Assembly: GCF_000238775.2 (NCBI RefSeq)
Contig: NZ_AFEJ02000002.1
Span: forward strand, 1,178,001 to 1,242,000
Direction: 5' to 3'
Length of the DNA: 64,000 nt
Source of the DNA: Acaryochloris sp. CCMEE 5410
GTDB taxonomy: Bacteria > Cyanobacteriota > Cyanobacteriia > Thermosynechococcales > Thermosynechococcaceae
In this document: positions 1-64,000 of the stretch, in pieces
How the letters are laid out: the number at the start of each line of letters is the position of its first letter
Position numbering within the stretch: the first letter of the stretch is position 1
Program-made: the position numbers and the translations under genes
The notes under the pieces: model-generated
What the model saw: only the letters and a program-made list of their open reading frames with translations
Database searches by the model: none
Told to the model about the DNA's origin: nothing

Positions 1-100
1 GGTAGTCTTCAGCCACTTTTGCCATGAATGCTCGCTTGTGTGGGCCTGTCAGTTTCTTGGCGGCATCTCGAAACGTCTCTTTTATAGGGGCATCTAGCAT
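1..100 (-). CDS. transposase, N-terminal fragment (runs off left edge)
   Basis: The reverse strand reads an open frame from ATG at 100 to the window edge, 33 codons beginning MLDAPIKETFRDAAKKLTG. The charged, DAAKKLTG-type opening resembles the N-termini of ISAzo13-like transposases common in cyanobacteria; that assignment is from memory and only moderately secure. The gene cannot be judged intact because its C-terminus lies outside the window. Its position next to the TIR-like cassette marks this end as an accessory region. Confidence 0.5.
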   Translation of the reverse strand, partial: MLDAPIKETFRDAAKKLTGPHKRAFMAKVAEDY

Positions 101-647
101 CAGATATCCTCAAAACAATCGGTCAATCATGTATTGACTTGTTTCTTAGATTCGCAGGTACTTTATTTCTTGGCAAGTCCCTTAACGCTGGCGGATGCGA
201 TGGGACTTCACATCATGGAGAGTTATTCCATTCAAACTTGCTGGTCAACTGATTTCCATCTGGGGCTGACCCGCGTACCACTTGTTATTCATCAGTATTA
301 GTCTCTTTTCTTTGTGAAGGAGGATGTTCAGATCTACTCTTTAGCTTCTGAATTTATAACAGCAATTCTGAATTTTGAATCAACAGCGCAATATGAGTAT
401 TAACAACTGATTTTGAGATTTAAACGGGTAGTTTGCCTATTAATACTCTTCAAAAGCTCAAGAAAAGTCTCTAGAAATTCTTTACCCGTCTAGCTGATAG
501 GCAATCAACTGTAAGTTTACATATAGGCAAATTTCTGTAAGATATCGTCTTTATTAGAGATGCTAATATAGAGGCAGAAAGGCTTTAAGAGGTAGCGAAA
601 TTATTCGCCCATTTCATGTTAACAGAAAATTTACCTTCTAATTATAG
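101..647. other. AT-rich spacer without a supported gene
   Basis: This stretch separates the leftmost transposase from the membrane/TIR-like pair. I see no ORF with family resemblance, no tRNA and no clear terminator. It presumably contains the upstream regulatory region of the two-gene unit. The sequence is clearly more AT-rich than the region after 2.1 kb. Confidence 0.4.
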
Positions 648-695
648 TTAAGTGCCCGAGCAAGCATATTCAAGTTAACTAAATAAGGAAAGCAT

Positions 696-1352
696 ATGAA
701 AGAAGATAGTACAGGAATCCTAGTTAAAATATTGCTGGATTCAAATTTCAAACTATCTCTAGAAGTATCTCCTTTTATTATCGGTCCGCTTGGGATTGCG
801 CTGGTAATATATCTGCTATATAAAACCTTTTCGTCTGGATGGAAGTTGCGAGACTTCGAAATTGATGAAGCTGAATTTGGTATTGGAGACCATAAGGTTA
901 AGCTAAAACCAAATGATACAGACAAGCAGATCGCTTATCGTATCTGGGTCGAGCTAAGCACAAGAAAAATCGGCTTACCAATAGACCTAGAAGATGATGT
1001 GATTTCAGATATATATGACTCTTGGTACAGCTTTTTTTCAGTGACAAGAGATTTGATTAAAGACGTGCCCGTTTCAAGATTTCAAAGAAAAGATACGGAG
1101 AAAATAATACGTCTTTCCATCGATGTGCTAAATATTGGATTGCGACCGCATTTGACAAAATGGCAGGCGAGATACCGTAGATGGTACGAGGCAGAATTGG
1201 CCAAATCTGAAAGCGTAGAATTAGAGCCACAACAAATACAAAAGGCATACCCTCATATTGAAAAATTGGAGGCTGATCTGTTGTTAGTTAACAAGCGTTT
1301 GATTGGATATCGAACCAAAATGTATGAGCTTATTTCTAGCGTAGAAACATAG
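696..1352 (+). CDS. single-pass membrane protein, partner of TIR-like protein
   Basis: This 218-residue protein has one hydrophobic segment at about residues 25-42 (FIIGPLGIALVIYLLY) followed by a charged cytosolic-type domain of about 170 residues rich in Trp, Arg and Glu. I do not recognise the domain. An AAGGAAAG ribosome-binding site lies just before the ATG. The stop is 22 bp before the TIR-like gene on the same strand, so the two are probably co-transcribed. By analogy with TIR-based defence, a membrane-anchored partner next to a nucleotide-processing enzyme could be the effector, but it has no SIR2, Macro or SLOG domain that I can see. It could instead be a regulator or anchor. Its base composition is AT-rich compared with the chromosomal genes that follow. 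Confidence 0.75.
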   Translation: MKEDSTGILVKILLDSNFKLSLEVSPFIIGPLGIALVIYLLYKTFSSGWKLRDFEIDEAEFGIGDHKVKLKPNDTDKQIAYRIWVELSTRKIGLPIDLEDDVISDIYDSWYSFFSVTRDLIKDVPVSRFQRKDTEKIIRLSIDVLNIGLRPHLTKWQARYRRWYEAELAKSESVELEPQQIQKAYPHIEKLEADLLLVNKRLIGYRTKMYELISSVET

Positions 1353-1374
1353 GAACTATTTCAATGGGGGTAAA

Positions 1375-1989
1375 ATGAGAAGAGTATTTATTAGTTATCA
1401 CCATAGGAATGAGCAGTATCTCAAGGAGCACCTTCTTCAATTGAATGGTAGTCATGAAATCTTTGTGGACTGCTCTGTCGATACAGGCGATATAGACGAT
1501 GATTTAGAGCCGCAAGTAATTAGGCAGACAATCAGGCGAAACTACCTCAGTGAGTCAACAGTTCTAATGTTAATAGTTGGTAGGGAAACCAAATATAGAA
1601 AACATGTTGACTGGGAGCTGTATTCTAGCATGTATAATGGGACTAATTTCGGAAGGTCAGGGGTTGTGGTTTTGCTGGCACCTAACTGTGAATCTGAATA
1701 TTTTTCGGCGCCTTTTGATGAGATAAAATCTACTTTCTATCCAGATGTTTCTAATTGGATAAGTATAGACAGCAGGGAGGAATATGAGCGCCGTTATCCG
1801 CATTTGCCTCCGCGTATCATTGATAATCTACTAAAGCGAGACAGTAAGATATCAGTCACCAACTGGAGTAAGGTTGCCAACGATCCAGAAAAATTGAGAC
1901 TCTTGATTGAGTGTGCTCACAACGCAAGGACGACTTGCGAATATGATATGAGTCGAGCAATGAGAATGAGAGATCACAATCCAAATTGA
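1375..1989 (+). CDS. MTH538/ThsB-type TIR-like domain protein
   Basis: The 204-residue protein opens with VFISYHH and continues with IFVDCSVDTGDI, a long DDDLEPQVIR segment and HVDWELYSSM. These are the hallmarks of the MTH538 TIR-like family (PF08937, DUF1863), the family of the Thoeris sensor ThsB. Trp80-Glu81 in the HVDWE motif is the likely counterpart of the catalytic TIR glutamate. ThsB enzymes process NAD into a signal molecule; the same chemistry here is inferred, not shown. GGGGG precedes the ATG. The C-terminal 80 residues after the fold are less conserved and include Arg/Met-rich stretches. The upstream membrane protein replaces the ThsA normally expected, and an attC-like fold begins 14 bp after the stop. 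Confidence 0.85.
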   Translation: MRRVFISYHHRNEQYLKEHLLQLNGSHEIFVDCSVDTGDIDDDLEPQVIRQTIRRNYLSESTVLMLIVGRETKYRKHVDWELYSSMYNGTNFGRSGVVVLLAPNCESEYFSAPFDEIKSTFYPDVSNWISIDSREEYERRYPHLPPRIIDNLLKRDSKISVTNWSKVANDPEKLRLLIECAHNARTTCEYDMSRAMRMRDHNPN

Positions 1990-2002
1990 TACGCTTGAAA
2001 GC

Positions 2003-2074
2003 ACTGAACAAACGCATGTTGTCGGACTGGTTTTCCGCTGCGCTCCAAACCAGCCGCAAATGTGGGCGTTGCCC
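2003..2074 (+). other. attC-like recombination site
   Basis: The element reads ACTGAAC, then AAACGC, and closes with GGGCGTT. Inside it, 2023-2033 (CGG-A-CTGGTTT) pairs with 2047-2056 (AAACCAGCCG), giving a 10-bp stem with one bulged A at 2026, and a 13-nt GC-rich loop. Outer AACGC (2011-2015 region) pairs with GCGTT (2066-2070). An imperfect palindrome of about 70 bp with an AAC/GTT outer pair and extrahelical bases on one arm is the defining architecture of attC sites, and the AACAAACGC and GGGCGTT ends resemble attC/VCR consensus ends as I remember them. It directly follows the TIR-like gene. Confidence 0.65.
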
Positions 2075-2113
2075 GCTAGCATGTCTCTAGAGTTTTGGGA
2101 AACTCAAAGTGTG

Positions 2114-2653
2114 TTAATTGCAAGACTTCAATAAAGCCAAGGCTTCCTCACACCAGCCAATTACATCCATCTCATAACGTATACCTTGACGTAGCGTTAA
2201 ATACTGACACTTGCCTCCCCAAGATAATTGCTCTGGCTCAGCAAAATGCTGCTGCTCAATCTGCTGATAGATCTGCAACTGCTGCTCATGTTCCTGCTGG
2301 TAACGTTGGAGTTCAGTCAGTAATACCTCAGGCTCTACCAAATCCCCAGCAAACAGCTTCACTAGAATTTCTTCCTTAGTGCGGCTACTTTTACTCGGCT
2401 GGGCAATCCATTTGGCCATCTCCGCCTTACCCATTTCAGTCAGGTGATAGCACTTTTTATCAGGACGTCCTGTTTGGGGAATCACCTCTCCCGTGATCCA
2501 CTGCCGTTCTTCTAAACGATTGAGTTCTCGATAGATCTGCTGATGACTCGCAGACCAGAAATGGCCCACTGACCCATCAAATCGCTTCGCCAGCTCATAG
2601 CCACTGCAGGCTTGATCCGCCAAGGTTGCCAAAATTGCGTAAGAAAGACTCAT
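2114..2653 (-). CDS. PadR family transcriptional regulator
   Basis: The 179-residue protein carries an N-terminal winged helix (MSLSYAILATLADQACSGYE, then YRELNRLEERQWI and the TGRPDKKCYHLTEMG wing) and a C-terminal Gln/Glu-rich coiled helical half typical of the Vir_act_alpha_C dimerisation domain. ATG at 2653 is preferred over an in-frame GTG at 2659. PadR proteins are mostly autorepressors that also control an adjacent, often divergent, gene. Here the divergent gene encodes a carotenoid oxygenase, and the region between them contains repeated ATATGCA half-sites. The effector ligand cannot be read from sequence. Confidence 0.88.
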   Translation of the reverse strand: MSLSYAILATLADQACSGYELAKRFDGSVGHFWSASHQQIYRELNRLEERQWITGEVIPQTGRPDKKCYHLTEMGKAEMAKWIAQPSKSSRTKEEILVKLFAGDLVEPEVLLTELQRYQQEHEQQLQIYQQIEQQHFAEPEQLSWGGKCQYLTLRQGIRYEMDVIGWCEEALALLKSCN

Positions 2654-2714
2654 ATGCACTGATTGACATATTCAAATAATTGCATATAGTAAGAATATGC
2701 ACTTTGTTGCATAT
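2651..2714. promoter_or_regulatory. probable PadR operator with ATATGCA half-sites
   Basis: TGCATAT at 2681-2687 and ATATGCA at 2695-2701 form a perfect 7-bp inverted repeat with a 7-nt spacer. A further ATATGCA copy overlaps the padR start (2651-2658) and TTGCATAT lies at 2707-2714. The arrangement sits between divergent padR and the carotenoid oxygenase, where a dimeric PadR repressor would control both. Binding is inferred. Confidence 0.55.
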
Positions 2715-2746
2715 TACATCGTCCTGGTTCCCTAGGAGACCCACCC

Positions 2747-4186
2747 ATGCTCACCCAGTCTCGTCCTCAACAATCTCAGCAACCTTGGTACGGCATGTTT
2801 GCCCAGGCTGCATCCGAATTTCCGACCACCCCGTTACCGATTTTGTCCGGGACTATACCCGAAGACCTCAAAGGTTCCCTGTATCGCAACGGACCAGGTC
2901 GTCTAGAACGAGGTGGACAACGAGTCGGCCATTGGTTCGACGGGGATGGCGCTATATTAGCCGTGCATTTCGATAGCGCTCAAGCATCAGGCGTCTATCG
3001 CTATGTCCAAACCGCAGGCTATCAGGCCGAAGAACAGGCCGATCAATTCTTGATGGGAGGCTATGGCATGCTGCCCGCCGGATCCCTGTGGCGACGGTTG
3101 CGGCAGGGAGCGACTAAGAATGCTGCCAATACCTCTGTGCTGGCGCTTCCCGACAAGCTTTTGACCTTATGGGAAGGAGGACATCCCCATGCCCTGGACT
3201 TAAACACTTTGGAGACCCAAGGGCTAGACGATTTGGGATTCCTAGCACCGGATCAGTCCTTCTCTGCTCATCCCAAACGGGATCCGATCAGCGGCGAAAT
3301 CTATAACTTTGGCGTTAGCTATGGCAAGCAAGGTCATCTGCATGTTTATCGCTGCAATCCAGCAGGAGCCGTTCAGCGCCAAACCAAAATTCCGCTCCAG
3401 GGCTTGCCGATGATTCATGACTTTGTGATGGCGGGGCCGTACTTAATTTTTTGTATTTCTCCTGTCTTCCTCAATCCACTGCCTATGTTGGTCCAGCTCA
3501 AAAGCTATAGTGACTGTCTGCAGTGGAAGCCTCAGCAAGGTACCCAAATTTTAGTGATTGATCGTGAATCCTTGGAAGTGGTTAGCCAGGGTGAAGCCGA
3601 CCCCTGGTATCAGTGGCATTTTGGCAATGGTTATCTGGATGATCGAGGACATGCCGTCATTGATGTGATTCGCTATGCCGACTTCAGCACCAACCAGTTC
3701 CTCAAGGAAGTGGCCAGTGGCCATCCTCGCACCCCAGCAGAAGGACAGCTTTGGCGACTACATCTCGATCCCCAGACGAGCCAAGTGTTAGAAACCGATA
3801 AACTGATGGACCGCACGGGCGAGTTTCCGGTGGTTGATCCCCATCAGGTCGGACAGGCCCATCGGCATACCTTTCTCTCCACTCGCCCGACCTCAGATGC
3901 GACCACAGAACTCTTTCGCGAGATTGTCAGCTTCGATCACATTTCACAACAACTGAACAGTGTGCAGATGGGCGATCAAGCCTATTGCAGTGAACCGATC
4001 TATGCCCCTGATCCCGATCACCCTGGACAGGGCTGGATTCTGACCGTGGTCTATCAAGCGGCATCCCATACCAGTGAGGTGTGGATTTTGGCCGCCCATC
4101 GTCTGGAAGAAGGCCCGATTTGTCGCTTAGGGTTGCCTAGCATCGTCCCGATGGGGTTTCATGGCACTTGGCAACCTAGTTTATAA
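2747..4186 (+). CDS. carotenoid/apocarotenoid cleavage oxygenase (RPE65 family)
   Basis: The 479-residue protein matches the carotenoid cleavage oxygenase family in length and order of motifs. PLPILSGTIPEDLKGSLYRNGPGR starts the propeller. The four iron-ligand histidines appear to be in SAHPKRD (about 176), MIHDF (about 222), WHFGNG (about 287) and the final FHGTW (about 472). Such enzymes use non-haem Fe(II) and O2 to split carotenoids or apocarotenals; Synechocystis Diox1/ACO is the nearest kind of homologue. AGGAG lies nine bases before the ATG. Expression is probably controlled by the divergent PadR. Exact substrate is not deducible. Confidence 0.9.
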   Translation: MLTQSRPQQSQQPWYGMFAQAASEFPTTPLPILSGTIPEDLKGSLYRNGPGRLERGGQRVGHWFDGDGAILAVHFDSAQASGVYRYVQTAGYQAEEQADQFLMGGYGMLPAGSLWRRLRQGATKNAANTSVLALPDKLLTLWEGGHPHALDLNTLETQGLDDLGFLAPDQSFSAHPKRDPISGEIYNFGVSYGKQGHLHVYRCNPAGAVQRQTKIPLQGLPMIHDFVMAGPYLIFCISPVFLNPLPMLVQLKSYSDCLQWKPQQGTQILVIDRESLEVVSQGEADPWYQWHFGNGYLDDRGHAVIDVIRYADFSTNQFLKEVASGHPRTPAEGQLWRLHLDPQTSQVLETDKLMDRTGEFPVVDPHQVGQAHRHTFLSTRPTSDATTELFREIVSFDHISQQLNSVQMGDQAYCSEPIYAPDPDHPGQGWILTVVYQAASHTSEVWILAAHRLEEGPICRLGLPSIVPMGFHGTWQPSL

Positions 4187-4310
4187 CCCTTATCAAGCAA
4201 GGGGCGAAAGAAGCAAAGTACAATGCTACACACCTCAGCAATTCATCCTTTCGCCAAACGTTTGTGAGATAGTAACTGAGGCCCGCAATCCTTCATGTGC
4301 AAGTTTGTCT

Positions 4311-6527
4311 ATGCCCAAATTCCCTTTGCGTCGGTCTAAGGCCCAAGCGGCCAGTACCGAAGAGACGTCTGGACTAGGCACATTTGCAGGCGTTTATACC
4401 CCCTCCCTGCTAACCATCCTGGGCGTAATTATGTACCTACGCTTTGGTTGGGTTGTGGGTAATGTTGGCCTCTTCAATACCCTAATCATCGTCACCTTAG
4501 CCACTTCGATCACCTTTTTAACGGCTCTGTCTATTTCTGCGATCGCAACCGATCAGGTCGTTCGCACTGGGGGAGCCTACTACATGATTAGCCGCTCTCT
4601 GGGCATTGAAACGGGCGGGGCCGTGGGGATTCCCCTATTTTTTGCCCAGGCGGTTTCCGTGGCCCTCTACACCATTGGCTTTGCCGAAAGTCTGGTTCGC
4701 ATTTTTCCCAGCCTCAATCAAACCTTAGTGGCCGCTATCACCACCCTCTTAGTGGCAGGTCTAGCCTTAAAGTCTGCTGATATTGCCATTAAAGCCCAAT
4801 TTGGGATTATGGCAGCCATTGCCCTCTCCCTGATTTCCTTTGGTTTTGGTCATGCGGTGCCACCGGAAACCGGGACAGATGCCATTCCCCAAGCCAAGAG
4901 TTTTTGGGAAGTCTTTGCCGTCTTTTTCCCGGCGGTCACCGGCATTATGGCGGGGGTCAGCATGTCCGGCGATCTCAAAGATCCGGCTCGGTCGATTCCA
5001 AAAGGCACCTTAGCTGCAGTGGGAACCGGCTATGTGATCTATATGGTGTTACCGATCCTGCTCACTATGCGAGCCGAGCCTGGCACTCTGATGCAAGATC
5101 CCCTTGTAATGCGCAAAATTGCCTTTTGGGGGGATGCCATCTTATTGGGAGTCTGGGGCGCTACCCTTTCCAGTGCGATTGGCAGTATTTTAGGGGCACC
5201 CCGAGTCTTACAGGCATTGGCGCGCGATCGCATCTTGCCTCGTAGTCTTCGCTGGCTGGGAATTGGCAGCGGTCCTACGGATGAACCTCGCCTGGGCACG
5301 TTATTCACCTTAGGCATTGCCCTAGCAGTGGTCTCCATTGGAGATCTCAATTTGATTGCCCCGGTTCTCAGTATGTTTTTCTTGACCACCTATATGGTCC
5401 TTAACGTGGCGGCTGGGGTGGAAAGCTTTCTCCAAAGCCCTTCTTTCCGTCCCACCTTCCGCATCCATTGGATTTTTTCTCTGATGGGTGCCCTGGGTTG
5501 TATTGCCGTCATGTTTTTGATTAACGGGTTGGCAACGATTGTCGCAGCCCTGATTGTTTTGGCCATCTACCTATGGCTAGAACGACAGCAGTTGGAAAGC
5601 GCCTGGGGAGATGTCCGTCGGGGCATCTGGATGACCGTGGTCCGCAAGGGACTGTTTCAAATTAGCAATGCCCCTGACCCCAAAAACTGGCGGCCTCATA
5701 TTTTAGTGTTATCGGGCATTCCCACGCGCCGATGGCATTTGGTCCAAGTTGCCTCAGCCCTCACCCACAACCGAGGACTAATTACGGTCTCTAGTGTTCT
5801 ACCCGTGAAGGGTAGAGACGTGGCCCAACAGACCACCATGGAATCGATGGTGAAAGACTATTTGGATCGCAAAGGGGTGAAAGCCCTAGTCCGATTTGTG
5901 CGGGATAGTGATCCCTTTTGCGGCGCAGAACGGCTAGTGGAAGCTTATGGGCTAGGAGCCTTGGTTCCCAACACCATTTTGTTGGGCAATACGGAAAACG
6001 CGACGAGCCGCGATCGCTATTGCCAAATGATTGCCCATTTCCATCAGGCCCAACGAAACGTCGCCATTCTTCGCTACCAAGACAATCATCAGAACCGCTT
6101 TCCCAACTTCTGCCGTCGGATTGATGTCTGGTGGGGTGGCCTGAAAGGAAATGGCGGTCTGATGCTGATCTTGGCTGACCTACTGCGGACCAGCATGGTG
6201 TGGCGACAAACCGAAATTTGGCTCAAGCTCGTCGTTCCCGACCAGTCTGCGGCCCAAGCGGCTCAGCGCAACCTCGACGATGTGGTTAAACGACTTCGCA
6301 TCCGAGCAGTTTCCCAAGTGATTATTGCCAATGAACGCCCCTTTGCCCAGATCTTAAAATCTTCTTCTAAAGGGGCTGACTTAGTCGTTCTGGGGATGGC
6401 GCGTCCAGACGAACAATTCAGCGAATATTACGAGAGTTTACAGACTCGAACCACGGGATTGCCCACAACCCTATTTGTACTAGCGTCTCAAAATTTGGCC
6501 TTTGCTGACGTACTGGAGAAGGAATAG
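4311..6527 (+). CDS. SLC12-like cation-chloride/amino-acid cotransporter
   Basis: The 738-residue protein has an N-terminal membrane half of about 11-12 helices beginning GTFAGVYTPSLLTILGVIMY, the signature opening of the APC/SLC12 cation-chloride cotransporters. A soluble C-terminal half of about 270 residues follows, ending LPTTLFVLAS as in SLC12 C-termini. The open frame extends back to 4161 inside the preceding oxygenase gene. I chose ATG at 4311 (MPKFPLRRSK) because the family motif begins about 30 residues later and the upstream peptide is unconvincing. Transported ions or solute cannot be assigned from sequence. Confidence 0.85.
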   Translation: MPKFPLRRSKAQAASTEETSGLGTFAGVYTPSLLTILGVIMYLRFGWVVGNVGLFNTLIIVTLATSITFLTALSISAIATDQVVRTGGAYYMISRSLGIETGGAVGIPLFFAQAVSVALYTIGFAESLVRIFPSLNQTLVAAITTLLVAGLALKSADIAIKAQFGIMAAIALSLISFGFGHAVPPETGTDAIPQAKSFWEVFAVFFPAVTGIMAGVSMSGDLKDPARSIPKGTLAAVGTGYVIYMVLPILLTMRAEPGTLMQDPLVMRKIAFWGDAILLGVWGATLSSAIGSILGAPRVLQALARDRILPRSLRWLGIGSGPTDEPRLGTLFTLGIALAVVSIGDLNLIAPVLSMFFLTTYMVLNVAAGVESFLQSPSFRPTFRIHWIFSLMGALGCIAVMFLINGLATIVAALIVLAIYLWLERQQLESAWGDVRRGIWMTVVRKGLFQISNAPDPKNWRPHILVLSGIPTRRWHLVQVASALTHNRGLITVSSVLPVKGRDVAQQTTMESMVKDYLDRKGVKALVRFVRDSDPFCGAERLVEAYGLGALVPNTILLGNTENATSRDRYCQMIAHFHQAQRNVAILRYQDNHQNRFPNFCRRIDVWWGGLKGNGGLMLILADLLRTSMVWRQTEIWLKLVVPDQSAAQAAQRNLDDVVKRLRIRAVSQVIIANERPFAQILKSSSKGADLVVLGMARPDEQFSEYYESLQTRTTGLPTTLFVLASQNLAFADVLEKE

Positions 6528-6664
6528 CTTTTTCAGCAGACCAGCTTTATATTTTTTACCCTAGTTCTTCCCTCGGGGTTCTTGTAGAATGGCGAACTGA
6601 GGTGTCAGAAACTGATTAATTCCGTTCTGCTCATCCCTGTGAACTTTCATTCTCCTTTCCTGTT

Positions 6665-8248
6665 ATGCCCAAGGTTCTCGTCTCAGATCCAATTGACCCC
6701 TCTGGTATTGACCTTTTAGGTCAAGTTGCCCAGGTCGATGTGAAGACCAAGCTTTCTCCTGAAGAATTAATCCAAATTATTCCTGAGTACGATGCCCTGA
6801 TGATTCGGTCGGGCACTCAAGTTACAGAAGCAGTGATTGAAGCCGCCACCCAGCTCAAAATTATTGGCCGAGCTGGTGTGGGTGTCGATAATGTGGATGT
6901 GCCCACAGCCACCAAAAAAGGGATTGTGGTGGTTAACTCTCCAGAGGGTAACACCATCGCCGCCGCAGAACATGCCTTAGCTTTAATGCTGTCCCTCTCT
7001 CGCCATATTCCCGATGCCAATCAGTCCGTTAAAGCAGGCAAATGGGAGCGCAAAAAGTTTACCGGCGTAGAAGTCTATAAAAAGACCCTGGGCGTTGTTG
7101 GACTGGGCAAAATCGGTTCCCACGTGGCCACCGTTGCCCGAGCAATGGGGATGAAGCTGCTAGCCTACGACCCTTTCTTATCCCAAGAACGGGCAGAGCA
7201 ACTAGGCTGCAGACTAGTGGAGTTAGATTTTCTCTTCCAAGAATCGGACTACATCACCTTGCACCTGCCTAAAACCCCTGAAACTCAAAATCTCGTTAAT
7301 GCTGACACCCTCAGCAAGATGAAATCTACAGCTCGCATTATCAACTGTGCTCGGGGTGGCATTATCGACGAAGAAGCTCTGGGCAAAGCCCTGGAATCTG
7401 GGCAAATCGCTGCCGCTGCTTTAGATGTTTATGCCAGTGAACCTTTGGGCGACTCTCCCCTTTGTCACCTAGAGCAAGACATCATTTTAACTCCCCACTT
7501 AGGGGCATCAACGGAGGAAGCCCAAACCAATGTAGCAGTCGACGTTGCCGAGCAAATCCGCGATGTGCTTTTAGGGCTACCGGCCCGGTCAGCTGTAAAC
7601 ATTCCCGGCTTACGTCCCGACGTATTGGAAAAACTCAAGCCATACATGCTCCTAGCCGAGACCTTGGGCAATCTAGTCGGTCAATTAGCGGGGGGTCGGA
7701 TAGAATCCCTAGATGTCCGTCTCCAAGGAGAACTGGCATCCAACGATAGTCAACCAATTGTTGTCGCAGCCCTCAAAGGACTGTTATCCCCAGCATTACG
7801 AGAGCGTGTGAACTATGTGAATGCCGGTATTGAAGCCAAAGATCGCGGGATTCGCGTCGTGGAGACTCGTGATGCTTCAGTTCGGGATTATTCCGGTTCG
7901 ATTCAACTCTCTGCAAAAGGCCCCACTGAAACCCGCTCAGTAACGGGTGCCATTCTAGGGGAGGACGAGCTGCGCATTACCAATATTGATGACTTTCCGA
8001 TCAATGTGGTCCCTACCCGGCACATGTTGTTGACAGTACACCGAGATATGCCCGGTATTATTGGCCAAATTGGCTCCCAGTTAGGTAGCTTTAACGTCAA
8101 TATCGCCAGTATGCAAGTAGGCCGCAAGATGGTTCGAGGCTCGGCTGTGATGGTTCTTAGCCTAGATGATCCCTTACCCGAAGGAGTACTGTCTGAAATC
8201 ACGAATGTAGAAGGCATTCGGGATGCCTATATTGTGAATTTACAATAA
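6665..8248 (+). CDS. serA: D-3-phosphoglycerate dehydrogenase
   Basis: This 527-residue enzyme catalyses the first step of serine synthesis, oxidation of 3-phosphoglycerate with NAD. The N-terminal catalytic and NAD domains (1-310) contain the GVVGLGKIGS dinucleotide loop, NCARGGIIDEEAL with the active-site Arg, DVYASEP with the Glu, and LTPHLGAST with catalytic His278. Residues 320-445 form the intervening ASB domain, and the last 75 residues form an ACT domain (VHRDMPGIIGQIGSQLG), the usual serine-sensing module of long-form SerA. Its TAA overlaps the ATG of prmA by one base, indicating translational coupling. Confidence 0.97.
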   Translation: MPKVLVSDPIDPSGIDLLGQVAQVDVKTKLSPEELIQIIPEYDALMIRSGTQVTEAVIEAATQLKIIGRAGVGVDNVDVPTATKKGIVVVNSPEGNTIAAAEHALALMLSLSRHIPDANQSVKAGKWERKKFTGVEVYKKTLGVVGLGKIGSHVATVARAMGMKLLAYDPFLSQERAEQLGCRLVELDFLFQESDYITLHLPKTPETQNLVNADTLSKMKSTARIINCARGGIIDEEALGKALESGQIAAAALDVYASEPLGDSPLCHLEQDIILTPHLGASTEEAQTNVAVDVAEQIRDVLLGLPARSAVNIPGLRPDVLEKLKPYMLLAETLGNLVGQLAGGRIESLDVRLQGELASNDSQPIVVAALKGLLSPALRERVNYVNAGIEAKDRGIRVVETRDASVRDYSGSIQLSAKGPTETRSVTGAILGEDELRITNIDDFPINVVPTRHMLLTVHRDMPGIIGQIGSQLGSFNVNIASMQVGRKMVRGSAVMVLSLDDPLPEGVLSEITNVEGIRDAYIVNLQ

Positions 8249-9186
8249 TGGCCGATCCAGGCATCCACACTCCGTCGGACGCTCCTACAGCTTTACCCCC
8301 TAGCCAATGGTGGGAAATTAAAGTTGTGGGAGTGCCACTGCTAGATGATCTACTCTTCTGGCGGCTACAAGAAGAAGGATGCCAAGGCACGGCCAGCCAA
8401 ATAGTCAATCAAGAGTTGACTGTTTGCGGATATTTATCCCTGGATCGGGTCCAGTCCATCGATCTGCAAAAAATTGCCGAGAGATTACATCAGGATGTCC
8501 AGTCAGTGGGACATCCTGCCCCAGATATTAGCTGGCAACTGATCACAGAAGAAGATTGGGCCCATAACTGGCGAGACTATTGGCATCCTCAAGAAGTTGG
8601 CAATCGGTTACTGATTTATCCGGCTTGGCTAGAGGTGCCAGCGCAATGTGAACGTCTTTTGATTCGCCTTAATCCCGGAGTCGCTTTTGGCACAGGCGCT
8701 CATGCAACCACGCAGCTCTGCTTACGAGCCCTAGAACAACAAATTTCAGAACAATCCAATCCTCTCAGTATCGCTGATATTGGTTGTGGCACGGGTATTC
8801 TTTCCATTGCTGCTCTTCTTTTGGGAGTTCAAAAAGCCTATGCGGTTGATCTAGATCCACTCGCCATTGGTGCAACCCAAGCTAGTCGAGAACTGAATGG
8901 CCTCACTTCAGACCAGTTATGGGTTAAGGAAGGAAGTCTTGATCAAGTGATACAGCAGCTTCAGCATCCAGTCCAAGGGTTTTGTTGCAATATTTTGGCC
9001 CATATCATTCTTGACCTAATACCCCATTTCGCTGATATCACTGACCAAAACGGTTGGGGAATCCTTAGCGGCATTTTGGATACTCAAGAACCGATGATTA
9101 TTGAGGCACTAAATGCTCATGGCTGGCAAGTTCGCGACACCCATCATGAGCAAGACTGGTGCAGTTTAATCATTGAGCGAAGCTGA
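8248..9186 (+). CDS. prmA: ribosomal protein L11 methyltransferase
   Basis: The 312-residue protein has the PrmA arrangement: an N-terminal L11-recognition domain with WAHNWRDYW, then FGTGAHATTQLCL and the SAM-binding loop IADIGCGTGILSIAA in a Rossmann methyltransferase fold. PrmA trimethylates lysines and the N-terminus of ribosomal protein L11 in the cytoplasm. The start codon overlaps the serA stop. An ISAs1 element was inserted only about 50 bp after the stop, so the native downstream context and any terminator are disrupted. Confidence 0.95.
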   Translation: MADPGIHTPSDAPTALPPSQWWEIKVVGVPLLDDLLFWRLQEEGCQGTASQIVNQELTVCGYLSLDRVQSIDLQKIAERLHQDVQSVGHPAPDISWQLITEEDWAHNWRDYWHPQEVGNRLLIYPAWLEVPAQCERLLIRLNPGVAFGTGAHATTQLCLRALEQQISEQSNPLSIADIGCGTGILSIAALLLGVQKAYAVDLDPLAIGATQASRELNGLTSDQLWVKEGSLDQVIQQLQHPVQGFCCNILAHIILDLIPHFADITDQNGWGILSGILDTQEPMIIEALNAHGWQVRDTHHEQDWCSLIIERS

Positions 9187-9232
9187 AACACCGAACTCCC
9201 TAAATTCTGGCACTACCGATAGGTCGGATAAA

Positions 9233-9242
9233 TCTGAAGTTG
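9233..9242. repeat. 10-bp target-site duplication, left copy
   Basis: TCTGAAGTTG abuts the left end of the ISAs1 element and is repeated exactly at 10409-10418. A 10-bp duplication falls in the range usual for ISAs1-family elements. Confidence 0.92.
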
Positions 9243-10408
9243 CAGGGCTGTTTTAAGTTAGCAGCGAAAAAATAATATCGACCCGATTAGCAAGCTTAGT
9301 CATCGCGGTTTTGAGGGATTGATAGTCGTTTAGCCGCAGGATATTAATCCCAATAGTTCTAAGCACTGACCAATTGAGCAGTGCTTGTTCATCTTCGAGT
9401 CGATAATCATCTTCGCCAAAAACAACATCCTTCGGCCAATGCAACCGATTTTCAATGCCCCAATGTTCTCGGACCAGAGATTGCCAATGATGGGGTGAGG
9501 TGGCAGCTGAACTGATGTAATAGGCCGTATTGTGATACTCCTTTCCTTTGCGAGTACCCCATCGTTGGACACAAAGTACAGAGCGAATTGCTGTCCATTC
9601 TTGTAGGGCTATGCCGACAGGCTCATAAACCTGTATACACCGATGTTCATCTCGTCCTCTACTTTGGGCGGAGTGGATGTGCTCAGCCATGGGTTTAAGA
9701 CACTCAAAGTAAGTCTGGAGGTGGTCGTAAAGTCTTCCCTGATTGGATTTGACCGCCACAAGATAGTCGTTACCCGAGGCCACAATCTTCTCAAGTGTTT
9801 TTTTGGGCGTGTAAGGCATCCATGGTAATCAGCAAGCCATCGAGTTGAAGGGTTTCCAACAGTGCCTGCACGACTTTGATTTCGCTATTATCCTCCTGAG
9901 TGAGGGCTTCGAGCTTGAGGGTGATGCCTGCTTCCACCGCAAATAAACTCACCAAGCCCACAAAACGCTGCTTCCCCTTGGCATCTGTCAGCCCCTGACG
10001 AATCCGTTTGCCATCAATGGAGGCTGCATAATTATCGGGAGAGTGAGTCTGGGCTTTCGAGAGCATCCATGCTTCAAATTGGTGGCTCAACGCTTGGAAG
10101 TCAAGCCCCTTCATCACTCGACGAAAGGTACAGTGAGACGGAACTTCGAGGCTCTCAAGCCCCAATAGCTCACTTAAAGGCTGGCGATAATCGCTCACAA
10201 AGGTTTCTAACGGACGGTACCCTTGATATCCAGCAAGCATGCCCATCACCATCAATAGCAACAGCAGCCATAACGGATGAATACGGCCATGGGCACTGCG
10301 GAAATCCGGGACTTGCTTCAAAGTATCGATTAGATGGCTCATCGGTCTCTCTACTGTTGGTCAGTAGAACCATCCTATTTTTTCTAGGAGTAACGTAAAA
10401 CAACCCTG
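9243..10408 (-). mobile_element. ISAs1-family insertion sequence, complete ends
   Basis: The element is 1166 bp. Its ends, CAGGGCTGTTTTAAGTTAG at 9243-9261 and the complement of 10390-10408 (CAGGGTTGTTTTACGTTAC), match at 16 of 19 positions. Both sides are bordered by an identical 10-bp target duplication, so the boundaries are firm and the insertion is fairly recent. The single transposase frame is interrupted by a frameshift, so the copy may not be self-mobile. Confidence 0.93.
9253..10342 (-). pseudogene. ISAs1 family transposase, frameshifted
   Basis: Two overlapping frames make up one transposase. The first (10342 down to 9791, 183 aa) contains PDFRSAHGRIHPLW, SHCTFRRVMKGLD, SIDGKRIRQG and ITMDALHAQ with catalytic Asp residues. 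The second (up to 9819 down to 9253) contains KKTLEKIVASGNDYLVAVKSNQ and REHWGIENRLHW with the catalytic Glu. The switch lies at a run of seven A residues at about 9797-9803. The second frame is reached by losing one A (or gaining two), so a conventional -1 ribosomal slip would not join them. An indel, or transcriptional slippage on the A run, is the likelier explanation. Confidence 0.88.
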
Positions 10409-10418
10409 TCTGAAGTTG
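10409..10418. repeat. 10-bp target-site duplication, right copy
   Basis: TCTGAAGTTG repeats 9233-9242 exactly and abuts the right inverted repeat of the ISAs1 element. Confidence 0.92.
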
Positions 10419-11560
10419 AGCTCCCCATTTATTTCAATCTAACTTTATAGATGTTTTTCCAGACATCATCTGGAGTGTATTGATGATTTTTTCGTAGTTT
10501 TCCTCACCGTATTCACAATATTGCCCCCTAGACTAGGTCACAGCAAGAAAGCGGCAAACTTATTTTAGACAATTCTGAATAGCATAGTGGCATGAGTTTG
10601 GTTTAATAAACCACAGAACTAGATTCAAAATCTACTCACTTTACCAAGGTCTCTTTACCCCACTCACAGATATTGCTACTTGTAGTGATAACACAGTGAT
10701 TATTGGCGAAATCACATCAATATCCTTTCCATTTAGATATATAAGCCTTTTTTATCAAAATTTTAGTCAGTTTGGACCTTAACAGACCTGAAAACCTTCT
10801 ATTCTGAGTTCCTAAGAGTAGAGGATTAAGGGTTATAAACTGAGATTATGCTGATTTTTTGTTGGCTCAAATAAAAAAAATCGGTCGCCTCCTTACTATT
10901 TCAAAAGCGACAAACATGATTATCAGACTATTTTTAGTGTAGAATATTTCCTCAAACTAATCTGAGGAGCCGTTAAGATCAGAAGCCATGGCAACGAGCA
11001 CAAAGGGAATAGAAATTAGTTTTCAATTAGCCTTTTGGTATAATATTTAGACTTTATCTAGGTCAATATCTAGTGAGGCAAAGACTAGAGCTTGTATTTT
11101 CAGTGATCTAATTCTTACTTAAAGAAAGAAAGTAATTTGTTTTTTTAATCATGGATATTAAGTCAAATACAATCGTTTTTCATACTTCAACATCTACTTA
11201 ATTCATTCTTTATCAGTAGTTTTTATTTATTATCTGTACAATTCGTCGATTCTACTCATGATTTACTGGCGTACATAAGCCTGATATCTTTTATCATTCG
11301 CTAATCCTCTACTACTGGATTATTCAAGGTAGTTTCTGCTGTCTGCCAAATAGAATACAAAGCATGGATTATCGAATCCTCGTTCTCTATAGCAATATTG
11401 CAAGTATCATTTTAGATATTTTGCTGCAAATCAATTGAAGCGTAATATGGAAATATCGATTCTCATTCTCTTGGCATCCAGAGATCTAATTATGCAGCCC
11501 TCAACCCTCAAAGATACCCTCTAAAAACGCATCCTGCCTGAATTTAGTAAATTAGAACTG
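10419..11560. other. AT-rich 1.1-kb stretch with no supported gene
   Basis: No frame of 60 codons or more with protein-like content is present. I noted a good -10-like TATAAT at about 11038 without a matching -35, and short hairpin-forming segments such as CCTCA..TGAGG near 10953. It may be a long leader of the heparinase-like gene or a decayed gene remnant. Confidence 0.4.
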
Positions 11561-13687
11561 ATGTTAATTCTGCAGCCGTATATTCAACAGGCTTTCAATA
11601 AAGTAGCAATTACAAGTAGCAAAGTTAAGAAACTAACGCTTGTTAGTTTCTTTAAACACTATATTGGCCTAACTTTATCGAACAAAAAGTCTGATGGAAA
11701 TCAATTGAAATCAGTTGATGAGCTATGTCAGAAACATCCAAAGCTAATAACGAATCTATTTGAAAACATCAATATTGAACATCCTGGCCTAGAGACAGTC
11801 AGAGAATATGTCAATAAGGGTGACTATACTCAAGCCAGCCATTCGTTAATTACATATTTTCGAAATAAGCCAGATAAAATAGGCTGGAAGAATTTACTTC
11901 CAGAGCAAAAATTCAACAAGGATTTAGATGCAGACCATATTTTAAACAATGAATTTATCTTCCAACGTATTAGTGGCACCGTCCCACAAGACAATGATCG
12001 TTTTAACTGGTCTTATCTAGGTACTAAAGAAGATTCTGAGTGGGCATGGTTTTTGAACAGACATTACCATGTTGTCGATCTTTTTCATGCCTATTTAAGA
12101 AGTGGCAACTCAGATTATGTTCAATATATTTACCTCAGTATCAGAGATTGGATATTAACTAGCATTGCAGCCCCCAACACCCACTACTGGGCTCAGTGGC
12201 GAGGTCGGGAAGTCGCTTGTCGCATTTTGCACTGGGCTCCCATTTTTTATGGATTGCTTGAGAGTCCCAACTTTTCAGACGTCGATCATCTGCTAATGCT
12301 CGCAATTTTGCCCGTACATGGTAATTTTCTGCGTCATTGCCACACCTGGGGCGCGAACTGGCTTGCTCGCGAGATGAACGGACTAGCAACTCTAGCAATA
12401 TGCTGGCCTGAGTTTAAATTCTCCCAATCTTGGTTGACTTACGCCCAATTTCACATGTCCCGCGAGATTGAATTGCAAGTCTATCCTGATGGCAGCCATA
12501 AAGAGCTAACGAGCCACTACCATCGAGTGACCTTGCTAGATTTCGATAATTTTGCCAAATTAATGCAGCTTTCTGGCCACAATTTGTCTATCTCCTTTGG
12601 CAAAACATTGGAGAGGATGTGGAACTATCTGGCATTCGCAATGCGGCCAGATGGTAGTTCCCCCCTCAATAATGATTCGGATCGAGATGAGCTTCGAACA
12701 ACCATCAAAAGTGTTGCCAACCTATACAACCGCTCTGATTGGCAGTATATTGCATCCAATGGCCAGGAAGGAGGTGGTCCTCTCTCCCCATCTATTCTCT
12801 TTCCTTGGGCAGGCCAAGTGATTATGCGAAGCAGTTGGGACAAAGATGCTCACTGGGCATTTTTTGATGTGGGTCCCCACGGCATTAACTACCATACCCA
12901 CAATGATAAATTGCACCTTTCTGTTGCCGCATTTGGTCGAGATTTATTAGTGGATAGCGGACGTTATCACTACAAACGAGATTCCTTTTGGCATTATTTT
13001 AGGAACTCAGCTAGCCACAACACTATCCTTGTTGATGGTCAGGGCCAAAATGCAGGCATCGGTGAAGCACTGAACCCCGTCGAACAGCAGTTTTATTCGA
13101 CACCAGGGTTTGATTTTGCCTATGGCAAATTTGATCAAGGGTATCAAGGAGTCGCAGACAAAGTCATCCATTCACGATTCTTAGTCTATCTGCGCCATCA
13201 ATATTGGGTTGTGATTGATCGTGTATCTGCCAACACTGCCCATCAAATTCAAACCCTTTGGCACTTTCACCCTGATTGTAATCTTGAAGTTCAAGGTTCC
13301 TCTATCGTCACTACTAATGAGAATTGCGGCAATTTAAGAATTATTCCGACGGATAATCTGTCATGGGATATCAATATTGCCAAGGGGAGTATGAAGCCGA
13401 TTCAAGGTTGGTGGAGCAAAGAATATAACCATAAACAACCGAATCCAACGGCAATCTATTCATCCCCTATTTCTACAACAGCAACATTTGCCTGGATCTT
13501 ATGTCCTGCGAAAGGTGTTGTACCGCCCATTGATGTTCGATATCAATCCATTTCTGGTGATCAGATAGAGCTAGAGATAACCTATGTTTCCAACCGGATT
13601 CAGCTCTCTTTATGTCTCGATGAACAATACATTCTAAATTCTCTGTCTTCCCATCCAGAGGCCATCATCCAAGTTGAAGGATTGTAG
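11561..13687 (+). CDS. heparinase II/III family protein
   Basis: The 708-residue protein has an alpha-helical N-terminal half (EYVNKGDYTQASHSLITYFRN is the typical opening repeat; WLAREMNGLATLA and SHYHRVTLLDF line the barrel) and a C-terminal beta-sandwich carrying HTHNDKLHLSVAAFGRDLL and NSASHNTILVDG, the Heparinase_II_III core. Family members cleave acidic polysaccharides by elimination. In cyanobacteria they usually sit in exopolysaccharide gene sets, but no glycosyltransferases are adjacent here. There is no obvious signal peptide, and the start has a weak ribosome-binding site, so the N-terminus is uncertain. Confidence 0.87.
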   Translation: MLILQPYIQQAFNKVAITSSKVKKLTLVSFFKHYIGLTLSNKKSDGNQLKSVDELCQKHPKLITNLFENINIEHPGLETVREYVNKGDYTQASHSLITYFRNKPDKIGWKNLLPEQKFNKDLDADHILNNEFIFQRISGTVPQDNDRFNWSYLGTKEDSEWAWFLNRHYHVVDLFHAYLRSGNSDYVQYIYLSIRDWILTSIAAPNTHYWAQWRGREVACRILHWAPIFYGLLESPNFSDVDHLLMLAILPVHGNFLRHCHTWGANWLAREMNGLATLAICWPEFKFSQSWLTYAQFHMSREIELQVYPDGSHKELTSHYHRVTLLDFDNFAKLMQLSGHNLSISFGKTLERMWNYLAFAMRPDGSSPLNNDSDRDELRTTIKSVANLYNRSDWQYIASNGQEGGGPLSPSILFPWAGQVIMRSSWDKDAHWAFFDVGPHGINYHTHNDKLHLSVAAFGRDLLVDSGRYHYKRDSFWHYFRNSASHNTILVDGQGQNAGIGEALNPVEQQFYSTPGFDFAYGKFDQGYQGVADKVIHSRFLVYLRHQYWVVIDRVSANTAHQIQTLWHFHPDCNLEVQGSSIVTTNENCGNLRIIPTDNLSWDINIAKGSMKPIQGWWSKEYNHKQPNPTAIYSSPISTTATFAWILCPAKGVVPPIDVRYQSISGDQIELEITYVSNRIQLSLCLDEQYILNSLSSHPEAIIQVEGL

Positions 13688-13732
13688 CCCGGACATGAAA
13701 TGGCTTGAAGCCTGCTCTCAAAATTCACATGA

Positions 13733-13762
13733 TCATCCATCATAGACCTGTCATGATGATGA
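13733..13762. terminator. hairpin between convergent genes
   Basis: TCATCCATCAT (13733-13743) pairs with ATGATGATGA (13753-13762) with one bulged C and a 9-nt loop. It lies between the convergent heparinase-like gene and the 354-aa gene. No U-tract is evident, so its function is uncertain. Confidence 0.3.
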
Positions 13763-13805
13763 GAGATGGCTGATTCAAACGCTTTTGAAGAGGAGACTTT
13801 CCAGC

Positions 13806-14870
13806 CTATAAGCCAGAGGCATGAATTTGGTAGGATATCTCCTCTATCGGCAGATTATTGATGTCATGGTTATCATAAGTTAGCTGTAGCCGACGCTCAC
13901 CCGCATAATCTACTAATTTGCCACCATAAAGTTCTGCTTTTGAACCAAGGCTCTGGATATGGACTTTCCCTTGAAAGACCGTTGCGCGGGCAAGATAGAT
14001 CACGAGATCATCTCTAGAGGGTCTATTCACGGTGGTACTGGCTGTTAAATGTGCCAGCCCTCTCTCGTCCATTTCTTGAGTCAAGGCCATAGAGGTGTTG
14101 CGAATCCCGCGAATGGCAACGATTGCAGATGCAACAGCTAAGGTAATATCTACGCCTTCTTCGGTATAGATTTTTTGGGTGGAAAGGAACTGGAAATTTT
14201 TTTCTCCTAAATCATCCCGGATGCGTCTATGTATCAAATTATGGGGATGATAGTGACTTAAGGCATCGGCAATGGCTCCACAGGCTGCCCGAGGTTCCCG
14301 CCAGGGTGACTCGCGGGTTTTACCATATACTCGTTGCCCGTCTTCACGTAATCGCCCCACATGGGTTTTGAGATCAATGGCGACCAACACCATAGATTCA
14401 GGGTTACCGGCATAAAGACGACGACGAAGGGATTCATCAATTTGATGAGCCACAGTGACATGGGCAAGGGTTGCCCCATTATCTGTTCCTCCGCCTGCGG
14501 GGAAAAAGGCTTCGAGTTTCAGCTCTCCAATTTCCGATAGGGTTGCAAAGCGAGAGGCGACAACATCTCGATATCGCTTTGTCGCTTCACCTTGGTGGAT
14601 CCGATCACCACAATTGGTATAGGCCAAGGTTGTGACCACACTCGGTAAGCTTAAATCGGCACCGCACACATTGATATCCGTTTTGCTAGCTGCCGCAAAC
14701 TGTAGTTCATCTCGGAGTAGCTGAAGACCATTGATCAGGGCATACCGATCGCTAACAATTTCATTGAGATAATTGTGATAGGCATTCCGTTCCATGCCAA
14801 AACTGGCGGACAGCTTCCAAAATGTTTCGAGGCGCTTTTGGGCAGAACTTGAATCAAATGGAATAGACAT
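13806..14870 (-). CDS. unrecognised 354-residue protein
   Basis: I do not recognise this family. The protein appears soluble, with no signal peptide or membrane helix. It starts with a helical segment (residues 1-55), then a beta-strand-like stretch INVCGADLSLPSVVTTLAY, and later VLVAIDLKTHVGRLREDG, where acidic residues after hydrophobic strands could bind metal as in nuclease-like folds. A cysteine-poor, Arg-rich centre (ESPWREPRAACGAI, LIHRRIRDDLGE) follows. I considered NurA because of the acidic strand ends but see no match to its motifs. It is convergent with the heparinase-like gene and divergent from a small ORF/HIT gene pair; no functional context follows. Confidence 0.8.
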   Translation of the reverse strand: MSIPFDSSSAQKRLETFWKLSASFGMERNAYHNYLNEIVSDRYALINGLQLLRDELQFAAASKTDINVCGADLSLPSVVTTLAYTNCGDRIHQGEATKRYRDVVASRFATLSEIGELKLEAFFPAGGGTDNGATLAHVTVAHQIDESLRRRLYAGNPESMVLVAIDLKTHVGRLREDGQRVYGKTRESPWREPRAACGAIADALSHYHPHNLIHRRIRDDLGEKNFQFLSTQKIYTEEGVDITLAVASAIVAIRGIRNTSMALTQEMDERGLAHLTASTTVNRPSRDDLVIYLARATVFQGKVHIQSLGSKAELYGGKLVDYAGERRLQLTYDNHDINNLPIEEISYQIHASGL

Positions 14871-14913
14871 TAATGATTAATGGGCCGTATTCACAGACAT
14901 TGACGCCTTAATA

Positions 14914-15084
14914 TTGTGGACAAATCTGCTGTTTGCTCCGCTTGTCTTAGTAGGACTTAACATCTACATGCTATCTCGGGCAAAAAACGTCTCTTACCAT
15001 CATCCTGGGAAAGCCAAGAATTGGGATTTGAGTGGTCTACTCCAGGTTTGTCGACAGGATGGGAAACCTAGGCAAATCCCCTGA
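14914..15084 (+). CDS. possible small single-pass membrane protein
   Basis: A frame open from 14881 encodes a hydrophobic segment (NLLFAPLVLVGLNIYML) followed by a basic tail ending PRQIP before TGA at 15082. No ATG precedes the helix; TTG at 14914 or an unusual ATT at 14899 would give about 56-61 residues. The stop lies 18 bp before the HIT gene on the same strand. The composition is protein-like, but without a standard start it may be a remnant of a longer gene. Confidence 0.35.
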   Translation: MWTNLLFAPLVLVGLNIYMLSRAKNVSYHHPGKAKNWDLSGLLQVCRQDGKPRQIP

Positions 15085-15102
15085 AAAGTTGGAGCGATAA
15101 AT

Positions 15103-15537
15103 GTGATAGATACTTGTCCTTTTTGTGCGATCGCACAAGGTGATGCGCCCGTCAGCACCGTCTACGAAGATGAAGCAGTGATGGCCTTTATCCCATTACA
15201 TCCGGTCTATCCAGGGGCCTGTTTGGTCATTCCTAAAGCTCATATTGACCATTTCACCGACATCCCAGATCCTTTAGCTGCGAAAGTGATTGTGGTCGCC
15301 CAACAGGTGGGTCGGAAGATCATGACGGTTTACAAGCCATTGCGGATAGGCATGTTAGTGCATGGCTTTACCGTCGCCCATGCTCATCTGCATCTCATTC
15401 CCCAATATGGTCCGCTAGACATCATGCATAAACACTATGCCTACTGTGAGGATGGAAATGTCAAATTCGGTGATAAAGATATTCCCACCCCATCCCGCCA
15501 AGAACTAGATCAAATGGCATCCACTTTAAAGCTCTAA
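15103..15537 (+). CDS. HIT family nucleotide-binding hydrolase
   Basis: The 144-residue protein has the complete HIT layout: CPFCAIAQGD zinc-type start, the PLHPVYPGACLVIPKAH strand-helix and the catalytic triad HAHLHLIP near residue 107. HIT proteins hydrolyse or transfer nucleoside monophosphates from dinucleotide or acyl-adenylate substrates. The start is GTG at 15103, preceded by GGAG at 15091; the ATG two bases upstream is out of frame and followed immediately by TGA. A strong hairpin follows the stop. Confidence 0.92.
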   Translation: MIDTCPFCAIAQGDAPVSTVYEDEAVMAFIPLHPVYPGACLVIPKAHIDHFTDIPDPLAAKVIVVAQQVGRKIMTVYKPLRIGMLVHGFTVAHAHLHLIPQYGPLDIMHKHYAYCEDGNVKFGDKDIPTPSRQELDQMASTLKL

Positions 15538-15558
15538 AAGCAGGGTTACCTACAAAAA

Positions 15559-15587
15559 AATCTGCTAGTTCTAGGAACTAGCAGATT
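15559..15587. terminator. bidirectional intrinsic terminator
   Basis: AATCTGCTAGTTC (15559-15571) and GAACTAGCAGATT (15575-15587) form a perfect 13-bp stem with a TAG loop. A run of A at 15554-15560 provides the U-tract for the leftward pcb transcript, and ATTTTT at 15592-15597 serves the rightward HIT transcript. Confidence 0.85.
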
Positions 15588-15614
15588 ATGAATTTTTAGA
15601 AAAGTGGTGAAGGT

Positions 15615-16685
15615 TTATGCGGGAGCATTACCTGTATCACGAGCAATAACAGCAGGGATATCTTCAAACTTGAAGCCCATTGCTTTCAAGGTGTGATAGA
15701 GGTGACCTTGCAACATATAGAAAGCTAGGTAGTAAGTAATATTTGCCAACCAAGCACGGGATGTGTAGAAACCATCTGCGAGATCAGCTGTGTCCTTAAA
15801 GTAAGGAGCAATACCAAACTTCACTTCCAGTGCAGGACCAAAGAACTCTACAGGATAAACAAGAGTATTCACTGCACAGAAATAAGCGGAGATGAATCCC
15901 ATGAGGGCGAGGCCACCAATGGCAGTACCTAAGAGACCATCAGGAGAGTAAGTATACTTGTTGACGACCTTGGACCAAGGCAAAGGAGCAACATTGATGT
16001 GGAAAATACCACCAGCAATATCGACTAAACCAATAAACAAATGTCCAGAAGCTAAGTCTTCTAAGTTATCGACAAAGAAGCAGTTATAGCCAGGTGTAAA
16101 CCAGCCATACTTTAGAACCACATCGCCGATTGTAGATCCAGGTGCAGCAACAGTACGAACTTCACCAATCGTGGGGTCATAGATACCGTGGAACTTGATC
16201 CACAGAACGAATAGCAAAGCACCCGTGCCAATCAACACGAGGTGATGACCAAGGATATAACCGAGTTTCTTAGGATCATCCCAAGAGAACGCAAATTGGT
16301 CAGTATTGCCACGTCCACCATCAGCCAATACAGCGGGGCCGATTTTCGCATGGAAGTATGCACCTCCAAACAGAACGAAGCTGGACACCATATGAATGGC
16401 ACCGATTTGGGTAAAAACGAAGGTATTAGTGACAACACCACCTGAACCAACACCAAAACCCAAAGCAGCCAAGTGAGGGATTAAAACTAATCCTTGGTCA
16501 AACATTGGGAGGCTTGTATCAAAGGCTTGGTTCTCAGAAAAAGTGTTGAGCCCAACCCAGAAAACAATCAGTGCAATCTGAGCAATATGAGCAGCCAACC
16601 ATTTGCCTTGAACCGCAGGATCTTCGAGGCGGCTATTGCCCGAATACCAGGGATATTCAGGAGCAGTATCGACTTTTGTTGCCAT
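15615..16685 (-). CDS. pcb: chlorophyll-binding antenna protein, Pcb/IsiA (CP43-like)
   Basis: The 356-residue protein has six transmembrane helices and the Pcb/IsiA sequence pattern: YPWYSGNSRL at the start, AHIAQIALIVFWVGL in helix I, chlorophyll-ligand His in GHHLVLIG and DLASGHLFIGLVDIAGGIFH, and a C-terminal FYMLQGHLYHTLKAMGF. It lacks the large lumenal loop of PSII CP43, as expected for accessory antennae that surround photosystems in the thylakoid. Charged pigment type (Chl a, b or d) cannot be read from sequence; Acaryochloris homologues bind Chl d. It is monocistronic, with its own terminator and a long upstream region. It is one of three such genes in the window. Confidence 0.93.
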   Translation of the reverse strand: MATKVDTAPEYPWYSGNSRLEDPAVQGKWLAAHIAQIALIVFWVGLNTFSENQAFDTSLPMFDQGLVLIPHLAALGFGVGSGGVVTNTFVFTQIGAIHMVSSFVLFGGAYFHAKIGPAVLADGGRGNTDQFAFSWDDPKKLGYILGHHLVLIGTGALLFVLWIKFHGIYDPTIGEVRTVAAPGSTIGDVVLKYGWFTPGYNCFFVDNLEDLASGHLFIGLVDIAGGIFHINVAPLPWSKVVNKYTYSPDGLLGTAIGGLALMGFISAYFCAVNTLVYPVEFFGPALEVKFGIAPYFKDTADLADGFYTSRAWLANITYYLAFYMLQGHLYHTLKAMGFKFEDIPAVIARDTGNAPA

Positions 16686-17357
16686 TTTCTTTATTCCAAA
16701 AGGATAATGTTTTGAGGAAAAACGACTCTATAAAATTTCGCCTGATAAAATTTATGTCACAGGAAAATGCAAGTATCTTAAACAGGCGGATGAAATAATG
16801 TTACGATGCCGCGCACTGTACAACAAGCGGTTCAGGAATTTATCCATTAGTGCTTGAGCATCAAAGCGACTCGTAAGAAACCAGCAAACGCGGAATGTCC
16901 ACTATTTAACCAGCCAATTGAAGCTCAAGTATACCTTGCAGAATGCATTCAATCCGTTATCTATACTCCGTTTTAGATTTAATATCCAGATCAACCAGCC
17001 CTTATCTCCAAGCTGCTGTTGAAAACAGAATCGGGTTAACGCTTCAGACTACTTAATTTTTAGCGTTTCCACCACTAAGATTCCGAACAGAAAGTAACGT
17101 CGTGTAATGTTTTGTTAAGCGCCTTCAGATTATAGAAAACCTTTCAATCACTGGGATCCATCTATTCCATGACTGGATTGATATCTTTGCTTCATCATTC
17201 CCAGGCATCTGCTCGTAATCACTCTTAATAAGCATTAGCAATTAGCAATCAATCCGATCTAAGTTTCGCTGCTAGACCTGTGCCCTACTCCCTGTTGTCC
17301 AATGACGTTGCAAAGCCATAACTCTTCAGATATGGAAGTGGAGACTTGCTGAAGCGT
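16686..17357. other. divergent intergenic region upstream of pcb
   Basis: About 670 bp separate the start of pcb from the lipid-A-synthase-like gene. It contains no supported ORF. It must hold the pcb promoter, but I see no convincing consensus element, tRNA or riboswitch. Confidence 0.4.
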
Positions 17358-18566
17358 ATGGCGGCCCAACCCCACGGCAACATCCAACAACTGTTAGTCA
17401 TCAGCAATGGGCATGGTGAAGATCGGGTTGCTATGCGTATTCTGCAAGTATTGCGTCAAGACATACCCAAACTCAGCGTTGATGCATTACCGATTGTGGG
17501 CATTGGTCAGAGTTATGGGGAACAGACCATCCCTCGCTTAGTGAAAGGCAAGGCGTTGGTGTCAGGGGGGTTTTGGGGACGTGAATTTGGCCGAGATCTA
17601 CAAGAAGGATTCCTTGACCTCACTCTGCAACAAATCAGAGCCGTTAGACAGTGGTCTCTTAAGGACGGGGCAGTGCTGGCAGTAGGAGATATTGTGTCTT
17701 TGACGCTGGCATGGTGGAGTGGTTTACCCTATGCTTTCGTCGGCACTGCTAAGTCCGAATTTTATAGAGGCAGTCATCCACCTTATTTAAGGTCTTCAGT
17801 TTATTGGCCTTGGGAACGTTGGCTGATGACCCATAAGCGTTGTCGGGGCGTATTCCCTCGAGATCGCATCACGGCAACAACCCTACAGCGCTGGTCCATC
17901 CCCGTTTTCGACTGCGGTAATCCGATGATGGACGATTTGGAGCCTCAAAGTGAATTACCTGAGCTACCCCCTGGCTGTAAAATTCTGTTGTTACCGGGGT
18001 CTCACGCTCCTGAAGTCTTTAGGAATTGGCAGCTGATGATCTCAGCCATTGCAGGCTTAGACACGACTCAACAGGGGTATGTGTTTTTAGGTGCGATCGC
18101 ACCCGGTATTGATCAACTGCCACTCCAAAAGATACTGGTGCAGTATGGATGGTCTACTCAGGACAACACAGCCCGTCCTTACTGTCAACAGCACCAGAAT
18201 TCCCTACTGCTGGTGCCCAATGGTTTTAGAGATTGCTTGTCGATTGCCAATATTGTCCTGGCGATGGCTGGCACCGCCACAGAGCAAGCCGTCGGCCTCG
18301 GTAAACCTGTGATCACGATGCCGGGCCATGGGCCTCAGTTTACAGCCAAATTTGCAGCAGCCCAGGCTCAGCTCTTAGGCCCCTCTATTTATCACATCAG
18401 AACACCGGAAGAGTTGCCTCATATGCTATCGGCTATTCAGGAGCAATGCCGACAGCCACAAATTTGGCTTAAAAATGGCCGCCATCGCATGGGATTACCG
18501 GGTGCCTCTGCCAAGATTGCTCAAGCCCTGCAACAGTGCTTGTTAAATCCCTCAAGCTCCAAGTAA
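17358..18566 (+). CDS. lipid-A-disaccharide synthase-related protein
   Basis: The 402-residue protein resembles the cyanobacterial LpxB-related family: LLVISNGHGEDRVAMRIL at the start, VLAVGDIVSLTLAWWSGLPY in the N-terminal Rossmann half, ILLLPGSHAPEVFRNW and VLAMAGTATEQAVGLGKPVITMPGHGP in the C-terminal donor-binding half. The fold is GT-B. The family is distinct from true LpxB, and its acceptor is not established. ATG at 17358 was preferred to TTG at 17346, because GGAGA at 17340-17344 is too close to the TTG. Confidence 0.88.
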   Translation: MAAQPHGNIQQLLVISNGHGEDRVAMRILQVLRQDIPKLSVDALPIVGIGQSYGEQTIPRLVKGKALVSGGFWGREFGRDLQEGFLDLTLQQIRAVRQWSLKDGAVLAVGDIVSLTLAWWSGLPYAFVGTAKSEFYRGSHPPYLRSSVYWPWERWLMTHKRCRGVFPRDRITATTLQRWSIPVFDCGNPMMDDLEPQSELPELPPGCKILLLPGSHAPEVFRNWQLMISAIAGLDTTQQGYVFLGAIAPGIDQLPLQKILVQYGWSTQDNTARPYCQQHQNSLLLVPNGFRDCLSIANIVLAMAGTATEQAVGLGKPVITMPGHGPQFTAKFAAAQAQLLGPSIYHIRTPEELPHMLSAIQEQCRQPQIWLKNGRHRMGLPGASAKIAQALQQCLLNPSSSK

Positions 18567-18717
18567 ATGGTGTAAAGACGGCATCGCGGTCATCACAGAT
18601 TTATTTTTGTAAATAAAATAAAATAAATCCCGCACTTTCTGGTTTCTGGGCTGATCCCTTCGATACTCAAAGGGAAGAAAACTCTATTTCCATAAATTAT
18701 TTGGAGGGTCCTTTCGC

Positions 18718-19983
18718 ATGCTGCGTGTTTCCCCACGATTTTCTAGAATTGCCCTGGCCTGGGGAGTATCCCTCAGCACCATTGCGCCCATTTTCTCAGC
18801 ACTCCCTGCATCGGCCCAAGCCAATTTTTCTGATGTCAGTCTTGGATATTGGGCACGCCCATTTATCGAAAAACTAGCTGAGGAGAATGTCATTAAAGGC
18901 TTCCCGGACGGGACCTTTAAACCTGATCAGCCTGTCACCCGTGCTCAATTTGCAGCAATTGTTCGCCAGGCCTTCGATCGCGAGTCCACCCGCCAGTATC
19001 GCGGTTTTGCGGATGTCCCCACCAATCATTGGGCCCAGCCCGCCATTGATAAGGCTTACAGCACTCGCTTTATGTCAGGCTACCCGGGAAATTTATTCCA
19101 ACCCAATCAAAGAATCCCCAAAGTCCAAGCCCTAGTCTCTTTAGCTAGTGGTCTAGAGTTAGAACCCGATGCCCCCACGGATGAGGTACTTGCCACCTTT
19201 CGGGATGCAGCAGATATCCCTGGCTATGCCGACAAAGGTGTCACAGCAGCGACGGAAGCAGGTTTAGTTGTGAACTATCCCAATGCCAACTTTTTAAATC
19301 CCAATCAGCAAGCCACTCGGGCCGAAATTGCAGCCTTTGTCTACCAAGCCTTGGTCGATCAAGGGGATTTAGATCCGATCCCTGACAAAGCGCGGGCCAA
19401 TAACTACATTGTCAAACTAGACGGCACCGCCTCCCCAGAGAAACCCAGCACACCGATCAATACAGGCAATATCATTGCCTCTGGCTCCAAGATTCCCGTT
19501 CGATATCCAGGGCCAAACAAAGTCAATCTGATTGTTGCCCCCGGAGAAACGGTAGACACTAAGCTAGAAGTCGCAGAGGACATTGTCAATGCTGCAGGTA
19601 CAGTGCTTATTCCCAAAGGCAGTCTGATCGAAGGAACGCTAGTGCCAGTTAATGTCGGCACAACCCCTGGGACACAGTTTGTAGCTAAAACCCTCAAAGT
19701 AGGGGCTCGTAACTACGACATCAGGGCCAACTCTGATCCCCAGGTAGCGGTTTCTCGGCAATCCGTCAAACCCAATGATATTAGAGGTGCTATCAGTACA
19801 ACAGCCGGTCGAACCATTCTGAACTCCGTCCTAGGCAGTGGGTTTAACTTAGGCAGTTTACTCACCGGTGCCTTGCTAAGTGGGGTGGTCACCAGCCCCT
19901 CTGCCCCCAAAGACAGCGTGATAGTCGTCGATCCAGCCGCATTGGAGTTAACCATCCAATCGAGTTTGGATCTAACCACCTAG
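18718..19983 (+). CDS. SLH-domain secreted/envelope protein
   Basis: The 421-residue protein has a signal peptide ending near ALPASAQA (residue 33), then three S-layer-homology repeats (FSDVSLGYWARPFIEKLAE; FADVPTNHWAQPAIDKAY; FRDAADIPGYADKGVTAA) over residues 37-215. SLH domains bind cell-wall polysaccharide. The C-terminal 190 residues (GNIIASGSKIPVRYPGPNK onward, with IPKGSLIEGTLVPV) recall the beta-rich TrbI/VirB10-like domain. There is no long porin barrel, so it is not an OprB-type channel. GGAGG precedes the ATG. Confidence 0.87.
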   Translation: MLRVSPRFSRIALAWGVSLSTIAPIFSALPASAQANFSDVSLGYWARPFIEKLAEENVIKGFPDGTFKPDQPVTRAQFAAIVRQAFDRESTRQYRGFADVPTNHWAQPAIDKAYSTRFMSGYPGNLFQPNQRIPKVQALVSLASGLELEPDAPTDEVLATFRDAADIPGYADKGVTAATEAGLVVNYPNANFLNPNQQATRAEIAAFVYQALVDQGDLDPIPDKARANNYIVKLDGTASPEKPSTPINTGNIIASGSKIPVRYPGPNKVNLIVAPGETVDTKLEVAEDIVNAAGTVLIPKGSLIEGTLVPVNVGTTPGTQFVAKTLKVGARNYDIRANSDPQVAVSRQSVKPNDIRGAISTTAGRTILNSVLGSGFNLGSLLTGALLSGVVTSPSAPKDSVIVVDPAALELTIQSSLDLTT

Positions 19984-19997
19984 ATCGCCTAAGCTCC

Positions 19998-20034
19998 CCA
20001 GCCCTTGAACAATACCTTTACTCTCAAGGGCTGG
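19998..20034. terminator. hairpin between convergent genes
   Basis: CCAGCCCTTGA (19998-20008) and TCAAGGGCTGG (20024-20034) form a perfect 11-bp stem with a 15-nt loop. It lies just after the SLH gene and before the end of the convergent hemW-like gene, so it could serve both. A U-tract is absent. Confidence 0.6.
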
Positions 20035-20042
20035 AGAACAGC

Positions 20043-21257
20043 TTATGGATCTAAAGCCTGCCAAATTGTCGTCAGAATCGTGTTGGAGAACAAAAAACCG
20101 TCCGGGTCCGTTAAACAAATAGCCTCCTCTGGATGATGAGGTAACTGCAACCAACCCTGCTCCTGGTAGGGAGCGAGACACTGTAGCAAGGTATCCACTA
20201 TCTGAGGGCTGGCCAGATCTTGCAATGTGGAGAGGGAGACCCCCGTTGCCAATCTGAGGCCCATCATTAGGGTTTCTAGCAAAATGTCTAGGTCAGAACT
20301 CACCGCATCGTCCATCTGCCCTTGGGTCGCAATCAGCCGTTTTACCCAATCGGCATAAGCTTTGCGGGTCCGAGGACGACTAACCCTTTGCCCATGAACA
20401 TAGCTGGTCGCCCCCATGCCGAAGCCATAATAGGGGTTGTTGCGCCAATAGACTTGATTATGCCGACAGGTATACCCTGGACGGGCATAGTTAGAGATTT
20501 CGTAATGGTCATAGCCAGCAGCGGTTAGGGTAGTGGCAGCGAGACGATACATCTGAGCTGCGGTTTCATCCGAGGGGAGGGGCTGCATTCCTGGCTGATA
20601 CTTTTTTCCAAAGACTGTCGTGGGTTCAATCACTAAGTCATAGGTGGAAAGATGAGTGGGTTCCAAGGCTAAAGCTGCTTCTAAATTGGCCTGCCATTGG
20701 TCTAGAGTTTGGTTAGGTAAGCCCGAGATCAAATCCAGCCCAAAATTAGTGATACCGGCTTGGTGGAGAATTGCGATCGCATCATCGATATCCGTCACCG
20801 TATGGGAGCGCCCGCACACCTGCAACAACTCCTCCGTAAAAGCTTGAACCCCTAAACTAACTCTGGTTATACCTAAGGTCTTAAACTGCCGCATGAGCGG
20901 CCAGGAAAACGTCCCTGGATCCATTTCAATGGAAATTTCTATATCCGGCTCCAAGCCAAATTGTTGTTCTAAGCACTGCAAAATTTGCTCTAATTGCAGA
21001 GCAGATAACAGAGAAGGCGTTCCACCACCGAAAAAGATGGTTTTTAGGGGGTGCGGTCCTGATGCAGTGATCTCAATTTCCTCGCATAAAAGATCAACAT
21101 AATCGGCAATCGCCAAGGAGGTCTCTCCTCGCTTTCGATCCCCAATCACCGAGATGGGAAAATCACAATAAAAACACCGCCGTCGACAAAACGGAATATG
21201 AATATAAGCGGAAGTAGGCCAAGCGCTGGCAATCGGCGCAGGTTGAGCTATTTTCAC
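20043..21257 (-). CDS. hemW: HemW-like radical SAM protein
   Basis: The 404-residue protein has the radical-SAM cluster motif in YIHIPFCRRRCFYCDF (Cys-x3-Cys-x2-Cys), the FFGGGTPS SAM-binding strand, DPGTF and GLDLISGLPNQT, and the C-terminal HemN-type domain with NYARPG and HNQVYW. HemW proteins are haem chaperones often misannotated as oxygen-independent coproporphyrinogen oxidase (HemN). Absence of the longer HemN N-terminal extension supports HemW. The biochemical role here is inferred from family. Confidence 0.88.
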   Translation of the reverse strand: MKIAQPAPIASAWPTSAYIHIPFCRRRCFYCDFPISVIGDRKRGETSLAIADYVDLLCEEIEITASGPHPLKTIFFGGGTPSLLSALQLEQILQCLEQQFGLEPDIEISIEMDPGTFSWPLMRQFKTLGITRVSLGVQAFTEELLQVCGRSHTVTDIDDAIAILHQAGITNFGLDLISGLPNQTLDQWQANLEAALALEPTHLSTYDLVIEPTTVFGKKYQPGMQPLPSDETAAQMYRLAATTLTAAGYDHYEISNYARPGYTCRHNQVYWRNNPYYGFGMGATSYVHGQRVSRPRTRKAYADWVKRLIATQGQMDDAVSSDLDILLETLMMGLRLATGVSLSTLQDLASPQIVDTLLQCLAPYQEQGWLQLPHHPEEAICLTDPDGFLFSNTILTTIWQALDP

Positions 21258-21489
21258 AAACTGGATTGCCTCAAGATAAAATCAGACCATTTACGACCAA
21301 AGTTGATCTAGATTTACGTATTTTAAAGGAATCTTTTTGGTCAAGGAAAAAAACGCCGTAAGGTCCTGAAATAAGGACACTATAATAATGATTAGAGCTA
21401 TTTTTCTCTGAGAAAATAAGAAGTTCGATAACCCACCCTTATTATCTCTAAAAAAGTATGCCTCTCCTATTAAACGGTAAGCTAGGACA

Positions 21490-22575
21490 ATGCTAGACCT
21501 ATTTATCATCTTGACCTTCATTGCTGTAGGTGCAGCAGTGGGTTTTCGGGGCGTCGATATCTTACCCGACCTGTTGACCCCCAGCGAATTAGAAGGGGTT
21601 AACATTGACGGTCTGCGGTGGGTAATTACGGGCTTTGGGGCCCTCCTTAGTTTAGGCATCGGGTTCGCCGCTCAGGTCTCTTGCCGTCGAATTGAGAAAA
21701 AGATAAAAGCCTTACCCACGGATGTCTTACTCAGCCGATCAGCTGGTCTATTTCTGGGACTTTTAGTGGCCAATCTGATGTTGGCTCCTATCTTTTTATT
21801 CCCATTACCTAAGGAGTTTGCATTTATTAAGCCCACGGCAGCGGTTTTGGGCAGTCTTATCTTTGCATTTTTGGGGTTAACCTTAGCCGATATTCATGGC
21901 CAAACCATTTTGCGGCTAATCAATCCCAACTCCATTGAAACCATGCTGCTGGCAGAAGGAACGCTACAACCGTCCCCAACGAAAGTTTTGGATACCAGCT
22001 GCATTATTGATGGCCGGATTGAAGGGCTATTGCTCACGGGTTTCTTGGATGGCCAAATTTTGGTCCCTCGTTTTATTTTGCAAGAACTGCAAACCCTTGC
22101 CGATGCAGGCAATGACCAAAAACGAGCCCGAGGGCGGCGAGGATTAGATATTCTCAACCGTTTGCGCACAGAATATCCGGAACGGATCACCATACATCCT
22201 GCAGATTATGAGGATGTTTCTACCGTGGATGCGAAGCTGGTGCGACTGGCCCAGGATATCAACGCATCTATGGTCACCAACGACTACAACCTCAACAAAG
22301 TCGCCAGCGTCCAAAATATCCAGGTTCTCAATGTCAATGATTTGGCAAAGTCCCTACGACCAATTTATTTGCCGGGAGATAGCTTAGATCTCAAAATTAT
22401 CAAGGCAGGTAAAGAGCCTGCCCAAGGGGTGGGGTATTTAGAAGATGGCACGATGGTGGTGGTAGAAGAAGCCAGCAACCATATTGGTGACAAGGTACCA
22501 GTCGTGGTGACTAGTGCGTTACAGACCTCGGCGGGCCGCATGATTTTTGCCCGTCCGCAAACCGCTTGGGCCTAA
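21490..22575 (+). CDS. PIN/TRAM domain membrane protein
   Basis: The 361-residue protein starts with four hydrophobic helices (residues 1-140), followed by a PIN nuclease domain whose metal-binding Asp begins KVLDTSCIIDGRIEGLL and continues with RARGRRGLDILNRL and ASMVTNDYNLNKVA, then a C-terminal TRAM RNA-binding domain (VGYLEDGTMVVVEEASNHIG). It matches the YacL-like PIN/TRAM family present throughout cyanobacteria and Firmicutes. A membrane-attached ribonuclease role is inferred. The tRNA-Thr gene follows 59 bp later on the same strand. Confidence 0.92.
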   Translation: MLDLFIILTFIAVGAAVGFRGVDILPDLLTPSELEGVNIDGLRWVITGFGALLSLGIGFAAQVSCRRIEKKIKALPTDVLLSRSAGLFLGLLVANLMLAPIFLFPLPKEFAFIKPTAAVLGSLIFAFLGLTLADIHGQTILRLINPNSIETMLLAEGTLQPSPTKVLDTSCIIDGRIEGLLLTGFLDGQILVPRFILQELQTLADAGNDQKRARGRRGLDILNRLRTEYPERITIHPADYEDVSTVDAKLVRLAQDINASMVTNDYNLNKVASVQNIQVLNVNDLAKSLRPIYLPGDSLDLKIIKAGKEPAQGVGYLEDGTMVVVEEASNHIGDKVPVVVTSALQTSAGRMIFARPQTAWA

Positions 22576-22634
22576 TTCTCAGGAACCAGTTACTAGCGCT
22601 GAACAACCTGATATACTGGATTTTCAAATTTCAT

Positions 22635-22706
22635 GCCGATGTAGCTCAGTGGTAGAGCACTCGATTCGTAATCGAGCGGCCGTGCGTTCAAATCGCATCA
22701 TCGGCT
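22635..22706 (+). tRNA. trnT: tRNA-Thr (anticodon CGT)
   Basis: The 72-nt sequence folds as a cloverleaf. The acceptor GCCGATG pairs with CATCGGC, the D arm is GCTCAGTGGTAGAGC, the anticodon stem CTCGA/TCGAG carries loop TTCGTAA with CGT, and the T arm is GTGCG-TTCAAAT-CGCAT. CCA is not encoded. Confidence 0.96.
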
Positions 22707-22779
22707 TTAATGGGAAAATAGCCATTTTTTGAAATACAAGAATGAAGTAGTTCACTTATGAAGTAGCTCGCTAAAAAAC

Positions 22780-23202
22780 TCACTTAATCAGCTTGTTGAG
22801 TTGGTTTTTGTTCTTCCAGAGTTTCACCTGACTGCTTTTATATATTTTAGCGACAAAAGGTGGACGATTCCCCGTCGAGAACTTCTCTATCTGAGCTAAA
22901 GCCTGTATACAGATAGCAGCCATCTCTTGCCGGTTTAGTTGACCAGAAACTAAAGTAAAGACTCGGGCTTTGGCATTGGCAATTGCGATCAACTCCAATG
23001 AATTACGGCTAATGGCTTTATCTTTAGTTAATACCACCCATCCTCTAGCACTAACTTCAGGTAGCCATTCTATATCAAGGGTTGCAGGGGGAAAGTGATC
23101 ATCATGAATTTCCACTTTAGCTCCTGCTTTCCGCAAGGCTTCAGGAACAGATTTACCCATAGCTCGATCTGTGAAGATAACGATCTGAGGTCGTTTAATC
23201 AC
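22780..23202 (-). CDS. VapC45-like PIN-like toxin
   Basis: The 140-residue protein starts IVIFTDRAMGKSVPEALRKAGA, has HDDHF, and GWVVLTKDKAISRN, giving the conserved Asp/Glu residues of a PIN-like ribonuclease (DUF5615/VapC45-type). It is the downstream member of a toxin-antitoxin pair: its GTG start overlaps the antitoxin stop by four bases (GTGA at 23199-23202). The gene order, sizes and the DUF433 partner resemble Mycobacterium VapB45-VapC45. It lies close to tRNA-Thr. Confidence 0.8.
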   Translation of the reverse strand: MIKRPQIVIFTDRAMGKSVPEALRKAGAKVEIHDDHFPPATLDIEWLPEVSARGWVVLTKDKAISRNSLELIAIANAKARVFTLVSGQLNRQEMAAICIQALAQIEKFSTGNRPPFVAKIYKSSQVKLWKNKNQLNKLIK

Positions 23203-23894
23203 GCTGCTCGGAAGAGACTTTCAAATCGAATAGCTGCCGTAATTTGTTTAGTTGTGCACTCATATTCATTGGCAAGATCGTCTATATTTTCGCCTGCCTC
23301 ATAAAGGTCAGATATAGCAATTGTAGGAACACCTCTGCCCGCAATTACAGGACGGCCAAATGAGATTCTGGGATCAATATATAAATCCATAGACTCATCT
23401 CCTTCTGGCTGAATAAAAGGAAATAGGCGAGAGGCGATTCCATTTTCGTCCCACTCTATACGAGTCAGAAGATGGACAATTGTTTCGCGCATTGCCAGTT
23501 GGCCAGATCGACCAACATCAACAAGTTGATCCATCGAATCGACAAACAAGCTAATACCATCTGTCTTAAAAGTCTTCTGAATGAGAGGATGCTCTTGTTC
23601 TAAATTGTTGCTTAAGTAGTCTAGCGCTGCCCGAACTGTATCTAATCGGACCCCATGAATTTCTCGGATCACCCGCAGAACATGAGCTTCAATCAGGTTA
23701 GCAAAAGACAGTTGTGGCAGGTTTGGTTTAGGACGCTGGATCAGAGGATTAAAATCCTTTTTACCTTGTTTAGTGGAATAGGAACGACCTTGAATCCAGG
23801 AACGTAGAGTTACCAGCGGAATACGCAAGTACCGAGCTGCATCAACCACTGAATATGTGGGGATATTGTAAATATCGGCATTCCAGTTTCGCAA
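23199..23894 (-). CDS. VapB45-like DUF433 antitoxin
   Basis: The 231-residue protein has an N-terminal MerR-like helix-turn-helix (YSVVDAARYLRIPLVTLRSWI, residues 13-35), a central helical section and a C-terminal DUF433 domain (IDPRISFGRPVIAGRGVPTIAISDLYEAGE..IDDLANEY). DUF433 proteins act as antitoxins and autoregulators. The start is TTG at 23894; no ATG lies upstream before an in-frame stop. It is translationally coupled to the toxin. Confidence 0.83.
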   Translation of the reverse strand: MRNWNADIYNIPTYSVVDAARYLRIPLVTLRSWIQGRSYSTKQGKKDFNPLIQRPKPNLPQLSFANLIEAHVLRVIREIHGVRLDTVRAALDYLSNNLEQEHPLIQKTFKTDGISLFVDSMDQLVDVGRSGQLAMRETIVHLLTRIEWDENGIASRLFPFIQPEGDESMDLYIDPRISFGRPVIAGRGVPTIAISDLYEAGENIDDLANEYECTTKQITAAIRFESLFRAA

Positions 23895-24009
23895 TGTATC
23901 AACCCAAGATAGGCTAAGGGATACTTTTAAGATACCGAAAGTAGAGTCTTATTCTTCTGTATCTCAAGTATCTTGCATTATCACAATAATTATTCCTTCA
24001 ATGGGAAAA

Positions 24010-24813
24010 TCATACTTCCATCAGTAGTGAAGATTTCAGGGATCGACAGAAGGTACTGACCGCTGCTACCCCTTGACTAGGGCTACCCTCACTTAAGCGA
24101 TTCACAAACGCACTACCTACAATCGCCGCATCTGCACCCCAATCCATAACTTGGCGAGCATGTTCTGTTCTAGAAATACCAAAACCAACGCCAATCGGTT
24201 TATCGGTGACTTGTCGCAAATCAGCAATTAAATCTTGAACGCGGTTTTCCACCTTGGTGCGCATCCCCGTCACCCCTGTAGTACTCACTAGGTAGATAAA
24301 GCCTTGGGATCTCAGCGCAATTTTTTCAATTCGTTCTTTTGAGCTAGTGGGGGCAACCAGCAAGGTCACTTCTATGCCCAAATCAGCCGCTTGCTGCAAC
24401 AGATTTTCCGATTCTTCTAACGGCAAATCGGGTACCACTAAACCTTTTACCCCAGCTTTTGCAATCTGCTGAAGATATTTTGTAACGCCCCGATGGTAAA
24501 TGGGATTGTAGTAGGTAAATAAAATAATGGGGGCTTTAATTTCAGGCGAAAGCTCTGTCACCATCCCTAAAACATGATCTAGACGAGTCCCCCGCTGTAA
24601 GGCCCGAGTCGCGGCTGCCTGGATGACTGGCCCATCCGCCAAAGGATCAGAATAGGGAACCCCTAATTCAATTAAATCGGCACCACTCGCATCCAGCTGG
24701 CGTAGAGCACTGGCCGTGGTGTCTAAATCTGGGTCTCCGGCCGTTAAAAATGGGATCAGTGCGCATTGACCACGATCGCGCAGCTGCACAAAGCAATCAG
24801 AAACAGAAGTCAT
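24010..24813 (-). CDS. trpA: tryptophan synthase alpha chain
   Basis: The 267-residue TIM-barrel enzyme cleaves indole-3-glycerol phosphate to indole. It shows [32 protein letters not shown] with the catalytic Glu, [12 protein letters not shown] with the catalytic Asp, and [10 protein letters not shown] and VGFGIS phosphate loops. It is the last gene of ndhL-DUF3007-trpA, an order conserved in many cyanobacteria, and starts two bases after the DUF3007 stop. The remaining trp genes are elsewhere. Confidence 0.97.
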
Positions 24814-24815
24814 TA

Positions 24816-25118
24816 CTAATCAGTCTCATCATCAATAGAAGCCTGTAGAGCTTCAAGTTCTTCTGGTGTCATTTCTTGCAAACGTTTTTCCAGGACAGCA
24901 TTTTCATAGTCTTCTCGCTGCTGGTTATAGGTCATATTTCCCGTCACGACCCGTAGAAAGTAGGAAGCCACCCAACCCAAGAGGCCTGCGGCAAAAATAA
25001 CCTGGCTCCAGACCCCTGCACTTTGGGGTTCGATACCGGCGTATCGCAGGCCCCCATAAATGAGCCCCCCGGCCAAAAACACGCCGAGACCAATTGAGAT
25101 CGCATCTATTCGGCGCAT
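24816..25118 (-). CDS. DUF3007 family membrane protein
   Basis: The 100-residue protein has two membrane helices (about 5-25 and 38-58) and an acidic tail rich in Glu ([17 protein letters not shown]). It matches the cyanobacterial/plastid DUF3007 family in length. It sits between ndhL and trpA with gaps of only a few bases, so an NDH-1 or thylakoid-related role is possible but unproven. Confidence 0.9.
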
Positions 25119-25122
25119 GGGC

Positions 25123-25359
25123 TCAAATTTTGCGAGGTTGGGGACGGAAATTCAAAAAAGGGCTAAGCAGGAGCAAGCTGGGGAAGAAAAAGAACACCAG
25201 AAAGTACATAAACCCACGCTCTAAAGAACTAGCAACATACCAGCGCTTTTGGAGATAGAAATAGGTAATAGCGGGCATCACCAGTAGATAGCCACCCAAC
25301 AGTCCCAATAAGAGGATTAAATTAACAACCATAGAAATTGGATATTTAGTCAAGTCCAA
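25123..25359 (-). CDS. ndhL: NAD(P)H-quinone oxidoreductase subunit L
   Basis: The 78-residue protein has two hydrophobic helices with [18 protein letters not shown] between them and [27 protein letters not shown] at the end, the NdhL signature. It is a small oxygenic-phototroph-specific subunit of the thylakoid NDH-1 complex. It heads the ndhL-DUF3007-trpA operon. Confidence 0.94.
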
Positions 25360-25390
25360 GGGGTTTAGAACAGGCTGGCATACAGCCTCA

Positions 25391-25417
25391 AGGACGAAGT
25401 CCTATGCATTTCGTCCT
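25391..25417. terminator. hairpin between lpxD and ndhL
   Basis: AGGACGAA (25391-25398) pairs with TTCGTCCT (25410-25417) around an 11-nt loop. It lies after lpxD and before ndhL, both leftward, so it is either an attenuating leader structure or a terminator upstream of ndhL. Confidence 0.45.
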
Positions 25418-25489
25418 CTTATTCTACCTTGCAGGTAGCCTTCCCCCCAGAATTAACAGCAGGTCTCTGACCTTCCAGTTACTTTCAGA

Positions 25490-26551
25490 TTAGTCAGACG
25501 CTAGCAGTTCGGCAATTTTCTGTTCTAAGACCTTCACCCGCCGGAGCAGCGGGGGTAACCATTTGACCACCGCCATTGCCCGTAGCCACAGTCGGTGGTC
25601 AATCGCTGGATAGCCCGCTACCTTCGAATCTGAACTTAAAGATTGGTGAACCCCACTCTGGGCAGCCACGGTCGTTCGATCCCCCAAGGTGACCTGCCCT
25701 GAAATACCTACTTGTCCCGCCAAAATTACCTGCTGCCCTAATGTCGTGGCCCCCGCCAAGCCCACCTGGGCACAAATTAGACTATCCGCTCCAATCTGGC
25801 TACCGTGACCAATCTGGACGAGGTTATCGATCTTTGTTCCCGCACCGATACGCGTTTCGCCCACAGCTGGCCGATCAATGGTCGTATTACAGCCCACCAC
25901 AACCTGATCTTCAAGAATCGTCTGACCCGATTGGGGCATTGGATACCAACGACGATCTTGATCCACGACAGGGACAAACCCAAATCCCTCCGCCCCGATC
26001 ACTGCCCCACTATGTATGACACAATCAGCCCCAATAGCCGTACGCTCATGAATCACACAGTTGGCATGGAGAATGGTGCGATCGCCAATTACCACCCCTG
26101 GATAAATCACCACATTAGGAAAAATTTGCACTGCATTCCCTAAATAGACATTCGCATGGATCACCACATAGGCTCCGATCCCAACGCCTTCTCCCACTTC
26201 AGCCGTCGTGTCAATGACAGCAGTGGGATGACGGTCCGACGGCAATCGCCAGGGTTGGTAAAAGTATTTCAGGGCCCGGGCAAACCAATATCGCGGATGT
26301 TCTATCGCAAACCAAGCAATCTCCCTAGACGTTGCCAGAGCTTGCAATTCAACATCAGGGGGCAATATCAAGGCACTCGCTTGAGTGTTTTGAATCAGGT
26401 GAGCCCGTTGTGAGCCTTCTACAAAACTAAGGGTTCCAGGGCAAGCCCGATCCAGCGCTGCACATCCTTCTAGGGTGGGATCCGTTAGGGGACAGCTCAT
26501 GGCGACAGGCGTGACAGCAAGCCGCTCCATCAGCTCACTCAACTTCATCAT
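25490..26551 (-). CDS. lpxD: UDP-3-O-acylglucosamine N-acyltransferase
   Basis: The 353-residue enzyme transfers the second acyl chain in lipid A synthesis. An N-terminal uridine-binding domain (to about 110) is followed by hexapeptide repeats of a left-handed beta-helix (VIDTTAEVGEGVGIGAYVVI and onwards), including IHSGAVIGAEGFGFVP with the catalytic His and a C-terminal helix. ATG at 26551 was chosen over GTG at 26560 because GAGGGG is better spaced to it. Its presence shows an outer membrane with lipid-A-type acylation machinery. ftn2 lies immediately upstream on the same strand. Confidence 0.95.
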   Translation of the reverse strand: MMKLSELMERLAVTPVAMSCPLTDPTLEGCAALDRACPGTLSFVEGSQRAHLIQNTQASALILPPDVELQALATSREIAWFAIEHPRYWFARALKYFYQPWRLPSDRHPTAVIDTTAEVGEGVGIGAYVVIHANVYLGNAVQIFPNVVIYPGVVIGDRTILHANCVIHERTAIGADCVIHSGAVIGAEGFGFVPVVDQDRRWYPMPQSGQTILEDQVVVGCNTTIDRPAVGETRIGAGTKIDNLVQIGHGSQIGADSLICAQVGLAGATTLGQQVILAGQVGISGQVTLGDRTTVAAQSGVHQSLSSDSKVAGYPAIDHRLWLRAMAVVKWLPPLLRRVKVLEQKIAELLASD

Positions 26552-26593
26552 TGAGGTCACCCCTCTACTACTATCCGAGCAGACTTGTAATGG

Positions 26594-28747
26594 TTAGTTC
26601 AGCACCTGCATTTGCTTGATCTTCCACTGATCTTGTTCTCGAACAAGCTGATAGCGGACACGATAAGTATCTCCCGTATAGGCATCTGTTGTCTGTTGTC
26701 CACCTTCGAAGACCTTCGCCGTCTCGGTCACCGTTGCCTCGACCGTAGCTTCAGTAGGGCTTTGCTGCGTAATCGCATTAATTTTCAGATCATCAAAGGT
26801 ATATTCCAAGTGGATCTGATTCAGTTGATCCGACTGAGCACCAGCCTTCCATTCAGACAAGCTGGGCTCCGCCAAAATTTTATCCAGAGACGCAATTTGA
26901 TGATCTTTGCCCATTGCCTCAGCTTTTGCCGATTGCCAAGACTGAATAATTTGCCGAGCACTCGTTGTCGTGATTTCTTCGCTAGTAGCTGTCGCAGGAG
27001 CAGGTGTGGGGCTAGCCACTGGCGGACTAGCAGTCGGGCTAACACTGGGGCTTGCAGGAGAAGGAATGGGGTCAGGGCTGGCTGGTTCCGGAGATGGATT
27101 CTCAGCACCTGGAACTGGATCTTCTGGGCGAGAGCACTGACTGATAAGACCAAATAAGGCGAATAAAACCAGTGCAACAGCTCCCGCTGCAAAGAACCAT
27201 CGACGGTATTGCAGTTGCGATCGCGAACGTCGAGTTTTGGAGACACCTTGATTTCCTCGGCCAGCATCATCCGTCTGCAGAGACTCAGCCTTAGGTGCAG
27301 GGGCAGTAGTGGCTGGCATGGAAGATCGTTTTCGAGGACTATCTAGTCCCTTCACCGGAGTTAAAGGCGTAACCTTTTGCGTCGATACTGGCGGTTTTCC
27401 TGGAGGTCTTTGTCGTTTTGCCCCTTGGCGATGAGCAGTCTGTTTCGGCAGACGCCCTTCTCGGGCAGAGCTTAGGGTTTCACTTCCCTGTTTGGCCAAC
27501 AGAGGTAAGTCTGTAGATGTTGTTGAAGCTGGCATCCGAGGCGAGACAGGCTCCGGTGCTAATCCATTGAGATACGCCTGAATATGTTCATCATTGAAAT
27601 AGTTCTGCAAAGACACTTGGGTATCATTAAGATCCCTGAAATAGGGATACACTTCCTGCTGTAACCAGCGTTCTGTATATAGGAACAAGCCTGGGACTAA
27701 ATCTTCAGCCCCTTCAGAATACTGATGAATAAACTCTAATGACTCTTGGTCCCGACTCAAGGGAAGTGTCTGAATCGCAGCCCCCGGCTGGCCTAACAAC
27801 AAATAGCACATTGACTTTTCGACTTGAATATCCTGCCGATCAGCCAACTCCGTCAACGCCGATTTTGCCTGTTGAATAAACTCTGGTTTCCCCTGGGAAC
27901 AGCCTTTAGCAACCAATGCATACACCAATAAGTAACTCGCCACCGCAGACGGGCGTTCACTCTCTTTTATAAAGAGATCTTGCTGTTCTTGTACCGTTAA
28001 ATGACACCGTAATTGCTGAATAAATCGCAGAAAATCGTCAACACTCAATCCCGATAAATCATCTTGCGGCCCGTCGATCCCCCCCCGTTCATCTAACATA
28101 ATTTGGAGAAGAGAAAAACCTTGCTGACGTTTGGCTATATTCTCTTCAGGCTCAGCCAGTAATTCCAAAATACGATAGGGGCGAAGCTTATATAAATCCA
28201 ACTCAATTTCTCGTTGTACCGCAGGAAACAATTGCTCTTGAGTTAGCAACTTCAAACCAGACTGCAAAACGTCTGAAGCCTGTTCAAACTGTTTTTGCTG
28301 CCAACATTCTCGTCCCGCTTCTAAATTCGCTAAAGCCATCGCTAAGATGACATCTTCATCAGACCCATTATTCGCAGACGGCAAACGATTGAGATCAATG
28401 GAACGCTTTAGATATTCGGCTCCTAATTGAGCGATTCGCTCATAATCACTTTGCTCCTGCAAAAGCAATAAAGCACCTACCAACTGAGATTCTTGCAGTT
28501 CCATGCTCCCTATATCCGGAGAGGCAGATTCCGCTAAAATAGACTGGTCATAGGCAGTGCGTGCGTTGGAATCAGATAGCACAGCATGGGCATCTTGTAA
28601 TAGCTGTGTGCGAGCTGCAATTGCTGTTTTAGAGTACTCTTGACGGGGGAGCTGCTGACAACGATCGGCAAATGCTTGTTCAATCTGCTCTGGTGTCGCT
28701 TGAATTGGCACACCCAATATTTGATATAAATCTAAAGGAATACGCAC
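26594..28747 (-). CDS. ftn2: cell division protein Ftn2/ZipN (ARC6 homologue)
   Basis: The 717-residue protein opens with a J-like domain (PLDLYQILGVPIQATPEQIEQAF, to about 75), followed by a helical region with repeated LLQEQ/ADRQ segments, a Pro/Ser/Thr-rich linker with basic stretches, one membrane helix (WFFAAGAVALVLFALFGLI near 520) and a C-terminal DUF4101/IMS domain (QIIQSWQSAKAEAMGKDHQ). This is the cyanobacterial ARC6 homologue that anchors FtsZ at the membrane. Translation starts at GTG 28747, preceded by AAGGA. Only 33-42 bp separate it from lpxD. Confidence 0.93.
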   Translation of the reverse strand: MRIPLDLYQILGVPIQATPEQIEQAFADRCQQLPRQEYSKTAIAARTQLLQDAHAVLSDSNARTAYDQSILAESASPDIGSMELQESQLVGALLLLQEQSDYERIAQLGAEYLKRSIDLNRLPSANNGSDEDVILAMALANLEAGRECWQQKQFEQASDVLQSGLKLLTQEQLFPAVQREIELDLYKLRPYRILELLAEPEENIAKRQQGFSLLQIMLDERGGIDGPQDDLSGLSVDDFLRFIQQLRCHLTVQEQQDLFIKESERPSAVASYLLVYALVAKGCSQGKPEFIQQAKSALTELADRQDIQVEKSMCYLLLGQPGAAIQTLPLSRDQESLEFIHQYSEGAEDLVPGLFLYTERWLQQEVYPYFRDLNDTQVSLQNYFNDEHIQAYLNGLAPEPVSPRMPASTTSTDLPLLAKQGSETLSSAREGRLPKQTAHRQGAKRQRPPGKPPVSTQKVTPLTPVKGLDSPRKRSSMPATTAPAPKAESLQTDDAGRGNQGVSKTRRSRSQLQYRRWFFAAGAVALVLFALFGLISQCSRPEDPVPGAENPSPEPASPDPIPSPASPSVSPTASPPVASPTPAPATATSEEITTTSARQIIQSWQSAKAEAMGKDHQIASLDKILAEPSLSEWKAGAQSDQLNQIHLEYTFDDLKINAITQQSPTEATVEATVTETAKVFEGGQQTTDAYTGDTYRVRYQLVREQDQWKIKQMQVLN

Positions 28748-29045
28748 AATTCAGTATCCTTGTGAGCCATTTACCGGAAGTGAACAACAGATGAGTGACG
28801 AAAATACAAGACAGCAAAGCACTTGAAAATATCATAACCTGCTGCTTGTAAACGTATACTCTATAGAGGTTCAGTAACGTACATTCATAGCAGCTTAACA
28901 AGAAGGTTGACAAATATCAGCTACTCCTTGTCAGTTATGATGTTGGATTATTGAAATCTAAACAATCCCTAATACCAGACCCTGACAGGTGGCTCAATTA
29001 ATTAAGCCTTGGCAACATCATCCCAACTGAGGACACTATACATCA

Positions 29046-30074
29046 ATGGTTCAAGAAAGAGTTCTACCCAAATTTCCCACCCCTACAATCAAGATTACTC
29101 ATGATGAAGGGCTTATCCTATACGAGGATATGGTTTTGGGGCGGGCTTTTGAAGATAAATGTGCCGAGATGTATTACCGCGGCAAGATGTTCGGCTTTGT
29201 CCATCTGTATAACGGTCAAGAGGCTGTTTCTACAGGCATTGCCAAGGCCATGCGTCCAGACGATTTTATTTGCAGCACCTATCGAGATCACGTTCATGCC
29301 CTGAGTGCAGGCGTCCCAGCCCGGCAAGTTATGGCCGAACTATTTGGCAAAGAGACTGGTTGCAGCAAAGGCCGGGGAGGATCAATGCACCTATTCTCCT
29401 CAGAACATAACTTGATCGGTGGCTTTGCATTTGTCGCAGAAGGGATCCCTGTCGCTACTGGTGTTGCCTTTCAAAGCCGCTATCGTCGAGAAGCGATGGG
29501 CGATGAAGCTTCCGATCACGTCACAGCCTGCTTCTTTGGGGATGGTGCGAGTAATAATGGCCAGTTCTTCGAATGCTTAAATATGGCCTCTCTTTGGAAA
29601 TTACCCATCTTGTTCGTGGTGGAAAATAACAAATGGGCGATTGGTATGGCCCACGAACGCGCTAGTTCCGAAACCGAGATTTACAAGAAAGCCAAAGTCT
29701 TTGGCATGGAAGGGGTGGAAGTCGATGGCATGGATGTATTAGCTGTTCGTGAAGTCGCCCAAGCGGCCATTGCTAGAGCCAGAGCCGGTGAGGGGCCAAC
29801 CTTAATCGAAGCATTGACCTATCGCTTTAGAGGCCACTCCCTGGCTGATCCAGATGAACTCAGATCTGCAGCAGAAAAGGAAGAATGGTTAGCCCGAGAC
29901 CCGATTACGAAATTTAAGTCTTACTTAGTTAACCAAAAACTTGCTAAAGAGCAAGAGTTACTTGACATCGACAAGAAAATTCAAACCTTGATTGAAGAAG
30001 CCGTTCAATTCGCAGAGGAAAGCCCTGATCCTAAACCCGAAGATCTGTATCGTTATATCTTTGTAGATGACTAG
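29046..30074 (+). CDS. pdhA: pyruvate dehydrogenase E1 component subunit alpha
   Basis: The 342-residue protein binds thiamine diphosphate ([27 protein letters not shown] motif) and carries the [10 protein letters not shown] phosphorylation-loop region and [10 protein letters not shown] stretch of E1-alpha. It decarboxylates pyruvate with the beta subunit (not in the window), feeding acetyl-CoA. It is divergent from ftn2. Length and motif order are standard. Confidence 0.97.
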
Positions 30075-30195
30075 CCTAGCTAGGCTAAATCGATCGCAAC
30101 GCCTATTTGAACAGCTTGTCCTTTTTAGATTCAACAAAGATCATCACCCAACCCCAATATGCATGGCAATCAGGTTGCAAGCAAGGAGTATTTAA

Positions 30196-30609
30196 ATGCC
30201 TCCAAGAAACCCGATTCCTACGGTTGATATCATCATTGAGATGTGGGATAGACCTCATCGCCCTATTATTTTGATCGAGCGCCAAAACCCTCCCTATGGT
30301 TGGGCACTACCAGGCGGCTATGTCGATTATGGAGAATCAGTAGAAGCTGCAGCCATTAGAGAAGCTAAAGAAGAAACTTGTCTAAAGATTGATTTACTAG
30401 ACCAGTTTCATGTCTATTCAGCTCCTAATCGGGATCCACGTCAACACACTTTAAGTGTGGTATTTCTTGCAAAAGCAATGGGGGAACCCGTTGCTGCTGA
30501 TGATGCAAAAACATTAAGGATATTTGAGCTGTGGCAGATTCCAGACCAACTCTGCTTTGACCATAATCAAATTCTCATGGACTACCGAATGCATCGATTT
30601 CAACATTAA
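30196..30609 (+). CDS. Nudix hydrolase
   Basis: The 137-residue protein has the Nudix box [23 protein letters not shown] (G-x5-E-x7-RE-x-x-EE). The final small residue is Cys instead of the usual Gly. PTVDIIIEM at the start and [15 protein letters not shown] resemble ADP-ribose or nucleoside-diphosphate pyrophosphatase subfamilies. AAGGAG precedes the ATG. The substrate is not clear from sequence. It does not overlap pdhA. Confidence 0.92.
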
Positions 30610-30682
30610 TGTATTCATATTCTGGCCTAAACCAGCTATGAAACGTCACTACGCTCAGTTTTAAATTACTTTAAGTTTTAAA

Positions 30683-31480
30683 TTACTGATTTTCGTTCGG
30701 GAATTGTATCTTGACTACATTATTTTCAGTGATGATGACCTGGGCACCTAATTTCTCGATCTCGGCTATAGATCGTTGTCGAGTCTCGTCGTCTACAGCG
30801 TTGCGAAAAATCATCATCCATGCACTTATGCGAACATTTTTACTGTCTGGATTTTGGCTTAGGAACTTGGCTGTTTGGGTTACAATCGCGCTAATTCTTT
30901 GGGCTTCAGGATCAGGATTGTTTTTAGCCCACTTAGCCGCTTGCAAATATGAATTCTTAGCTGCTTGATTATTGCCTAAAAATAGTAACTCATCCGAAGC
31001 TTTTGATATCCAGATCGTATATGCATTAGGTGAGCTTTCAGGGGAGAGTGATTGCAATCCCTGATTTATTAGCTTTACAGATTTATCTGGCCGCCCTGCA
31101 AAAATTGAAGTAGCGGGAGACATAAATTTATAGGGTTCTGTAAATTGCGGGTTGCGATCGACAAATATTTCAAAATAATCAGTGCTCAACGCATACCCAA
31201 CTTGCTTTCGAGCTTTTTGATCGCCAAAATACTGCAAAAAACGCAAAAAAGCCCAATCTGCAATCACATTATCATATCCAAACTTTGGCATTCGCTTAAG
31301 AAATTGCAAGTTGGCTTTTTCTTTATTAGTTTCGCGTATATAAAAGGATTTTGGTTGAGCTTTATTTTCTTGAGCCTCAACTTCTTCTAATGCCGAGAAC
31401 TGTAGCAATGAAACACCTACCGCACAAATGGCAGTAAGTGTTGGCGCAATTAATTTCTTTAACAAGGTTGAACTTAGCAT
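30683..31480 (-). CDS. pilin-linked TPR-like exported protein
   Basis: The 265-residue protein has an N-terminal hydrophobic signal/anchor (LLKKLIAPTLTAICAVGVSLLQF) and an all-helical body with tetratricopeptide-like spacing (KLINQGLQSLSPES, SKASDELLFLGNNQAAKNSYLQAAKWAKN, SAIVTQTAKFLSQNPDS). I do not recognise a named family. It follows a type IV pilin gene at a 41-bp gap on the same strand, so a role in pilus function or export is plausible. The open frame extends to TTG 31528 inside the pilin gene; ATG at 31480 is preferred. Confidence 0.8.
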   Translation of the reverse strand: MLSSTLLKKLIAPTLTAICAVGVSLLQFSALEEVEAQENKAQPKSFYIRETNKEKANLQFLKRMPKFGYDNVIADWAFLRFLQYFGDQKARKQVGYALSTDYFEIFVDRNPQFTEPYKFMSPATSIFAGRPDKSVKLINQGLQSLSPESSPNAYTIWISKASDELLFLGNNQAAKNSYLQAAKWAKNNPDPEAQRISAIVTQTAKFLSQNPDSKNVRISAWMMIFRNAVDDETRQRSIAEIEKLGAQVIITENNVVKIQFPNENQ

Positions 31481-31521
31481 TGTGAAGGATGCTGTTAAAA
31501 AAATACTAGCTACTATGAACG

Positions 31522-31998
31522 TTAACAACTCGGTGGAGTAGCAATAGTACCACCACCAGGGGCAGGCTGTTCTTCGAGCGTAACACTAGTTGTAGCTAGG
31601 CTACCTAAAACAACATTTGCATTCGTACACCCTGTGATTGCAGTCAAGGTTTCGTTAGTCGGAGTTGCTCTAAACTCAGCTAGCGTTGAATTAGTAGTGC
31701 CAAACGAGTATGAATAGTCATCAGTTGTTAAGGGAATGCCGATCCCTAGTAAATTCATATTATTTGAAAAAGTTGCACTCTCCAATCGGTAAACCTGTTG
31801 TGCTCGGTTAACTGCACCAATTTGACTTTTTGCTGCAGACTGTCGTGATTTATTAGCCTGACCTAGCATAGAAGGCAATGCAACACCAGCTAATATAGCA
31901 ACAATCACAATCGTGACTAATAATTCTATCAGAGTAAAACCCTGAGAATTATTATGCTTCATTAATTTTGACAAGAGTCGAGAATGATAGTGAGACAT
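31522..31998 (-). CDS. type IV pilin-like protein
   Basis: The 158-residue protein has a class III leader with the prepilin peptidase site in NSQG-FTLIELLVTIVIVAILAGVALPS, then an N-terminal alpha helix and a C-terminal domain with one Cys near NANV and a C-terminal Cys (PPSC) likely forming a disulphide (GCTNAN...SC). Cyanobacterial pilins are surface fibres for motility and DNA uptake. It resembles the second pilin (32918-33382) in its first 75 residues, including QSAAKSQIGAVNRAQQVYRLE, but its C-terminal half is different. Confidence 0.93.
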   Translation of the reverse strand: MSHYHSRLLSKLMKHNNSQGFTLIELLVTIVIVAILAGVALPSMLGQANKSRQSAAKSQIGAVNRAQQVYRLESATFSNNMNLLGIGIPLTTDDYSYSFGTTNSTLAEFRATPTNETLTAITGCTNANVVLGSLATTSVTLEEQPAPGGGTIATPPSC

Positions 31999-32814
31999 TG
32001 GTTGTGAGCTTGCAATCTAGTAGCTAGTTTTCGATTAATAATTTCTGAGAGCAAAAAATATTTAAATACTTTTTATAAGGATAGTTTATCAAAGGAAAAG
32101 TTCAGATCCTTTTCCTTAAGAATGAACAATCAAATAGCAGGGATAAATATCCTTATACAGCCAAGAAAATGACAGGGAGAATCAAGTAAATAACTATTAT
32201 TTCCCCTCTTATGTTTATAATTTAACTTATTTCTATAATCAATGAAATCAGTGTAATCACGGTCATAACAAGAAGGATAATCTTAGATAAATAGAACGTG
32301 CATTACAGAGAAAGGATACTGAAGATTCATTAAAAAGAATCCTTTACCCTTATATAAGGGAGATCTCAAGCATGGTTATTCTTTGATTTTCAAAAAATCT
32401 AATTCAACATATTTCTAAAGCAGATTTACAAAGTATTCTAAAAAAACCTAAATCTCTTACCTAAAAATAAATAAGGCATCTATACACTCGATTAAATTTA
32501 ATCACTCACATAGATCTTTTTTAGAGAGAGTTTCAGCGACTTAATAAACTAGCTTTTATTAATTTAATTTTAATAAAGTTCCAGTCATTTAATCCAGAAG
32601 ATATTCACAAGAAGCATCTAGAATAAATTCGATAGAACTACCCTTCATGAAAAATGTATTTAAAATTAATTCCCCAAACATATATCCAGAAGATTAAAAT
32701 AGGGAATAAAACCTAAAAGGTAAAAGTCTAGAACTTTTAGTGGCAAGTTTACTTACTACAAAACTTGCTGCGATTTTTTACACTCTCAAAATGATACATC
32801 CTCTATTTAAAGCA
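31999..32814. other. long AT-rich intergenic region between two pilin genes
   Basis: No ORF with protein-like content was found. The region is very AT-rich and may carry the promoter and leader of the 158-aa pilin gene downstream (leftward). It shows no tRNA-like or repeated unit that I could see. Confidence 0.4.
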
Positions 32815-32854
32815 ACTCAGACTTAGAGCTAAAAATCTTACTCTAAGCCTGAGT
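32815..32854 (-). terminator. hairpin downstream of pilin gene
   Basis: ACTCAGACTTAGAG (32815-32828) and CTCTAAGCCTGAGT (32841-32854) pair with a 12-nt loop. In the leftward (pilin) transcript the one mismatch is a G-U wobble, giving 14 continuous pairs, whereas in the rightward strand it is an A-C mismatch. This supports function in the leftward pilin transcript. Confidence 0.6.
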
Positions 32855-32917
32855 CGGGTGGATTATTGCATTGATTCAACAATCACCAAATCAATTTATC
32901 GCTGAGCTAGGTCAGAA

Positions 32918-33382
32918 TTAGCAGCCTGCGGCAGGAGCAGCGGCATTACCAGGGTTCTCAGCAATCTCAGAATCAGTAGTACCTGTAGCAGCGTCTACGG
33001 ACACACAACCACGATAGGCAGATAGACCTGAGCCAGTATCAATAGGTACAGCTGTAGTTTCACCTGCAATAGCTGTTGATACAGCAATCGCAATGGTGTA
33101 ATCTTCAGTGCTAGCGTCAGCAATTTGCAAGTCAGCATATGCAGGAGCAAATTGGGGAGCTTCCAATCGGTAAGCTTGCTGGGCACGGTTAACAGCACCC
33201 ACTTGGCTTTGGGCAGCAGATTGTCTTGCTCTATTAGCTTGGTTGAGCATGGAAGGTAGAGCTACAGCAGCCAAAATACCGATGATGATTACAACAACCA
33301 AAAGTTCAATTAGAGTAAAACCTTTGTTGCCTTTCTTATTTGCGAAGTGCTGGATGAGTTTGGCTTGTAGATTAGTCTTCAT
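32918..33382 (-). CDS. pilA: major type IV pilin-like protein
   Basis: The 154-residue protein has the processing site NKG-FTLIELLVVVIIIGILAAVALPS and a C-terminal domain with Cys near YRGC and the C-terminal GC. Length and motif match cyanobacterial PilA. An AGAG-rich stretch precedes the ATG. The leader is 22 residues and contains Gln/Lys-rich sequence, longer than for proteobacterial PilA, as usual in cyanobacteria. It is the upstream member of the pilin pair. Confidence 0.93.
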   Translation of the reverse strand: MKTNLQAKLIQHFANKKGNKGFTLIELLVVVIIIGILAAVALPSMLNQANRARQSAAQSQVGAVNRAQQAYRLEAPQFAPAYADLQIADASTEDYTIAIAVSTAIAGETTAVPIDTGSGLSAYRGCVSVDAATGTTDSEIAENPGNAAAPAAGC

Positions 33383-33642
33383 AGTTGTAAAGTCTCTCTT
33401 TGGGTATTGGATTCAAGTCTTTTTCGCTCCCAAATATACATTACCCATTCCTAAAACTTTTCATATCAAGTTGGAGACCGTTTTAACAAAGTTCAGTGTA
33501 TATACAGAGATATCTCATATGCATTTTCCTAAGAGAATGAAGTACTTCCCTAAAAACACGGAATTTCTGACTGATTAATTCCAATACGGTTTCCCTTCAA
33601 CCCTCCACTCAAACTGGTAGCTACCAGAAAAGTCCTGAGTCT

Positions 33643-33650
33643 CGCTTGAG
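33643..33650. repeat. 8-bp target-site duplication, left copy
   Basis: CGCTTGAG borders the left end of the IS at 33651 and is repeated at 34715-34722. Confidence 0.85.
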
Positions 33651-34714
33651 GGCACTGTTCATTTAAGAAGTGACTGCTAGGATGATTCTGCAGTATCAGT
33701 TTTAGAGCAATGCAATGCATCCATTGTCAAAGCGAAAATGTCGTTAAGAACGGAACTAAGACGCTGAAAACAGCTCAAGTGGTTCAGTACTTTCTGTGCA
33801 AAGACTGTGGTCGTCGCTTTAACGAGCGTAGTGGGACGCCGATGGCGAGATTGAGAACGCCAGTAGAGACGATATCAATGGCCATCAATGCCCGCACCGA
33901 AGGCCTAGGGATTAGAGCTGCGGGGAGAGTGCTCGGAAAATCACCCAACAGTATTATCCTTTGGAAGAAGCGTTTATCAGCGCAATTATCAAACTTCTCC
34001 CCTCCTTCTCCCCAAGCAGCAGAGGTCACAATTGAAGGCGATGAAGTGTACCCCCGCGTAGGTGAAAATCTTCCCCCCCTGGCTCAGTGAAGGTTGGACC
34101 ATTCATTTCATCGACCGTGAGAGTCGCTATTGGTTCGAGGCTCGCGCGGGTCTTAAGGATGAATCATTATTGAGAAAAGTGTCAAAGCTGCTTGGGATTG
34201 GGCTAAACCCAGTTCATCGATTCGTTGGTTCACAGATGGAGAACGTCGATACTCCAAGGTATTGTGGAAGCTAGCGAGTACTTACTTGCCCAGGAGTACC
34301 ACGACCCAGGCCTATCCTTTCGCAAAGTATGGCGAGCGGGTTTAGAGGTGGCAATGAAGATCAAAGGGTCTCAAGGAAACCTCGGGTAATGTGGGTTAAT
34401 CGAGAGCATCCTTATACGGCCATTAGCCCCAAGAGCGATGTCCATGCCAATCATCTTGAAGCCCTCCACAGTTCTTTGAGACGACGGGCTAGCGGTTATC
34501 GTAGACGCCAGAACCACTATGCCAAACCGTTGAGGGATTACAAAGAGCGCTGAATGTGCAGCGATTGATTCACAATTGGTGTCGTGCTCACTACAGCCAT
34601 GGATACCAGCGAACCCCAGCAATGGTGATGGGATTTATCCAAAGGCCCGTTAAGATTGGCGAAGTGTTGGCAGTCAGAGCTTTTGAATGCCTCACTTCTT
34701 AACTGAACAGTGCC
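33651..34714 (+). mobile_element. IS1-like insertion sequence with intact ends and broken transposase
   Basis: The 1064-bp element has ends GGCACTGTTCATTTAAGAAG... (33651-33673) and the complement of 34692-34714 (GGCACTGTTCAGTTAAGAAG...), identical at 22 of 23 positions. An identical 8-bp target duplication (CGCTTGAG) lies on both sides. The ends and 8-bp duplication also resemble IS6-family elements (GGCACTG), but the zinc-ribbon transposase is of the IS1 type. The family call is therefore provisional. Confidence 0.88.
33710..34702 (+). pseudogene. IS1-like transposase, several frameshifts
   Basis: Fragments in different frames together make one transposase. The zinc-ribbon start (CIHCQSENVVKNG..CKDCGRRFNE), helix-turn-helix (LGIRAAGRVLGKSPNSIILW) and EGDEVYPRVGENLP read to about 34080, where a run of seven C moves the frame to SEGWTIHFIDRESRYW. 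A second break near 34180 restores AAWDWAKP..WFTDGERRYSK, and another near 34390 leads to MWVNREHPYTAIS and the C-terminal IHNWCRAHYSHGYQRTPAM. The gene is inactive. Confidence 0.9.
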
Positions 34715-34722
34715 CGCTTGAG
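34715..34722. repeat. 8-bp target-site duplication, right copy
   Basis: CGCTTGAG repeats the left flank at 33643-33650. Confidence 0.85.
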
Positions 34723-34859
34723 AGTGAACCTGTGTCATGGGGATAAGACCCATAAATGCTGAGGTATAAACTTGAGTGGTGTATATACGAAATGGTTGGG
34801 GCGACTCAAGATACAACATTGAAATTTATCAAAATACCAAGATTACAGGGACTCAACAT

Positions 34860-36386
34860 ATGCTGGCTCGAGTATGGAGCTCATCTTTAATTGGCATTGA
34901 AGCAATCAAGGTAGGGGTAGAAGTAGACGTATCTGGCGGATTGCCTGGAATCGTAATTGTAGGCTTACCTGATACGGCAGTCCAAGAATCGAGAGAAAGA
35001 GTAAAAGCGGCATTACGGAATTCTGGCTTAGCATTTCCTATGCGCCGAATTGTGATTAACTTAACCCCTGCCGATTTACGTAAAGAAGGTCCCAGTTTTG
35101 ATTTGCCAATTAGTATAGGCATCTTAGCTGCGTCTGATCAGATTAATCCCCAGCTCTTAGGGGATTTCTTGTTTCTAGGGGAGGTTTCACTCGATGGTGC
35201 CCTCAGACCGGTTACGGGTGTGTTACCCATCGCTGCTGCTGCGAAACAAATGGGATTTGTGGGTTTAGTTGTACCTTACAAGAACGCCCAAGAAGCAGCT
35301 GTTGTAAAGGGCCTAGCCGTCTATGGCTTTGAGTCTTTATCTGAAGTGAGTAATTTTTTAAACAATCCTGATGAAGTTCAGCCCTTTCGAGAAGAAGACA
35401 AAGCTAATGATAAGCAAAGACAGTATCATCTTGATTTGAGAGATGTAAAAGGGCAGGCTCATGCCCGACGAGCCCTGGAAATTGCAGCTGCGGGCGGGCA
35501 TAACTTAATATTCGTTGGACCACCAGGCAGTGGTAAAACAATGCTGGCTCGGCGACTACCAGGTATTCTTCCTCCTCTAGAATTCAACGAGGCATTAGAG
35601 GTTACTAAAATTCATTCGGTGGCAGGTTTATTGAGAGATCAAGGTCAGTTATTGCGTCAAAGGCCATTCCGATCTCCCCATCATTCTGCATCTGGCCCCG
35701 CATTGGTGGGAGGAGGCAGTTTTCCCAAACCAGGAGAAATCTCTTTAGCCCATCGGGGCGTTCTGTTTTTAGATGAATTAACGGAATTCAAAAGAGATGT
35801 CTTGGAATTTTTACGTCAGCCATTGGAGGATGGTTTTGTCAGCATTTCCAGAGCGAGACAGTCGGTTACCTTCCCGGCTCAGTTCACATTGGTAGCCAGT
35901 ACTAATCCTTGTCCGTGTGGATACTATGCTGATCCGATACAAGCTTGTACCTGCTCACCTCGACAGCGAGAAACCTATTGGGCTAAATTATCAGGTCCTT
36001 TAATGGATCGCATTGATTTACAAGTGGCTGTCAATCGTCTGAAACCCGAAGAAATTACTCAGCAAAGCAAGGGAGAAGAATCGGCTCCAATTCGAGAGCG
36101 AGTCAAAGCAGCCCATCAACTGGCTACGTATCGGTTTGAGGCTGAATCCAATTTACATAGTAATGCGCAGATGAATAGCCAACAGTTACGCCAATGGTGC
36201 CAGCTGAATGATGCAACACGGCAATTACTAGAAACTGCAATTAGTCGCCTAGGTCTATCAGCACGGGCAACCGATCGCATTCTTAAGGTTGCGCGAACGA
36301 TTGCTGACTTAGCAAATTCATCTAGTCTAGAAACCCCTCATGTTGCAGAGGCGATTCAATATCGGACCATTGATCGGCTCCAATAG
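34860..36386 (+). CDS. comM: YifB/ComM family AAA ATPase
   Basis: The 508-residue protein has an N-terminal ChlI-like Lon-type domain (VEVDVSGGLPGIVIVGLPDTAV), a Walker A loop GPPGSGKTMLARRLPGILPPL, a Mg-chelatase-type central domain (FRSPHHSASGPALVGGG, Walker B VLFLDELTEF) and the Cys-containing TNPCPCGYYADPIQACTC insertion. ComM is a hexameric helicase that aids branch migration of incoming DNA during natural transformation. The open frame extends to 34776, but ATG at 34860 (MLARVWSSSL) matches family starts. Pilin genes nearby fit a competence role. Confidence 0.93.
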   Translation: MLARVWSSSLIGIEAIKVGVEVDVSGGLPGIVIVGLPDTAVQESRERVKAALRNSGLAFPMRRIVINLTPADLRKEGPSFDLPISIGILAASDQINPQLLGDFLFLGEVSLDGALRPVTGVLPIAAAAKQMGFVGLVVPYKNAQEAAVVKGLAVYGFESLSEVSNFLNNPDEVQPFREEDKANDKQRQYHLDLRDVKGQAHARRALEIAAAGGHNLIFVGPPGSGKTMLARRLPGILPPLEFNEALEVTKIHSVAGLLRDQGQLLRQRPFRSPHHSASGPALVGGGSFPKPGEISLAHRGVLFLDELTEFKRDVLEFLRQPLEDGFVSISRARQSVTFPAQFTLVASTNPCPCGYYADPIQACTCSPRQRETYWAKLSGPLMDRIDLQVAVNRLKPEEITQQSKGEESAPIRERVKAAHQLATYRFEAESNLHSNAQMNSQQLRQWCQLNDATRQLLETAISRLGLSARATDRILKVARTIADLANSSSLETPHVAEAIQYRTIDRLQ

Positions 36387-36453
36387 GCAAGGCAGAAAAG
36401 AGCGGGGATGCTAAGGAGCTAATAAGCAGCCTGTTGTGTTGTAAATGTCAGAG

Positions 36454-37641
36454 CTAGTCTGGAGTATCCATCTCTAACCAATCTGGTAAATCGTCTAGAT
36501 TGAGTTTGTCATGGGTCGCCAGTGTTTCACGATCATGTATGGACGGCAATCGATTAGATGGAGACTGCTTAGCATCATTTTGAGGGCTACTTGACATTGA
36601 GGGAGAGGTTTTAGATGCAGCCCGGGCTGAAATAGACTGATTGGGAATGGATTGTTGCAACTCTACCTTGGATGTTGTAGGTATTACTGACTGAGGTGAT
36701 TGTGGTAAATTGCGTTTTGGAATAAAAGGTTTGGATTGGTGAGTGGAATTGGCTTGTTTTAAATGATCAACGGCTTCTTTTCTAGCGGTCTCAACCGCTT
36801 TCTTTGCCAAAGTCCGATGGGGTAAGATGACGTTTTGAAATAAGAATTCAATGGTTTGTGACTTCAGCCAACCTCGAGAAACCAGAATTTCCCCAAACCG
36901 CATTCCCGTTAATTCTTGATCGGATAATACAACTTCGACTTGAGCTGGGGATAATAACCCAGCTTCAATTAAATACCCACCAATCCTTTTACTGTCTGGA
37001 GAATGAGTCGCCACAGCTCGACGGTGACTAGAGTGATATCGCTCAGATTCATCTGAGTTATGACTTACACGACTCTTATTCTTGGGTGACACAAAAGATG
37101 AAGGAGCAGGTTGCTCTATTTTTTGCAGCCAAACCAACATATCGAGAGGATAAATCTCTGTTTGATAACCAGAGGTTTGAATGGTTAAGGTGCCATGCTC
37201 ACAGTGAACGTCCCGAATAGGATACCAGATACCTCGATGGAGGATGAGTAAGCTCATTAAAGCAAGTTGCTTATCGCTCTTTTTGTAGCTCCACCATGTT
37301 TGCAATAAGTCTAAAGAATCAGTGAAGCGAACATGATAATGCTCCGGAATTTCAACAGGTTCATATTCATAAAAGCCGGAAATTTTAGACTGGCGAATGG
37401 GCAAACATTTTTGCGCAATCATAGCCTCATGGAGTTGAGACCAAAAACTTGATTTGTAGCGAATTGATGTGAAGCGCTGCTCACCATCTAATTTGGCTGT
37501 AGCGACTAGGCCTTCCGTTTTAGCCAGGAGCTGCAAAGTATCGCTAATAGGCTCAACTCTTAGGTCTGAGTTGGAAAGTAATGTGGACTGCCCCGATAGA
37601 TAACTTGATACAAATGCTTGTAGTAGTTCGAGGTCATCCAT
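36454..37641 (-). CDS. GspE/PilB N-terminal-domain-like protein, unnamed
   Basis: The 395-residue protein has an N-terminal region of about 170 residues (with HYHVRFTDSLDLLQTWWSYKK), followed by a short segment RIGGYLIEAGLLSPAQVEVVLSDQELTGMRFGEILVSRGWLK (about 220-265) that resembles the MshEN/T2SSE N-terminal module of pilus ATPases, and a Ser/Pro/Gln-rich tail. There is no ATPase domain. No family name is recognised. It is convergent with comM, again near type IV pilus genes. Confidence 0.75.
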   Translation of the reverse strand: MDDLELLQAFVSSYLSGQSTLLSNSDLRVEPISDTLQLLAKTEGLVATAKLDGEQRFTSIRYKSSFWSQLHEAMIAQKCLPIRQSKISGFYEYEPVEIPEHYHVRFTDSLDLLQTWWSYKKSDKQLALMSLLILHRGIWYPIRDVHCEHGTLTIQTSGYQTEIYPLDMLVWLQKIEQPAPSSFVSPKNKSRVSHNSDESERYHSSHRRAVATHSPDSKRIGGYLIEAGLLSPAQVEVVLSDQELTGMRFGEILVSRGWLKSQTIEFLFQNVILPHRTLAKKAVETARKEAVDHLKQANSTHQSKPFIPKRNLPQSPQSVIPTTSKVELQQSIPNQSISARAASKTSPSMSSSPQNDAKQSPSNRLPSIHDRETLATHDKLNLDDLPDWLEMDTPD

Positions 37642-37729
37642 AAAAATGAGTTGCTGAACTTTGCATAGAACGGCGGGCTTATTGTCATCATAATCTTTCG
37701 TTCACCCCCCTCGCCATAGACAAAGAAAT

Positions 37730-39664
37730 TTAGGCAGATTTTTGTTGGGTTGGAAGGCCGACGGGGATCGAAGCGATTAGCTTACGAGTATATTCAGCGT
37801 CGGGGTGATGATAAATCTGATCGGCTGCGCCAATTTCTTCGAGTTTGCCACGATTCATTACCATAATGCGATCGCTCATAAATTTGACGACGCTTAAATC
37901 ATGGGAAATGAAAATATAGGTGAGATCCAACTCTCGTTGCAGCTCTTTGAGTAGGTTAAGTACCTGAGCCTGGACTGAGACATCCAAGGCTGAGACAGAT
38001 TCATCGCAAATAACGAATTTAGGGTTTAAGGCTAAGGCCCGAGCAATACAGATACGCTGTCGTTGACCACCCGAAAATTCATGGGGATAGCGGTTCATGT
38101 CACTGGATTTAAGGCCAACCCGTTCTAGAAGATACGCGGTGCGATCGCGGGGTGTATCTCCCCCTTGTTGCGCAGAAATTCGCTCTGTCAGACCTCCTGC
38201 AATTCGCATAGGCTCCATAATCGCTGCCCCAACATTCATCCGTGGATCAAGAGAGCTATAGGGATCTTGGAAAATAATTTGCAAATTTTGCCGCAGTTTC
38301 CGTAGATTACGCCCCTTGAGGTGGGTAATATCTCGATCCGCAAACTGAATACTGCCGCTAGTGGGCTTAATTAACCGTACGAGAGTACGGCCTAATGTGG
38401 TCTTGCCACATCCAGATTCGCCAACCAATCCCAAGGTTTCCCCTGGATAGACGTCAAAAGAAACATCATTAACGGCGGTGACATAACGAGCCGTTTTGCC
38501 AAACATCCCCTTGACCGGGAAAAACACCTGAAGATTCTTGACACTTAGTAAGGGTTTCTGTTGCGTCAATGTTTCTAGGCGTGTCTGCATCTCCGCTGCA
38601 GAAAATTCTGAGGCAGGATCAGCAGAAGAAACCGGTACGTCTTCGATCATTTGATCGATTGGTAGAGAACTTACAACCTCTGAGGCTTCACCCGCCACAA
38701 AATCAGCGACGGTCGGCAAACGCTTTAAACGTTGATCTGGACGAGGACGACAAGCGAGGAGTCCTCGGGTATAAGGATGCTGGGGATTTTCAAAGATCTC
38801 CTGGGCAGAGCCTGTTTCCACCACTTCACCTTGGTACATGACGGCTACCGTATCAGCCAGCTCAGCCACAATGCCTAAATCATGGGTAACAAAAATAATC
38901 GACATCTGTCTACGATCGCGAAGTTCTCGCAGCAAATCCAAAATTGTGGCTTGTACTGTTACATCCAAGGCCGTTGTCGGTTCATCCGCAATCAGAATCG
39001 CCGGGTTAGACGCAATCGCCATAGCAATCATCACCCGCTGAATTTGTCCACCCGACAATTGATGGGGATATCGATCCAAATAAGATCGCTTTTGGCGATT
39101 GATCCGCTTTTGAATCTCGGTATCGTCGGGAGACGAACCCTCTTGGCTAGCTGCATCCAACACGATTTGCTGCAATTCTTGATCAGACGGAATCAACTTC
39201 ACCTCTTGAAGCAAAGCAATCGCCTGTCGCCGCGCGGCAGATACAGACAACTCTTCATGCAAACGTAATGCTTCTACAATTTGAAATCCGCAGGTATATA
39301 CCGGATTTAACGAACTCATCGGTTCCTGGAAAATCATGGCAATTTGACTGCCCCGATAGGCCTGCATCGCGCCCATGGGTAGTTGCAGCAAATCCACAGA
39401 TTGATCAGTATTCACTGCACCTGTCTCAGAAGGGGACGAGCCATGGAACAAAATTTCACCCTGGGCAATCTTTCCTGGCGGCGTCGGAACTAACCGCATC
39501 ACGGATAAGGAAGTGACTGACTTACCGGAACCCGATTCTCCAACAATTCCTAGGGTTTGGCCTCGATGCACCGTCAGAGAGACATTATTCACCGCATTGA
39601 CCGTTTGTCCTTCGGTCTGGAATTGGACCTGGAGGTTCCGAATTTCAAGGATGGGGTCAGTCAT
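37730..39664 (-). CDS. oligopeptide/dipeptide ABC transporter ATPase, DppD-DppF fusion
   Basis: The 644-residue protein contains two complete ABC domains. The first (1-310) has GESGSGKSVTSLS, LSGGQIQRVMIAMAI and LIADEPTTALDV. The second (about 370-640) has GESGCGKTTLGRT, FSGGQRQRICIARAL and VICDESVSALDV. This layout matches GsiA/Yej-type ATPases for peptide or glutathione-like uptake. No permease or solute-binding gene adjoins it in the window, so its partners lie elsewhere. Confidence 0.93.
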   Translation of the reverse strand: MTDPILEIRNLQVQFQTEGQTVNAVNNVSLTVHRGQTLGIVGESGSGKSVTSLSVMRLVPTPPGKIAQGEILFHGSSPSETGAVNTDQSVDLLQLPMGAMQAYRGSQIAMIFQEPMSSLNPVYTCGFQIVEALRLHEELSVSAARRQAIALLQEVKLIPSDQELQQIVLDAASQEGSSPDDTEIQKRINRQKRSYLDRYPHQLSGGQIQRVMIAMAIASNPAILIADEPTTALDVTVQATILDLLRELRDRRQMSIIFVTHDLGIVAELADTVAVMYQGEVVETGSAQEIFENPQHPYTRGLLACRPRPDQRLKRLPTVADFVAGEASEVVSSLPIDQMIEDVPVSSADPASEFSAAEMQTRLETLTQQKPLLSVKNLQVFFPVKGMFGKTARYVTAVNDVSFDVYPGETLGLVGESGCGKTTLGRTLVRLIKPTSGSIQFADRDITHLKGRNLRKLRQNLQIIFQDPYSSLDPRMNVGAAIMEPMRIAGGLTERISAQQGGDTPRDRTAYLLERVGLKSSDMNRYPHEFSGGQRQRICIARALALNPKFVICDESVSALDVSVQAQVLNLLKELQRELDLTYIFISHDLSVVKFMSDRIMVMNRGKLEEIGAADQIYHHPDAEYTRKLIASIPVGLPTQQKSA

Positions 39665-39860
39665 AAAGAAGCCGTTCTACTGTTGGGAAGGGAATTAACC
39701 GTGATTTTAGCAAGCTGTTTCTGAAAGCAGAAATCTAGCGACCAGGTTGAGAAGAAAAGCTGTCAGTGCCTGGAGCTGCAGGGTGTGTTCCTTCAGAATT
39801 CCTGTTACCCTGATAACACATTTACTTTGGCAAGTATTTTATAGAGGGAGATCAACGAAC

Positions 39861-40088
39861 GTGGCTCATACTATTGTTACTGACGTTTGCGAAGGCATTG
39901 CGGATTGCGTTGATGCCTGTCCTGTGGCATGTATCCACGAAGGCCCAGGGAAAAACGTAATTGGTACGGATTGGTATTGGATCGATTTTTCCACCTGTAT
40001 TGATTGTGGAATCTGTCAGCAAGTATGCCCCGTGGATGGCGCTATCCTGGCCGAGGAACGGTCTGATTTGCAAAAAACCCCTTCTTAA
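39861..40088 (+). CDS. small 4Fe-4S ferredoxin-type protein
   Basis: The 75-residue protein has eight cysteines in two groups. The second, CIDCGICQQVCP, is a standard 4Fe-4S motif. The first is VCEGIADCVDACPVAC, in which Cys spacing differs from the classical CxxCxxCxxxCP; a 3Fe-4S or 4Fe-4S cluster is possible. The start is GTG at 39861 with GAGGGAG eleven bases before; an upstream ATG extension to 39747 is not credible. It carries electrons to unidentified partners. Confidence 0.85.
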   Translation: MAHTIVTDVCEGIADCVDACPVACIHEGPGKNVIGTDWYWIDFSTCIDCGICQQVCPVDGAILAEERSDLQKTPS

Positions 40089-40100
40089 GGTTTGAACACA

Positions 40101-40859
40101 ATGATGGATTCTGTGACGCCAGCTTCAAATCAAGCGTTGCTGTTGCAAGTTGAGAATGTTTTTGCAGGGTATGTCCCTGGCCTAGATATTTTGCAGGGGA
40201 TCAATCTCAAATTGTTTGCCGGAGAAATCATCGCCATTATTGGCCCCAACGGTGCGGGCAAATCCACATTAGCCAAGGCAATTTGCGGTTTGTTGTCTCC
40301 TCATACCGGTTCTATTGTTTGGCGAGGGACCAATATTAGCGGACGTAAACCCAATGAAATTGTCACCCAAGGGGTCTGCTACGTTCCGCAATTGGCTAAT
40401 GTCTTTCGCTCTCTCACGGTAGAAGAGAACCTAGAGATGGGGGCTTTTATTCGAGATGTCCCCTTAGGGGAACTAAAATCCAAAATTTATGCAACTTTTC
40501 CGAAATTAGCAGACCGTCGCCGCCAACAAGCCGGCACTCTCTCCGGGGGAGAGCGGCAGATGTTGGCCATGGGCAGAGCCATGATGCTAGAACCCGGTTT
40601 GTTAATCCTAGACGAGCCCTCAGCCGCCCTTTCACCCATTTTGGTAGATGATATCCTAGCCAAGATCCGCGAGATTAATGCTGAGGGAACCTCGATTATT
40701 TTGGTTGAGCAGAATGCCCGCAAAGCCCTAGCCATGTCTGACCGAGGATATGTGCTGGATTCGGGCCGAGATCGGTTTGAGGGGCCAGGTCCACAACTAC
40801 TAGATGATCCAAAAGTAGGTGCACTGTATTTAGGAGGCCATGCCTCTACCAAAAGTTAG
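40101..40859 (+). CDS. branched-chain/neutral amino acid ABC transporter ATPase (LivF/NatE-like)
   Basis: The 252-residue ATPase has GPNGAGKSTLAKAICG, the family loop VPQLANVFRSLTVEENLEMGAF, LSGGERQMLAMGRAMM and LLILDEPSAALSP, typical of the LivF subfamily. It sits 13 bp after the ferredoxin gene on the same strand with no permease genes beside it. It could be the NatE subunit of a dispersed Nat transporter. Start at the second ATG of a pair is possible. Confidence 0.88.
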   Translation: MMDSVTPASNQALLLQVENVFAGYVPGLDILQGINLKLFAGEIIAIIGPNGAGKSTLAKAICGLLSPHTGSIVWRGTNISGRKPNEIVTQGVCYVPQLANVFRSLTVEENLEMGAFIRDVPLGELKSKIYATFPKLADRRRQQAGTLSGGERQMLAMGRAMMLEPGLLILDEPSAALSPILVDDILAKIREINAEGTSIILVEQNARKALAMSDRGYVLDSGRDRFEGPGPQLLDDPKVGALYLGGHASTKS

Positions 40860-40881
40860 GTCGTTGAGATATCTCCTTTCA

Positions 40882-41523
40882 TTATTGTTCGGGCACTGCG
40901 TCCTGCAATCCTCTTAAGGCCTCGCCAAAGAAGGTTTGATCCGCAGAAGGCGAAGGCGAAAATAGCGGACGATCCAACACAAGCGGCTCCGTTCTAGGGT
41001 CTAATCCCAACAAATCCCGAATGGGATTATCTAATTCTTCAAACGTCATCTTGCCATTTTGGTTCAAGATGGTTTGGCCAGAGGCATCAACCAAAACAAA
41101 TTGGGGAACAAACTGACCGTTGTAATAGTACTGTGCCTCGTTAGGTTCGTAGTCTCGTCGGCCATTAATGGCATCGACCATCATGGGCATAAAGTTGAGG
41201 TCTCGCCTGTATTCAGCCTGTAGCTGAGTCAAGACCAAGGCATTTTGTTTGCACTCTTGACTGTCGTCTGAATAAAACATGATTAGGGTCGGCATTTCCT
41301 TCTTCATTGCCGCTGCTAGGTTCACCTTCGGGGGAACCAATGCAGCATTACTGGCATAGAGGATAAAGATATTGCCATCGAATTCATCGTCGTTAATCCC
41401 TGCGATCGCATCTTGAGACAGTCCCATCCCAAATCCGACCAGGCAAAAAACCAAGACTAGAACACAGACACACTGCTGACCGATACGACGCCAGCTTGGA
41501 CGAATACCATCGCCAAAAAACAT
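40882..41523 (-). CDS. thylakoid thioredoxin-fold protein, possible photosystem I accumulation factor
   Basis: The 213-residue protein has an N-terminal membrane anchor/signal (CVCVLVLVFCLVGFGMGLS), a thioredoxin-like fold with PTLIMFYSDDSQECKQNALVL in place of the usual CxxC, and a loop QFVPQFVLVDASGQTI. It matches a cyanobacterial/plastid family described as involved in PSI accumulation, which I recall without locus details. The missing second active-site Cys argues against redox catalysis. GGAGG lies seven bases before the ATG. Confidence 0.7.
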   Translation of the reverse strand: MFFGDGIRPSWRRIGQQCVCVLVLVFCLVGFGMGLSQDAIAGINDDEFDGNIFILYASNAALVPPKVNLAAAMKKEMPTLIMFYSDDSQECKQNALVLTQLQAEYRRDLNFMPMMVDAINGRRDYEPNEAQYYYNGQFVPQFVLVDASGQTILNQNGKMTFEELDNPIRDLLGLDPRTEPLVLDRPLFSPSPSADQTFFGEALRGLQDAVPEQ

Positions 41524-41730
41524 GATTCAAATTCCTCCAACAGCAAACGTATTAACCCGCCAAAGCACCATAGCTTAAAACTGCCCTCTAAAGTACTTGT
41601 AGCATTGCAGAGCAAGATAGTGCTGGATGAAAATATCCAAACACACCTACTAGAGCTTTGAAAGTTCTAGCAGGTTCTCTATTAATAAAACCAACTTAAG
41701 TTAGGTTGCCAGACAATTGGCGATATTCTC

Positions 41731-42588
41731 TTACTTTTCTTTTTTCCCGGGGACACGCTCATAGCCAGGCTTCGGCTTCGTCATTTTGGCCCATAACCCC
41801 TTAACATCATTAAGCATCGCTTCTCCCTTCTCCGCGACTTCCTTAGAGTCAACCTTGGGCGTCTTAGGTGCTGATGATTCCGCCTTAGGGCTGTCTGTCT
41901 TCGACTTCTCTACCTTGGACTCAGACGCTACCGGTGCATCGCCTTTAGACGCAGATGCTGACTCCTTCGGCTGATCTTCACTTCCCTTCGGCTCCACCTT
42001 CACAGCAGAAGTCGATTTCTCCCCTACATCCTTCACCTCTACCTTCGATGGTGTCGATGGCGCTGTGGACGCAGCTTTAGGAGCGGGGGTGGACGTTCCT
42101 TTAGACCCTGACTCTGGCTTCACTTTGGACTCAGCGGCCTGAGCAGAAGGTTTGCTCTCTGATTTCGCTTGAGGCTTGGCTTCTACCTTGGGCTTCACCT
42201 CTGTCTTCGCCTTAGGGGGGGCAGCTACTTTGGGAGCCCCAGCGGTTAGAGACTTCGCGGCAGGTCCTTTGGCTTTCGGCTTCGCCTCGGCTTTGGGAGC
42301 TGGCTTATCTTTGCCTTTGGCTTTGACCTCTGCTTTTGGTGTCTCAACTTTCTCGTCTACTTTGGCTGCTGCTTTCTTCGATTTCGTTGGCTTCTTCGCT
42401 TCTGCTTTTGCTTCCGGTGCAGGGGCTTCTACGTCTGGATTAGCGACGGCTGGGATGTTGACGGGCTTGCGACCCATGAGGCGACCTAAGAACTCACAGG
42501 TCTTCTCAATCACGCCTGGCTTGCGTTGAACAAAGATGCCTAATCCTTTTGAATTGGTAAGGTATCCAATACGTCTAGCTGGGAGCAA
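41731..42588 (-). CDS. Lys/Ala/Pro-rich low-complexity protein
   Basis: The frame encodes a protein of up to 285 residues consisting mainly of repeated K-A-P-E-S units, with a short more complex opening (KGLGIFVQRKPGVIEKTCEFLGRLMGRK) and an end DVKGLWAKMTKPKPGYERVPG. It looks like an intrinsically disordered linker protein. The start is unclear: TTG at 42588 is inside comB, GTG at 42513 gives 260 residues. Its mirror strand also stays open because of the biased composition. Function is unknown. Confidence 0.65.
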   Translation of the reverse strand: MLPARRIGYLTNSKGLGIFVQRKPGVIEKTCEFLGRLMGRKPVNIPAVANPDVEAPAPEAKAEAKKPTKSKKAAAKVDEKVETPKAEVKAKGKDKPAPKAEAKPKAKGPAAKSLTAGAPKVAAPPKAKTEVKPKVEAKPQAKSESKPSAQAAESKVKPESGSKGTSTPAPKAASTAPSTPSKVEVKDVGEKSTSAVKVEPKGSEDQPKESASASKGDAPVASESKVEKSKTDSPKAESSAPKTPKVDSKEVAEKGEAMLNDVKGLWAKMTKPKPGYERVPGKKEK

Positions 42589-43253
42589 TAAGCAACGTCG
42601 GCTTTACCCCGCATCTTTAATAACCGCTGACCATGACTGGCACTGGTCAATAATTCGGGCAACTGGTCTTGCCATTGACGAAATAAGGAAACGGCGGCGA
42701 TGGCTTCGTCATTCCCGGCTAGTTTACTGAGGGGGGTCTTGCCTACGGCTAAGATGCCATCAATAATCGCACCGGCACAGACGGTATCTTCTAGGGAATA
42801 GCTGCCTTCCCAACCAGAACCCACGAGCCAAACGGTCCCAGGACGCTTGGTGGCGAGATAGTTCACGACGGCTTGACGGTTGGTCAAGGAGGCCATGATC
42901 ACTTTGGAGGCGTTCCGGACGCTCTCGGAACAGCGGGTCCCGTTGGTTGTACTTAAAAATAATCGACGGCCTTCGGTGTTCTCGGGGGTAAAGGCTAAGG
43001 GGGAGTTCCCAAATTCACAGGCTTTGACTTTCCGGCCGCCTCGTTCACCTGCCCGAATCCGTTTGTCTTCCTCTACTGTTTCGCTGGCTTCTAATAATGG
43101 TTCAATATCACTAAAAACTTGGACGGCTGATGCGCCTGCGTTGATGGCCGCTGCGATGGTGCTGCTGGCGCGCAATACGTCGATAACGACGGCACAGCCG
43201 GGGAGACGATTATTGGGAATCTCTTCAGGGGTATGGTAAACGAATAATTTCAC
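42540..43253 (-). CDS. comB: 2-phosphosulfolactate phosphatase
   Basis: The 237-residue protein starts MKLFVYHTPEEIP (GTG codon) and has VVIDVLRASSTIAAAINAGA, FLSTTNGTR, and LVGSGWEGSYSLEDTVCAG, the ComB motifs. Such Mg-dependent phosphatases remove phosphate from 2-phosphosulfolactate in coenzyme M or sulfolactate metabolism. Cyanobacterial homologues are common, but their exact substrate in this setting is not settled. It is followed by the low-complexity gene, with overlapping frames. Confidence 0.93.
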   Translation of the reverse strand: MKLFVYHTPEEIPNNRLPGCAVVIDVLRASSTIAAAINAGASAVQVFSDIEPLLEASETVEEDKRIRAGERGGRKVKACEFGNSPLAFTPENTEGRRLFLSTTNGTRCSESVRNASKVIMASLTNRQAVVNYLATKRPGTVWLVGSGWEGSYSLEDTVCAGAIIDGILAVGKTPLSKLAGNDEAIAAVSLFRQWQDQLPELLTSASHGQRLLKMRGKADVAYCSQLDVLDTLPIQKD

Positions 43254-43359
43254 GGGATAAAGATGACCTATATCGTTATTTTCTATCGAGTTCTATTTTA
43301 TGGGGCTTTGTTGCCACTTCTGCACGGTTTTTTCCTTTCTACAAAGCCTCTTCATACCA

Positions 43360-43389
43360 AAGGGCAAGCAGGATGTCCTGCTTGCCCTT
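43360..43389 (-). terminator. hairpin after pcb pair
   Basis: AAGGGCAAGCAGGA (43360-43373) and TCCTGCTTGCCCTT (43376-43389) form a perfect 14-bp inverted repeat with a 2-nt centre, so the actual loop must be four bases or more. It lies between the end of the leftward Pcb-like gene and comB, fitting transcription termination. No U-run follows. Confidence 0.65.
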
Positions 43390-43440
43390 GATGACTGACT
43401 TTATGGTCTGTTGGTACTTTGACCAGTGCGTCAGGGGGCT

Positions 43441-44505
43441 TTATTTGGTCAGAGCGTGGAGTCTTTCACCGCGCAGTCCATGCCAAAGGCCGCCACCTAA
43501 CATCCAAACTAGACCCAGGATGAGCTGAAGGGTGGCAGCACCTGTCCGATCTACGCCATGGAAGATGGGGGGATAGGCCACATCACAGTAGCGGATGAAT
43601 AGGGAGGAGCTAATGCCCATGAAACCTACGGCTGCAACACTCCATGACAGAATGATTTCACCGTTCAGAATCCCTTCAGAAATGGTCCAGCCTCCATTGG
43701 CGGGAGAGTAAACAGGACGCTTGTTGAAGATGGGGGTAGGCTTGCGATAAAGAATATGGAAGGCTGCACCCAATAGGTCAATCACACCAATCAAGAAGTG
43801 GCCGCCAATCACGTCTTCCATGTTGTCGACTGCTGCCATTCCAGCACCGCTCCAACCGTTGGGGGTAAATCCGAAAAGGTAGCCCAAAAGGGTTACAGGA
43901 TTTAAGTTAGGACTGATTTGGTGCACGGTGTCTGTGTTGATGTCATACATGCCGGTGCCATAGGCAGCGTTGACGGCAAATATTAGACAGGCCACGCTGA
44001 TGAAGACGAGGTGATGACCAATGATGGTAGAGAGGCTCTCAAAGTTGTCCCACTCATACCGGAAGGCAGCTGCATAGCTCTCGTCAGGAGCATCGTTCAG
44101 GTCTGCTTCTCCTCGGAAGGTGTGGAATAACCCGGCTGCGCAACATACGGCTGCTATGAAAAAGTGCAGGACTCCAATGACGAAGAACGGGTAGGTGTCA
44201 ACGACTTCGCCACCTGCTCCAATGCCAACACCAAGAGCGGCTAGGTGGGGCATGAAGATCATCCCTTGATCTGGCAGGGAGACTCCCGGCTGATAACGGG
44301 CTACTTCTTGAACGATGAAGGCGCCTGGAACGACGCTCATTAAGGCGGCATGGCATAGGTGAGCACCCAAAAGCATACCGGATAGGTCGGTCATCCGAAC
44401 GTTGCCGGCCCACCATTCGTTCTCAAAGTTGCTTAATACGGATGTCGGTAATTCAGTTTGGACGGCTACCTTGCCGCCTCTTCTTCCTCGTACAGATGCG
44501 GTCAC
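43441..44505 (-). CDS. pcb: divergent Pcb/CP43-like antenna protein
   Basis: The 354-residue protein shows six membrane helices and antenna-type His ligands (AHLCHAALMSV; GHHLVFIS; DVIGGHFLIGVIDLLGAAFH), placing it in the Pcb/IsiA/CP43 superfamily. Unlike the other two Pcb proteins it has an extra basic N-terminal stretch (SVRGRRGGKVAVQ) and a different C-terminus (LILGLVWMLGGGLWHGLRGERLHAL) in place of the usual LQGHL(Y/F)HALRA motif. GTG start. It lies 269 bp downstream of the second pcb on the same strand and may be transcribed with it by read-through. Confidence 0.92.
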   Translation of the reverse strand: MTASVRGRRGGKVAVQTELPTSVLSNFENEWWAGNVRMTDLSGMLLGAHLCHAALMSVVPGAFIVQEVARYQPGVSLPDQGMIFMPHLAALGVGIGAGGEVVDTYPFFVIGVLHFFIAAVCCAAGLFHTFRGEADLNDAPDESYAAAFRYEWDNFESLSTIIGHHLVFISVACLIFAVNAAYGTGMYDINTDTVHQISPNLNPVTLLGYLFGFTPNGWSGAGMAAVDNMEDVIGGHFLIGVIDLLGAAFHILYRKPTPIFNKRPVYSPANGGWTISEGILNGEIILSWSVAAVGFMGISSSLFIRYCDVAYPPIFHGVDRTGAATLQLILGLVWMLGGGLWHGLRGERLHALTK

Positions 44506-44680
44506 AACTGTTTTCCTCTTGTCTTAGTTAAAGGTTTAAGAATTAGTTTAGGTGTTCTCCAGGACAGTTAGGATTGCCCGTGGATACAACAGATATGTGT
44601 AGTAAGCAGTTGTAGCAAGAACTAAACGATCTAAAGCTTGTGTTAGACGGATTCTAAGCTCAGAAATAGCTGAAACATTT

Positions 44681-44729
44681 AGGGTGACAGCAGATTGGAC
44701 TATCATCTCAGTCCATGAGCTGTCACCCT
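44681..44729 (-). terminator. two-part hairpin between pcb genes
   Basis: AGGGTGACAGC (44681-44691) pairs with GCTGTCACCCT (44719-44729), 11 bp. Within it TGGACT (44696-44701) pairs with AGTCCA (44710-44715). It follows the upstream pcb, and could act as a partial terminator or processing/stability structure controlling the ratio of the two antenna proteins. Confidence 0.6.
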
Positions 44730-44773
44730 AAAGCCGAGACGAACAAAAAGTTAACGCCTACTAGCAGATCAAC

Positions 44774-45823
44774 TTAGTTTGCCTGAGGAGTTAGGCTAGC
44801 TAGGGCACGGGGGATACGACGGAAGTCAAATCCATAAGCACGCAACGCATGGAAGAGATGCCCCTGAAGACAATAGAAAGCCCAATAGTAATGGAAGTTA
44901 GAGATCCAAAAACGTGTAGTGTGACCACCATCAGATGCATCTAAGGTTTCTGCAAAATAGGGGGTAACGTTTAGCTTGGCTTCCAATACTGGACCAAAAA
45001 GCTCAACGGGAAATACAACGTCGTTTACGGAGCAGAAATAGGCTGCATTAAACCCTGCGAAAGCCAGTCCAGCAAGAGCATAAGCTAGTAGAGCTTCACC
45101 AGACTTCACATAAAGCTTATCTGTGTAAGGCCAAGGCTTTACAAGAATATGCCAAATACCACCAGCGATGTAAAGGGAGGAAACAAAGAAATGTCCACCA
45201 ATTACATCTTCTAGATTGTTGACAAAGTAAGGATTGAATCCAGGAGTAGCCCAGCCGTATTTGAAAAATCTAACTAAGTTCAGACTGGGAGAGATGGCCC
45301 GGACTTCACCAGCTACTGGATCGTAAACGCCATGAGTACAAGCCCAAGTTGCAAATAACAAGCAAGCAGCACCTAAGAACAGAAGGTGATGCCCAAGGAT
45401 ACGACCTTGAGTCTCAAAATCATCCCACTCGAAATGAAATCTTTGAGCGCCAGAAAATTCGCTATCAGCTAGGACCTTAGGGCCTTTGGTAACGCCATAG
45501 AGAGCACCAGCACCTAAAATTGCAGCAGCAACAAGGTGAATCATTGCGATCGCAAAGTAGGGGTAGGTATCAACAACAGCACCACCAGCTGCAACCCCCC
45601 ATCCGGCACGAGCTAGCTGGGGAATACAAACTAAATTTTGTTGATAAACGGGTAAGTCGGGGTTAAAACGGGATACTTCAAATAAGGTAAAAGAACCGGC
45701 CCAAAAGCACATGGAGGCAATTTGGCCGTTATGGGCAGCTAAGAATTGGCCGCTGTAGTCGGTAAAGCGGGAGTTCGCAGACCACCAGCCGTACTCAACG
45801 TCGGTTTGTCCATAAGTTTGCAT
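44774..45823 (-). CDS. pcb: chlorophyll-binding antenna protein, Pcb/IsiA (CP43-like)
   Basis: The 349-residue six-helix protein begins MQTYGQTDVEYGWWSANSR and has AHNGQIASMCFWAG, GHHLLFLGAACLLFATWA, NNLEDVIGGHFFVSSLYIAGGIWH, and the C-terminal AFYCLQGHLFHALRAYGFDF motif, all typical of Pcb proteins. A GAGGAGG ribosome-binding site precedes the ATG. It is placed head-to-tail with a divergent pcb. Its N-terminal sequence differs from the 15615-16685 protein, so the three genes are not recent copies. Confidence 0.94.
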   Translation of the reverse strand: MQTYGQTDVEYGWWSANSRFTDYSGQFLAAHNGQIASMCFWAGSFTLFEVSRFNPDLPVYQQNLVCIPQLARAGWGVAAGGAVVDTYPYFAIAMIHLVAAAILGAGALYGVTKGPKVLADSEFSGAQRFHFEWDDFETQGRILGHHLLFLGAACLLFATWACTHGVYDPVAGEVRAISPSLNLVRFFKYGWATPGFNPYFVNNLEDVIGGHFFVSSLYIAGGIWHILVKPWPYTDKLYVKSGEALLAYALAGLAFAGFNAAYFCSVNDVVFPVELFGPVLEAKLNVTPYFAETLDASDGGHTTRFWISNFHYYWAFYCLQGHLFHALRAYGFDFRRIPRALASLTPQAN

Positions 45824-46094
45824 TGTTAAATAATTTCCTCCTCTGTTATCGGTGCCACCGTAACTTTATTATCAAACTTAATATCAAAAATACTATCAGA
45901 CCTCGCCTCTTGCTGTCTGTGGTTTCCAGTTTTTCGTCCGTTTTCTGACCGATCAATTTCCGCTTTAGAGTTTCGTCACTCAAGGGATAGGCGATTTTCA
46001 CCTATTCTCAGAGGTTCCACACTTTTCGAAGCGATGACTCTAGAACCGTAGAGCCAAAGTGTAAAGTAATATTAAGTTAAAGGTATTTCGTTAC

Positions 46095-46106
46095 TTCGTT
46101 AACGAA
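46095..46106. promoter_or_regulatory. 12-bp palindrome upstream of pcb
   Basis: TTCGTTAACGAA is a perfect palindrome about 270 bp upstream of the leftward pcb start. A similar TTCGTTAC lies just before it (46088-46095). It may be a protein-binding site but could be coincidence. Confidence 0.25.
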
Positions 46107-46288
46107 TAGTTGAAGTAGTGATTTTATGACTGATTTGTCAGGCAGTGCTTGAAAAATGCGACTCGCGCTGTGGCACTCTACACTAGCTCTCTGTTTCAAG
46201 TTGACTTTAGAAAAACACAACTGTCAGACTAAACGTTGACAGAAGCTCAGAGTTTCGCTAGGTTAGAAATCGTCAAAAAAGCGTACAG

Positions 46289-46361
46289 GCCCCCATCGTC
46301 TAGAGGCCTAGGACACCTCCCTTTCACGGAGGCGACAGGGATTCGAATTCCCTTGGGGGTA
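46289..46361 (+). tRNA. trnE: tRNA-Glu (anticodon TTC)
   Basis: The 73-nt gene has acceptor GCCCCCA/TGGGGGT with terminal G-U, anticodon stem CCTCC/GGAGG with loop CTTTCAC and T arm GGGATTCGAATTCCC. In cyanobacteria tRNA-Glu also supplies glutamyl-tRNA for tetrapyrrole and thus chlorophyll synthesis. CCA is not encoded. Confidence 0.97.
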
Positions 46362-46364
46362 TTC

Positions 46365-46416
46365 ATAAAAATATTTAGCGGCTCTCTGATATCAAGGAGC
46401 CGCTAAATATTTTTAT
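46365..46416 (+). terminator. strong intrinsic terminator of tRNA-Glu
   Basis: ATAAAAATATTTAGCGGCTC (46365-46384) and its exact 20-bp complement (46397-46416) form a perfect stem with a 12-nt loop. The T-rich 3' half supplies the U-tract. It starts four bases after the tRNA. Confidence 0.93.
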
Positions 46417-46678
46417 ACCTTGTCTAGCCCTGTCATCCCTGAGTGCTAAATGAGTTCGGGGGATTTCTTCATCTACCATGGTTGATAACCACGGTAGCAG
46501 TCAGGTTCTCCATGAAATTTGTAGAAACTAACGCAAAACTGTTGTTACATTAATAGACGGGGAAGTCTGCAAAAGAATTATTCTTCGCACTATTTGATAT
46601 CCTCCCAGATGCTGTTCAGTAATTAGCTGCAAGCATTTCAGTTCATTAAACTAGCAAACATTGAGGGCCCTTTCTGCA

Positions 46679-47377
46679 ATGCAGGACCAACAGATAATTA
46701 ATCCAATTTCTCAATCTCAGATCCCTCAAGAGCTGTCTGAGAATGTGATTTTGTCTTCCGTGAGTGATCTCTACGATTGGGCAAGACTCTCTAGCCTTTG
46801 GCCCTTAATGTATGGAACTGCTTGCTGCTTTATTGAAATTGCAGCCATGATCGGCTCCCGATTTGATTTTGATCGCTTTGGCCTGGTTCCTCGTTCTAGC
46901 CCACGTCAGGCGGACTTAATCATTACGGCCGGAACCGTAACCATGAAAATGGCCCCTGCTCTTGTTCGCCTCTACGAGCAAATGCCCGATCCGAAATATG
47001 TGATTGCGATGGGTGCCTGCACCATCACAGGCGGTATGTTCAGCAGTGACTCTACAACTGCAGTACGCGGGGTTGACAAGCTGATTCCTGTTGATGTCTA
47101 TTTGCCTGGCTGCCCGCCTCGTCCTGAAGCAGTGATGGATGCCATTGTTAAGTTGCGCAAAAAGATCGCCAATGAGGATGTGCGTGAGCGGGGCAATTTA
47201 ATGCAGACCCATCGCTATTACAGCACAACCCATCAGATGAAAGTGGTCCCCCCCATTCACACGGGTGTCTATCTGGAGGCTGCTGCGCGTAAATCTCCTG
47301 CGGCTGCTTTAGGTGCGGGTGTGGGTGAAGATATGACACCTGCATTGGTGGCTGAAGCTGAGAAGGAAGAAGCCTAA
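46679..47377 (+). CDS. ndhK: NAD(P)H-quinone oxidoreductase subunit K
   Basis: The 232-residue protein carries the cluster N2 ligands: [18 protein letters not shown] and LPGCPPRP. It matches NdhK/NuoB. In most cyanobacteria ndhC-ndhK-ndhJ form one operon; here neither neighbour is present: a gene-free stretch of more than 250 bp lies upstream and pheS follows. The 30 C-terminal residues are Ala/Gly/Glu rich. ATG at 46679 was chosen over a TTG 18 bases upstream. Confidence 0.95.
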
Positions 47378-47466
47378 TTACTTCCTCCTTGTGGGTAGTG
47401 CTTTTCTGAATCTTCCATCCATGCTGATCCCAATGCGGATCAGCAATTCTATTTCAACGAAACGTC

Positions 47467-48459
47467 ATGACCAGTGATCTGGAAACTCAGTTGCAACAGC
47501 TTCAAACAGAGGCTGCTGCAGCTATAACCACTGCGGATACCCTAGATGCCTTAGAAACACTGCGGGTGAGCTATTTGGGTAAAAAAGGCCAGCTGTCTCA
47601 GATCCTTAAGGGAATGGGCAAGCTGGATGCGTCGGAGCGTCCCAAGATTGGGGGATTAGCTAACCAGGTCAAGGAAGCGCTGCAACAGGGGTTAGAACAA
47701 AAAAAATCGGATCTCAATCAGGCTGCTATTGCTGCTCAACTGACTGCAGAGACTCTGGATGTGACTATGCCTGGGACCTACGTTCCTCAAGGGCATATTC
47801 ACCCCCTGAATAGCACCATCGATAAAGCCTTAGATATCTTTGTGGGCTTGGGGTATACCATTGCCCAAGGGCCTGAGATGGAAACGGACTACTACAACTT
47901 TGAAGCCCTAAATACCCCGCCTGATCACCCAGCACGGGATATGCAAGATACGTTTTATCTCCCGGATGGTAATCTGCTCCGCACCCATACTTCTGCGGTT
48001 CAGATTCATTACATGGAAGACCACGAACCACCCATTCGGATTGCAGCCCCTGGGCGCTGTTACCGTCGGGATACTGAAGATGCCACCCACGCTGCTGTAT
48101 TCCACCAGATTGAGATTTTAGCAGTGGATAAGGGGCTGACCTTTACGGATCTCAAAGGCACGATCAAAGTTTTTATTGAGCAAATGTTTGGTGAGGTGCC
48201 CATCCGGTTTCGAGCGAGCTATTTTCCTTTTACTGAACCCTCTGCTGAGGTGGATGTGCAGTGGAAGGGCCGATGGCTTGAGGTCTTGGGTTGCGGCATG
48301 GTCGATCCCAATGTCCTCAAAAACGTGGGCTATGATCCAGAGGTCTATACTGGGTTTGCTGCAGGCTTCGGGGTGGAGCGATTTGCGATGGTCCTTCACC
48401 AGATTGATGATATTCGACGGTTATATACCAGTGATTTGCGTTTCTTGCGTCAATTTTAG
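47467..48459 (+). CDS. pheS: phenylalanine-tRNA ligase alpha subunit
   Basis: The 330-residue protein has the N-terminal coiled coil binding tRNA (residues 1-85), followed by the class II core: [38 protein letters not shown] (motif 1 region), [12 protein letters not shown] (motif 2) and [18 protein letters not shown] (motif 3). It charges tRNA-Phe with PheT, which is elsewhere. Confidence 0.97.
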
Positions 48460-48544
48460 GTATGGCTTCTCGGGCTTGATCCTAGATTGAGGGTGGGACG
48501 GCTAGAATCTAGGTAGCGGATGTCTTTTCTATGAGGATACTGGA

Positions 48545-49330
48545 GTGCGATCGCATCCCTCCTTGAAACCATTAGATCCAGATCATCCCTCGGCTCCCCC
48601 TTGGCCCACCATGTACGATCTGCCGAGTGAGTATCCCGAGGAGCTGGGTTTGCCGGACGAATTTCATGATTTACAGCCTCAGCTTCTGAGTGCTACCTTC
48701 CGGCTGTCGGATGTAGCGCGGGATCAGATTTTTACCGGTACAGATCTCAATGTTTACTATGACTTGCAACATCCCCTCTGGCATAAGCGACCGGACTGGT
48801 TTGCCGCAGTGGGCGTTCCCCGCTTTTACAATCAAACGGAACTGCGCTTAAGCTATGTGGTCTGGGACGAGGGCGTCGCGCCTGCGGTGGTGGTGGAGTT
48901 GTTGTCTCCAGGAACGGAAAAGGAAGATCTTGGACAAACCACAGCTGCCGAGGGTCAACCGCCCACGAAATGGCAGGTGTATGAACAGATCTTGAAAATT
49001 CCTTACTACATAATTTATGACCGCTACAGTGGCAAATTACAGGGATATCAATGGCTTGAGGGTCACTATCAGTCCCTAGACATTCAAAACAAGTGCATAC
49101 ATCTGCCCCAGTTGAGCTTAAGTCTGGGGCTGTGGCAGGGAGATTATGATGGCATTTATTGGGAATGGTTGCGCTGGCTGGATACAGATCACCAATGGAT
49201 TCCGACTCCCCTAGAGCAAGCTCAGCAGCAGCTCGGTCAAACAGAACAGCAGCTAGAACAAGCCGAGACCAAGGCTGCCCGGTTGGCAGAACAACTACGA
49301 GCATTGGGGATTGACCCCGATCAAATTTAG
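48545..49330 (+). CDS. Uma2 family endonuclease (DUF820)
   Basis: The 261-residue protein has the PD-(D/E)xK-type fold of Uma2/DUF820 (DLNVYYDLQHPLWHKRPDWFAAVGVPRF, VVVELLSPGTEKEDLG, KIPYYIIYDRYSGKLQGY) and a C-terminal Gln/Glu-rich coiled coil (LEQAQQQLGQTEQQLEQAE). Cyanobacteria carry many copies; function is unproven. Translation begins at GTG 48545; ATG at 48611 is possible. dus starts 16 bp after the stop. Confidence 0.9.
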   Translation: MRSHPSLKPLDPDHPSAPPWPTMYDLPSEYPEELGLPDEFHDLQPQLLSATFRLSDVARDQIFTGTDLNVYYDLQHPLWHKRPDWFAAVGVPRFYNQTELRLSYVVWDEGVAPAVVVELLSPGTEKEDLGQTTAAEGQPPTKWQVYEQILKIPYYIIYDRYSGKLQGYQWLEGHYQSLDIQNKCIHLPQLSLSLGLWQGDYDGIYWEWLRWLDTDHQWIPTPLEQAQQQLGQTEQQLEQAETKAARLAEQLRALGIDPDQI

Positions 49331-49345
49331 CTGTTTTTTGTTTTT

Positions 49346-50398
49346 ATGATAGTTGCGCCACCAATTGATCAAGCCATTCCCCACCTAAGAGCAGACAACC
49401 TAAGAGCTGACCTCTCTACCCCCCTTCAGATCGGTCCCTTTGCTGTAAATAGTCGGGTGTTGCAATCGCCCTTATCGGGGGTTACGGATTTGGTCTTTCG
49501 ACGGTTGGTGCGACGATATGCCCCCGAATCAATGCTCTATACGGAAATGGTCCACGCTAGCCAGGTCTGCCATGCCCGTGAACTCTCCAAAGTCATGGAT
49601 GTGGATTTGGATGAGCAGCCGATCAGCGTACAGCTGTTTGATTGCCGTCCTCATTTTCTAGCAGAAGCCGCCCAAATGGCAGTCCAGGAAGGTGCAGACA
49701 CCATTGATTTAAATATGGGTTGCCCCGTCAATAAGATCACCAAGAAAGGCGGTGGATCTTCGCTGTTGCGGGCTCCAGAAACGGCTGAAGCCATTGTTCG
49801 AGCAGTGGTGGCAGCGGTTGATGTGCCTGTGACAGTCAAGACCCGCATTGGCTGGAAAGATGACGAAATCAATATCCTGGAGTTTGCTCAACGGATGCAG
49901 GATGCAGGGGCAAAAATGATTACGGTGCATGGGCGCACCCGAGCCCAGGGATACAATGGCCCCGCTCAGTGGCAGTGGATTAAACAGGTCAAAGAGAAGT
50001 TGTCGATTCCAGTGATTGCCAACGGCGATATTGTCTCTGTTGAGTCGGCGATGGCCTGTTTGGAAATGACTGGGGCAGATGGGGTCATGTGTTCGCGCGG
50101 GACCTTGGGGTATCCCTATTTGGTGGGAGAAATTGATTATTTCTTAAAAACTGGACAGCAAAAAGACCCGCCCACCATTATTGAGCGATTGCAATGTGCA
50201 CGGGAGCATTTGCAAGGGTTATGGGAGTACAAAGGCATCAAAGGGATTCATCAAGCCCGTAAGCATATGACTTGGTATGTGAAGGGGTTTGTTGGTGCGG
50301 CTGAATTACGAGATCGCCTCTGCCGGATCAATAGCGTCGAAGAAGGTCTAGATTTATTGGACCAAACCATAGACGGTAATCCCACCCCGCAGACTTAA
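49346..50398 (+). CDS. dus: tRNA-dihydrouridine synthase
   Basis: The 350-residue flavoenzyme reduces uridine in the D-loop of tRNA. It shows SPLSGVTDLVFR, the catalytic Cys in DLNMGCPVNKITKKGGGSSLL, VKTRIGW, TVHGRTRAQGYNGPA and IPVIANGDI. The pattern is that of the DusB-like family. Its start is 16 bp after the Uma2 stop, suggesting shared transcription. Confidence 0.95.
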   Translation: MIVAPPIDQAIPHLRADNLRADLSTPLQIGPFAVNSRVLQSPLSGVTDLVFRRLVRRYAPESMLYTEMVHASQVCHARELSKVMDVDLDEQPISVQLFDCRPHFLAEAAQMAVQEGADTIDLNMGCPVNKITKKGGGSSLLRAPETAEAIVRAVVAAVDVPVTVKTRIGWKDDEINILEFAQRMQDAGAKMITVHGRTRAQGYNGPAQWQWIKQVKEKLSIPVIANGDIVSVESAMACLEMTGADGVMCSRGTLGYPYLVGEIDYFLKTGQQKDPPTIIERLQCAREHLQGLWEYKGIKGIHQARKHMTWYVKGFVGAAELRDRLCRINSVEEGLDLLDQTIDGNPTPQT

Positions 50399-50505
50399 CC
50401 CAGTTCCCTACAATGTAGAAATGGACTGCTCCATCGATGTAGCTCCATTTCTCATGAGTAACTATGGGATTGACCTAGAATCTTTGATCAAACATACAGA
50501 ACATT

Positions 50506-52617
50506 ATGAGCAACGACACCCCCATCGCCGCCCAGGATAATCCCCTCCTCCTCTGTGAAGGCTTACCCCCTTTTGACCAAATTGAGGCGGAGCACGTGCT
50601 ACCTGCCATCACCCAGTTATTAGCTGAGCTAGAGCAAGACTTACAAACCCTGGAAGCAGAGGTCCAACCCACTTGGACGGGATTGGTGGAGCCTTTAGAA
50701 CAGCTCGGAGACCGATTGAGCTGGAGCTGGGGTATTATCGGGCATTTGATGGGAGTCAAGAATTCTCCAGAGTTACGGGAAGCCTATGAAGCAGGCCAAC
50801 CCAAGGTAGTGGAATTTATTAACCGCTTGAGTCAGAGTCGTCCCATTTACAATGCCTATAAGCAGCTTCAACAGAGTCCAGACTGGTCTCAGCTTGATCC
50901 CGCCCAGCAGCGCATCGTGGAGAGTGCCATTCGGGATGCAGAGCTGTCAGGAGTGGGTCTCACTGGAGAAGCAAAAGAGCGGTTCAATCAAATTCAGCTA
51001 GAACTAGCGAATCTCTCGACTCAGTTCTCCAACCATGTCTTAGATGCCACCAAGGCCTTCAATATCTTATTGACCAATCCCAAGGAAGTCGCAGGCTTGC
51101 CGCCGAGTTTATTAAGTCTGGCAGCTCAGGCAGCCCGAGCCGTAGGGGAGAAAGACTCAACACCCGAACATGGTCCCTGGTTGATGACCCTCGATATTCC
51201 CTGTTTTGGCCCTTTTATGCAACATAGCCAGCGCCGTGACTTACGAGAAAAGCTCTATCGCGCCTATATTAGTCGGGCCTCTGCAGGGGAATTTGATAAC
51301 ACCGACATTATTGACCGGATTCTGGAGCTGCGGAAAGAAGAAGCCAAGCTGCTCGGCTTCGAGACCTATGCGGAAGCGAGTCTCGCCAGCAAAATGGCCC
51401 CCACGGTGTCTGCCGTTGAAACCTTACAGGAGCAGCTTCGACAAGCCAGTTTCGATCAAGCCACTGCAGAACTCGACACCCTGAAAACCTTTGCCCAGGA
51501 ACAGGGATCTGAGGAAGACAGCGATCTAAAACATTGGGATATCAGTTTCTGGGCCGAACGCCAGCGGGAAGCCAAGTTTGATATTACCGATGAGCAACTG
51601 CGCCCCTATTTCCCCTTGCCCCAGGTCTTAGATGGCTTATTTAATCTAATCAATCGTCTATTTGGGGTGACGGTGACCGCCGCCGATGGCCAAGCACCGG
51701 TTTGGCAGGAAGATGTGCGCTATTTTCAAGTGGCCAATGAACAGGGAGAACCCATTGCCCATTTCTACTTGGATCCCTACTCTCGACCTGCAGAGAAGCG
51801 GGGCGGGGCCTGGATGGATGAATGTTTGGGTCGTGCCCAGTTCCGTCGGGGCGATACGGTTAAGACTCGCTTACCCGTCGCCTACCTGATTTGCAATCAG
51901 ACCCCCCCGGTAGATGGTAAACCCAGTTTAATGACCTTCCGAGAGGTGGAAACCCTCTTCCATGAGTTCGGCCATGGGTTGCAGCATATGCTCACCCAGG
52001 TGGATTATGCCGGGGCAGCAGGCATCAACAATGTGGAATGGGATGCCGTCGAACTGCCCAGCCAATTTATGGAAAATTGGTGCTACGACCGCCAAACCCT
52101 GATGGGGATGGCCAAGCATTATGAGACAGGGGAGTCATTGCCAGAAGAGTATTACCAGAAGCTATTGGCGGCTCGCACCTATATGAGCGGCAGCGCGATG
52201 CTGCGGCAGCTCCACTTTGGCATGGTGGATATGGAATTGCATCATAACTATGAGCCTGGTGGTTCTGAGCAAGTGAAACAGGTGCGCGATCGCATCGCCA
52301 AAACCACCACTGTCCTACCCCCTCTACCCGAAGATTCTTTCCTCTGTTCCTTTGGTCACATTTTTGCCGGAGGATATTCCGCAGGATATTACAGCTACAA
52401 ATGGGCCGAAGTGCTCAGTGCCGACGCCTTTTCTGCCTTTGAAGAAGCTGGCCTCGAAAATGACGCCGCCATTCGAGAGACGGGCCGCCGCTTTCGCGAC
52501 ACCGTTTTAGCATTAGGCGGAAGTCAACATCCCATGGAGGTCTTTAAATCCTTTCGAGGGCGAGAACCCAGCACAGAAGCGTTGCTACGCCATAGTGGTC
52601 TCAAAGCTGAGGTCTAA
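50506..52617 (+). CDS. prlC: oligopeptidase A (M3 family)
   Basis: The 703-residue zinc peptidase has the [11 protein letters not shown] active-site motif, [22 protein letters not shown]-type segment including the third ligand Glu, and the C-terminal [20 protein letters not shown]. M3 peptidases degrade short peptides, including released signal peptides. Length matches E. coli PrlC. HIP1 octamer lies within the gene. Confidence 0.95.
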   Translation: [703 protein letters not shown]

Positions 52618-53066
52618 ATGTCGTGTGGTCAACTTCAATCGCGATTGCCCAACACAACATGCCTGGAAGTTGGCCACGCTAGCATTATCCGAATATTCGA
52701 TATCAGGGATAGGGGAAAGCCAAAGGAACATCAGGCACTCTCACTATCCCTATTTTTATTATCAATAAGGGATAAAATACTACAACTGCCAGAATAAACA
52801 GAAGTAAATGGCCAGGAAGCATTAAGATTTATTTAAGCTTTCCACCTCAGCTCTGCGAGACTCCCTCGATCAGGACTGAACAGCTTTACCAGACTATTCT
52901 GTGCCGTCGATTGATAGCGAAACCCCACGAGATACGAATATTATCTTGTCTCCCCCCTTAGACTTGAGGCCAGTTTCCCTGTCCTGTGACCTGGTACCAT
53001 CACTGTTGTCTTCTCCAAAGCTCCTGTGATGGGCCGTTTGAAAAACATACTGTTATTCCTTGGGAA
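52618..53066. other. intergenic region with no supported gene
   Basis: A weak hairpin TATCCCT/AGGGATA (52745-52751 and 52768-52774) could terminate prlC transcription. A 58-codon frame directly after prlC (52618 onward) has no protein-like features and was not called. Nothing else was seen. Confidence 0.35.
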
Positions 53067-54518
53067 ATGTCTCAGTGTCTTAATCCTGAGTGCTTGCACT
53101 CTAATGCCAGTGATAGTACAACCTGTCAACAATGTGGTTGGTCTCTACTCCTAGGCGGGCACTATCGTGCTCTTCACTCCCTGGGAACAGGGGGGTTTTC
53201 AAATACCTTTTCGGCAGTAGATGAGCACCGTTTGCAGTCCCCATGCGTGATCAAGCAGTTCATTCCTCCTCAACTTGATCCAAGCCGGGTCGAAAAATCA
53301 ATCGCTCTTTTTCGCCAAGAAGCATCGATATTAAAAGAACTGGGCAATCATCCTCAAATCCCTTCGTTATTGGCATTCCTAGAACAGGACGGACAGCTAT
53401 ATCTCATCCAAGAATTTATTGAAGGGCAAGATCTCTTTCAAGAAGCCATCGAAAAAGGCCCCTTTAGCGAACAACAGATCCAACAACTGTTTACAGAATT
53501 GCTGCCGATCTTGCAATTTATTCATGAACGACAAGTCGTCCACCGAGATATCAAACCTGGCAATATTCTTCGTCAAGAGAACGGATCCCTTGTATTAATT
53601 GACTTTGGGGGGTCCTTACAATTGGAAGGCTCGTTTCGCCCTGTCACTGGAACACCTGGCTATGCATCCCCAGAACAGCTCAAAGGCCAAGTCGAGGCAG
53701 CTAGCGACTTACATAGCTTGGCGGTCACCGCTATACGCCTCCTGACAGGCTATCTGGCCCAAGAAGACTCAGACCCTTTCGCCAATGCGCAGCAACGGCA
53801 CCAAGTCTGGCATCGCCTCAAGGTCAATGTTAGCCCTGAATTAACGCAAATCTTTGATAATCTTCTCCATCCAGACATTCAACAACGGTATCAGTCAGCC
53901 ACCGAAGTATGGCAAGCCCTCAGTCCCAACGCCAACCTTTCATCTACCCCTTCCCCTAGTCTTCAGACCCTGTCGTCTCCCCTTCAACCCAAAATGACGA
54001 CCTCGGCATCAATCCCTGACCTAAAAAGCGATGTAGGGGCAAATTACACCCATTTAAAAGACTTATTAACCCAGCAAAATTTCGCGGCTGCTGACCAAGA
54101 AACTTGGAATCTGATGCTAAAAATTGCGGGTATGACCACACAAGAGACCCTCAATATTCAGGTGGTTCAGAATTTTCCTCTCCAGGATCTAAAAACTTTA
54201 GATTCTTTGTGGACAGAGTATAGTGGCGGGCACTTTGGATTTTCAGCTCAAAGACAAATCTACCAACGACTCGGTGGTTCTCTAACGTTAGATTATGCCG
54301 TTTGGCAAACCTTTGGGAAGCAAGTCGGTTGGTTTAGTGAGGAGCAATGGCAGGACTATGCCAACTTAAAATTTACCCTCAGTGCACCGATCGGTCACCT
54401 GCCGGCTTGTTTTGCTGATCCCCTTAATCGTCAAGGGGTTGACCGGGGGGTTTGTGGATGGTGGCGCTTAGGATTTGTAACCCTTCTGCATCGTCTGGCA
54501 TCATCAGTTGATGAATGA
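53067..54518 (+). CDS. serine/threonine protein kinase with C-terminal GUN4 domain
   Basis: The 483-residue protein begins with a zinc-ribbon-like C-x4-C..C-x2-C element (CLNPECLHSNASDSTTCQQCG), followed by a complete kinase domain (about 30-295): LGTGGFSNTF, CVIKQF Lys, HRDIKPGN, IDFGGS and PGYASPE. After a Ser/Pro linker comes a GUN4 domain (YTHLKDLLTQQNFAAADQETWNLMLKIAG to the end, with ACFADPLNRQG). GUN4 binds porphyrins and stimulates Mg-chelatase; the fusion may couple tetrapyrrole level to phosphorylation. ATG at 53067 is chosen over the upstream frame starting at 52986. Confidence 0.93.
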   Translation: MSQCLNPECLHSNASDSTTCQQCGWSLLLGGHYRALHSLGTGGFSNTFSAVDEHRLQSPCVIKQFIPPQLDPSRVEKSIALFRQEASILKELGNHPQIPSLLAFLEQDGQLYLIQEFIEGQDLFQEAIEKGPFSEQQIQQLFTELLPILQFIHERQVVHRDIKPGNILRQENGSLVLIDFGGSLQLEGSFRPVTGTPGYASPEQLKGQVEAASDLHSLAVTAIRLLTGYLAQEDSDPFANAQQRHQVWHRLKVNVSPELTQIFDNLLHPDIQQRYQSATEVWQALSPNANLSSTPSPSLQTLSSPLQPKMTTSASIPDLKSDVGANYTHLKDLLTQQNFAAADQETWNLMLKIAGMTTQETLNIQVVQNFPLQDLKTLDSLWTEYSGGHFGFSAQRQIYQRLGGSLTLDYAVWQTFGKQVGWFSEEQWQDYANLKFTLSAPIGHLPACFADPLNRQGVDRGVCGWWRLGFVTLLHRLASSVDE

Positions 54519-54867
54519 ATTCTGCAGAATCTAGACCCTAAATACCTTGAGCGATTACCTCTCTGACATAAAAATTGATTCATTCAAGGATCGATTACTC
54601 GCTTCTTAGAACTGTTATTTACCGATGAAAGATAGTCCAACTTGGGGTTGGTTCAAGGGTGGCATTTTTACAATGGGTATCTCTTCGTTGCATATTATCT
54701 CTGAACATTGGAAAATCACTACAAGGTAAAATTCCACAACACATCTGACTCTTTGTTTTATAAACTGTTTCTACCTTATGAATTAAATAAACCCTTGAAA
54801 TCCAAATTTTGGGACGCTTCCTCTAACGGTTAATTCTTGGCTTACATATGAATGAGGCTATTTTGTG
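54519..54867. other. intergenic region upstream of chemoreceptor
   Basis: No gene was found. The region probably holds the promoter of the MCP-type photoreceptor operon. I saw no clear regulatory motif. Confidence 0.35.
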
Positions 54868-56958
54868 ATGACACATTCTTCTACTCCTTTAGACATCGAT
54901 AGGGCTGGTCAGGATGATCTTTCTGGCAATCAAGATTCATCACCATCGGCTGTCTCTATCCCTCCCATGCAGGACTTAGACGCTGCAGAGCCTACAGCTG
55001 ACCCGTGGAATACGCAAACAGAGACTACCGTTGATGAGGGTGTGGAAGAGGTCACCAGTGGGGTAACGGCTCAAAGTTCACAGTCCGAACATTCAACTTC
55101 AACAACGTCAACCCAATCTTCTAGCTGGGCTGTATCCCCCGGCCCTGAGAAGAATAAAGAGGTTCCGTTTAAAGCTAAAGCCATGTCTCTGGCCTTGGCT
55201 GTCAGTATGTTGCCCGTTCTTGCAGTCGGAACCGTCACCTACTTTAGTGGGCAATTAGTTCAGCAACAAATGACTCAGGAGCGGCAAGCTGGCAATCCAG
55301 ATCTCCAGGCAACCGAACGCTCTATTCAGCAGCAACTCCCTTCCCTATTAATAGGAACGGGCATTACAGCTATTCTTGCCGGTGCGATCGCAGCTTGGTT
55401 AGCCCATCGAGCTACGACTCCCATACTGAAAGCAGTTCAAGTCTCTGATGAAATGCTCCAGCAAATTCGGCCGGGTATGGTGAAACCAGAGACAGCTGAG
55501 ACAGATATTTTAAGCCAGCTAGAACATAATATTCGCAGTATCGAAGGTTATATCCCGGCCTTACTGGCCCAGCAAGATTCAGAAATTGAGCAGTTACAGA
55601 TGCTCAAGTACATCACCAACAAAATTCGCGCCTCTCTCAATGAAGATGATGTTCTCAACACCACCGTGGAAGAAGCTCGCAAAATCATCAAGGCCGATCG
55701 GGTCATCGTCTATGGATTTGATGAAGATTGGTATGGCACGGTGATTGCTGAATCCGTTATCCCAGGCATTGCTAAAGCATTATGGGCAGAAATTAAAGAC
55801 CCCTGTTTTGCCGAAAACTATGTGGAGAAGTATCGCGCAGGGCGGATTCAAGCCATTAATAACGTCCACGAGGCAGGTTTAACGAAATGCCATCTGGCTC
55901 AACTAGAACCCTTTCAAGTCAAAGCCAACTTAGTAGTGCCAATTCTGCGAGAGGAGAAGTTATTTGGTTTATTGATTGCCCATCAATGTACCCAACCCCG
56001 AGTATGGCAAGAGTCAGAAATCAACTTCTTTGCTCAAGTCGCCTCCCAAGTTGGGTTCGCCCTTGACCATGCCCGACTTCTCGTTCAAGTCGATCAAGCC
56101 AATAACAACGCGATGGCCCACACTCAGCAGGCAGCTCAAGACTATGAAATGCTACAGCAGAGAATTTCACAGCTTTCCTTAGAAAGCAATAGCGTGGTGG
56201 AATTATTTGGCACAGATGCCAACATGGCGATCACTAATACCCAAGATCAGATGCATGAGATTGCTGAAGCGGCTGATCAAATTCACGTCATCCTCAATGA
56301 GATTACCCAAACCCAGGAACAAGTGCAGATTGCCACACAAGAAAGTCAAACTGGGATGACCCATACCGTGGACCATTTACAGTCTCTATCCAAATTGGTA
56401 GAAACCGTTGACCAGTCGGTCCATCCCTTACAGCAACCCACCCAACAACTAGGTGAGCTGATCGATTTAATGGGGCATGTGGTGTCTCAAGTCCAGCTGC
56501 AGGCAATGAATGCAGCCCTAGAAGCGGCTCGATCGGGTGCTGCAGGTCAATCTTTTGCTGAGATCGCCGAAAAGGTCCATGGCTTATCTCGGCAATTAGA
56601 TGCAACCCTGACGGATATCAAACCCTTAGTCAGCCATATTCAAACCACCACTCAATCTGTGGGTCAGGAGATGGCTAGTGGGAAAAACGCGATTGCGGTA
56701 GACACCCAAACCTTAGGCAGCACCCAAATCAAGTTGGCTGAATTAAATAGCTTAAATCAACGGGTCTTAGATCTCGTGCAGCAAATTGCTGAAGTCACTA
56801 CAAATCAAGTGGAATTATCGGTGTTAGGTCACAAAACATTGGATCATCTTGCCAACACTACCCTCAGTGCAACAACGCAATCTTCCCAAATTGCAGAAGC
56901 GGTTCATCAGCTCATGGCTACGGTCAATAACGACCTCAACTCGGAAGATTCCTTTTAG
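54868..56958 (+). CDS. PixJ-like methyl-accepting protein with DXCF cyanobacteriochrome GAF domain
   Basis: The 696-residue protein has a Ser/Thr/Gln-rich start, two membrane helices (about 105-128 and 155-180), HAMP-like segment, GAF domain (about 245-415) and MCP signalling domain (430 to end; conserved tip QLQAMNAALEAARSGAAGQSFAEIAEKV). The GAF has Cys313 in DPCF and Cys341 in KCHLAQLE, 28 residues apart, exactly the DXCF-to-canonical-Cys spacing of TePixJ as I remember it (Cys494/Cys522). Both cysteines bind bilin in DXCF photoreceptors, which usually switch blue/green. It would direct phototaxis through type IV pili. ATG at 54868 is chosen over GTG just before. Confidence 0.9.
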   Translation: MTHSSTPLDIDRAGQDDLSGNQDSSPSAVSIPPMQDLDAAEPTADPWNTQTETTVDEGVEEVTSGVTAQSSQSEHSTSTTSTQSSSWAVSPGPEKNKEVPFKAKAMSLALAVSMLPVLAVGTVTYFSGQLVQQQMTQERQAGNPDLQATERSIQQQLPSLLIGTGITAILAGAIAAWLAHRATTPILKAVQVSDEMLQQIRPGMVKPETAETDILSQLEHNIRSIEGYIPALLAQQDSEIEQLQMLKYITNKIRASLNEDDVLNTTVEEARKIIKADRVIVYGFDEDWYGTVIAESVIPGIAKALWAEIKDPCFAENYVEKYRAGRIQAINNVHEAGLTKCHLAQLEPFQVKANLVVPILREEKLFGLLIAHQCTQPRVWQESEINFFAQVASQVGFALDHARLLVQVDQANNNAMAHTQQAAQDYEMLQQRISQLSLESNSVVELFGTDANMAITNTQDQMHEIAEAADQIHVILNEITQTQEQVQIATQESQTGMTHTVDHLQSLSKLVETVDQSVHPLQQPTQQLGELIDLMGHVVSQVQLQAMNAALEAARSGAAGQSFAEIAEKVHGLSRQLDATLTDIKPLVSHIQTTTQSVGQEMASGKNAIAVDTQTLGSTQIKLAELNSLNQRVLDLVQQIAEVTTNQVELSVLGHKTLDHLANTTLSATTQSSQIAEAVHQLMATVNNDLNSEDSF

Positions 56959-57085
56959 GCCTAGTTCATGACTCTGATAACGTTCCATCCTTTGCTTTGT
57001 CTTGTCTTCAGTCCCATCTTATTTGTGTTGGGACTCTCCCCTCTAATCTGCCAATCAGTTCATGACCTATACAAGGAAGCCAGAC

Positions 57086-58906
57086 ATGGCTAATGAGACG
57101 CCGCTGCGCGATCCTGCTTATCAACTGTTTTTTCAAGAAGCATTAGAACTTTTACTGCAGATTGATACGACCTTACAAGAGGTGCTGCAAATTCCGAGTA
57201 AAACATCCATCGATTTTTTACTGGAGATGGCGCAAATCCTATATGAGGGAGCCCAATCCCTCAATCTCACTCAGTTAGCCCATCAGGTCCAAATCTTTTC
57301 GAGCTTAATGCTGAACTTACAGCAAGATCCCTTAGGAACGACTCCAGAGGATGCATATCAGTTGAGGCAAGCTTTTAAAGAGATGCAAACCGCTTTAGAG
57401 GCTTATATCTCTGGTCCACCTGTCTTAGATATGTCTTCAAACCTCGATGTTTCTTCAGAACGAGAGTCTTCTTCCCATGGGTCCATTGCTTTAGACGTCG
57501 CAGAAGATGAGTTAGCCACCAATGGTAATTTAATGCTGCCCGCAGGGGGGAGTGATGTTACCTCTTTAATCTTGATCTCTGATGTCGCGGAAATTTTGGA
57601 TCAGCTGCAGCAGGTCTTGGTTAATCCCCAGGTATTTGACCTGGCAGCCGAGTTAAAAGCCTTGACAGAAGCATTATTGGGTTGGGGAGAAGTCTTAGAG
57701 CTCAATGAACTGACCACGATTGCTCAATCGACCTTAGACATGTTGGATAGCAATCCCCAATCTGCGATTTCGATTGGCCAATTATCTTTGGCTGGCTTTC
57801 GAGCCGCCCATAAAACGGCTTTACAAGCATTGCAGGCTGACTCAGGTTCGCAAAATGCTGACCATCACCCACAAAGCTCGAAGAAGCTGGATCTTCCATC
57901 GAGTCCCACGGCCATGTCTCCCATGGCTGCCGAAATTCCCACTGCTGAGTCATTATCAGCGTCAGATGAGGTGATTTTAAATGCCACTCAGTTATTTGTC
58001 TGGCAGCAAGAAAGGCTGCTCTTTACGATTCCGTCAGAGGCGGTGGCAGAAATCCTCATTCCCAGAGCTGAACAGTTAATGGGCAATGAGCATCAGCGTT
58101 GTTTAAGTTGGCAGCAGCAGTTTATCCCGATTCATCCATTGGGGCATCTGCTCAATCGAGGGGAGTCTCATTGGCCCCGACTCACTGCTGCGGTCTTGCC
58201 TGGACGTGGAGCAAATAGTGCGACGGTATTTGGCAGTTCTCCCTTGATCATTATTCATCAAGGGGGCCAAACCCTGGCCTTAGAAGTTGAAATCACCCGC
58301 TTAGTGACGGAGTCAGAGCTGGTTCTGCAAATTCCGGAAGGACAGATCCATTGTCCTTATTTTTCTGGCGAGACGGCCTTGGAGTCGGAGCAGTACGGAG
58401 TGGTTGATATTGCCGCCCTGCTCAATGAAATGTTGCATTTAAGTCCCCTGCCAATGCCCAAGGCAGTAAGGCTATCGAGTCCAGCAGTATCTGTCAGTCT
58501 AAAGCCCAAACGCCCTCCCAAAATTTCGAAGAAAACGCGATCGCAAACCACAATACTCGTAGTTGACGATTCCAAAATGGTGCGCATGATGGTTAGCACG
58601 GCGCTGCAATCAGCCGGCTACGACGTCCTTGAGGCGGCTGATGGTCAATTGGCCATCGAACAGGTAGAGCGGGCAGATATTCAGCTGATTATTTGTGACG
58701 TAGAAATGCCCAATATGAATGGGTTTGAGTTTCTAGAATATCGGTGCCGTCAGCCAGCCATAATGAACCTGCCAGTGGTGATGCTAAGCACTTGCAATAG
58801 TGACCAGCACCGGCAATTAGCGACGACCTTGGGCGCTAATGCTTATCTGACAAAACCTTACGATGAATCCAATCTCTTAGCCACCTTACAAGCACTGGTA
58901 GGCTAG
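57086..58906 (+). CDS. CheA/PixL-like protein with CheW and receiver domains but no kinase domain
   Basis: The 606-residue protein has two Hpt-like helical sections at the N-terminus, a linker, a CheW-like domain (about 310-460) and a receiver domain (ILVVDDSKMVR, LIICDVEMPNMNGFEF, LTKPYDE). The first Hpt-like helix reads MAQILYEGAQSLNL, with Gln where His would be phosphorylated. No HATPase motifs (N-box, G1, G2) are present. It therefore acts as an adaptor or sink, like CheV, and not a kinase. ATG at 57086 with AAGGA fits better than 57062. It is probably co-transcribed with the PixJ-like receptor. Confidence 0.88.
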   Translation: MANETPLRDPAYQLFFQEALELLLQIDTTLQEVLQIPSKTSIDFLLEMAQILYEGAQSLNLTQLAHQVQIFSSLMLNLQQDPLGTTPEDAYQLRQAFKEMQTALEAYISGPPVLDMSSNLDVSSERESSSHGSIALDVAEDELATNGNLMLPAGGSDVTSLILISDVAEILDQLQQVLVNPQVFDLAAELKALTEALLGWGEVLELNELTTIAQSTLDMLDSNPQSAISIGQLSLAGFRAAHKTALQALQADSGSQNADHHPQSSKKLDLPSSPTAMSPMAAEIPTAESLSASDEVILNATQLFVWQQERLLFTIPSEAVAEILIPRAEQLMGNEHQRCLSWQQQFIPIHPLGHLLNRGESHWPRLTAAVLPGRGANSATVFGSSPLIIIHQGGQTLALEVEITRLVTESELVLQIPEGQIHCPYFSGETALESEQYGVVDIAALLNEMLHLSPLPMPKAVRLSSPAVSVSLKPKRPPKISKKTRSQTTILVVDDSKMVRMMVSTALQSAGYDVLEAADGQLAIEQVERADIQLIICDVEMPNMNGFEFLEYRCRQPAIMNLPVVMLSTCNSDQHRQLATTLGANAYLTKPYDESNLLATLQALVG

Positions 58907-58966
58907 CAGCATTCACCATTCTCTTCGGGAAATTGTTTGGCGTTCAGGAATAGATTGGGCGAAACG

Positions 58967-59188
58967 CTAGACAGACTCTATTTCATGCTCGCCCAAATGA
59001 ATGCGGAGCTTCTTGCTGAACTTAACGAGATAGGGATAGTTGGCGCTCACTTCTCGCCCTTGCCAGTCCTTAATGACTTGAATCAGCTCACCTTCAGTCC
59101 CCTTAATATCGAAAGGGTTATTTCGATGTTCAGGATGATGGTAAATAATGACTGATTCTTTGACGCGGACTTGATCGCCTATTTGCAT
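58967..59188 (-). CDS. ftrV: ferredoxin-thioredoxin reductase variable chain
   Basis: The 73-residue protein starts MQIGDQVRVKESVIIYHHPEHRN and continues with GTEGELIQVIKDWQGREVSANYPYLVKF, the SH3-like fold of FtrV. It stabilises the catalytic FtrC chain, which reduces thioredoxins with electrons from ferredoxin. It converges on the CheA-like gene 61 bp away. The opposite strand is also open but has no protein-like content. Confidence 0.93.
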   Translation of the reverse strand: MQIGDQVRVKESVIIYHHPEHRNNPFDIKGTEGELIQVIKDWQGREVSANYPYLVKFSKKLRIHLGEHEIESV

Positions 59189-59488
59189 AACTTAGCCGAT
59201 TACTCTAAACAGGGGCATCAACTGCTTGCAAATCTCTAGAGAGAGTGCAGAACAATCTCTATTAATCTTTGCACAAGATGGACCGTTGCTGATGGGGCAA
59301 TCATAGGATCTTACGGTTAGTGCAAGGCTACAAAACCAGCCAAAGCAAGCCCCAATCAACTGATGAGAGCTTAGAGGGATGTAACAGAAAATACGATTAT
59401 TTTTTGCAAAATGAAGGTGGGTCAGCCTAACTTGTAGGGGCAACCCCAGAAACCGCTCCCCTATCGTCATTGCGCCAAAAGGTATCTC
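59189..59488. other. intergenic region between ftrV and moeA
   Basis: This divergent promoter region has no supported gene. A leftward frame of 92 codons is open but its sequence has no family features and reads as spurious. Confidence 0.4.
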
Positions 59489-60736
59489 ATGCTCTCAGTT
59501 GACCAAGCAGAGTCTCTTATCCTCAAAACGGCTCAATCCCTTACAGATCAAGAAATCACTACTCTCCTCAACGCGCAACAGCGCATTCTGGCCACTGATA
59601 TTTCCAGTACATTGGATTTTCCCTATTGGGATAATTCGGCGATGGATGGGTATGCTGTTCGCTATGCAGATGTCCAAGCTTGTGGGCCTGATACTCCAGC
59701 TATCCTCGATGTGGTGACGGAAATACCCGCCGGGACGTGTCCCAATCTCTCCCTAGCCCCTGGACAGGCGGCCCGAATCTTTACGGGAGCCATGGTGCCC
59801 CAGGGGGCAGATACGGTGGTGATGCAGGAGAATACCCTTCGGCAAGGTGACCAGGTTCATATCCTTCAATGCCCTCAACCCCAAGCCTTTGTCAGAAAGC
59901 GAGGTGCCTATTACCAAGCAGGAGTGCCGATTTTAAAGCAAGGCATGACTTTAACGCCCCCAGATATCGCCATTTTGGCAACGGTTCAGTGCACAGAAAT
60001 TCCTGTTTATCGTCGGCCCGTGGTTGCGATTTTATCGACGGGTAATGAGCTGGTTGCGCCGGATCAGCCATTGCAGGCCGGACAAATTGTTGACTCCAAT
60101 CGTTATGCTTTGGCGGCTTTAGTACAGGCAACGGGAGCCGAAGTTCAGCTGATCGATTTGGTGGGGGACACAGTGGAGGATTTGAAAGCTGCGATCGCAT
60201 CTACAATTCCCCAGGCCGATGTGGTGATTTCCTCTGGGGGAGTCTCTGTAGGAGATTACGATTATGTGGATCAAGTGTTAGCGGAGTTAAACGCTGATAT
60301 CCATATTCGGTCAGTAGCGGTTAAGCCTGGTAAGCCCTTAACCTTTGCCACTTTTCCCACTGCAGATGGAAGCCAGCCTGTTCTCTATTTTGGTCTACCA
60401 GGGAATCCAGTTTCCGCGTTGGTCAGTTTTTGGCGATTTGTTCAGCCAGCCCTCCGTAAAGTGTCTGGCCAGTCAGGCAGTTGGCGACCTCGTTTTGTAG
60501 AAGCAAGAACCTTACACCCTTTACCTGCGGGAGGACGGAGAGAGATTTATCTCTGGGGGCAGTTGAGCCTGGACGACGGCCAATATGAATTTACCCTCGC
60601 TGGTGGCAGCCATAGCTCTGGAAATTTGATGAATCTATCCCAAACCAACGGTTTAGTCGTTATTCCTGTTGATCATCCAGCGGTGGAGGCTGGAGAGTCG
60701 GTATCGGTGATGCAGGTGGGGGAAGCCACCACCTAA
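59489..60736 (+). CDS. moeA: molybdopterin molybdenumtransferase
   Basis: The 415-residue protein inserts molybdate into adenylylated molybdopterin. It shows DFPYWDNSAMDGYAVRY, GEAARIFTGAMVPQGADTVVMQE-type segment (QAARIFTGAMVP), the ILSTGNELV and ISSGGVSVGDYD substrate loops, and FGLPGNPVSALVSFWRFV. The length and domain order are standard for MoeA. The adjacent genes do not suggest a moa operon. Confidence 0.96.
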   Translation: MLSVDQAESLILKTAQSLTDQEITTLLNAQQRILATDISSTLDFPYWDNSAMDGYAVRYADVQACGPDTPAILDVVTEIPAGTCPNLSLAPGQAARIFTGAMVPQGADTVVMQENTLRQGDQVHILQCPQPQAFVRKRGAYYQAGVPILKQGMTLTPPDIAILATVQCTEIPVYRRPVVAILSTGNELVAPDQPLQAGQIVDSNRYALAALVQATGAEVQLIDLVGDTVEDLKAAIASTIPQADVVISSGGVSVGDYDYVDQVLAELNADIHIRSVAVKPGKPLTFATFPTADGSQPVLYFGLPGNPVSALVSFWRFVQPALRKVSGQSGSWRPRFVEARTLHPLPAGGRREIYLWGQLSLDDGQYEFTLAGGSHSSGNLMNLSQTNGLVVIPVDHPAVEAGESVSVMQVGEATT

Positions 60737-60912
60737 GCTATTCCAGCAAGCTCGATCACACGAGAAATTACCCTTGATTCATGCCAAATCAAAGACAACC
60801 ATTGGCATTCTGGGGTCCTCAGTCTAAACTGTTGCCAAGCTGGCGCTATGTCTTGAGCAATGGGGGAGGTAGCCAGCGACGTTCGTACAAACTGTTTGCA
60901 GGAGTGATGGGC

Positions 60913-62241
60913 ATGGCCACTGCCATCAAAATTAAACCCAAAGACCGGGATGCCGTGATTCAGGCCCTGCAAGCGGGCGTGGTTCCCCGCAAAGGACAAC
61001 ATTTAATCCAAGTCGGACGGGCTGAAGAGATTAAAGCCATTCTGCGAGATGTCGAACGCATTGCCGAAGGAGGGGCCGCCATCCGTTTCATTATTGGTGA
61101 GTACGGCTCAGGCAAAACCTTTTTCATCAATTTGACCCGCACCATTGCCTTAGAAAAAAAGCTGGTGACAGCCCATGCGGACCTAACGCCAGATCGACGT
61201 TTGCATGCCTCTAGTGGTCAAGCTCAGTCTTTATATTCGGAGCTAATGGCCAATCTGTCTACCCGCACCAAACCAGATGGCGGAGCCTTGCCCAGCGTGG
61301 TCGAACGCTTTGTGACATCGGCGATGACAGAGGGGCGCGATCGCAAAGTCAATCCCGAAGACATTATCCGAGAGCGATTAGCCCATCTCTCCGAATTCGT
61401 GGGTGGGTACGACTTTGCCGAAGTGATTGCCGCCTACTGGCGCGGCCATGATAGTGGGGATGATGCCCTTAAAGCCAATGCAGTCCGCTGGCTCCGGGGA
61501 GAATTTTCGACCAAGACCGAAGCTCGATCGGCCTTAGGGGTCAGAACCATCGTCGATGACACCAACGTCTACGATCAGCTCAAGCTCTTTGCCCAACTCG
61601 TGAAGCTAGCAGGGTACGACGGCTTTATGATTTGCTTGGATGAGCTGGTAAATCTCTACAAGCTCTCGAACACCCAGGCCCGCAAAAGTAACTATGAACA
61701 AATTCTGCGCATTCTCAATGATTGTCTGCAGGGCACTGCCGGTCATTTAGGATTTATGTTTGGTGGTACCCCTGATTTCTTGATGGATACACGCCGCGGA
61801 CTGTACAGCTATCCTGCCCTGCAGACGAGATTGGCCGAGAATAGTTTTGCGGGGAATGGTCTTGTGGATTACAGTGGACCCGTTTTACGGTTAGCAAACC
61901 TGAGTCCCGAAGACCTATACGTGCTGCTGGGCAAAATTCGCCTGGTCTTTGCCGAAGGCAATATGAAGAAGTCTCGCCTTCCAGATCAGGGCATCCAGGC
62001 ATTTATGGCCCATTGCTCGGACTATATTGGTGAAGCGTACTTCCGCACCCCTCGCAATACCATTAAGGCTTTTGTCGATTTGTTAGCGGTGCTAGAGCAA
62101 AATACCCAAGTCTCTTGGAAAGATCTAATCACTAAGGTCAATATTGGTACCGATGCCAATGGCGGAGCCAGCCCCAAAACCGCCTCTAAAAATGGAAAAA
62201 GAAGCCAAGCTAATGATGATTTAGCTTCTTTCAAGTTGTAA
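60913..62241 (+). CDS. BrxD/DUF2791-like ATP-binding protein, standalone
   Basis: The 443-residue protein starts MATAIKIKPKDRDAVIQALQAGVVPRKGQHLIQVGR and has a P-loop GEYGSGKTFFINL, a Walker-B-like MICLDELVNLYKL, FMFGGTPDFLMD and an C-terminal Lys-rich tail. This is the DUF2791 family, related to BREX BrxD and also linked with TerB-type stress genes. ATG at 60913, with GGAG nine bases before, is preferred over a 44-residue upstream extension. Neither BREX genes nor TerB genes are beside it within the window, so its role here is open. Confidence 0.85.
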   Translation: MATAIKIKPKDRDAVIQALQAGVVPRKGQHLIQVGRAEEIKAILRDVERIAEGGAAIRFIIGEYGSGKTFFINLTRTIALEKKLVTAHADLTPDRRLHASSGQAQSLYSELMANLSTRTKPDGGALPSVVERFVTSAMTEGRDRKVNPEDIIRERLAHLSEFVGGYDFAEVIAAYWRGHDSGDDALKANAVRWLRGEFSTKTEARSALGVRTIVDDTNVYDQLKLFAQLVKLAGYDGFMICLDELVNLYKLSNTQARKSNYEQILRILNDCLQGTAGHLGFMFGGTPDFLMDTRRGLYSYPALQTRLAENSFAGNGLVDYSGPVLRLANLSPEDLYVLLGKIRLVFAEGNMKKSRLPDQGIQAFMAHCSDYIGEAYFRTPRNTIKAFVDLLAVLEQNTQVSWKDLITKVNIGTDANGGASPKTASKNGKRSQANDDLASFKL

Positions 62242-62292
62242 AAGCTATAGCTCGCCTACTTTATCCATGGCAAGACTTGTGTTCCGCTAATG

Positions 62293-64000
62293 TTAGTAGC
62301 GAGTTCCAGCTTTACGATGGTGAACCGCAGTTTTGACGTTAGATCGTAAAACCTCACCATTTTTAACGGTGGCATAAATCACCCAGTGATCTCCACATTC
62401 CATCCGATTGGCGACTTCACACTCCAGATAAGAGATGGAATCTTTGAGAATTGGACTACCATTGCTAGCAGTATCCGTCTCAATGCCTTGAAACCGATCT
62501 TCGCCAGGACCAAAGGGCTTGAGGAAATGCTTCATCGTCCGCTGATAGTTATCTTCTCCGAGAATATTGAGGACAAAGGTACTTTCGGTATGGAGTAATG
62601 ACTCTACTGCTCGCTCCTTAGCTACGGCAACCGTGAAACCCGGTGGGTTAAAGGTGGCCTGAGAGACCCATGAAGCCAACATCCCACTCTCAACATCCCC
62701 TTGCTTAGCTGTCAGGATACAGAGGGAACCGACAATTCGTCCGACCGCCTGTTCAGTCGCAGTGGTCTGAGTGACCACTTGAGCAGAGCCTTGCTTGCGG
62801 GTCTTAGCTTTCACCGCTTTCTTAATTTTTTGGGCAAAGTCCGTCCCCGCTTCTTCACAGGTTTTAAGGGTGACATCGGTGGGCTTGAATTTCACCTTAA
62901 TCGAGTCAAAACCAAAGCTATAGCCTGCATCTCTCAGCTTGCCCTCTAGTAGGTCAATCGCTTCTCCACTCCAGCCAAAAGACCCGAAGACACCTGTAGG
63001 CTTACTTTTGGGGACTGTAGACAACAGGATACCTAGAGCCGTTTGAATTTGAGTTGGGGCATGGCCTCCTAGAGTAGGCGAACCAATAATAAAGCCCTCA
63101 CAATTATCGGCAACAGCCTGAATATCTTTAGGGCTAGCGGTTTCACAGTTGATAACCTGCACCGCCACCCCTGCTTTGGTAATCCCGCGGGCAATGGCTT
63201 GACCAATAGTGGCAGTATTGCCATAGGCGGATGCATAGAGAATCGCCACTGAGCTCGTTTTCTTTTGCTGTTCTTCACTCCACTGTCGGTAGGTCCGAGT
63301 CAGCTCCTGAACACCGTACCGGACGATGGGGCCATGGTTGGGAGCATAGGTGCTAATCGCCAACGGGGCTAGCTTATCAAGCACCACCTCCACTTGGCGA
63401 GCATAGGGGGCTTTCAAACAATCAAAGTAATAGCGCCGATCTTCTCTCAGTTGGGTGGTGTTATGGTCAAAGGCATCCTCACTACAAAGATGAATGCCAA
63501 AGAACTTGTCGGAAAAGAGGGTGCGGGTAGCCGAATCGTAGGTTAGAAGGCTATCGGGATAGCGAGGGGTAGTGGCCCGGACAAATTGCAGTCGGTGTCC
63601 TTGCCCTAAGTCCAACGTTTTATCGCTGGCGCTACTTCTAACAATCTTGAGGTTCAGTTCGTAGTCCGGCAATGCCGTTTTAAGGGCGGCTGCACCGGGA
63701 TTTGAACAAACGATAGTGACATTAGGCACTTTATCAAGAAGTACTTTCAGAGTTTCAGCCCGGTTGGCGTTGACATGACCCAGCACCAAATAATCCAGCG
63801 TTTGTAAATCAAAGTCAAAATTATCCAAATCAACAGACTGCTGGGTAACCCACCGGAGCTGATCCCACAGCCGACCAAAAATCGGTTTAAAGGCAGTACT
63901 AGACTGGGCTGAGATGGCTTGTAGCTGTTGAAAAAAGATTTCTGTAAAAGATCCTCCCGGGGGGTCAATCAGGGCTGTTTTATCGCCTTTGATGATGTAG
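62293..64000 (-). CDS. flavodiiron protein (Flv1/Flv2-type), N-terminus outside window
   Basis: The frame is open from 64000 to 62293, at least 569 residues; its start lies beyond the edge. It has a metallo-lactamase-like domain, a flavodoxin domain (ILYASAYGNTATIGQAIARG) and a C-terminal flavin reductase (GSLCILTAKQGDVESGMLASWVSQATF), as in cyanobacterial Flv. In the diiron site the usual H-x-E-x-D-H is HVNANR, the following His is replaced in TTPRYPDS, and the Asp site reads SDKFFG. These substitutions are typical of Flv1 and Flv2 and not Flv3/Flv4. Flv heterodimers reduce O2 downstream of PSI or PSII. Confidence 0.93.
   Translation of the reverse strand, partial: YIIKGDKTALIDPPGGSFTEIFFQQLQAISAQSSTAFKPIFGRLWDQLRWVTQQSVDLDNFDFDLQTLDYLVLGHVNANRAETLKVLLDKVPNVTIVCSNPGAAALKTALPDYELNLKIVRSSASDKTLDLGQGHRLQFVRATTPRYPDSLLTYDSATRTLFSDKFFGIHLCSEDAFDHNTTQLREDRRYYFDCLKAPYARQVEVVLDKLAPLAISTYAPNHGPIVRYGVQELTRTYRQWSEEQQKKTSSVAILYASAYGNTATIGQAIARGITKAGVAVQVINCETASPKDIQAVADNCEGFIIGSPTLGGHAPTQIQTALGILLSTVPKSKPTGVFGSFGWSGEAIDLLEGKLRDAGYSFGFDSIKVKFKPTDVTLKTCEEAGTDFAQKIKKAVKAKTRKQGSAQVVTQTTATEQAVGRIVGSLCILTAKQGDVESGMLASWVSQATFNPPGFTVAVAKERAVESLLHTESTFVLNILGEDNYQRTMKHFLKPFGPGEDRFQGIETDTASNGSPILKDSISYLECEVANRMECGDHWVIYATVKNGEVLRSNVKTAVHHRKAGTRY

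Follow-up and report, generated by a model that had tools for sequence, protein, structure and literature searches.

An attC site downstream of a TIR gene

Is the imperfect palindrome that follows a TIR-domain gene in the genome of the cyanobacterium Acaryochloris sp. CCMEE 5410 an integron recombination site (attC), and if so, how did it come to lie there alone? The palindrome was recognized in a stretch of 64,000 nucleotides, here called the window, to which all plain coordinates refer. It occupies positions 2003–2074 (G000:C2:1180003-1180074 in the 8.09-Mb genome of 23 contigs). As the initial annotation had it, the 72-bp palindrome begins 14 bp after the TIR stop codon, which ends at 1989, and an attC covariance model (R1, see below) aligns to exactly 2003–2074.

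The core of the site spans 2007–2070 on the forward strand and has the AAC and GTT triplets at its two ends (2007–2009 and 2068–2070). The earlier description of AAC/GTT outer bases is thus correct as to their presence, while the AAC of the R'' box is the one at 2007 and not that of AACGC at 2012. The R'' box GCACTGAAC (2001–2009) is followed by a spacer and then by the 5' arm on the L'' side, GCATGTTGTCGGACTGGTTT (2014–2033), in which sequence, fold and alignment to the L'' box of the attC model agree on an unpaired G, T and A as extrahelical bases. The 3' arm on the L' side, AAACCAGCCGCAAATGTGGGC plus GTT, covers 2047–2070. The inner stem pairs CGG(A)CTGGTTT with AAACCAGCCG; the bulged A is on the 5' side only, as first noticed, and the further unpaired T and G lie on the same side of the stem. 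As is typical of attC sites, the L boxes are paired and the extrahelical bases lie on a single arm; the predicted cleavage and rejoining point is between G2068 and T2069. The R boxes read ACTGAAC (R'') and GTTGCCC (R') and depart from the full consensus RYYYAAC / GTTRRRY. R'' departs by one base from its canonical form, GCACTTAAC, and in an integrated cassette everything beyond the G comes from the target. An integrated site need therefore not show the whole consensus, only the core triplets, and these are present.

The initial annotation proposed scoring the segment with an attC covariance model, which we did with a model of our own. The 14 attC sites on which R1 was built came from class 1 cassettes and marine gammaproteobacterial arrays, with the near-identical relatives of the window site left out. 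In the 64-kb window its sole match at E ≤ 10 was 2003–2074 (23.3 bits, E = 0.001), a significant score, although the test is not fully independent as three training sites are moderately similar to the window site and share short stretches with it. In the whole 8.1-Mb genome the site was one of three matches, with E = 0.13. Rfam contained no family matching the site. The folding energy is unremarkable by itself (z = −1.6 with DNA parameters; 14 of 200 shuffled sequences fold equally well) and would not convince alone, so the evidence beyond chance consists of the R1 score and of the identity of the 64-nt core to a family consensus, from which it differs at two bases (62/64 identical).

Relationship to gammaproteobacterial attC sites

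The family was collected by searching a degenerate pattern of the core in 84,980 genomes. The pattern matched 84 stretches, nearly all gammaproteobacterial, plus one in a Chloroflexaceae MAG. Viral contigs yielded one match to the core, and phage records none to the site. Among plasmids, blastn found the site at 89–94% identity in Pseudoalteromonas, Catenovulum and Salinivibrio, and in a shorter match at 88% in Alteromonas; one of the plasmid relatives is near an annotated integron integrase. The family cores are nearly identical across many genera, and their flanks change exactly outside AAC and GTT(A/G), the recombination points. R1 reported about 310 attC sites in the family loci and their relatives, which indicates that many family sites are in cassette arrays.

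On this evidence, namely the only R1 match in 64 kb and the 62/64 identity to the consensus of 84 loci, 2003–2074 holds a genuine attC site as judged from its sequence, and the original identification is borne out. The site shares its arms and bulges with attC sites of marine Gammaproteobacteria (Pseudoalteromonas, Marinobacter, Halomonas, Shewanella and others), lies like them just 3' of a stop codon, and follows the same cassette-edge rule. It differs from them in standing alone, in being found in a cyanobacterium, and in having GAAC instead of TAAC in R''. Cyanobacterial integron attC sites, for which a Cyanobacteria-specific model exists (Ghaly et al. 2021, PMC8352920), have the same overall architecture, including CGGAC in L'', but another sequence and usually a longer central region.

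The genus has attC sites and integrase remnants of its own (see below), and one might accordingly regard the window site as native to cyanobacteria, either by convergence on this form or by descent from the integron of the genus. We consider this highly improbable. The window site was not among the matches at E ≤ 0.5 that a second attC model, made from cyanobacterial sites (R2), gave in the same genome; 291 cyanobacteria provided only short and weak matches besides the site itself; and the core is nearly identical to gammaproteobacterial sites. In terms of sequence, the window attC is of the gammaproteobacterial and not the cyanobacterial type.

The hairpin also lies between convergent genes (TIR on the forward strand, padR on the reverse strand), where a rho-independent terminator or a REP-like element could be expected. 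The initial annotation had named an ordinary terminator as the finding that would speak against its reading, and this objection failed: there is no run of T and no terminator call at the hairpin, blastn shows a single copy in the genome, and neither the conserved core nor the cassette-edge rule in many genera would be expected of a terminator. As the sole explanation a terminator is refuted, and we give next to no credence to a common hairpin of either kind; the hairpin may nonetheless affect transcription.

Extent of the cassette

The 5' edge of a circular cassette is the pairing partner of its own R'' box, and this provides a way to find the upstream end. The complement of R'' GCACTGAAC is GTTCAGTGC, and the window has GTTAAGTGC at 647–655, with one mismatch (8/9 bases). 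From this match we infer a cassette of 1,421 bp on the forward strand, 648–2068, with the 5' end G|TTAAGTGC at 647 (G647|T648) and the 3' edge at G2068|T2069. A match this good has a shuffle probability of p = 0.001 within the 60 nt upstream of the gene and p = 0.025 over 186–695. The rule applies broadly in the family, where an exact 8-mer complement of R'' occurs upstream in 58 of 85 loci compared with 3–11 after shuffling R'' among the loci. The putative edge is 48 bp before the first start codon, within the family range (median 23). Another candidate edge at 326 (GTTCAG) was rejected in favor of 647; it is a six-base match that 9% of shuffles reach, 370 bp before the gene.

The GC content of the cassette is 0.398, compared to 0.51 in the flanking padR–RPE65 genes. 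Both genes together with the attC as one cassette were found in no other genome. A promoter-like TTAACA-18-TATAGT at 619–648 straddles the predicted left edge, and as many such motifs were found by chance in the scan.

Genes carried by the cassette

The cassette carries two genes, both on the forward strand. The first (696–1352) is an open reading frame for a 218-aa protein with one likely N-terminal membrane helix and a domain of unknown function, with no match in Pfam, PADLOC or NCBIfam. Of 291 cyanobacteria, 25 (this genome counted) have the protein or a homologue, the latter at about 30% identity, and the family has the conserved motifs ELxTR...SLYxLF...VLNxGLRP. Several of the cyanobacterial homologues lie just upstream of TIR-like open reading frames, and a homologue in Aureispira sits directly after TIR genes; in cyanobacteria and Aureispira this uncharacterised domain family is often encoded beside TIR-domain genes. 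An AlphaFold model of the protein was discarded on account of its mean pLDDT of 46.

The second gene (1375–1989) encodes a 204-aa TIR protein of the ThsB type (Pfam ThsB_TIR, 1.1e-13; PADLOC ThsB, 4.5e-9). Relatives about 53% identical to it are found in 148 plasmid records, mostly enterobacterial, whereas the 290 other cyanobacteria contain none at 1e-15. Viral contigs contain no match to the TIR protein.

The ThsB-type second gene and the TIR-linked family of the first suggest that the pair is probably a TIR defence module, that is, a small antiphage system as predicted from the proteins. The ThsB_TIR domain is shared with Thoeris, but Thoeris has ThsA where the cassette has an unnamed membrane protein as the partner, itself lacking a PADLOC or Pfam match, and the pair is therefore not Thoeris as such. 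Antiphage cassettes in integrons are already known (Darracq et al. 2025; Kieffer et al. 2025, as reviewed in PMC12409362). Going by that review, they are likewise small, with one or two genes and TIR-type defence-like cargo; the window cassette matches none of the systems by name, lies outside an array, and its defence role is a prediction.

Cargo of the attC family in other genomes

The genes just upstream of family sites elsewhere include ThsA, ThsB, Gabija GajB, Septu PtuB and PARIS AriA, as well as a Pycsar-type TIR effector, Mrr nucleases and AbiJ-like proteins. In a sample of genes before family sites, 4 of 20 matched PADLOC at 1e-8, compared with 0 of 30 genes before other attC sites of the same loci at 1e-6. 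The family-site genes are also longer than these controls (median 248 vs 156 aa), and owing to this confounding by gene length the defence bias is a lead only. It is possible that a nearly invariant 64-nt attC lineage, spread across many gammaproteobacterial genera, is biased towards defence genes. If the cargo bias is real, the attC core can be searched for and the upstream gene read, which would provide a handle for new defence genes.

The insertion locus

To the right of the cassette is a padR regulator gene on the reverse strand (2114–2659; Pfam PadR and Vir_act_alpha_C), a flank that is common to relatives without the insert. To the left, continuity of the reading frame across an insertion sequence suggests that the element has split a PIN-domain (VapC-like) toxin gene, of which 186–301, on the forward strand, is the 3' end; an antitoxin-like open reading frame of the split gene lies upstream of the window. 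The end of the insertion sequence, with its transposase on the reverse strand, occupies 1–185 of the window, and a second copy is present on contig C1 (1,311-bp match, 99.8% identity), where it adjoins an integrase gene fragment.

The interval from a SEC-C-type gene to padR contains about 4.2 kb here that are absent from the same-genus genome G002, and in another genome of the genus, G004, the cassette is likewise absent beside padR. Besides the cassette the insert holds a HicB-like open reading frame, the split PIN toxin gene and the insertion sequence itself, and the locus is a hot spot for insertions. The exact empty site (...ATTATAG|TTGCCCGC...; ATTATAG|TTGCCC) was not found in relatives, and as the locus also holds the insertion sequence and the toxin gene, it allows no clean comparison of before and after. 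The two edges of the cassette would be compatible with an insertion of the attG type, its target being a G|TT in the genome outside attI and attC, but the relatives provided no exact empty site.

The same surroundings could be read differently. The insertion sequence next door, the hot spot, and the usual occurrence of family sites in arrays would all agree with a real attC cassette that came in as part of a longer gammaproteobacterial array, through recombination either homologous or IS-mediated, and later lost its neighbours, so that no integrase acted in the cyanobacterium. Such a history would leave unexplained that no second attC of any type is nearby, that the left edge fits a cassette edge, and that the left neighbour is the PIN toxin remnant of the insert. 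We regard it as unlikely.

Integrase remnants and other attC sites

The earlier call for a genome-wide search for intI and further attC copies was rewarded in the second respect: R1 and R2 together detected some ten more attC sites, mostly of the cyanobacterial type. As to intI, the genome contains fragments only and no intact gene, and hence no complete integron with a functional intI next to attI. The best fragment scores 126.6 bits over positions 1–128 of 315 (N-terminal), compared with a curated cut-off of 265. This fragment, also the largest, is a truncated integrase at G000:C1:3158433-3158813 (L009 8401–8847), about 2 kb from an R2 attC match, and the other pieces are shorter and decayed. 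One decayed fragment, at G000:C1:2299388-2299582 (L010 from about 7391), abuts the 99.8% copy of the insertion sequence at the left edge of the window. Nor does the window site belong to a CALIN, an attC cluster lacking an integrase, which takes at least two neighbouring attC sites where the window has one site in 64 kb. The suggestion that a genuine site would mean cassette capture or a remote integrase agrees with the lack of an intact intI in the genome; the integrase would be either remote or since lost.

Two of these attC sites, at G000:C2:980452-980521 and 923816-923911, immediately precede GNAT acetyltransferase genes that are related to each other; the GNAT copy beside the second site is cut by an insertion sequence.

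The premise that integrons are uncommon in cyanobacteria did not survive the wider survey. An intI match over the curated cut-off was found in 25 of 78 related genomes and attC-model matches in all 7 genomes of the genus. In the literature, Cyanobacteria count among the integron hosts, their attC sites being numerous enough for a model of their own (PMC8352920, PMC2426708, PMC8618304). The same-genus genome G005 has 26 attC-model matches scattered over many contigs.

Transfer and insertion

Integron integrases bind attC as its folded bottom strand and cut a single strand at G|TT. They then join the cassette to attI or to a further attC, and more rarely to an attG site in the genome. We consider it very probable that 2003–2074 is the attC of a complete, solitary integron cassette (648–2068) of gammaproteobacterial type, which entered an Acaryochloris ancestor and was inserted by an integrase at a G|TT outside any attC. 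The bottom strand, when single-stranded, would fold into a hairpin whose paired boxes and extrahelical bases an integron integrase would recognise, joining the G|TT end of the cassette to the target. Insertion at a non-attC G|TT between the toxin gene and padR could then have been carried out by the genome's own integrase before its decay, or by an integrase supplied in trans. Taken together, integrase-mediated insertion is the most likely course suggested by the edges.

Cassette insertion at genomic attG sites is known (Loot et al. 2024, as cited in PMC12444791 and PMC12901181). In the cases described there, too, a lone cassette occupies a G|TT position of the genome outside attI and attC, whereas here insertion is read from the edges and not from a comparison with the attG consensus.

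The attC is almost identical to marine gammaproteobacterial sites, and the cassette therefore probably crossed between phyla; we infer the donor and the direction of transfer, into the Acaryochloris ancestor. The lower GC content of the cassette and the gammaproteobacterial relatives of its TIR gene, with none close in cyanobacteria, also speak for this reading. The parts are all of known kinds, and what is noteworthy is the passage between phyla, the solo state, and the possible defence bias of the attC lineage. A likely cross-phylum cassette move would here be documented by the cassette's own recombination site and not by gene trees alone, and a lone cassette persists where the integrase has decayed; the impression of integrons as uncommon in cyanobacteria is corrected at the same time. 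These results lead us to speculate, with considerable doubt, that one nearly invariant attC lineage could serve as a shared vehicle across orders and phyla that preferentially carries antiphage cassettes and is able to lodge alone in genomes, here that of a cyanobacterium.

Other observations

Parts of one contig of this genome match Acaryochloris marina plasmids at 89–93% identity. Elsewhere in the window, 16121–16283 matches the family of the antisense RNA IsrR, which is involved in isiA regulation, just over the gathering score (53.1 vs 52 bits).

Follow-up and report, generated by a model that had tools for sequence, protein, structure and literature searches.

A conserved CheA homologue without a kinase core beside a predicted blue/green photoreceptor of Acaryochloris: a candidate receptor-coupling adaptor

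CheV is CheW fused to a receiver and has no kinase. The PixJ–PixL/tax1 system, represented in Synechocystis and by TePixJ of Thermosynechococcus, combines a DXCF GAF domain with an MCP, whose gene is followed by a gene of the hybrid CheA type; the tax1 gene content of Synechocystis is taken here from PMC5812497. According to PMC10782961, CheA3 of Rhodobacter sphaeroides is a CheA homologue without a functional kinase, in which the Hpt and CheW parts are kept together with a degenerate kinase region and a phosphorylatable P1 histidine, and a partner kinase is encoded in its operon. The same source describes a survey in which HATPase_c was present in every CheA homologue. Here, we describe a locus in which a photoreceptor of the PixJ type is followed by a CheA homologue that has no kinase region at all.

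We analysed a stretch of 64,000 nucleotides from Acaryochloris sp. CCMEE 5410 (hereafter, the window). The photoreceptor MCP gene lies at 54865..56958 on the + strand, as do all features of the window given below, and is a 697 aa ORF with a GTG start (alternative ATG at 54868), in which Pfam detected GAF and MCPsignal domains. The signalling domain (PF00015) scored 58.9 bits against a Pfam cut-off of 34.6, and two hydrophobic stretches were recognised by eye at about residues 107-127 and 161-180. The single DXCF GAF domain, as in the PixJ type, is located at 55612..56085 and was matched by phmmer to 3vv4, 2m7u and 4fof without gaps over query positions 10-155. Its nearest relative among solved structures was TePixJ (3vv4_A, E 2.1e-46), with DPCF aligned on DPCF and CHL on CHL. 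Counted from the GTG start, the two cysteines are Cys314 of DPCF (55804-55806) and Cys342 of KCHL (55888-55890); the preliminary description of this DNA, counting from 54868, had placed them at 313 and 341, and the 28-residue spacing that it noted as in TePixJ was confirmed. Five other MCPs of the genus have the DXCF motif and the canonical Cys-His at the same spacing. Together with one bilin reductase gene found in the genome (PF05996, E 9.4e-74), the motif supports the earlier expectation of a blue/green-type DXCF cyanobacteriochrome, which remains a prediction from sequence.

DXCF sensing is not in itself surprising in Acaryochloris. That it had seemed so in an organism tuned to far-red light is a weak point, because two further proteins of the genome carry two DXCF GAF domains each and DXCF cyanobacteriochromes of A. 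marina, of the same genus and GAF type as the window MCP, have been published, reportedly by Hasegawa et al. in 2018. AM1_6305g1 is given as one such protein in PMC11284453. At E 1e-8 or better, the genome has 27 cyanobacteriochrome-like GAF matches, some of them partial, of which only that of the window falls in one of the seven Pfam MCP matches. With these cut-offs, the genome therefore has a single bilin-type chemoreceptor, the one paired with the kinase-less CheA. Two related proteins of the same genome, L172 and L173, were not among its Pfam MCP matches.

The gene that follows the MCP after a gap of 103 bp, on the same strand, encodes a kinase-less hybrid CheA of 614 aa (57062..58906) with two Hpt-like bundles, a CheW-like domain and a receiver, as delimited by Pfam, a split match and alignments. 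Residues ~10-300 align to the N-termini of CheAs and residues ~305-613 to their CheW and receiver C-termini, and the ~500-600 residues that full-length CheAs have for dimerisation and kinase functions are absent. By the split-match coordinates and a kinase query, these regions were excised at the linker at 57842..57973. Neither HATPase_c nor H-kinase_dim was found in the protein by Pfam, the split match or the kinase query, and the CheA kinase query, which matched 90 of the 107 ORFs with a CheW-like region, did not match this one. The P1-like Hpt bundle (57104..57412) was aligned with the N-termini of 21 full-length CheAs and forms four helices at residues 18-117 in an AlphaFold2 model. All 21 have His at the phospho-accepting site, where the kinase-less CheA has Gln58 (57233-57235), so that the substitution reported earlier was borne out. 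The second Hpt-like helical bundle (57557..57841, from alignment and the AlphaFold2 model) also has no His, but this residue is missing from the kinase-less family and the aligned full-length CheAs alike and is therefore not a loss in the kinase-less CheA. The full-length AlphaFold2 model, built from six rows, was poor overall (pLDDT 57), and we relied on it only in the helical bundles, where block means were about 72-89.

The CheW-like (P5) domain, at 57974..58435, escapes detection by Pfam in the window protein, for which a search up to E 10, with filters that discard most weak matches even at that setting, returned Response_reg only. The assignment is instead supported by homologues and modelling. 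The C-terminus of the protein aligns with a CheA of the same genome (C2:1112587-1113465) that carries a Pfam CheW domain, CheW was found in the homologue from genome G167 (E 1.5e-8), and the region was modelled as a barrel by AlphaFold2. The Foldseek list for this model included two chains of the E. coli core signalling unit, 6s1k_A and 8c5v_A, at ranks 15 and 26, with aligned ranges not given; as these entries presumably contain no receiver, we assigned both matches to the CheW-like barrel. These data support the retention of a putative P5 domain. Other searches reported on the receiver: the VIA-align list consisted of receivers only and was uninformative on the CheW-like part, the 25 NCBIfam matches listed of 96 were all at the receiver position, and so were the best 60 of the 302 PDB sequences found by phmmer with the whole protein. 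The receiver (58547..58900; Pfam 3.5e-26) has an intact acid pocket in the residue table (Asp502, Asp503, Asp546, Ser576, Lys598). Thus, the preliminary description of a second gene with CheW and receiver domains and without a kinase core holds, and the layout is that of CheV: a CheW-like domain, then a receiver with an intact pocket, and no kinase.

The pair of MCP and kinase-less CheA genes was found, in the same order, in six of the seven genomes of the genus Acaryochloris, and in these six (the window and five other assemblies) it is preceded by a gene for a Ser/Thr kinase with a C-terminal GUN4 domain (STK-GUN4). The kinase-less CheA has the short form and a frame uninterrupted by stops in all six assemblies. 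Where estimable, dN/dS was 0.03-0.25 in the Hpt-like, CheW-like, GAF and tip regions; in the receiver, synonymous sites were too diverged in all five comparisons. Within the family, the kinase-less CheA was found in 9 of 29 genomes, six of them of one genus, a count that may be too low, with the 13 best candidates scored in most genomes and an N-terminal query that misses G017. The absence from G001 was not scored as a loss, as the flanking peptidase gene is missing there too and the locus may be unassembled; G007, a 99% complete genome, also lacks this peptidase gene. Scanning for promoters and terminators gave no clear excess over shuffles, and a viral collection gave no match to the peptide patterns.

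Relatives of the kinase-less CheA also occur in other genera. A first tree, which carried long-branch warnings, joined 12 of 13 kinase-less proteins in a group (99/98) that also contained a kinase-bearing row on a long branch (X_L049_1). In a second tree, from which nine long or doubtful rows were dropped (including the kinase-less G057 and G014b) and in which the others were thinned to 45 at random, the remaining 11 kinase-less proteins made up one side of a branch (98/98). By these trees, the related kinase-less proteins are one clade. Eleven kinase-less proteins contain the P1 region, and nine of these have Gln at the site. The receivers of 12 kinase-less proteins have the Asp in every case, the Asp-Asp pair in 11 and the Lys in 10. 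A kinase-less form without a receiver is found in G014, and G017 and G019 have Ile at the receiver Lys; a working receiver is therefore not kept in all members.

The MCP partners of the kinase-less proteins appeared to differ from other receptors at the hairpin tip, which in the window MCP (SQVQLQAMNAALEAARSGAAGQSFAEIAEKV) lies at 56461..56616. We compared it with 11 other tips encoded beside a kinase-less CheA and with 53 beside a kinase-bearing CheA, the latter including L124, a row from Chloroflexi, and L135, which is badly aligned; tips were placed by HMM, 36 MCP rows without an adjacent CheA were excluded and identical tips were collapsed. Positions are given in what we take to be Tsr numbering. 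Leu378 is present in 53/53 kinase-partnered tips, whereas 11 of the 12 kinase-less-partnered ones have Gln or Lys; Gly395 and Val398 are each present in 52/53 of the former and 1/12 of the latter. Residues 381, 385 and 388 are each retained in 11/12 kinase-less-partnered tips. Judged from these alignments, an altered tip is common to the MCP partners of kinase-less CheAs. As the altered tips and the loss of the kinase occur in one clade, their association may reflect a single shared history. The kinase-less CheA-like protein of G057, encoded beside PatA- and CheY-like genes, has a canonical tip in its partner and the P1 His.

On balance, we consider it rather probable that the kinase-less CheA is a former hybrid CheA of the PixL type that now serves as a kinase-free adaptor coupled to the receptor, functionally similar to CheV. 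The sequence evidence for this is that the dimerisation and ATP-binding regions are gone, that Gln has replaced the P1 His, that the CheW-like domain and the receiver pocket are kept, and that the protein has stayed with a DXCF photoreceptor MCP of altered tip. The CheW-like domain would dock on the altered MCP tip, and blue/green photoconversion of the GAF domain would alter the docked complex. The kinase-less CheA would then relay the signal as a CheV-like adaptor, without autophosphorylation, using its inert Hpt bundles and a receiver that another kinase phosphorylates. If the complex or pathway has a third component, the strongest candidate is STK-GUN4. The pathway had been called incomplete or rewired. 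It appears rewired rather than broken, because the kinase and the P1 His were lost and yet the protein is well conserved, with STK-GUN4 as a steady neighbour; the presence in 6/7 genomes of the genus, the low dN/dS where estimable and the relatives in other genera speak against incompleteness.

Less probably, though the idea deserves weight, the pathway is split in trans, with the kinase-less CheA and its MCP joining the arrays of another CheA that supplies phosphoryl groups to the receiver of the kinase-less protein or to CheY proteins, comparable with the division of labour between CheA3 and CheA4 in R. sphaeroides. A search for other CheA genes, proposed earlier, found five elsewhere in the genome, and the intact receiver pocket of the window protein would suit such a role, as would the published precedent of a CheA whose own kinase is non-functional and which cooperates with a second CheA (PMC10782961). 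Since tip residues 381, 385 and 388 are kept, mixed receptor assemblies are conceivable. However, the P1 His of CheA3 was shown to be phosphorylated, according to the same paper, whereas the window protein has Gln, and the tip differs at positions that 52-53 of the 53 kinase-partnered MCPs have in common. Moreover, the adjacent genes include none for a CheA kinase, all five CheAs are encoded in operons that contain an MCP gene of their own, and we found nothing linking any of them to the DXCF receptor of the window. The earlier suggestion that the real CheA lies elsewhere is thus not favoured.

The adaptor explanation also has a special form, overlapping with it in probability, in which the output kinase was exchanged: the MCP and the kinase-less CheA would control STK-GUN4, so that a His-Asp chemosensory pathway would have become a Ser/Thr pathway with tetrapyrrole supply as a second input. 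STK-GUN4 (52986..54518) matched Pfam Pkinase (3.2e-40) and GUN4, a tetrapyrrole-binding family (1.8e-39), and its GUN4 part matched 1z3x (E 3.8e-17) and Gun4 1y6i (E 1.2e-13). The kinase Lys, HRD and DFG are invariant in 7/7 aligned orthologues. Its gene stands directly upstream of the MCP gene in the six genomes of the genus and in G014 and G019, and co-occurs with the kinase-less CheA, an association that is new. Orthologues were found in 8 of the 29 family genomes, all eight among the nine with the kinase-less CheA and none among the 20 without a detected one (Fisher p 2e-6, uncorrected for relatedness). Against this, six of the nine genomes belong to one genus, the locus may be unassembled in G001, one of the 20, and the 242-346 bp between the STK-GUN4 and MCP genes in Acaryochloris do not imply co-transcription. 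In addition, no STK-GUN4 gene neighbours the two clade members from outside the family, Nostoc 106C and G167; in Nostoc 106C, a Ser/Thr kinase without GUN4 lies two genes upstream. STK-GUN4 is thus a possible, unproven output of the kinase-less CheA. An exchange of the kinase seems rather unlikely to us, and we are equally doubtful that the products of the three genes, a bilin receptor, a His-less CheA and a GUN4-fused Ser/Thr kinase, act in series as a single unit for sensing light and pigment.

It is improbable that the locus is a relic, a slowly decaying pix operon whose remaining genes no longer signal. The loss of the kinase and the P1 His would fit decay, as would the absence of L172 and L173 from the MCP matches and the lack of a PixGHIJL-type cluster with patA, cheY and cheW: none of the Pfam CheW matches in the genome is close to the window genes, and a search for receivers only, made with the receiver part of the query in the five other loci of the genus, gave no hit among the neighbouring ORFs. 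Nevertheless, decay or an assembly gap is unlikely because the pair is kept in the same order in nearly all genomes of the genus, with frames free of internal stops and low dN/dS where estimable. The loss of a kinase through contig error, or in a neighbouring gene lost in assembly, as considered earlier, is practically negligible, with no point found in its favour, the genes only 103 bp apart and orthologues of identical short form and order in five other assemblies already speaking against it.

CheA is regarded as kinase-defined. Here, a conserved lineage has lost the kinase, and most of its members also the P1 His, and has kept the receptor-binding part and the receptor partner; if the adaptor explanation is true, it would show that a partner lacking a kinase can serve a chemoreceptor. 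The three-gene locus is a small testable system and shifts where the output of a light receptor should be sought. We recognised no description of such a protein or link in open-licence literature searched by title and abstract opening. Compared with PixJ–PixL/tax1, the locus of Acaryochloris sp. CCMEE 5410 has no adjacent PixG- or PixH-like receiver gene or PixI-like CheW gene, its CheA is devoid of the dimerisation region, the kinase and the P1 His, its MCP tip is altered, and STK-GUN4 lies upstream. In contrast to CheA3, the Acaryochloris protein has its kinase region excised, Gln in place of His, a receiver, and no adjacent CheA kinase. It shares with CheV, likened here by description only, the CheW-like domain followed by a receiver, but differs in its match to CheA at both ends and in its two N-terminal Hpt-like bundles. 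Because the split match covers both ends of hybrid CheAs, the sequence argues for descent from CheA rather than from CheV.

The MCP gene (54865-56958, +) and the CheA-like gene that follows it (57062-58906, +) are open reading frames on contig C2 of an 8.09 Mb genome, and a gene for a Ser/Thr kinase fused to GUN4 (STK-GUN4; 52986-54518, by Pfam) lies upstream of the former. Elsewhere in the window, two ORFs (31522-31998 and 32918-33382, -) have type IV pilin-like N-termini, so named from the motif GFTLIELLV, and two overlapping ORFs in different frames (9253-10342, -) look by eye like an IS transposase, perhaps a broken one.

Pfam places a GAF domain at residues 261-400 of the MCP and the best stretch of MCPsignal at 509-650. 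The best solved relatives of this GAF are TePixJ structures (3vv4, E 2.1e-46), with a gap-free alignment through both cysteines. These are Cys314 and Cys342 counted from the GTG at 54865; the preliminary description, numbering from the ATG at 54868, had correctly recognised them as Cys313 and Cys341. As it also proposed, a blue/green photocycle would be expected of a TePixJ-like GAF with both cysteines. The DXCF motif is present in this MCP and in five other MCPs of the genus (seven genomes, G000-G006, grouped by genome search), and the GAF, 77-93% identical across the genus orthologues, is among the best-conserved parts of the protein. One bilin reductase match was found in the genome. Hasegawa et al. 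reportedly described DXCF cyanobacteriochromes of A. marina in 2018; such proteins are already presented in the consulted part of PMC11284453.

In the CheA-like protein, Pfam finds a receiver only. Aligned to hybrid CheAs, the protein matches their N-terminus with residues ~10-300 and their C-terminus with ~306-613; the roughly 500-600 residues that they have in between are missing. A CheA kinase query matched 90 of 107 ORFs with a CheW-like region; the 17 unmatched ORFs are the window protein, its relatives (several counted twice in overlapping loci) and some contig fragments, in agreement with the absence of a kinase core claimed earlier. The motif of P1, the first Hpt-like bundle (RAAHSIKGGA type), has His in 21/21 full-length CheA rows, whereas the window site reads EMAQILYEGA, with the Gln already noticed there. 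Of the 11 kinase-less proteins that include this region, 9 have Gln at the site, the exceptions being those of Nostoc 106C and genome G057. The CheW domain of the preliminary description was not found by Pfam in the window protein, unlike its receiver; we call the region CheW-like because it aligns with CheA C-termini that contain a CheW domain, because the homologue in genome G167 has Pfam matches to CheW and Hpt, and because Foldseek lists core signalling unit chains among the matches to an AlphaFold2 model built for residues 285-614 (mean pLDDT 79.6, 38 rows). The phosphorylation pocket of the receiver is complete; in a comparison of 12 kinase-less proteins that carry a receiver, all retain the Asp, 11 the Asp pair and 10 the Lys.

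We compared the signalling tips of MCPs immediately preceding a CheA-like gene, 53 with a kinase-bearing and 12 with a kinase-less partner, at positions that we take to be 378, 395 and 398 of Tsr. Beside kinase-bearing partners these are Leu (53/53), Gly (52/53) and Val (52/53); beside kinase-less partners, 378 is Gln or Lys, 395 is not Gly and 398 is not Val, each in 11/12, with G057 as the sole exception at all three. Judged from these alignments, receptor tip and partner protein changed together; as the partners of the other eleven tips form one clade, this reflects a single shared history, not repeated events.

The nearest relatives of the CheA-like protein in the named-genome collection come from Acaryochloris (L051-L053) and an Acaryochloridaceae genome (L054). 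Kinase-less members also adjoin an MCP in Nostoc sp. 106C (L055), G167 (L192), G017 (L138) and G014 (L136, L224), and that of G019 begins at a contig end. The second G014 relative (L224:4621-5919) lacks the receiver too; its neighbours are an STK-GUN4 gene and an MCP that has three DXCF GAFs. A 110-row tree built on the CheW-receiver region puts 12 of 13 kinase-less proteins into one supported group, within which one long-branched kinase-bearing row also sits. In a second tree of 56 rows, with 9 long or doubtful rows omitted, the 11 remaining kinase-less proteins form one side of a branch (98/98). The Nostoc 106C protein, which keeps the P1 His, branches closest to the kinase-bearing side (94/81), a position that points to loss of the kinase before that of the His in this lineage. 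The G057 protein (L139:2377-4164, 595 aa, unmatched by the kinase query), outside the group in the 110-row tree, has an MCP and PatA- and CheY-like genes as neighbours; it keeps the P1 His, its MCP tip is canonical, and it is apparently an independent kinase loss.

STK-GUN4, MCP and kinase-less CheA occur together in six of the seven genus genomes, with 57-78% identity of the partner. The seventh, G001, may not have the locus assembled, since the peptidase gene that flanks it was likewise not found there. In the regions where dN/dS could be estimated between the window and five orthologues, it was 0.03-0.11 (GAF) and 0.03-0.14 (tip region) in the MCP, and 0.06-0.25 (two Hpt-like bundles) and 0.08-0.13 (CheW-like part) in its partner. 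The receiver, whose synonymous sites are saturated, gave no ratio, and its non-synonymous differences were 0.05-0.17 per site. Constraint is looser in linkers, in the MCP N-terminus and, in more distant pairs, in the MCP end. Decay of the pair is unlikely on these data, which speak against the 'incomplete' pathway proposed earlier.

On balance, we lean towards the window protein being a kinase-free coupling protein, CheV-like in function: it would couple to the altered receptor tip, and its receiver could take a phosphoryl group from another kinase. Alternatively, one of the genome's CheAs might serve receptor and partner in trans, which we find doubtful. Five CheA genes are present outside the window, but we found nothing linking any of them to this receptor, as the earlier expectation of the real CheA elsewhere would have it; each is clustered with an MCP (L131-L135), most clusters also holding CheY-like, CheW-like and PatA-like genes (the last labelled by size and receiver match only). 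One of them, L135 (C2:895000-914000), is divergent, with two successive MCP-like genes and a CheA with a weak CheW match. The MCPs of these clusters have no DXCF motif and are not among the genome's 27 cyanobacteriochrome-like GAF matches, so that, at these cut-offs, the window MCP is the only protein of the genome combining such a GAF with a Pfam MCP domain, and it is the one partnered by a kinase-less CheA. Two orphan proteins (L172:4366-6798 on C2 and L173:5221-7629 on contig C6) have two DXCF GAFs each and a PixJ-like N-terminus; their signalling hairpin is eroded, neither is in the PF00015 list of the genome, a Pfam scan of the L173 protein found no MCP domain, and neither the receiver query nor the CheA kinase query matched an ORF next to them.

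The STK-GUN4 gene has orthologues in 8 of 29 family genomes (E 5.6e-145 or better, the next-best family matches all being weaker than 1e-70), all among the at least 9 in which a kinase-less CheA was found; the ninth is G017, whose contig ends within the MCP, so that the upstream side is missing. It lies immediately upstream of the MCP in six genus genomes (242-346 bp), in G014 (100 bp) and in G019 (101 bp, with the kinase-less CheA on a different contig), and its catalytic residues are invariant in the 7 aligned orthologues. The Fisher p of this co-occurrence, 2e-6 with relatedness ignored, is overstated: a single genus supplies six of the nine genomes, and where the kinase-less CheA was taken as absent, this was judged among the matches listed. 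In Nostoc 106C, a Ser/Thr kinase without GUN4 lies two genes upstream, and neither of the two upstream genes scanned in G167 is a kinase. That output runs through this Ser/Thr kinase is improbable in our estimate, which overlaps with that for the coupling protein, of which it is a special form.

We found no earlier description of such a kinase-less CheA protein in open-licence papers. The part consulted of a survey of CheA architecture (PMC10782961) states that all CheA homologues have HATPase_c, and the window protein falls outside a CheA kinase so defined; any function it has would be that of an adaptor derived from CheA. The same part treats R. sphaeroides CheA3 as unique, with a degenerate kinase and a phosphorylated P1 His, whereas in the window protein the kinase region is missing and the P1 His is replaced by Gln.
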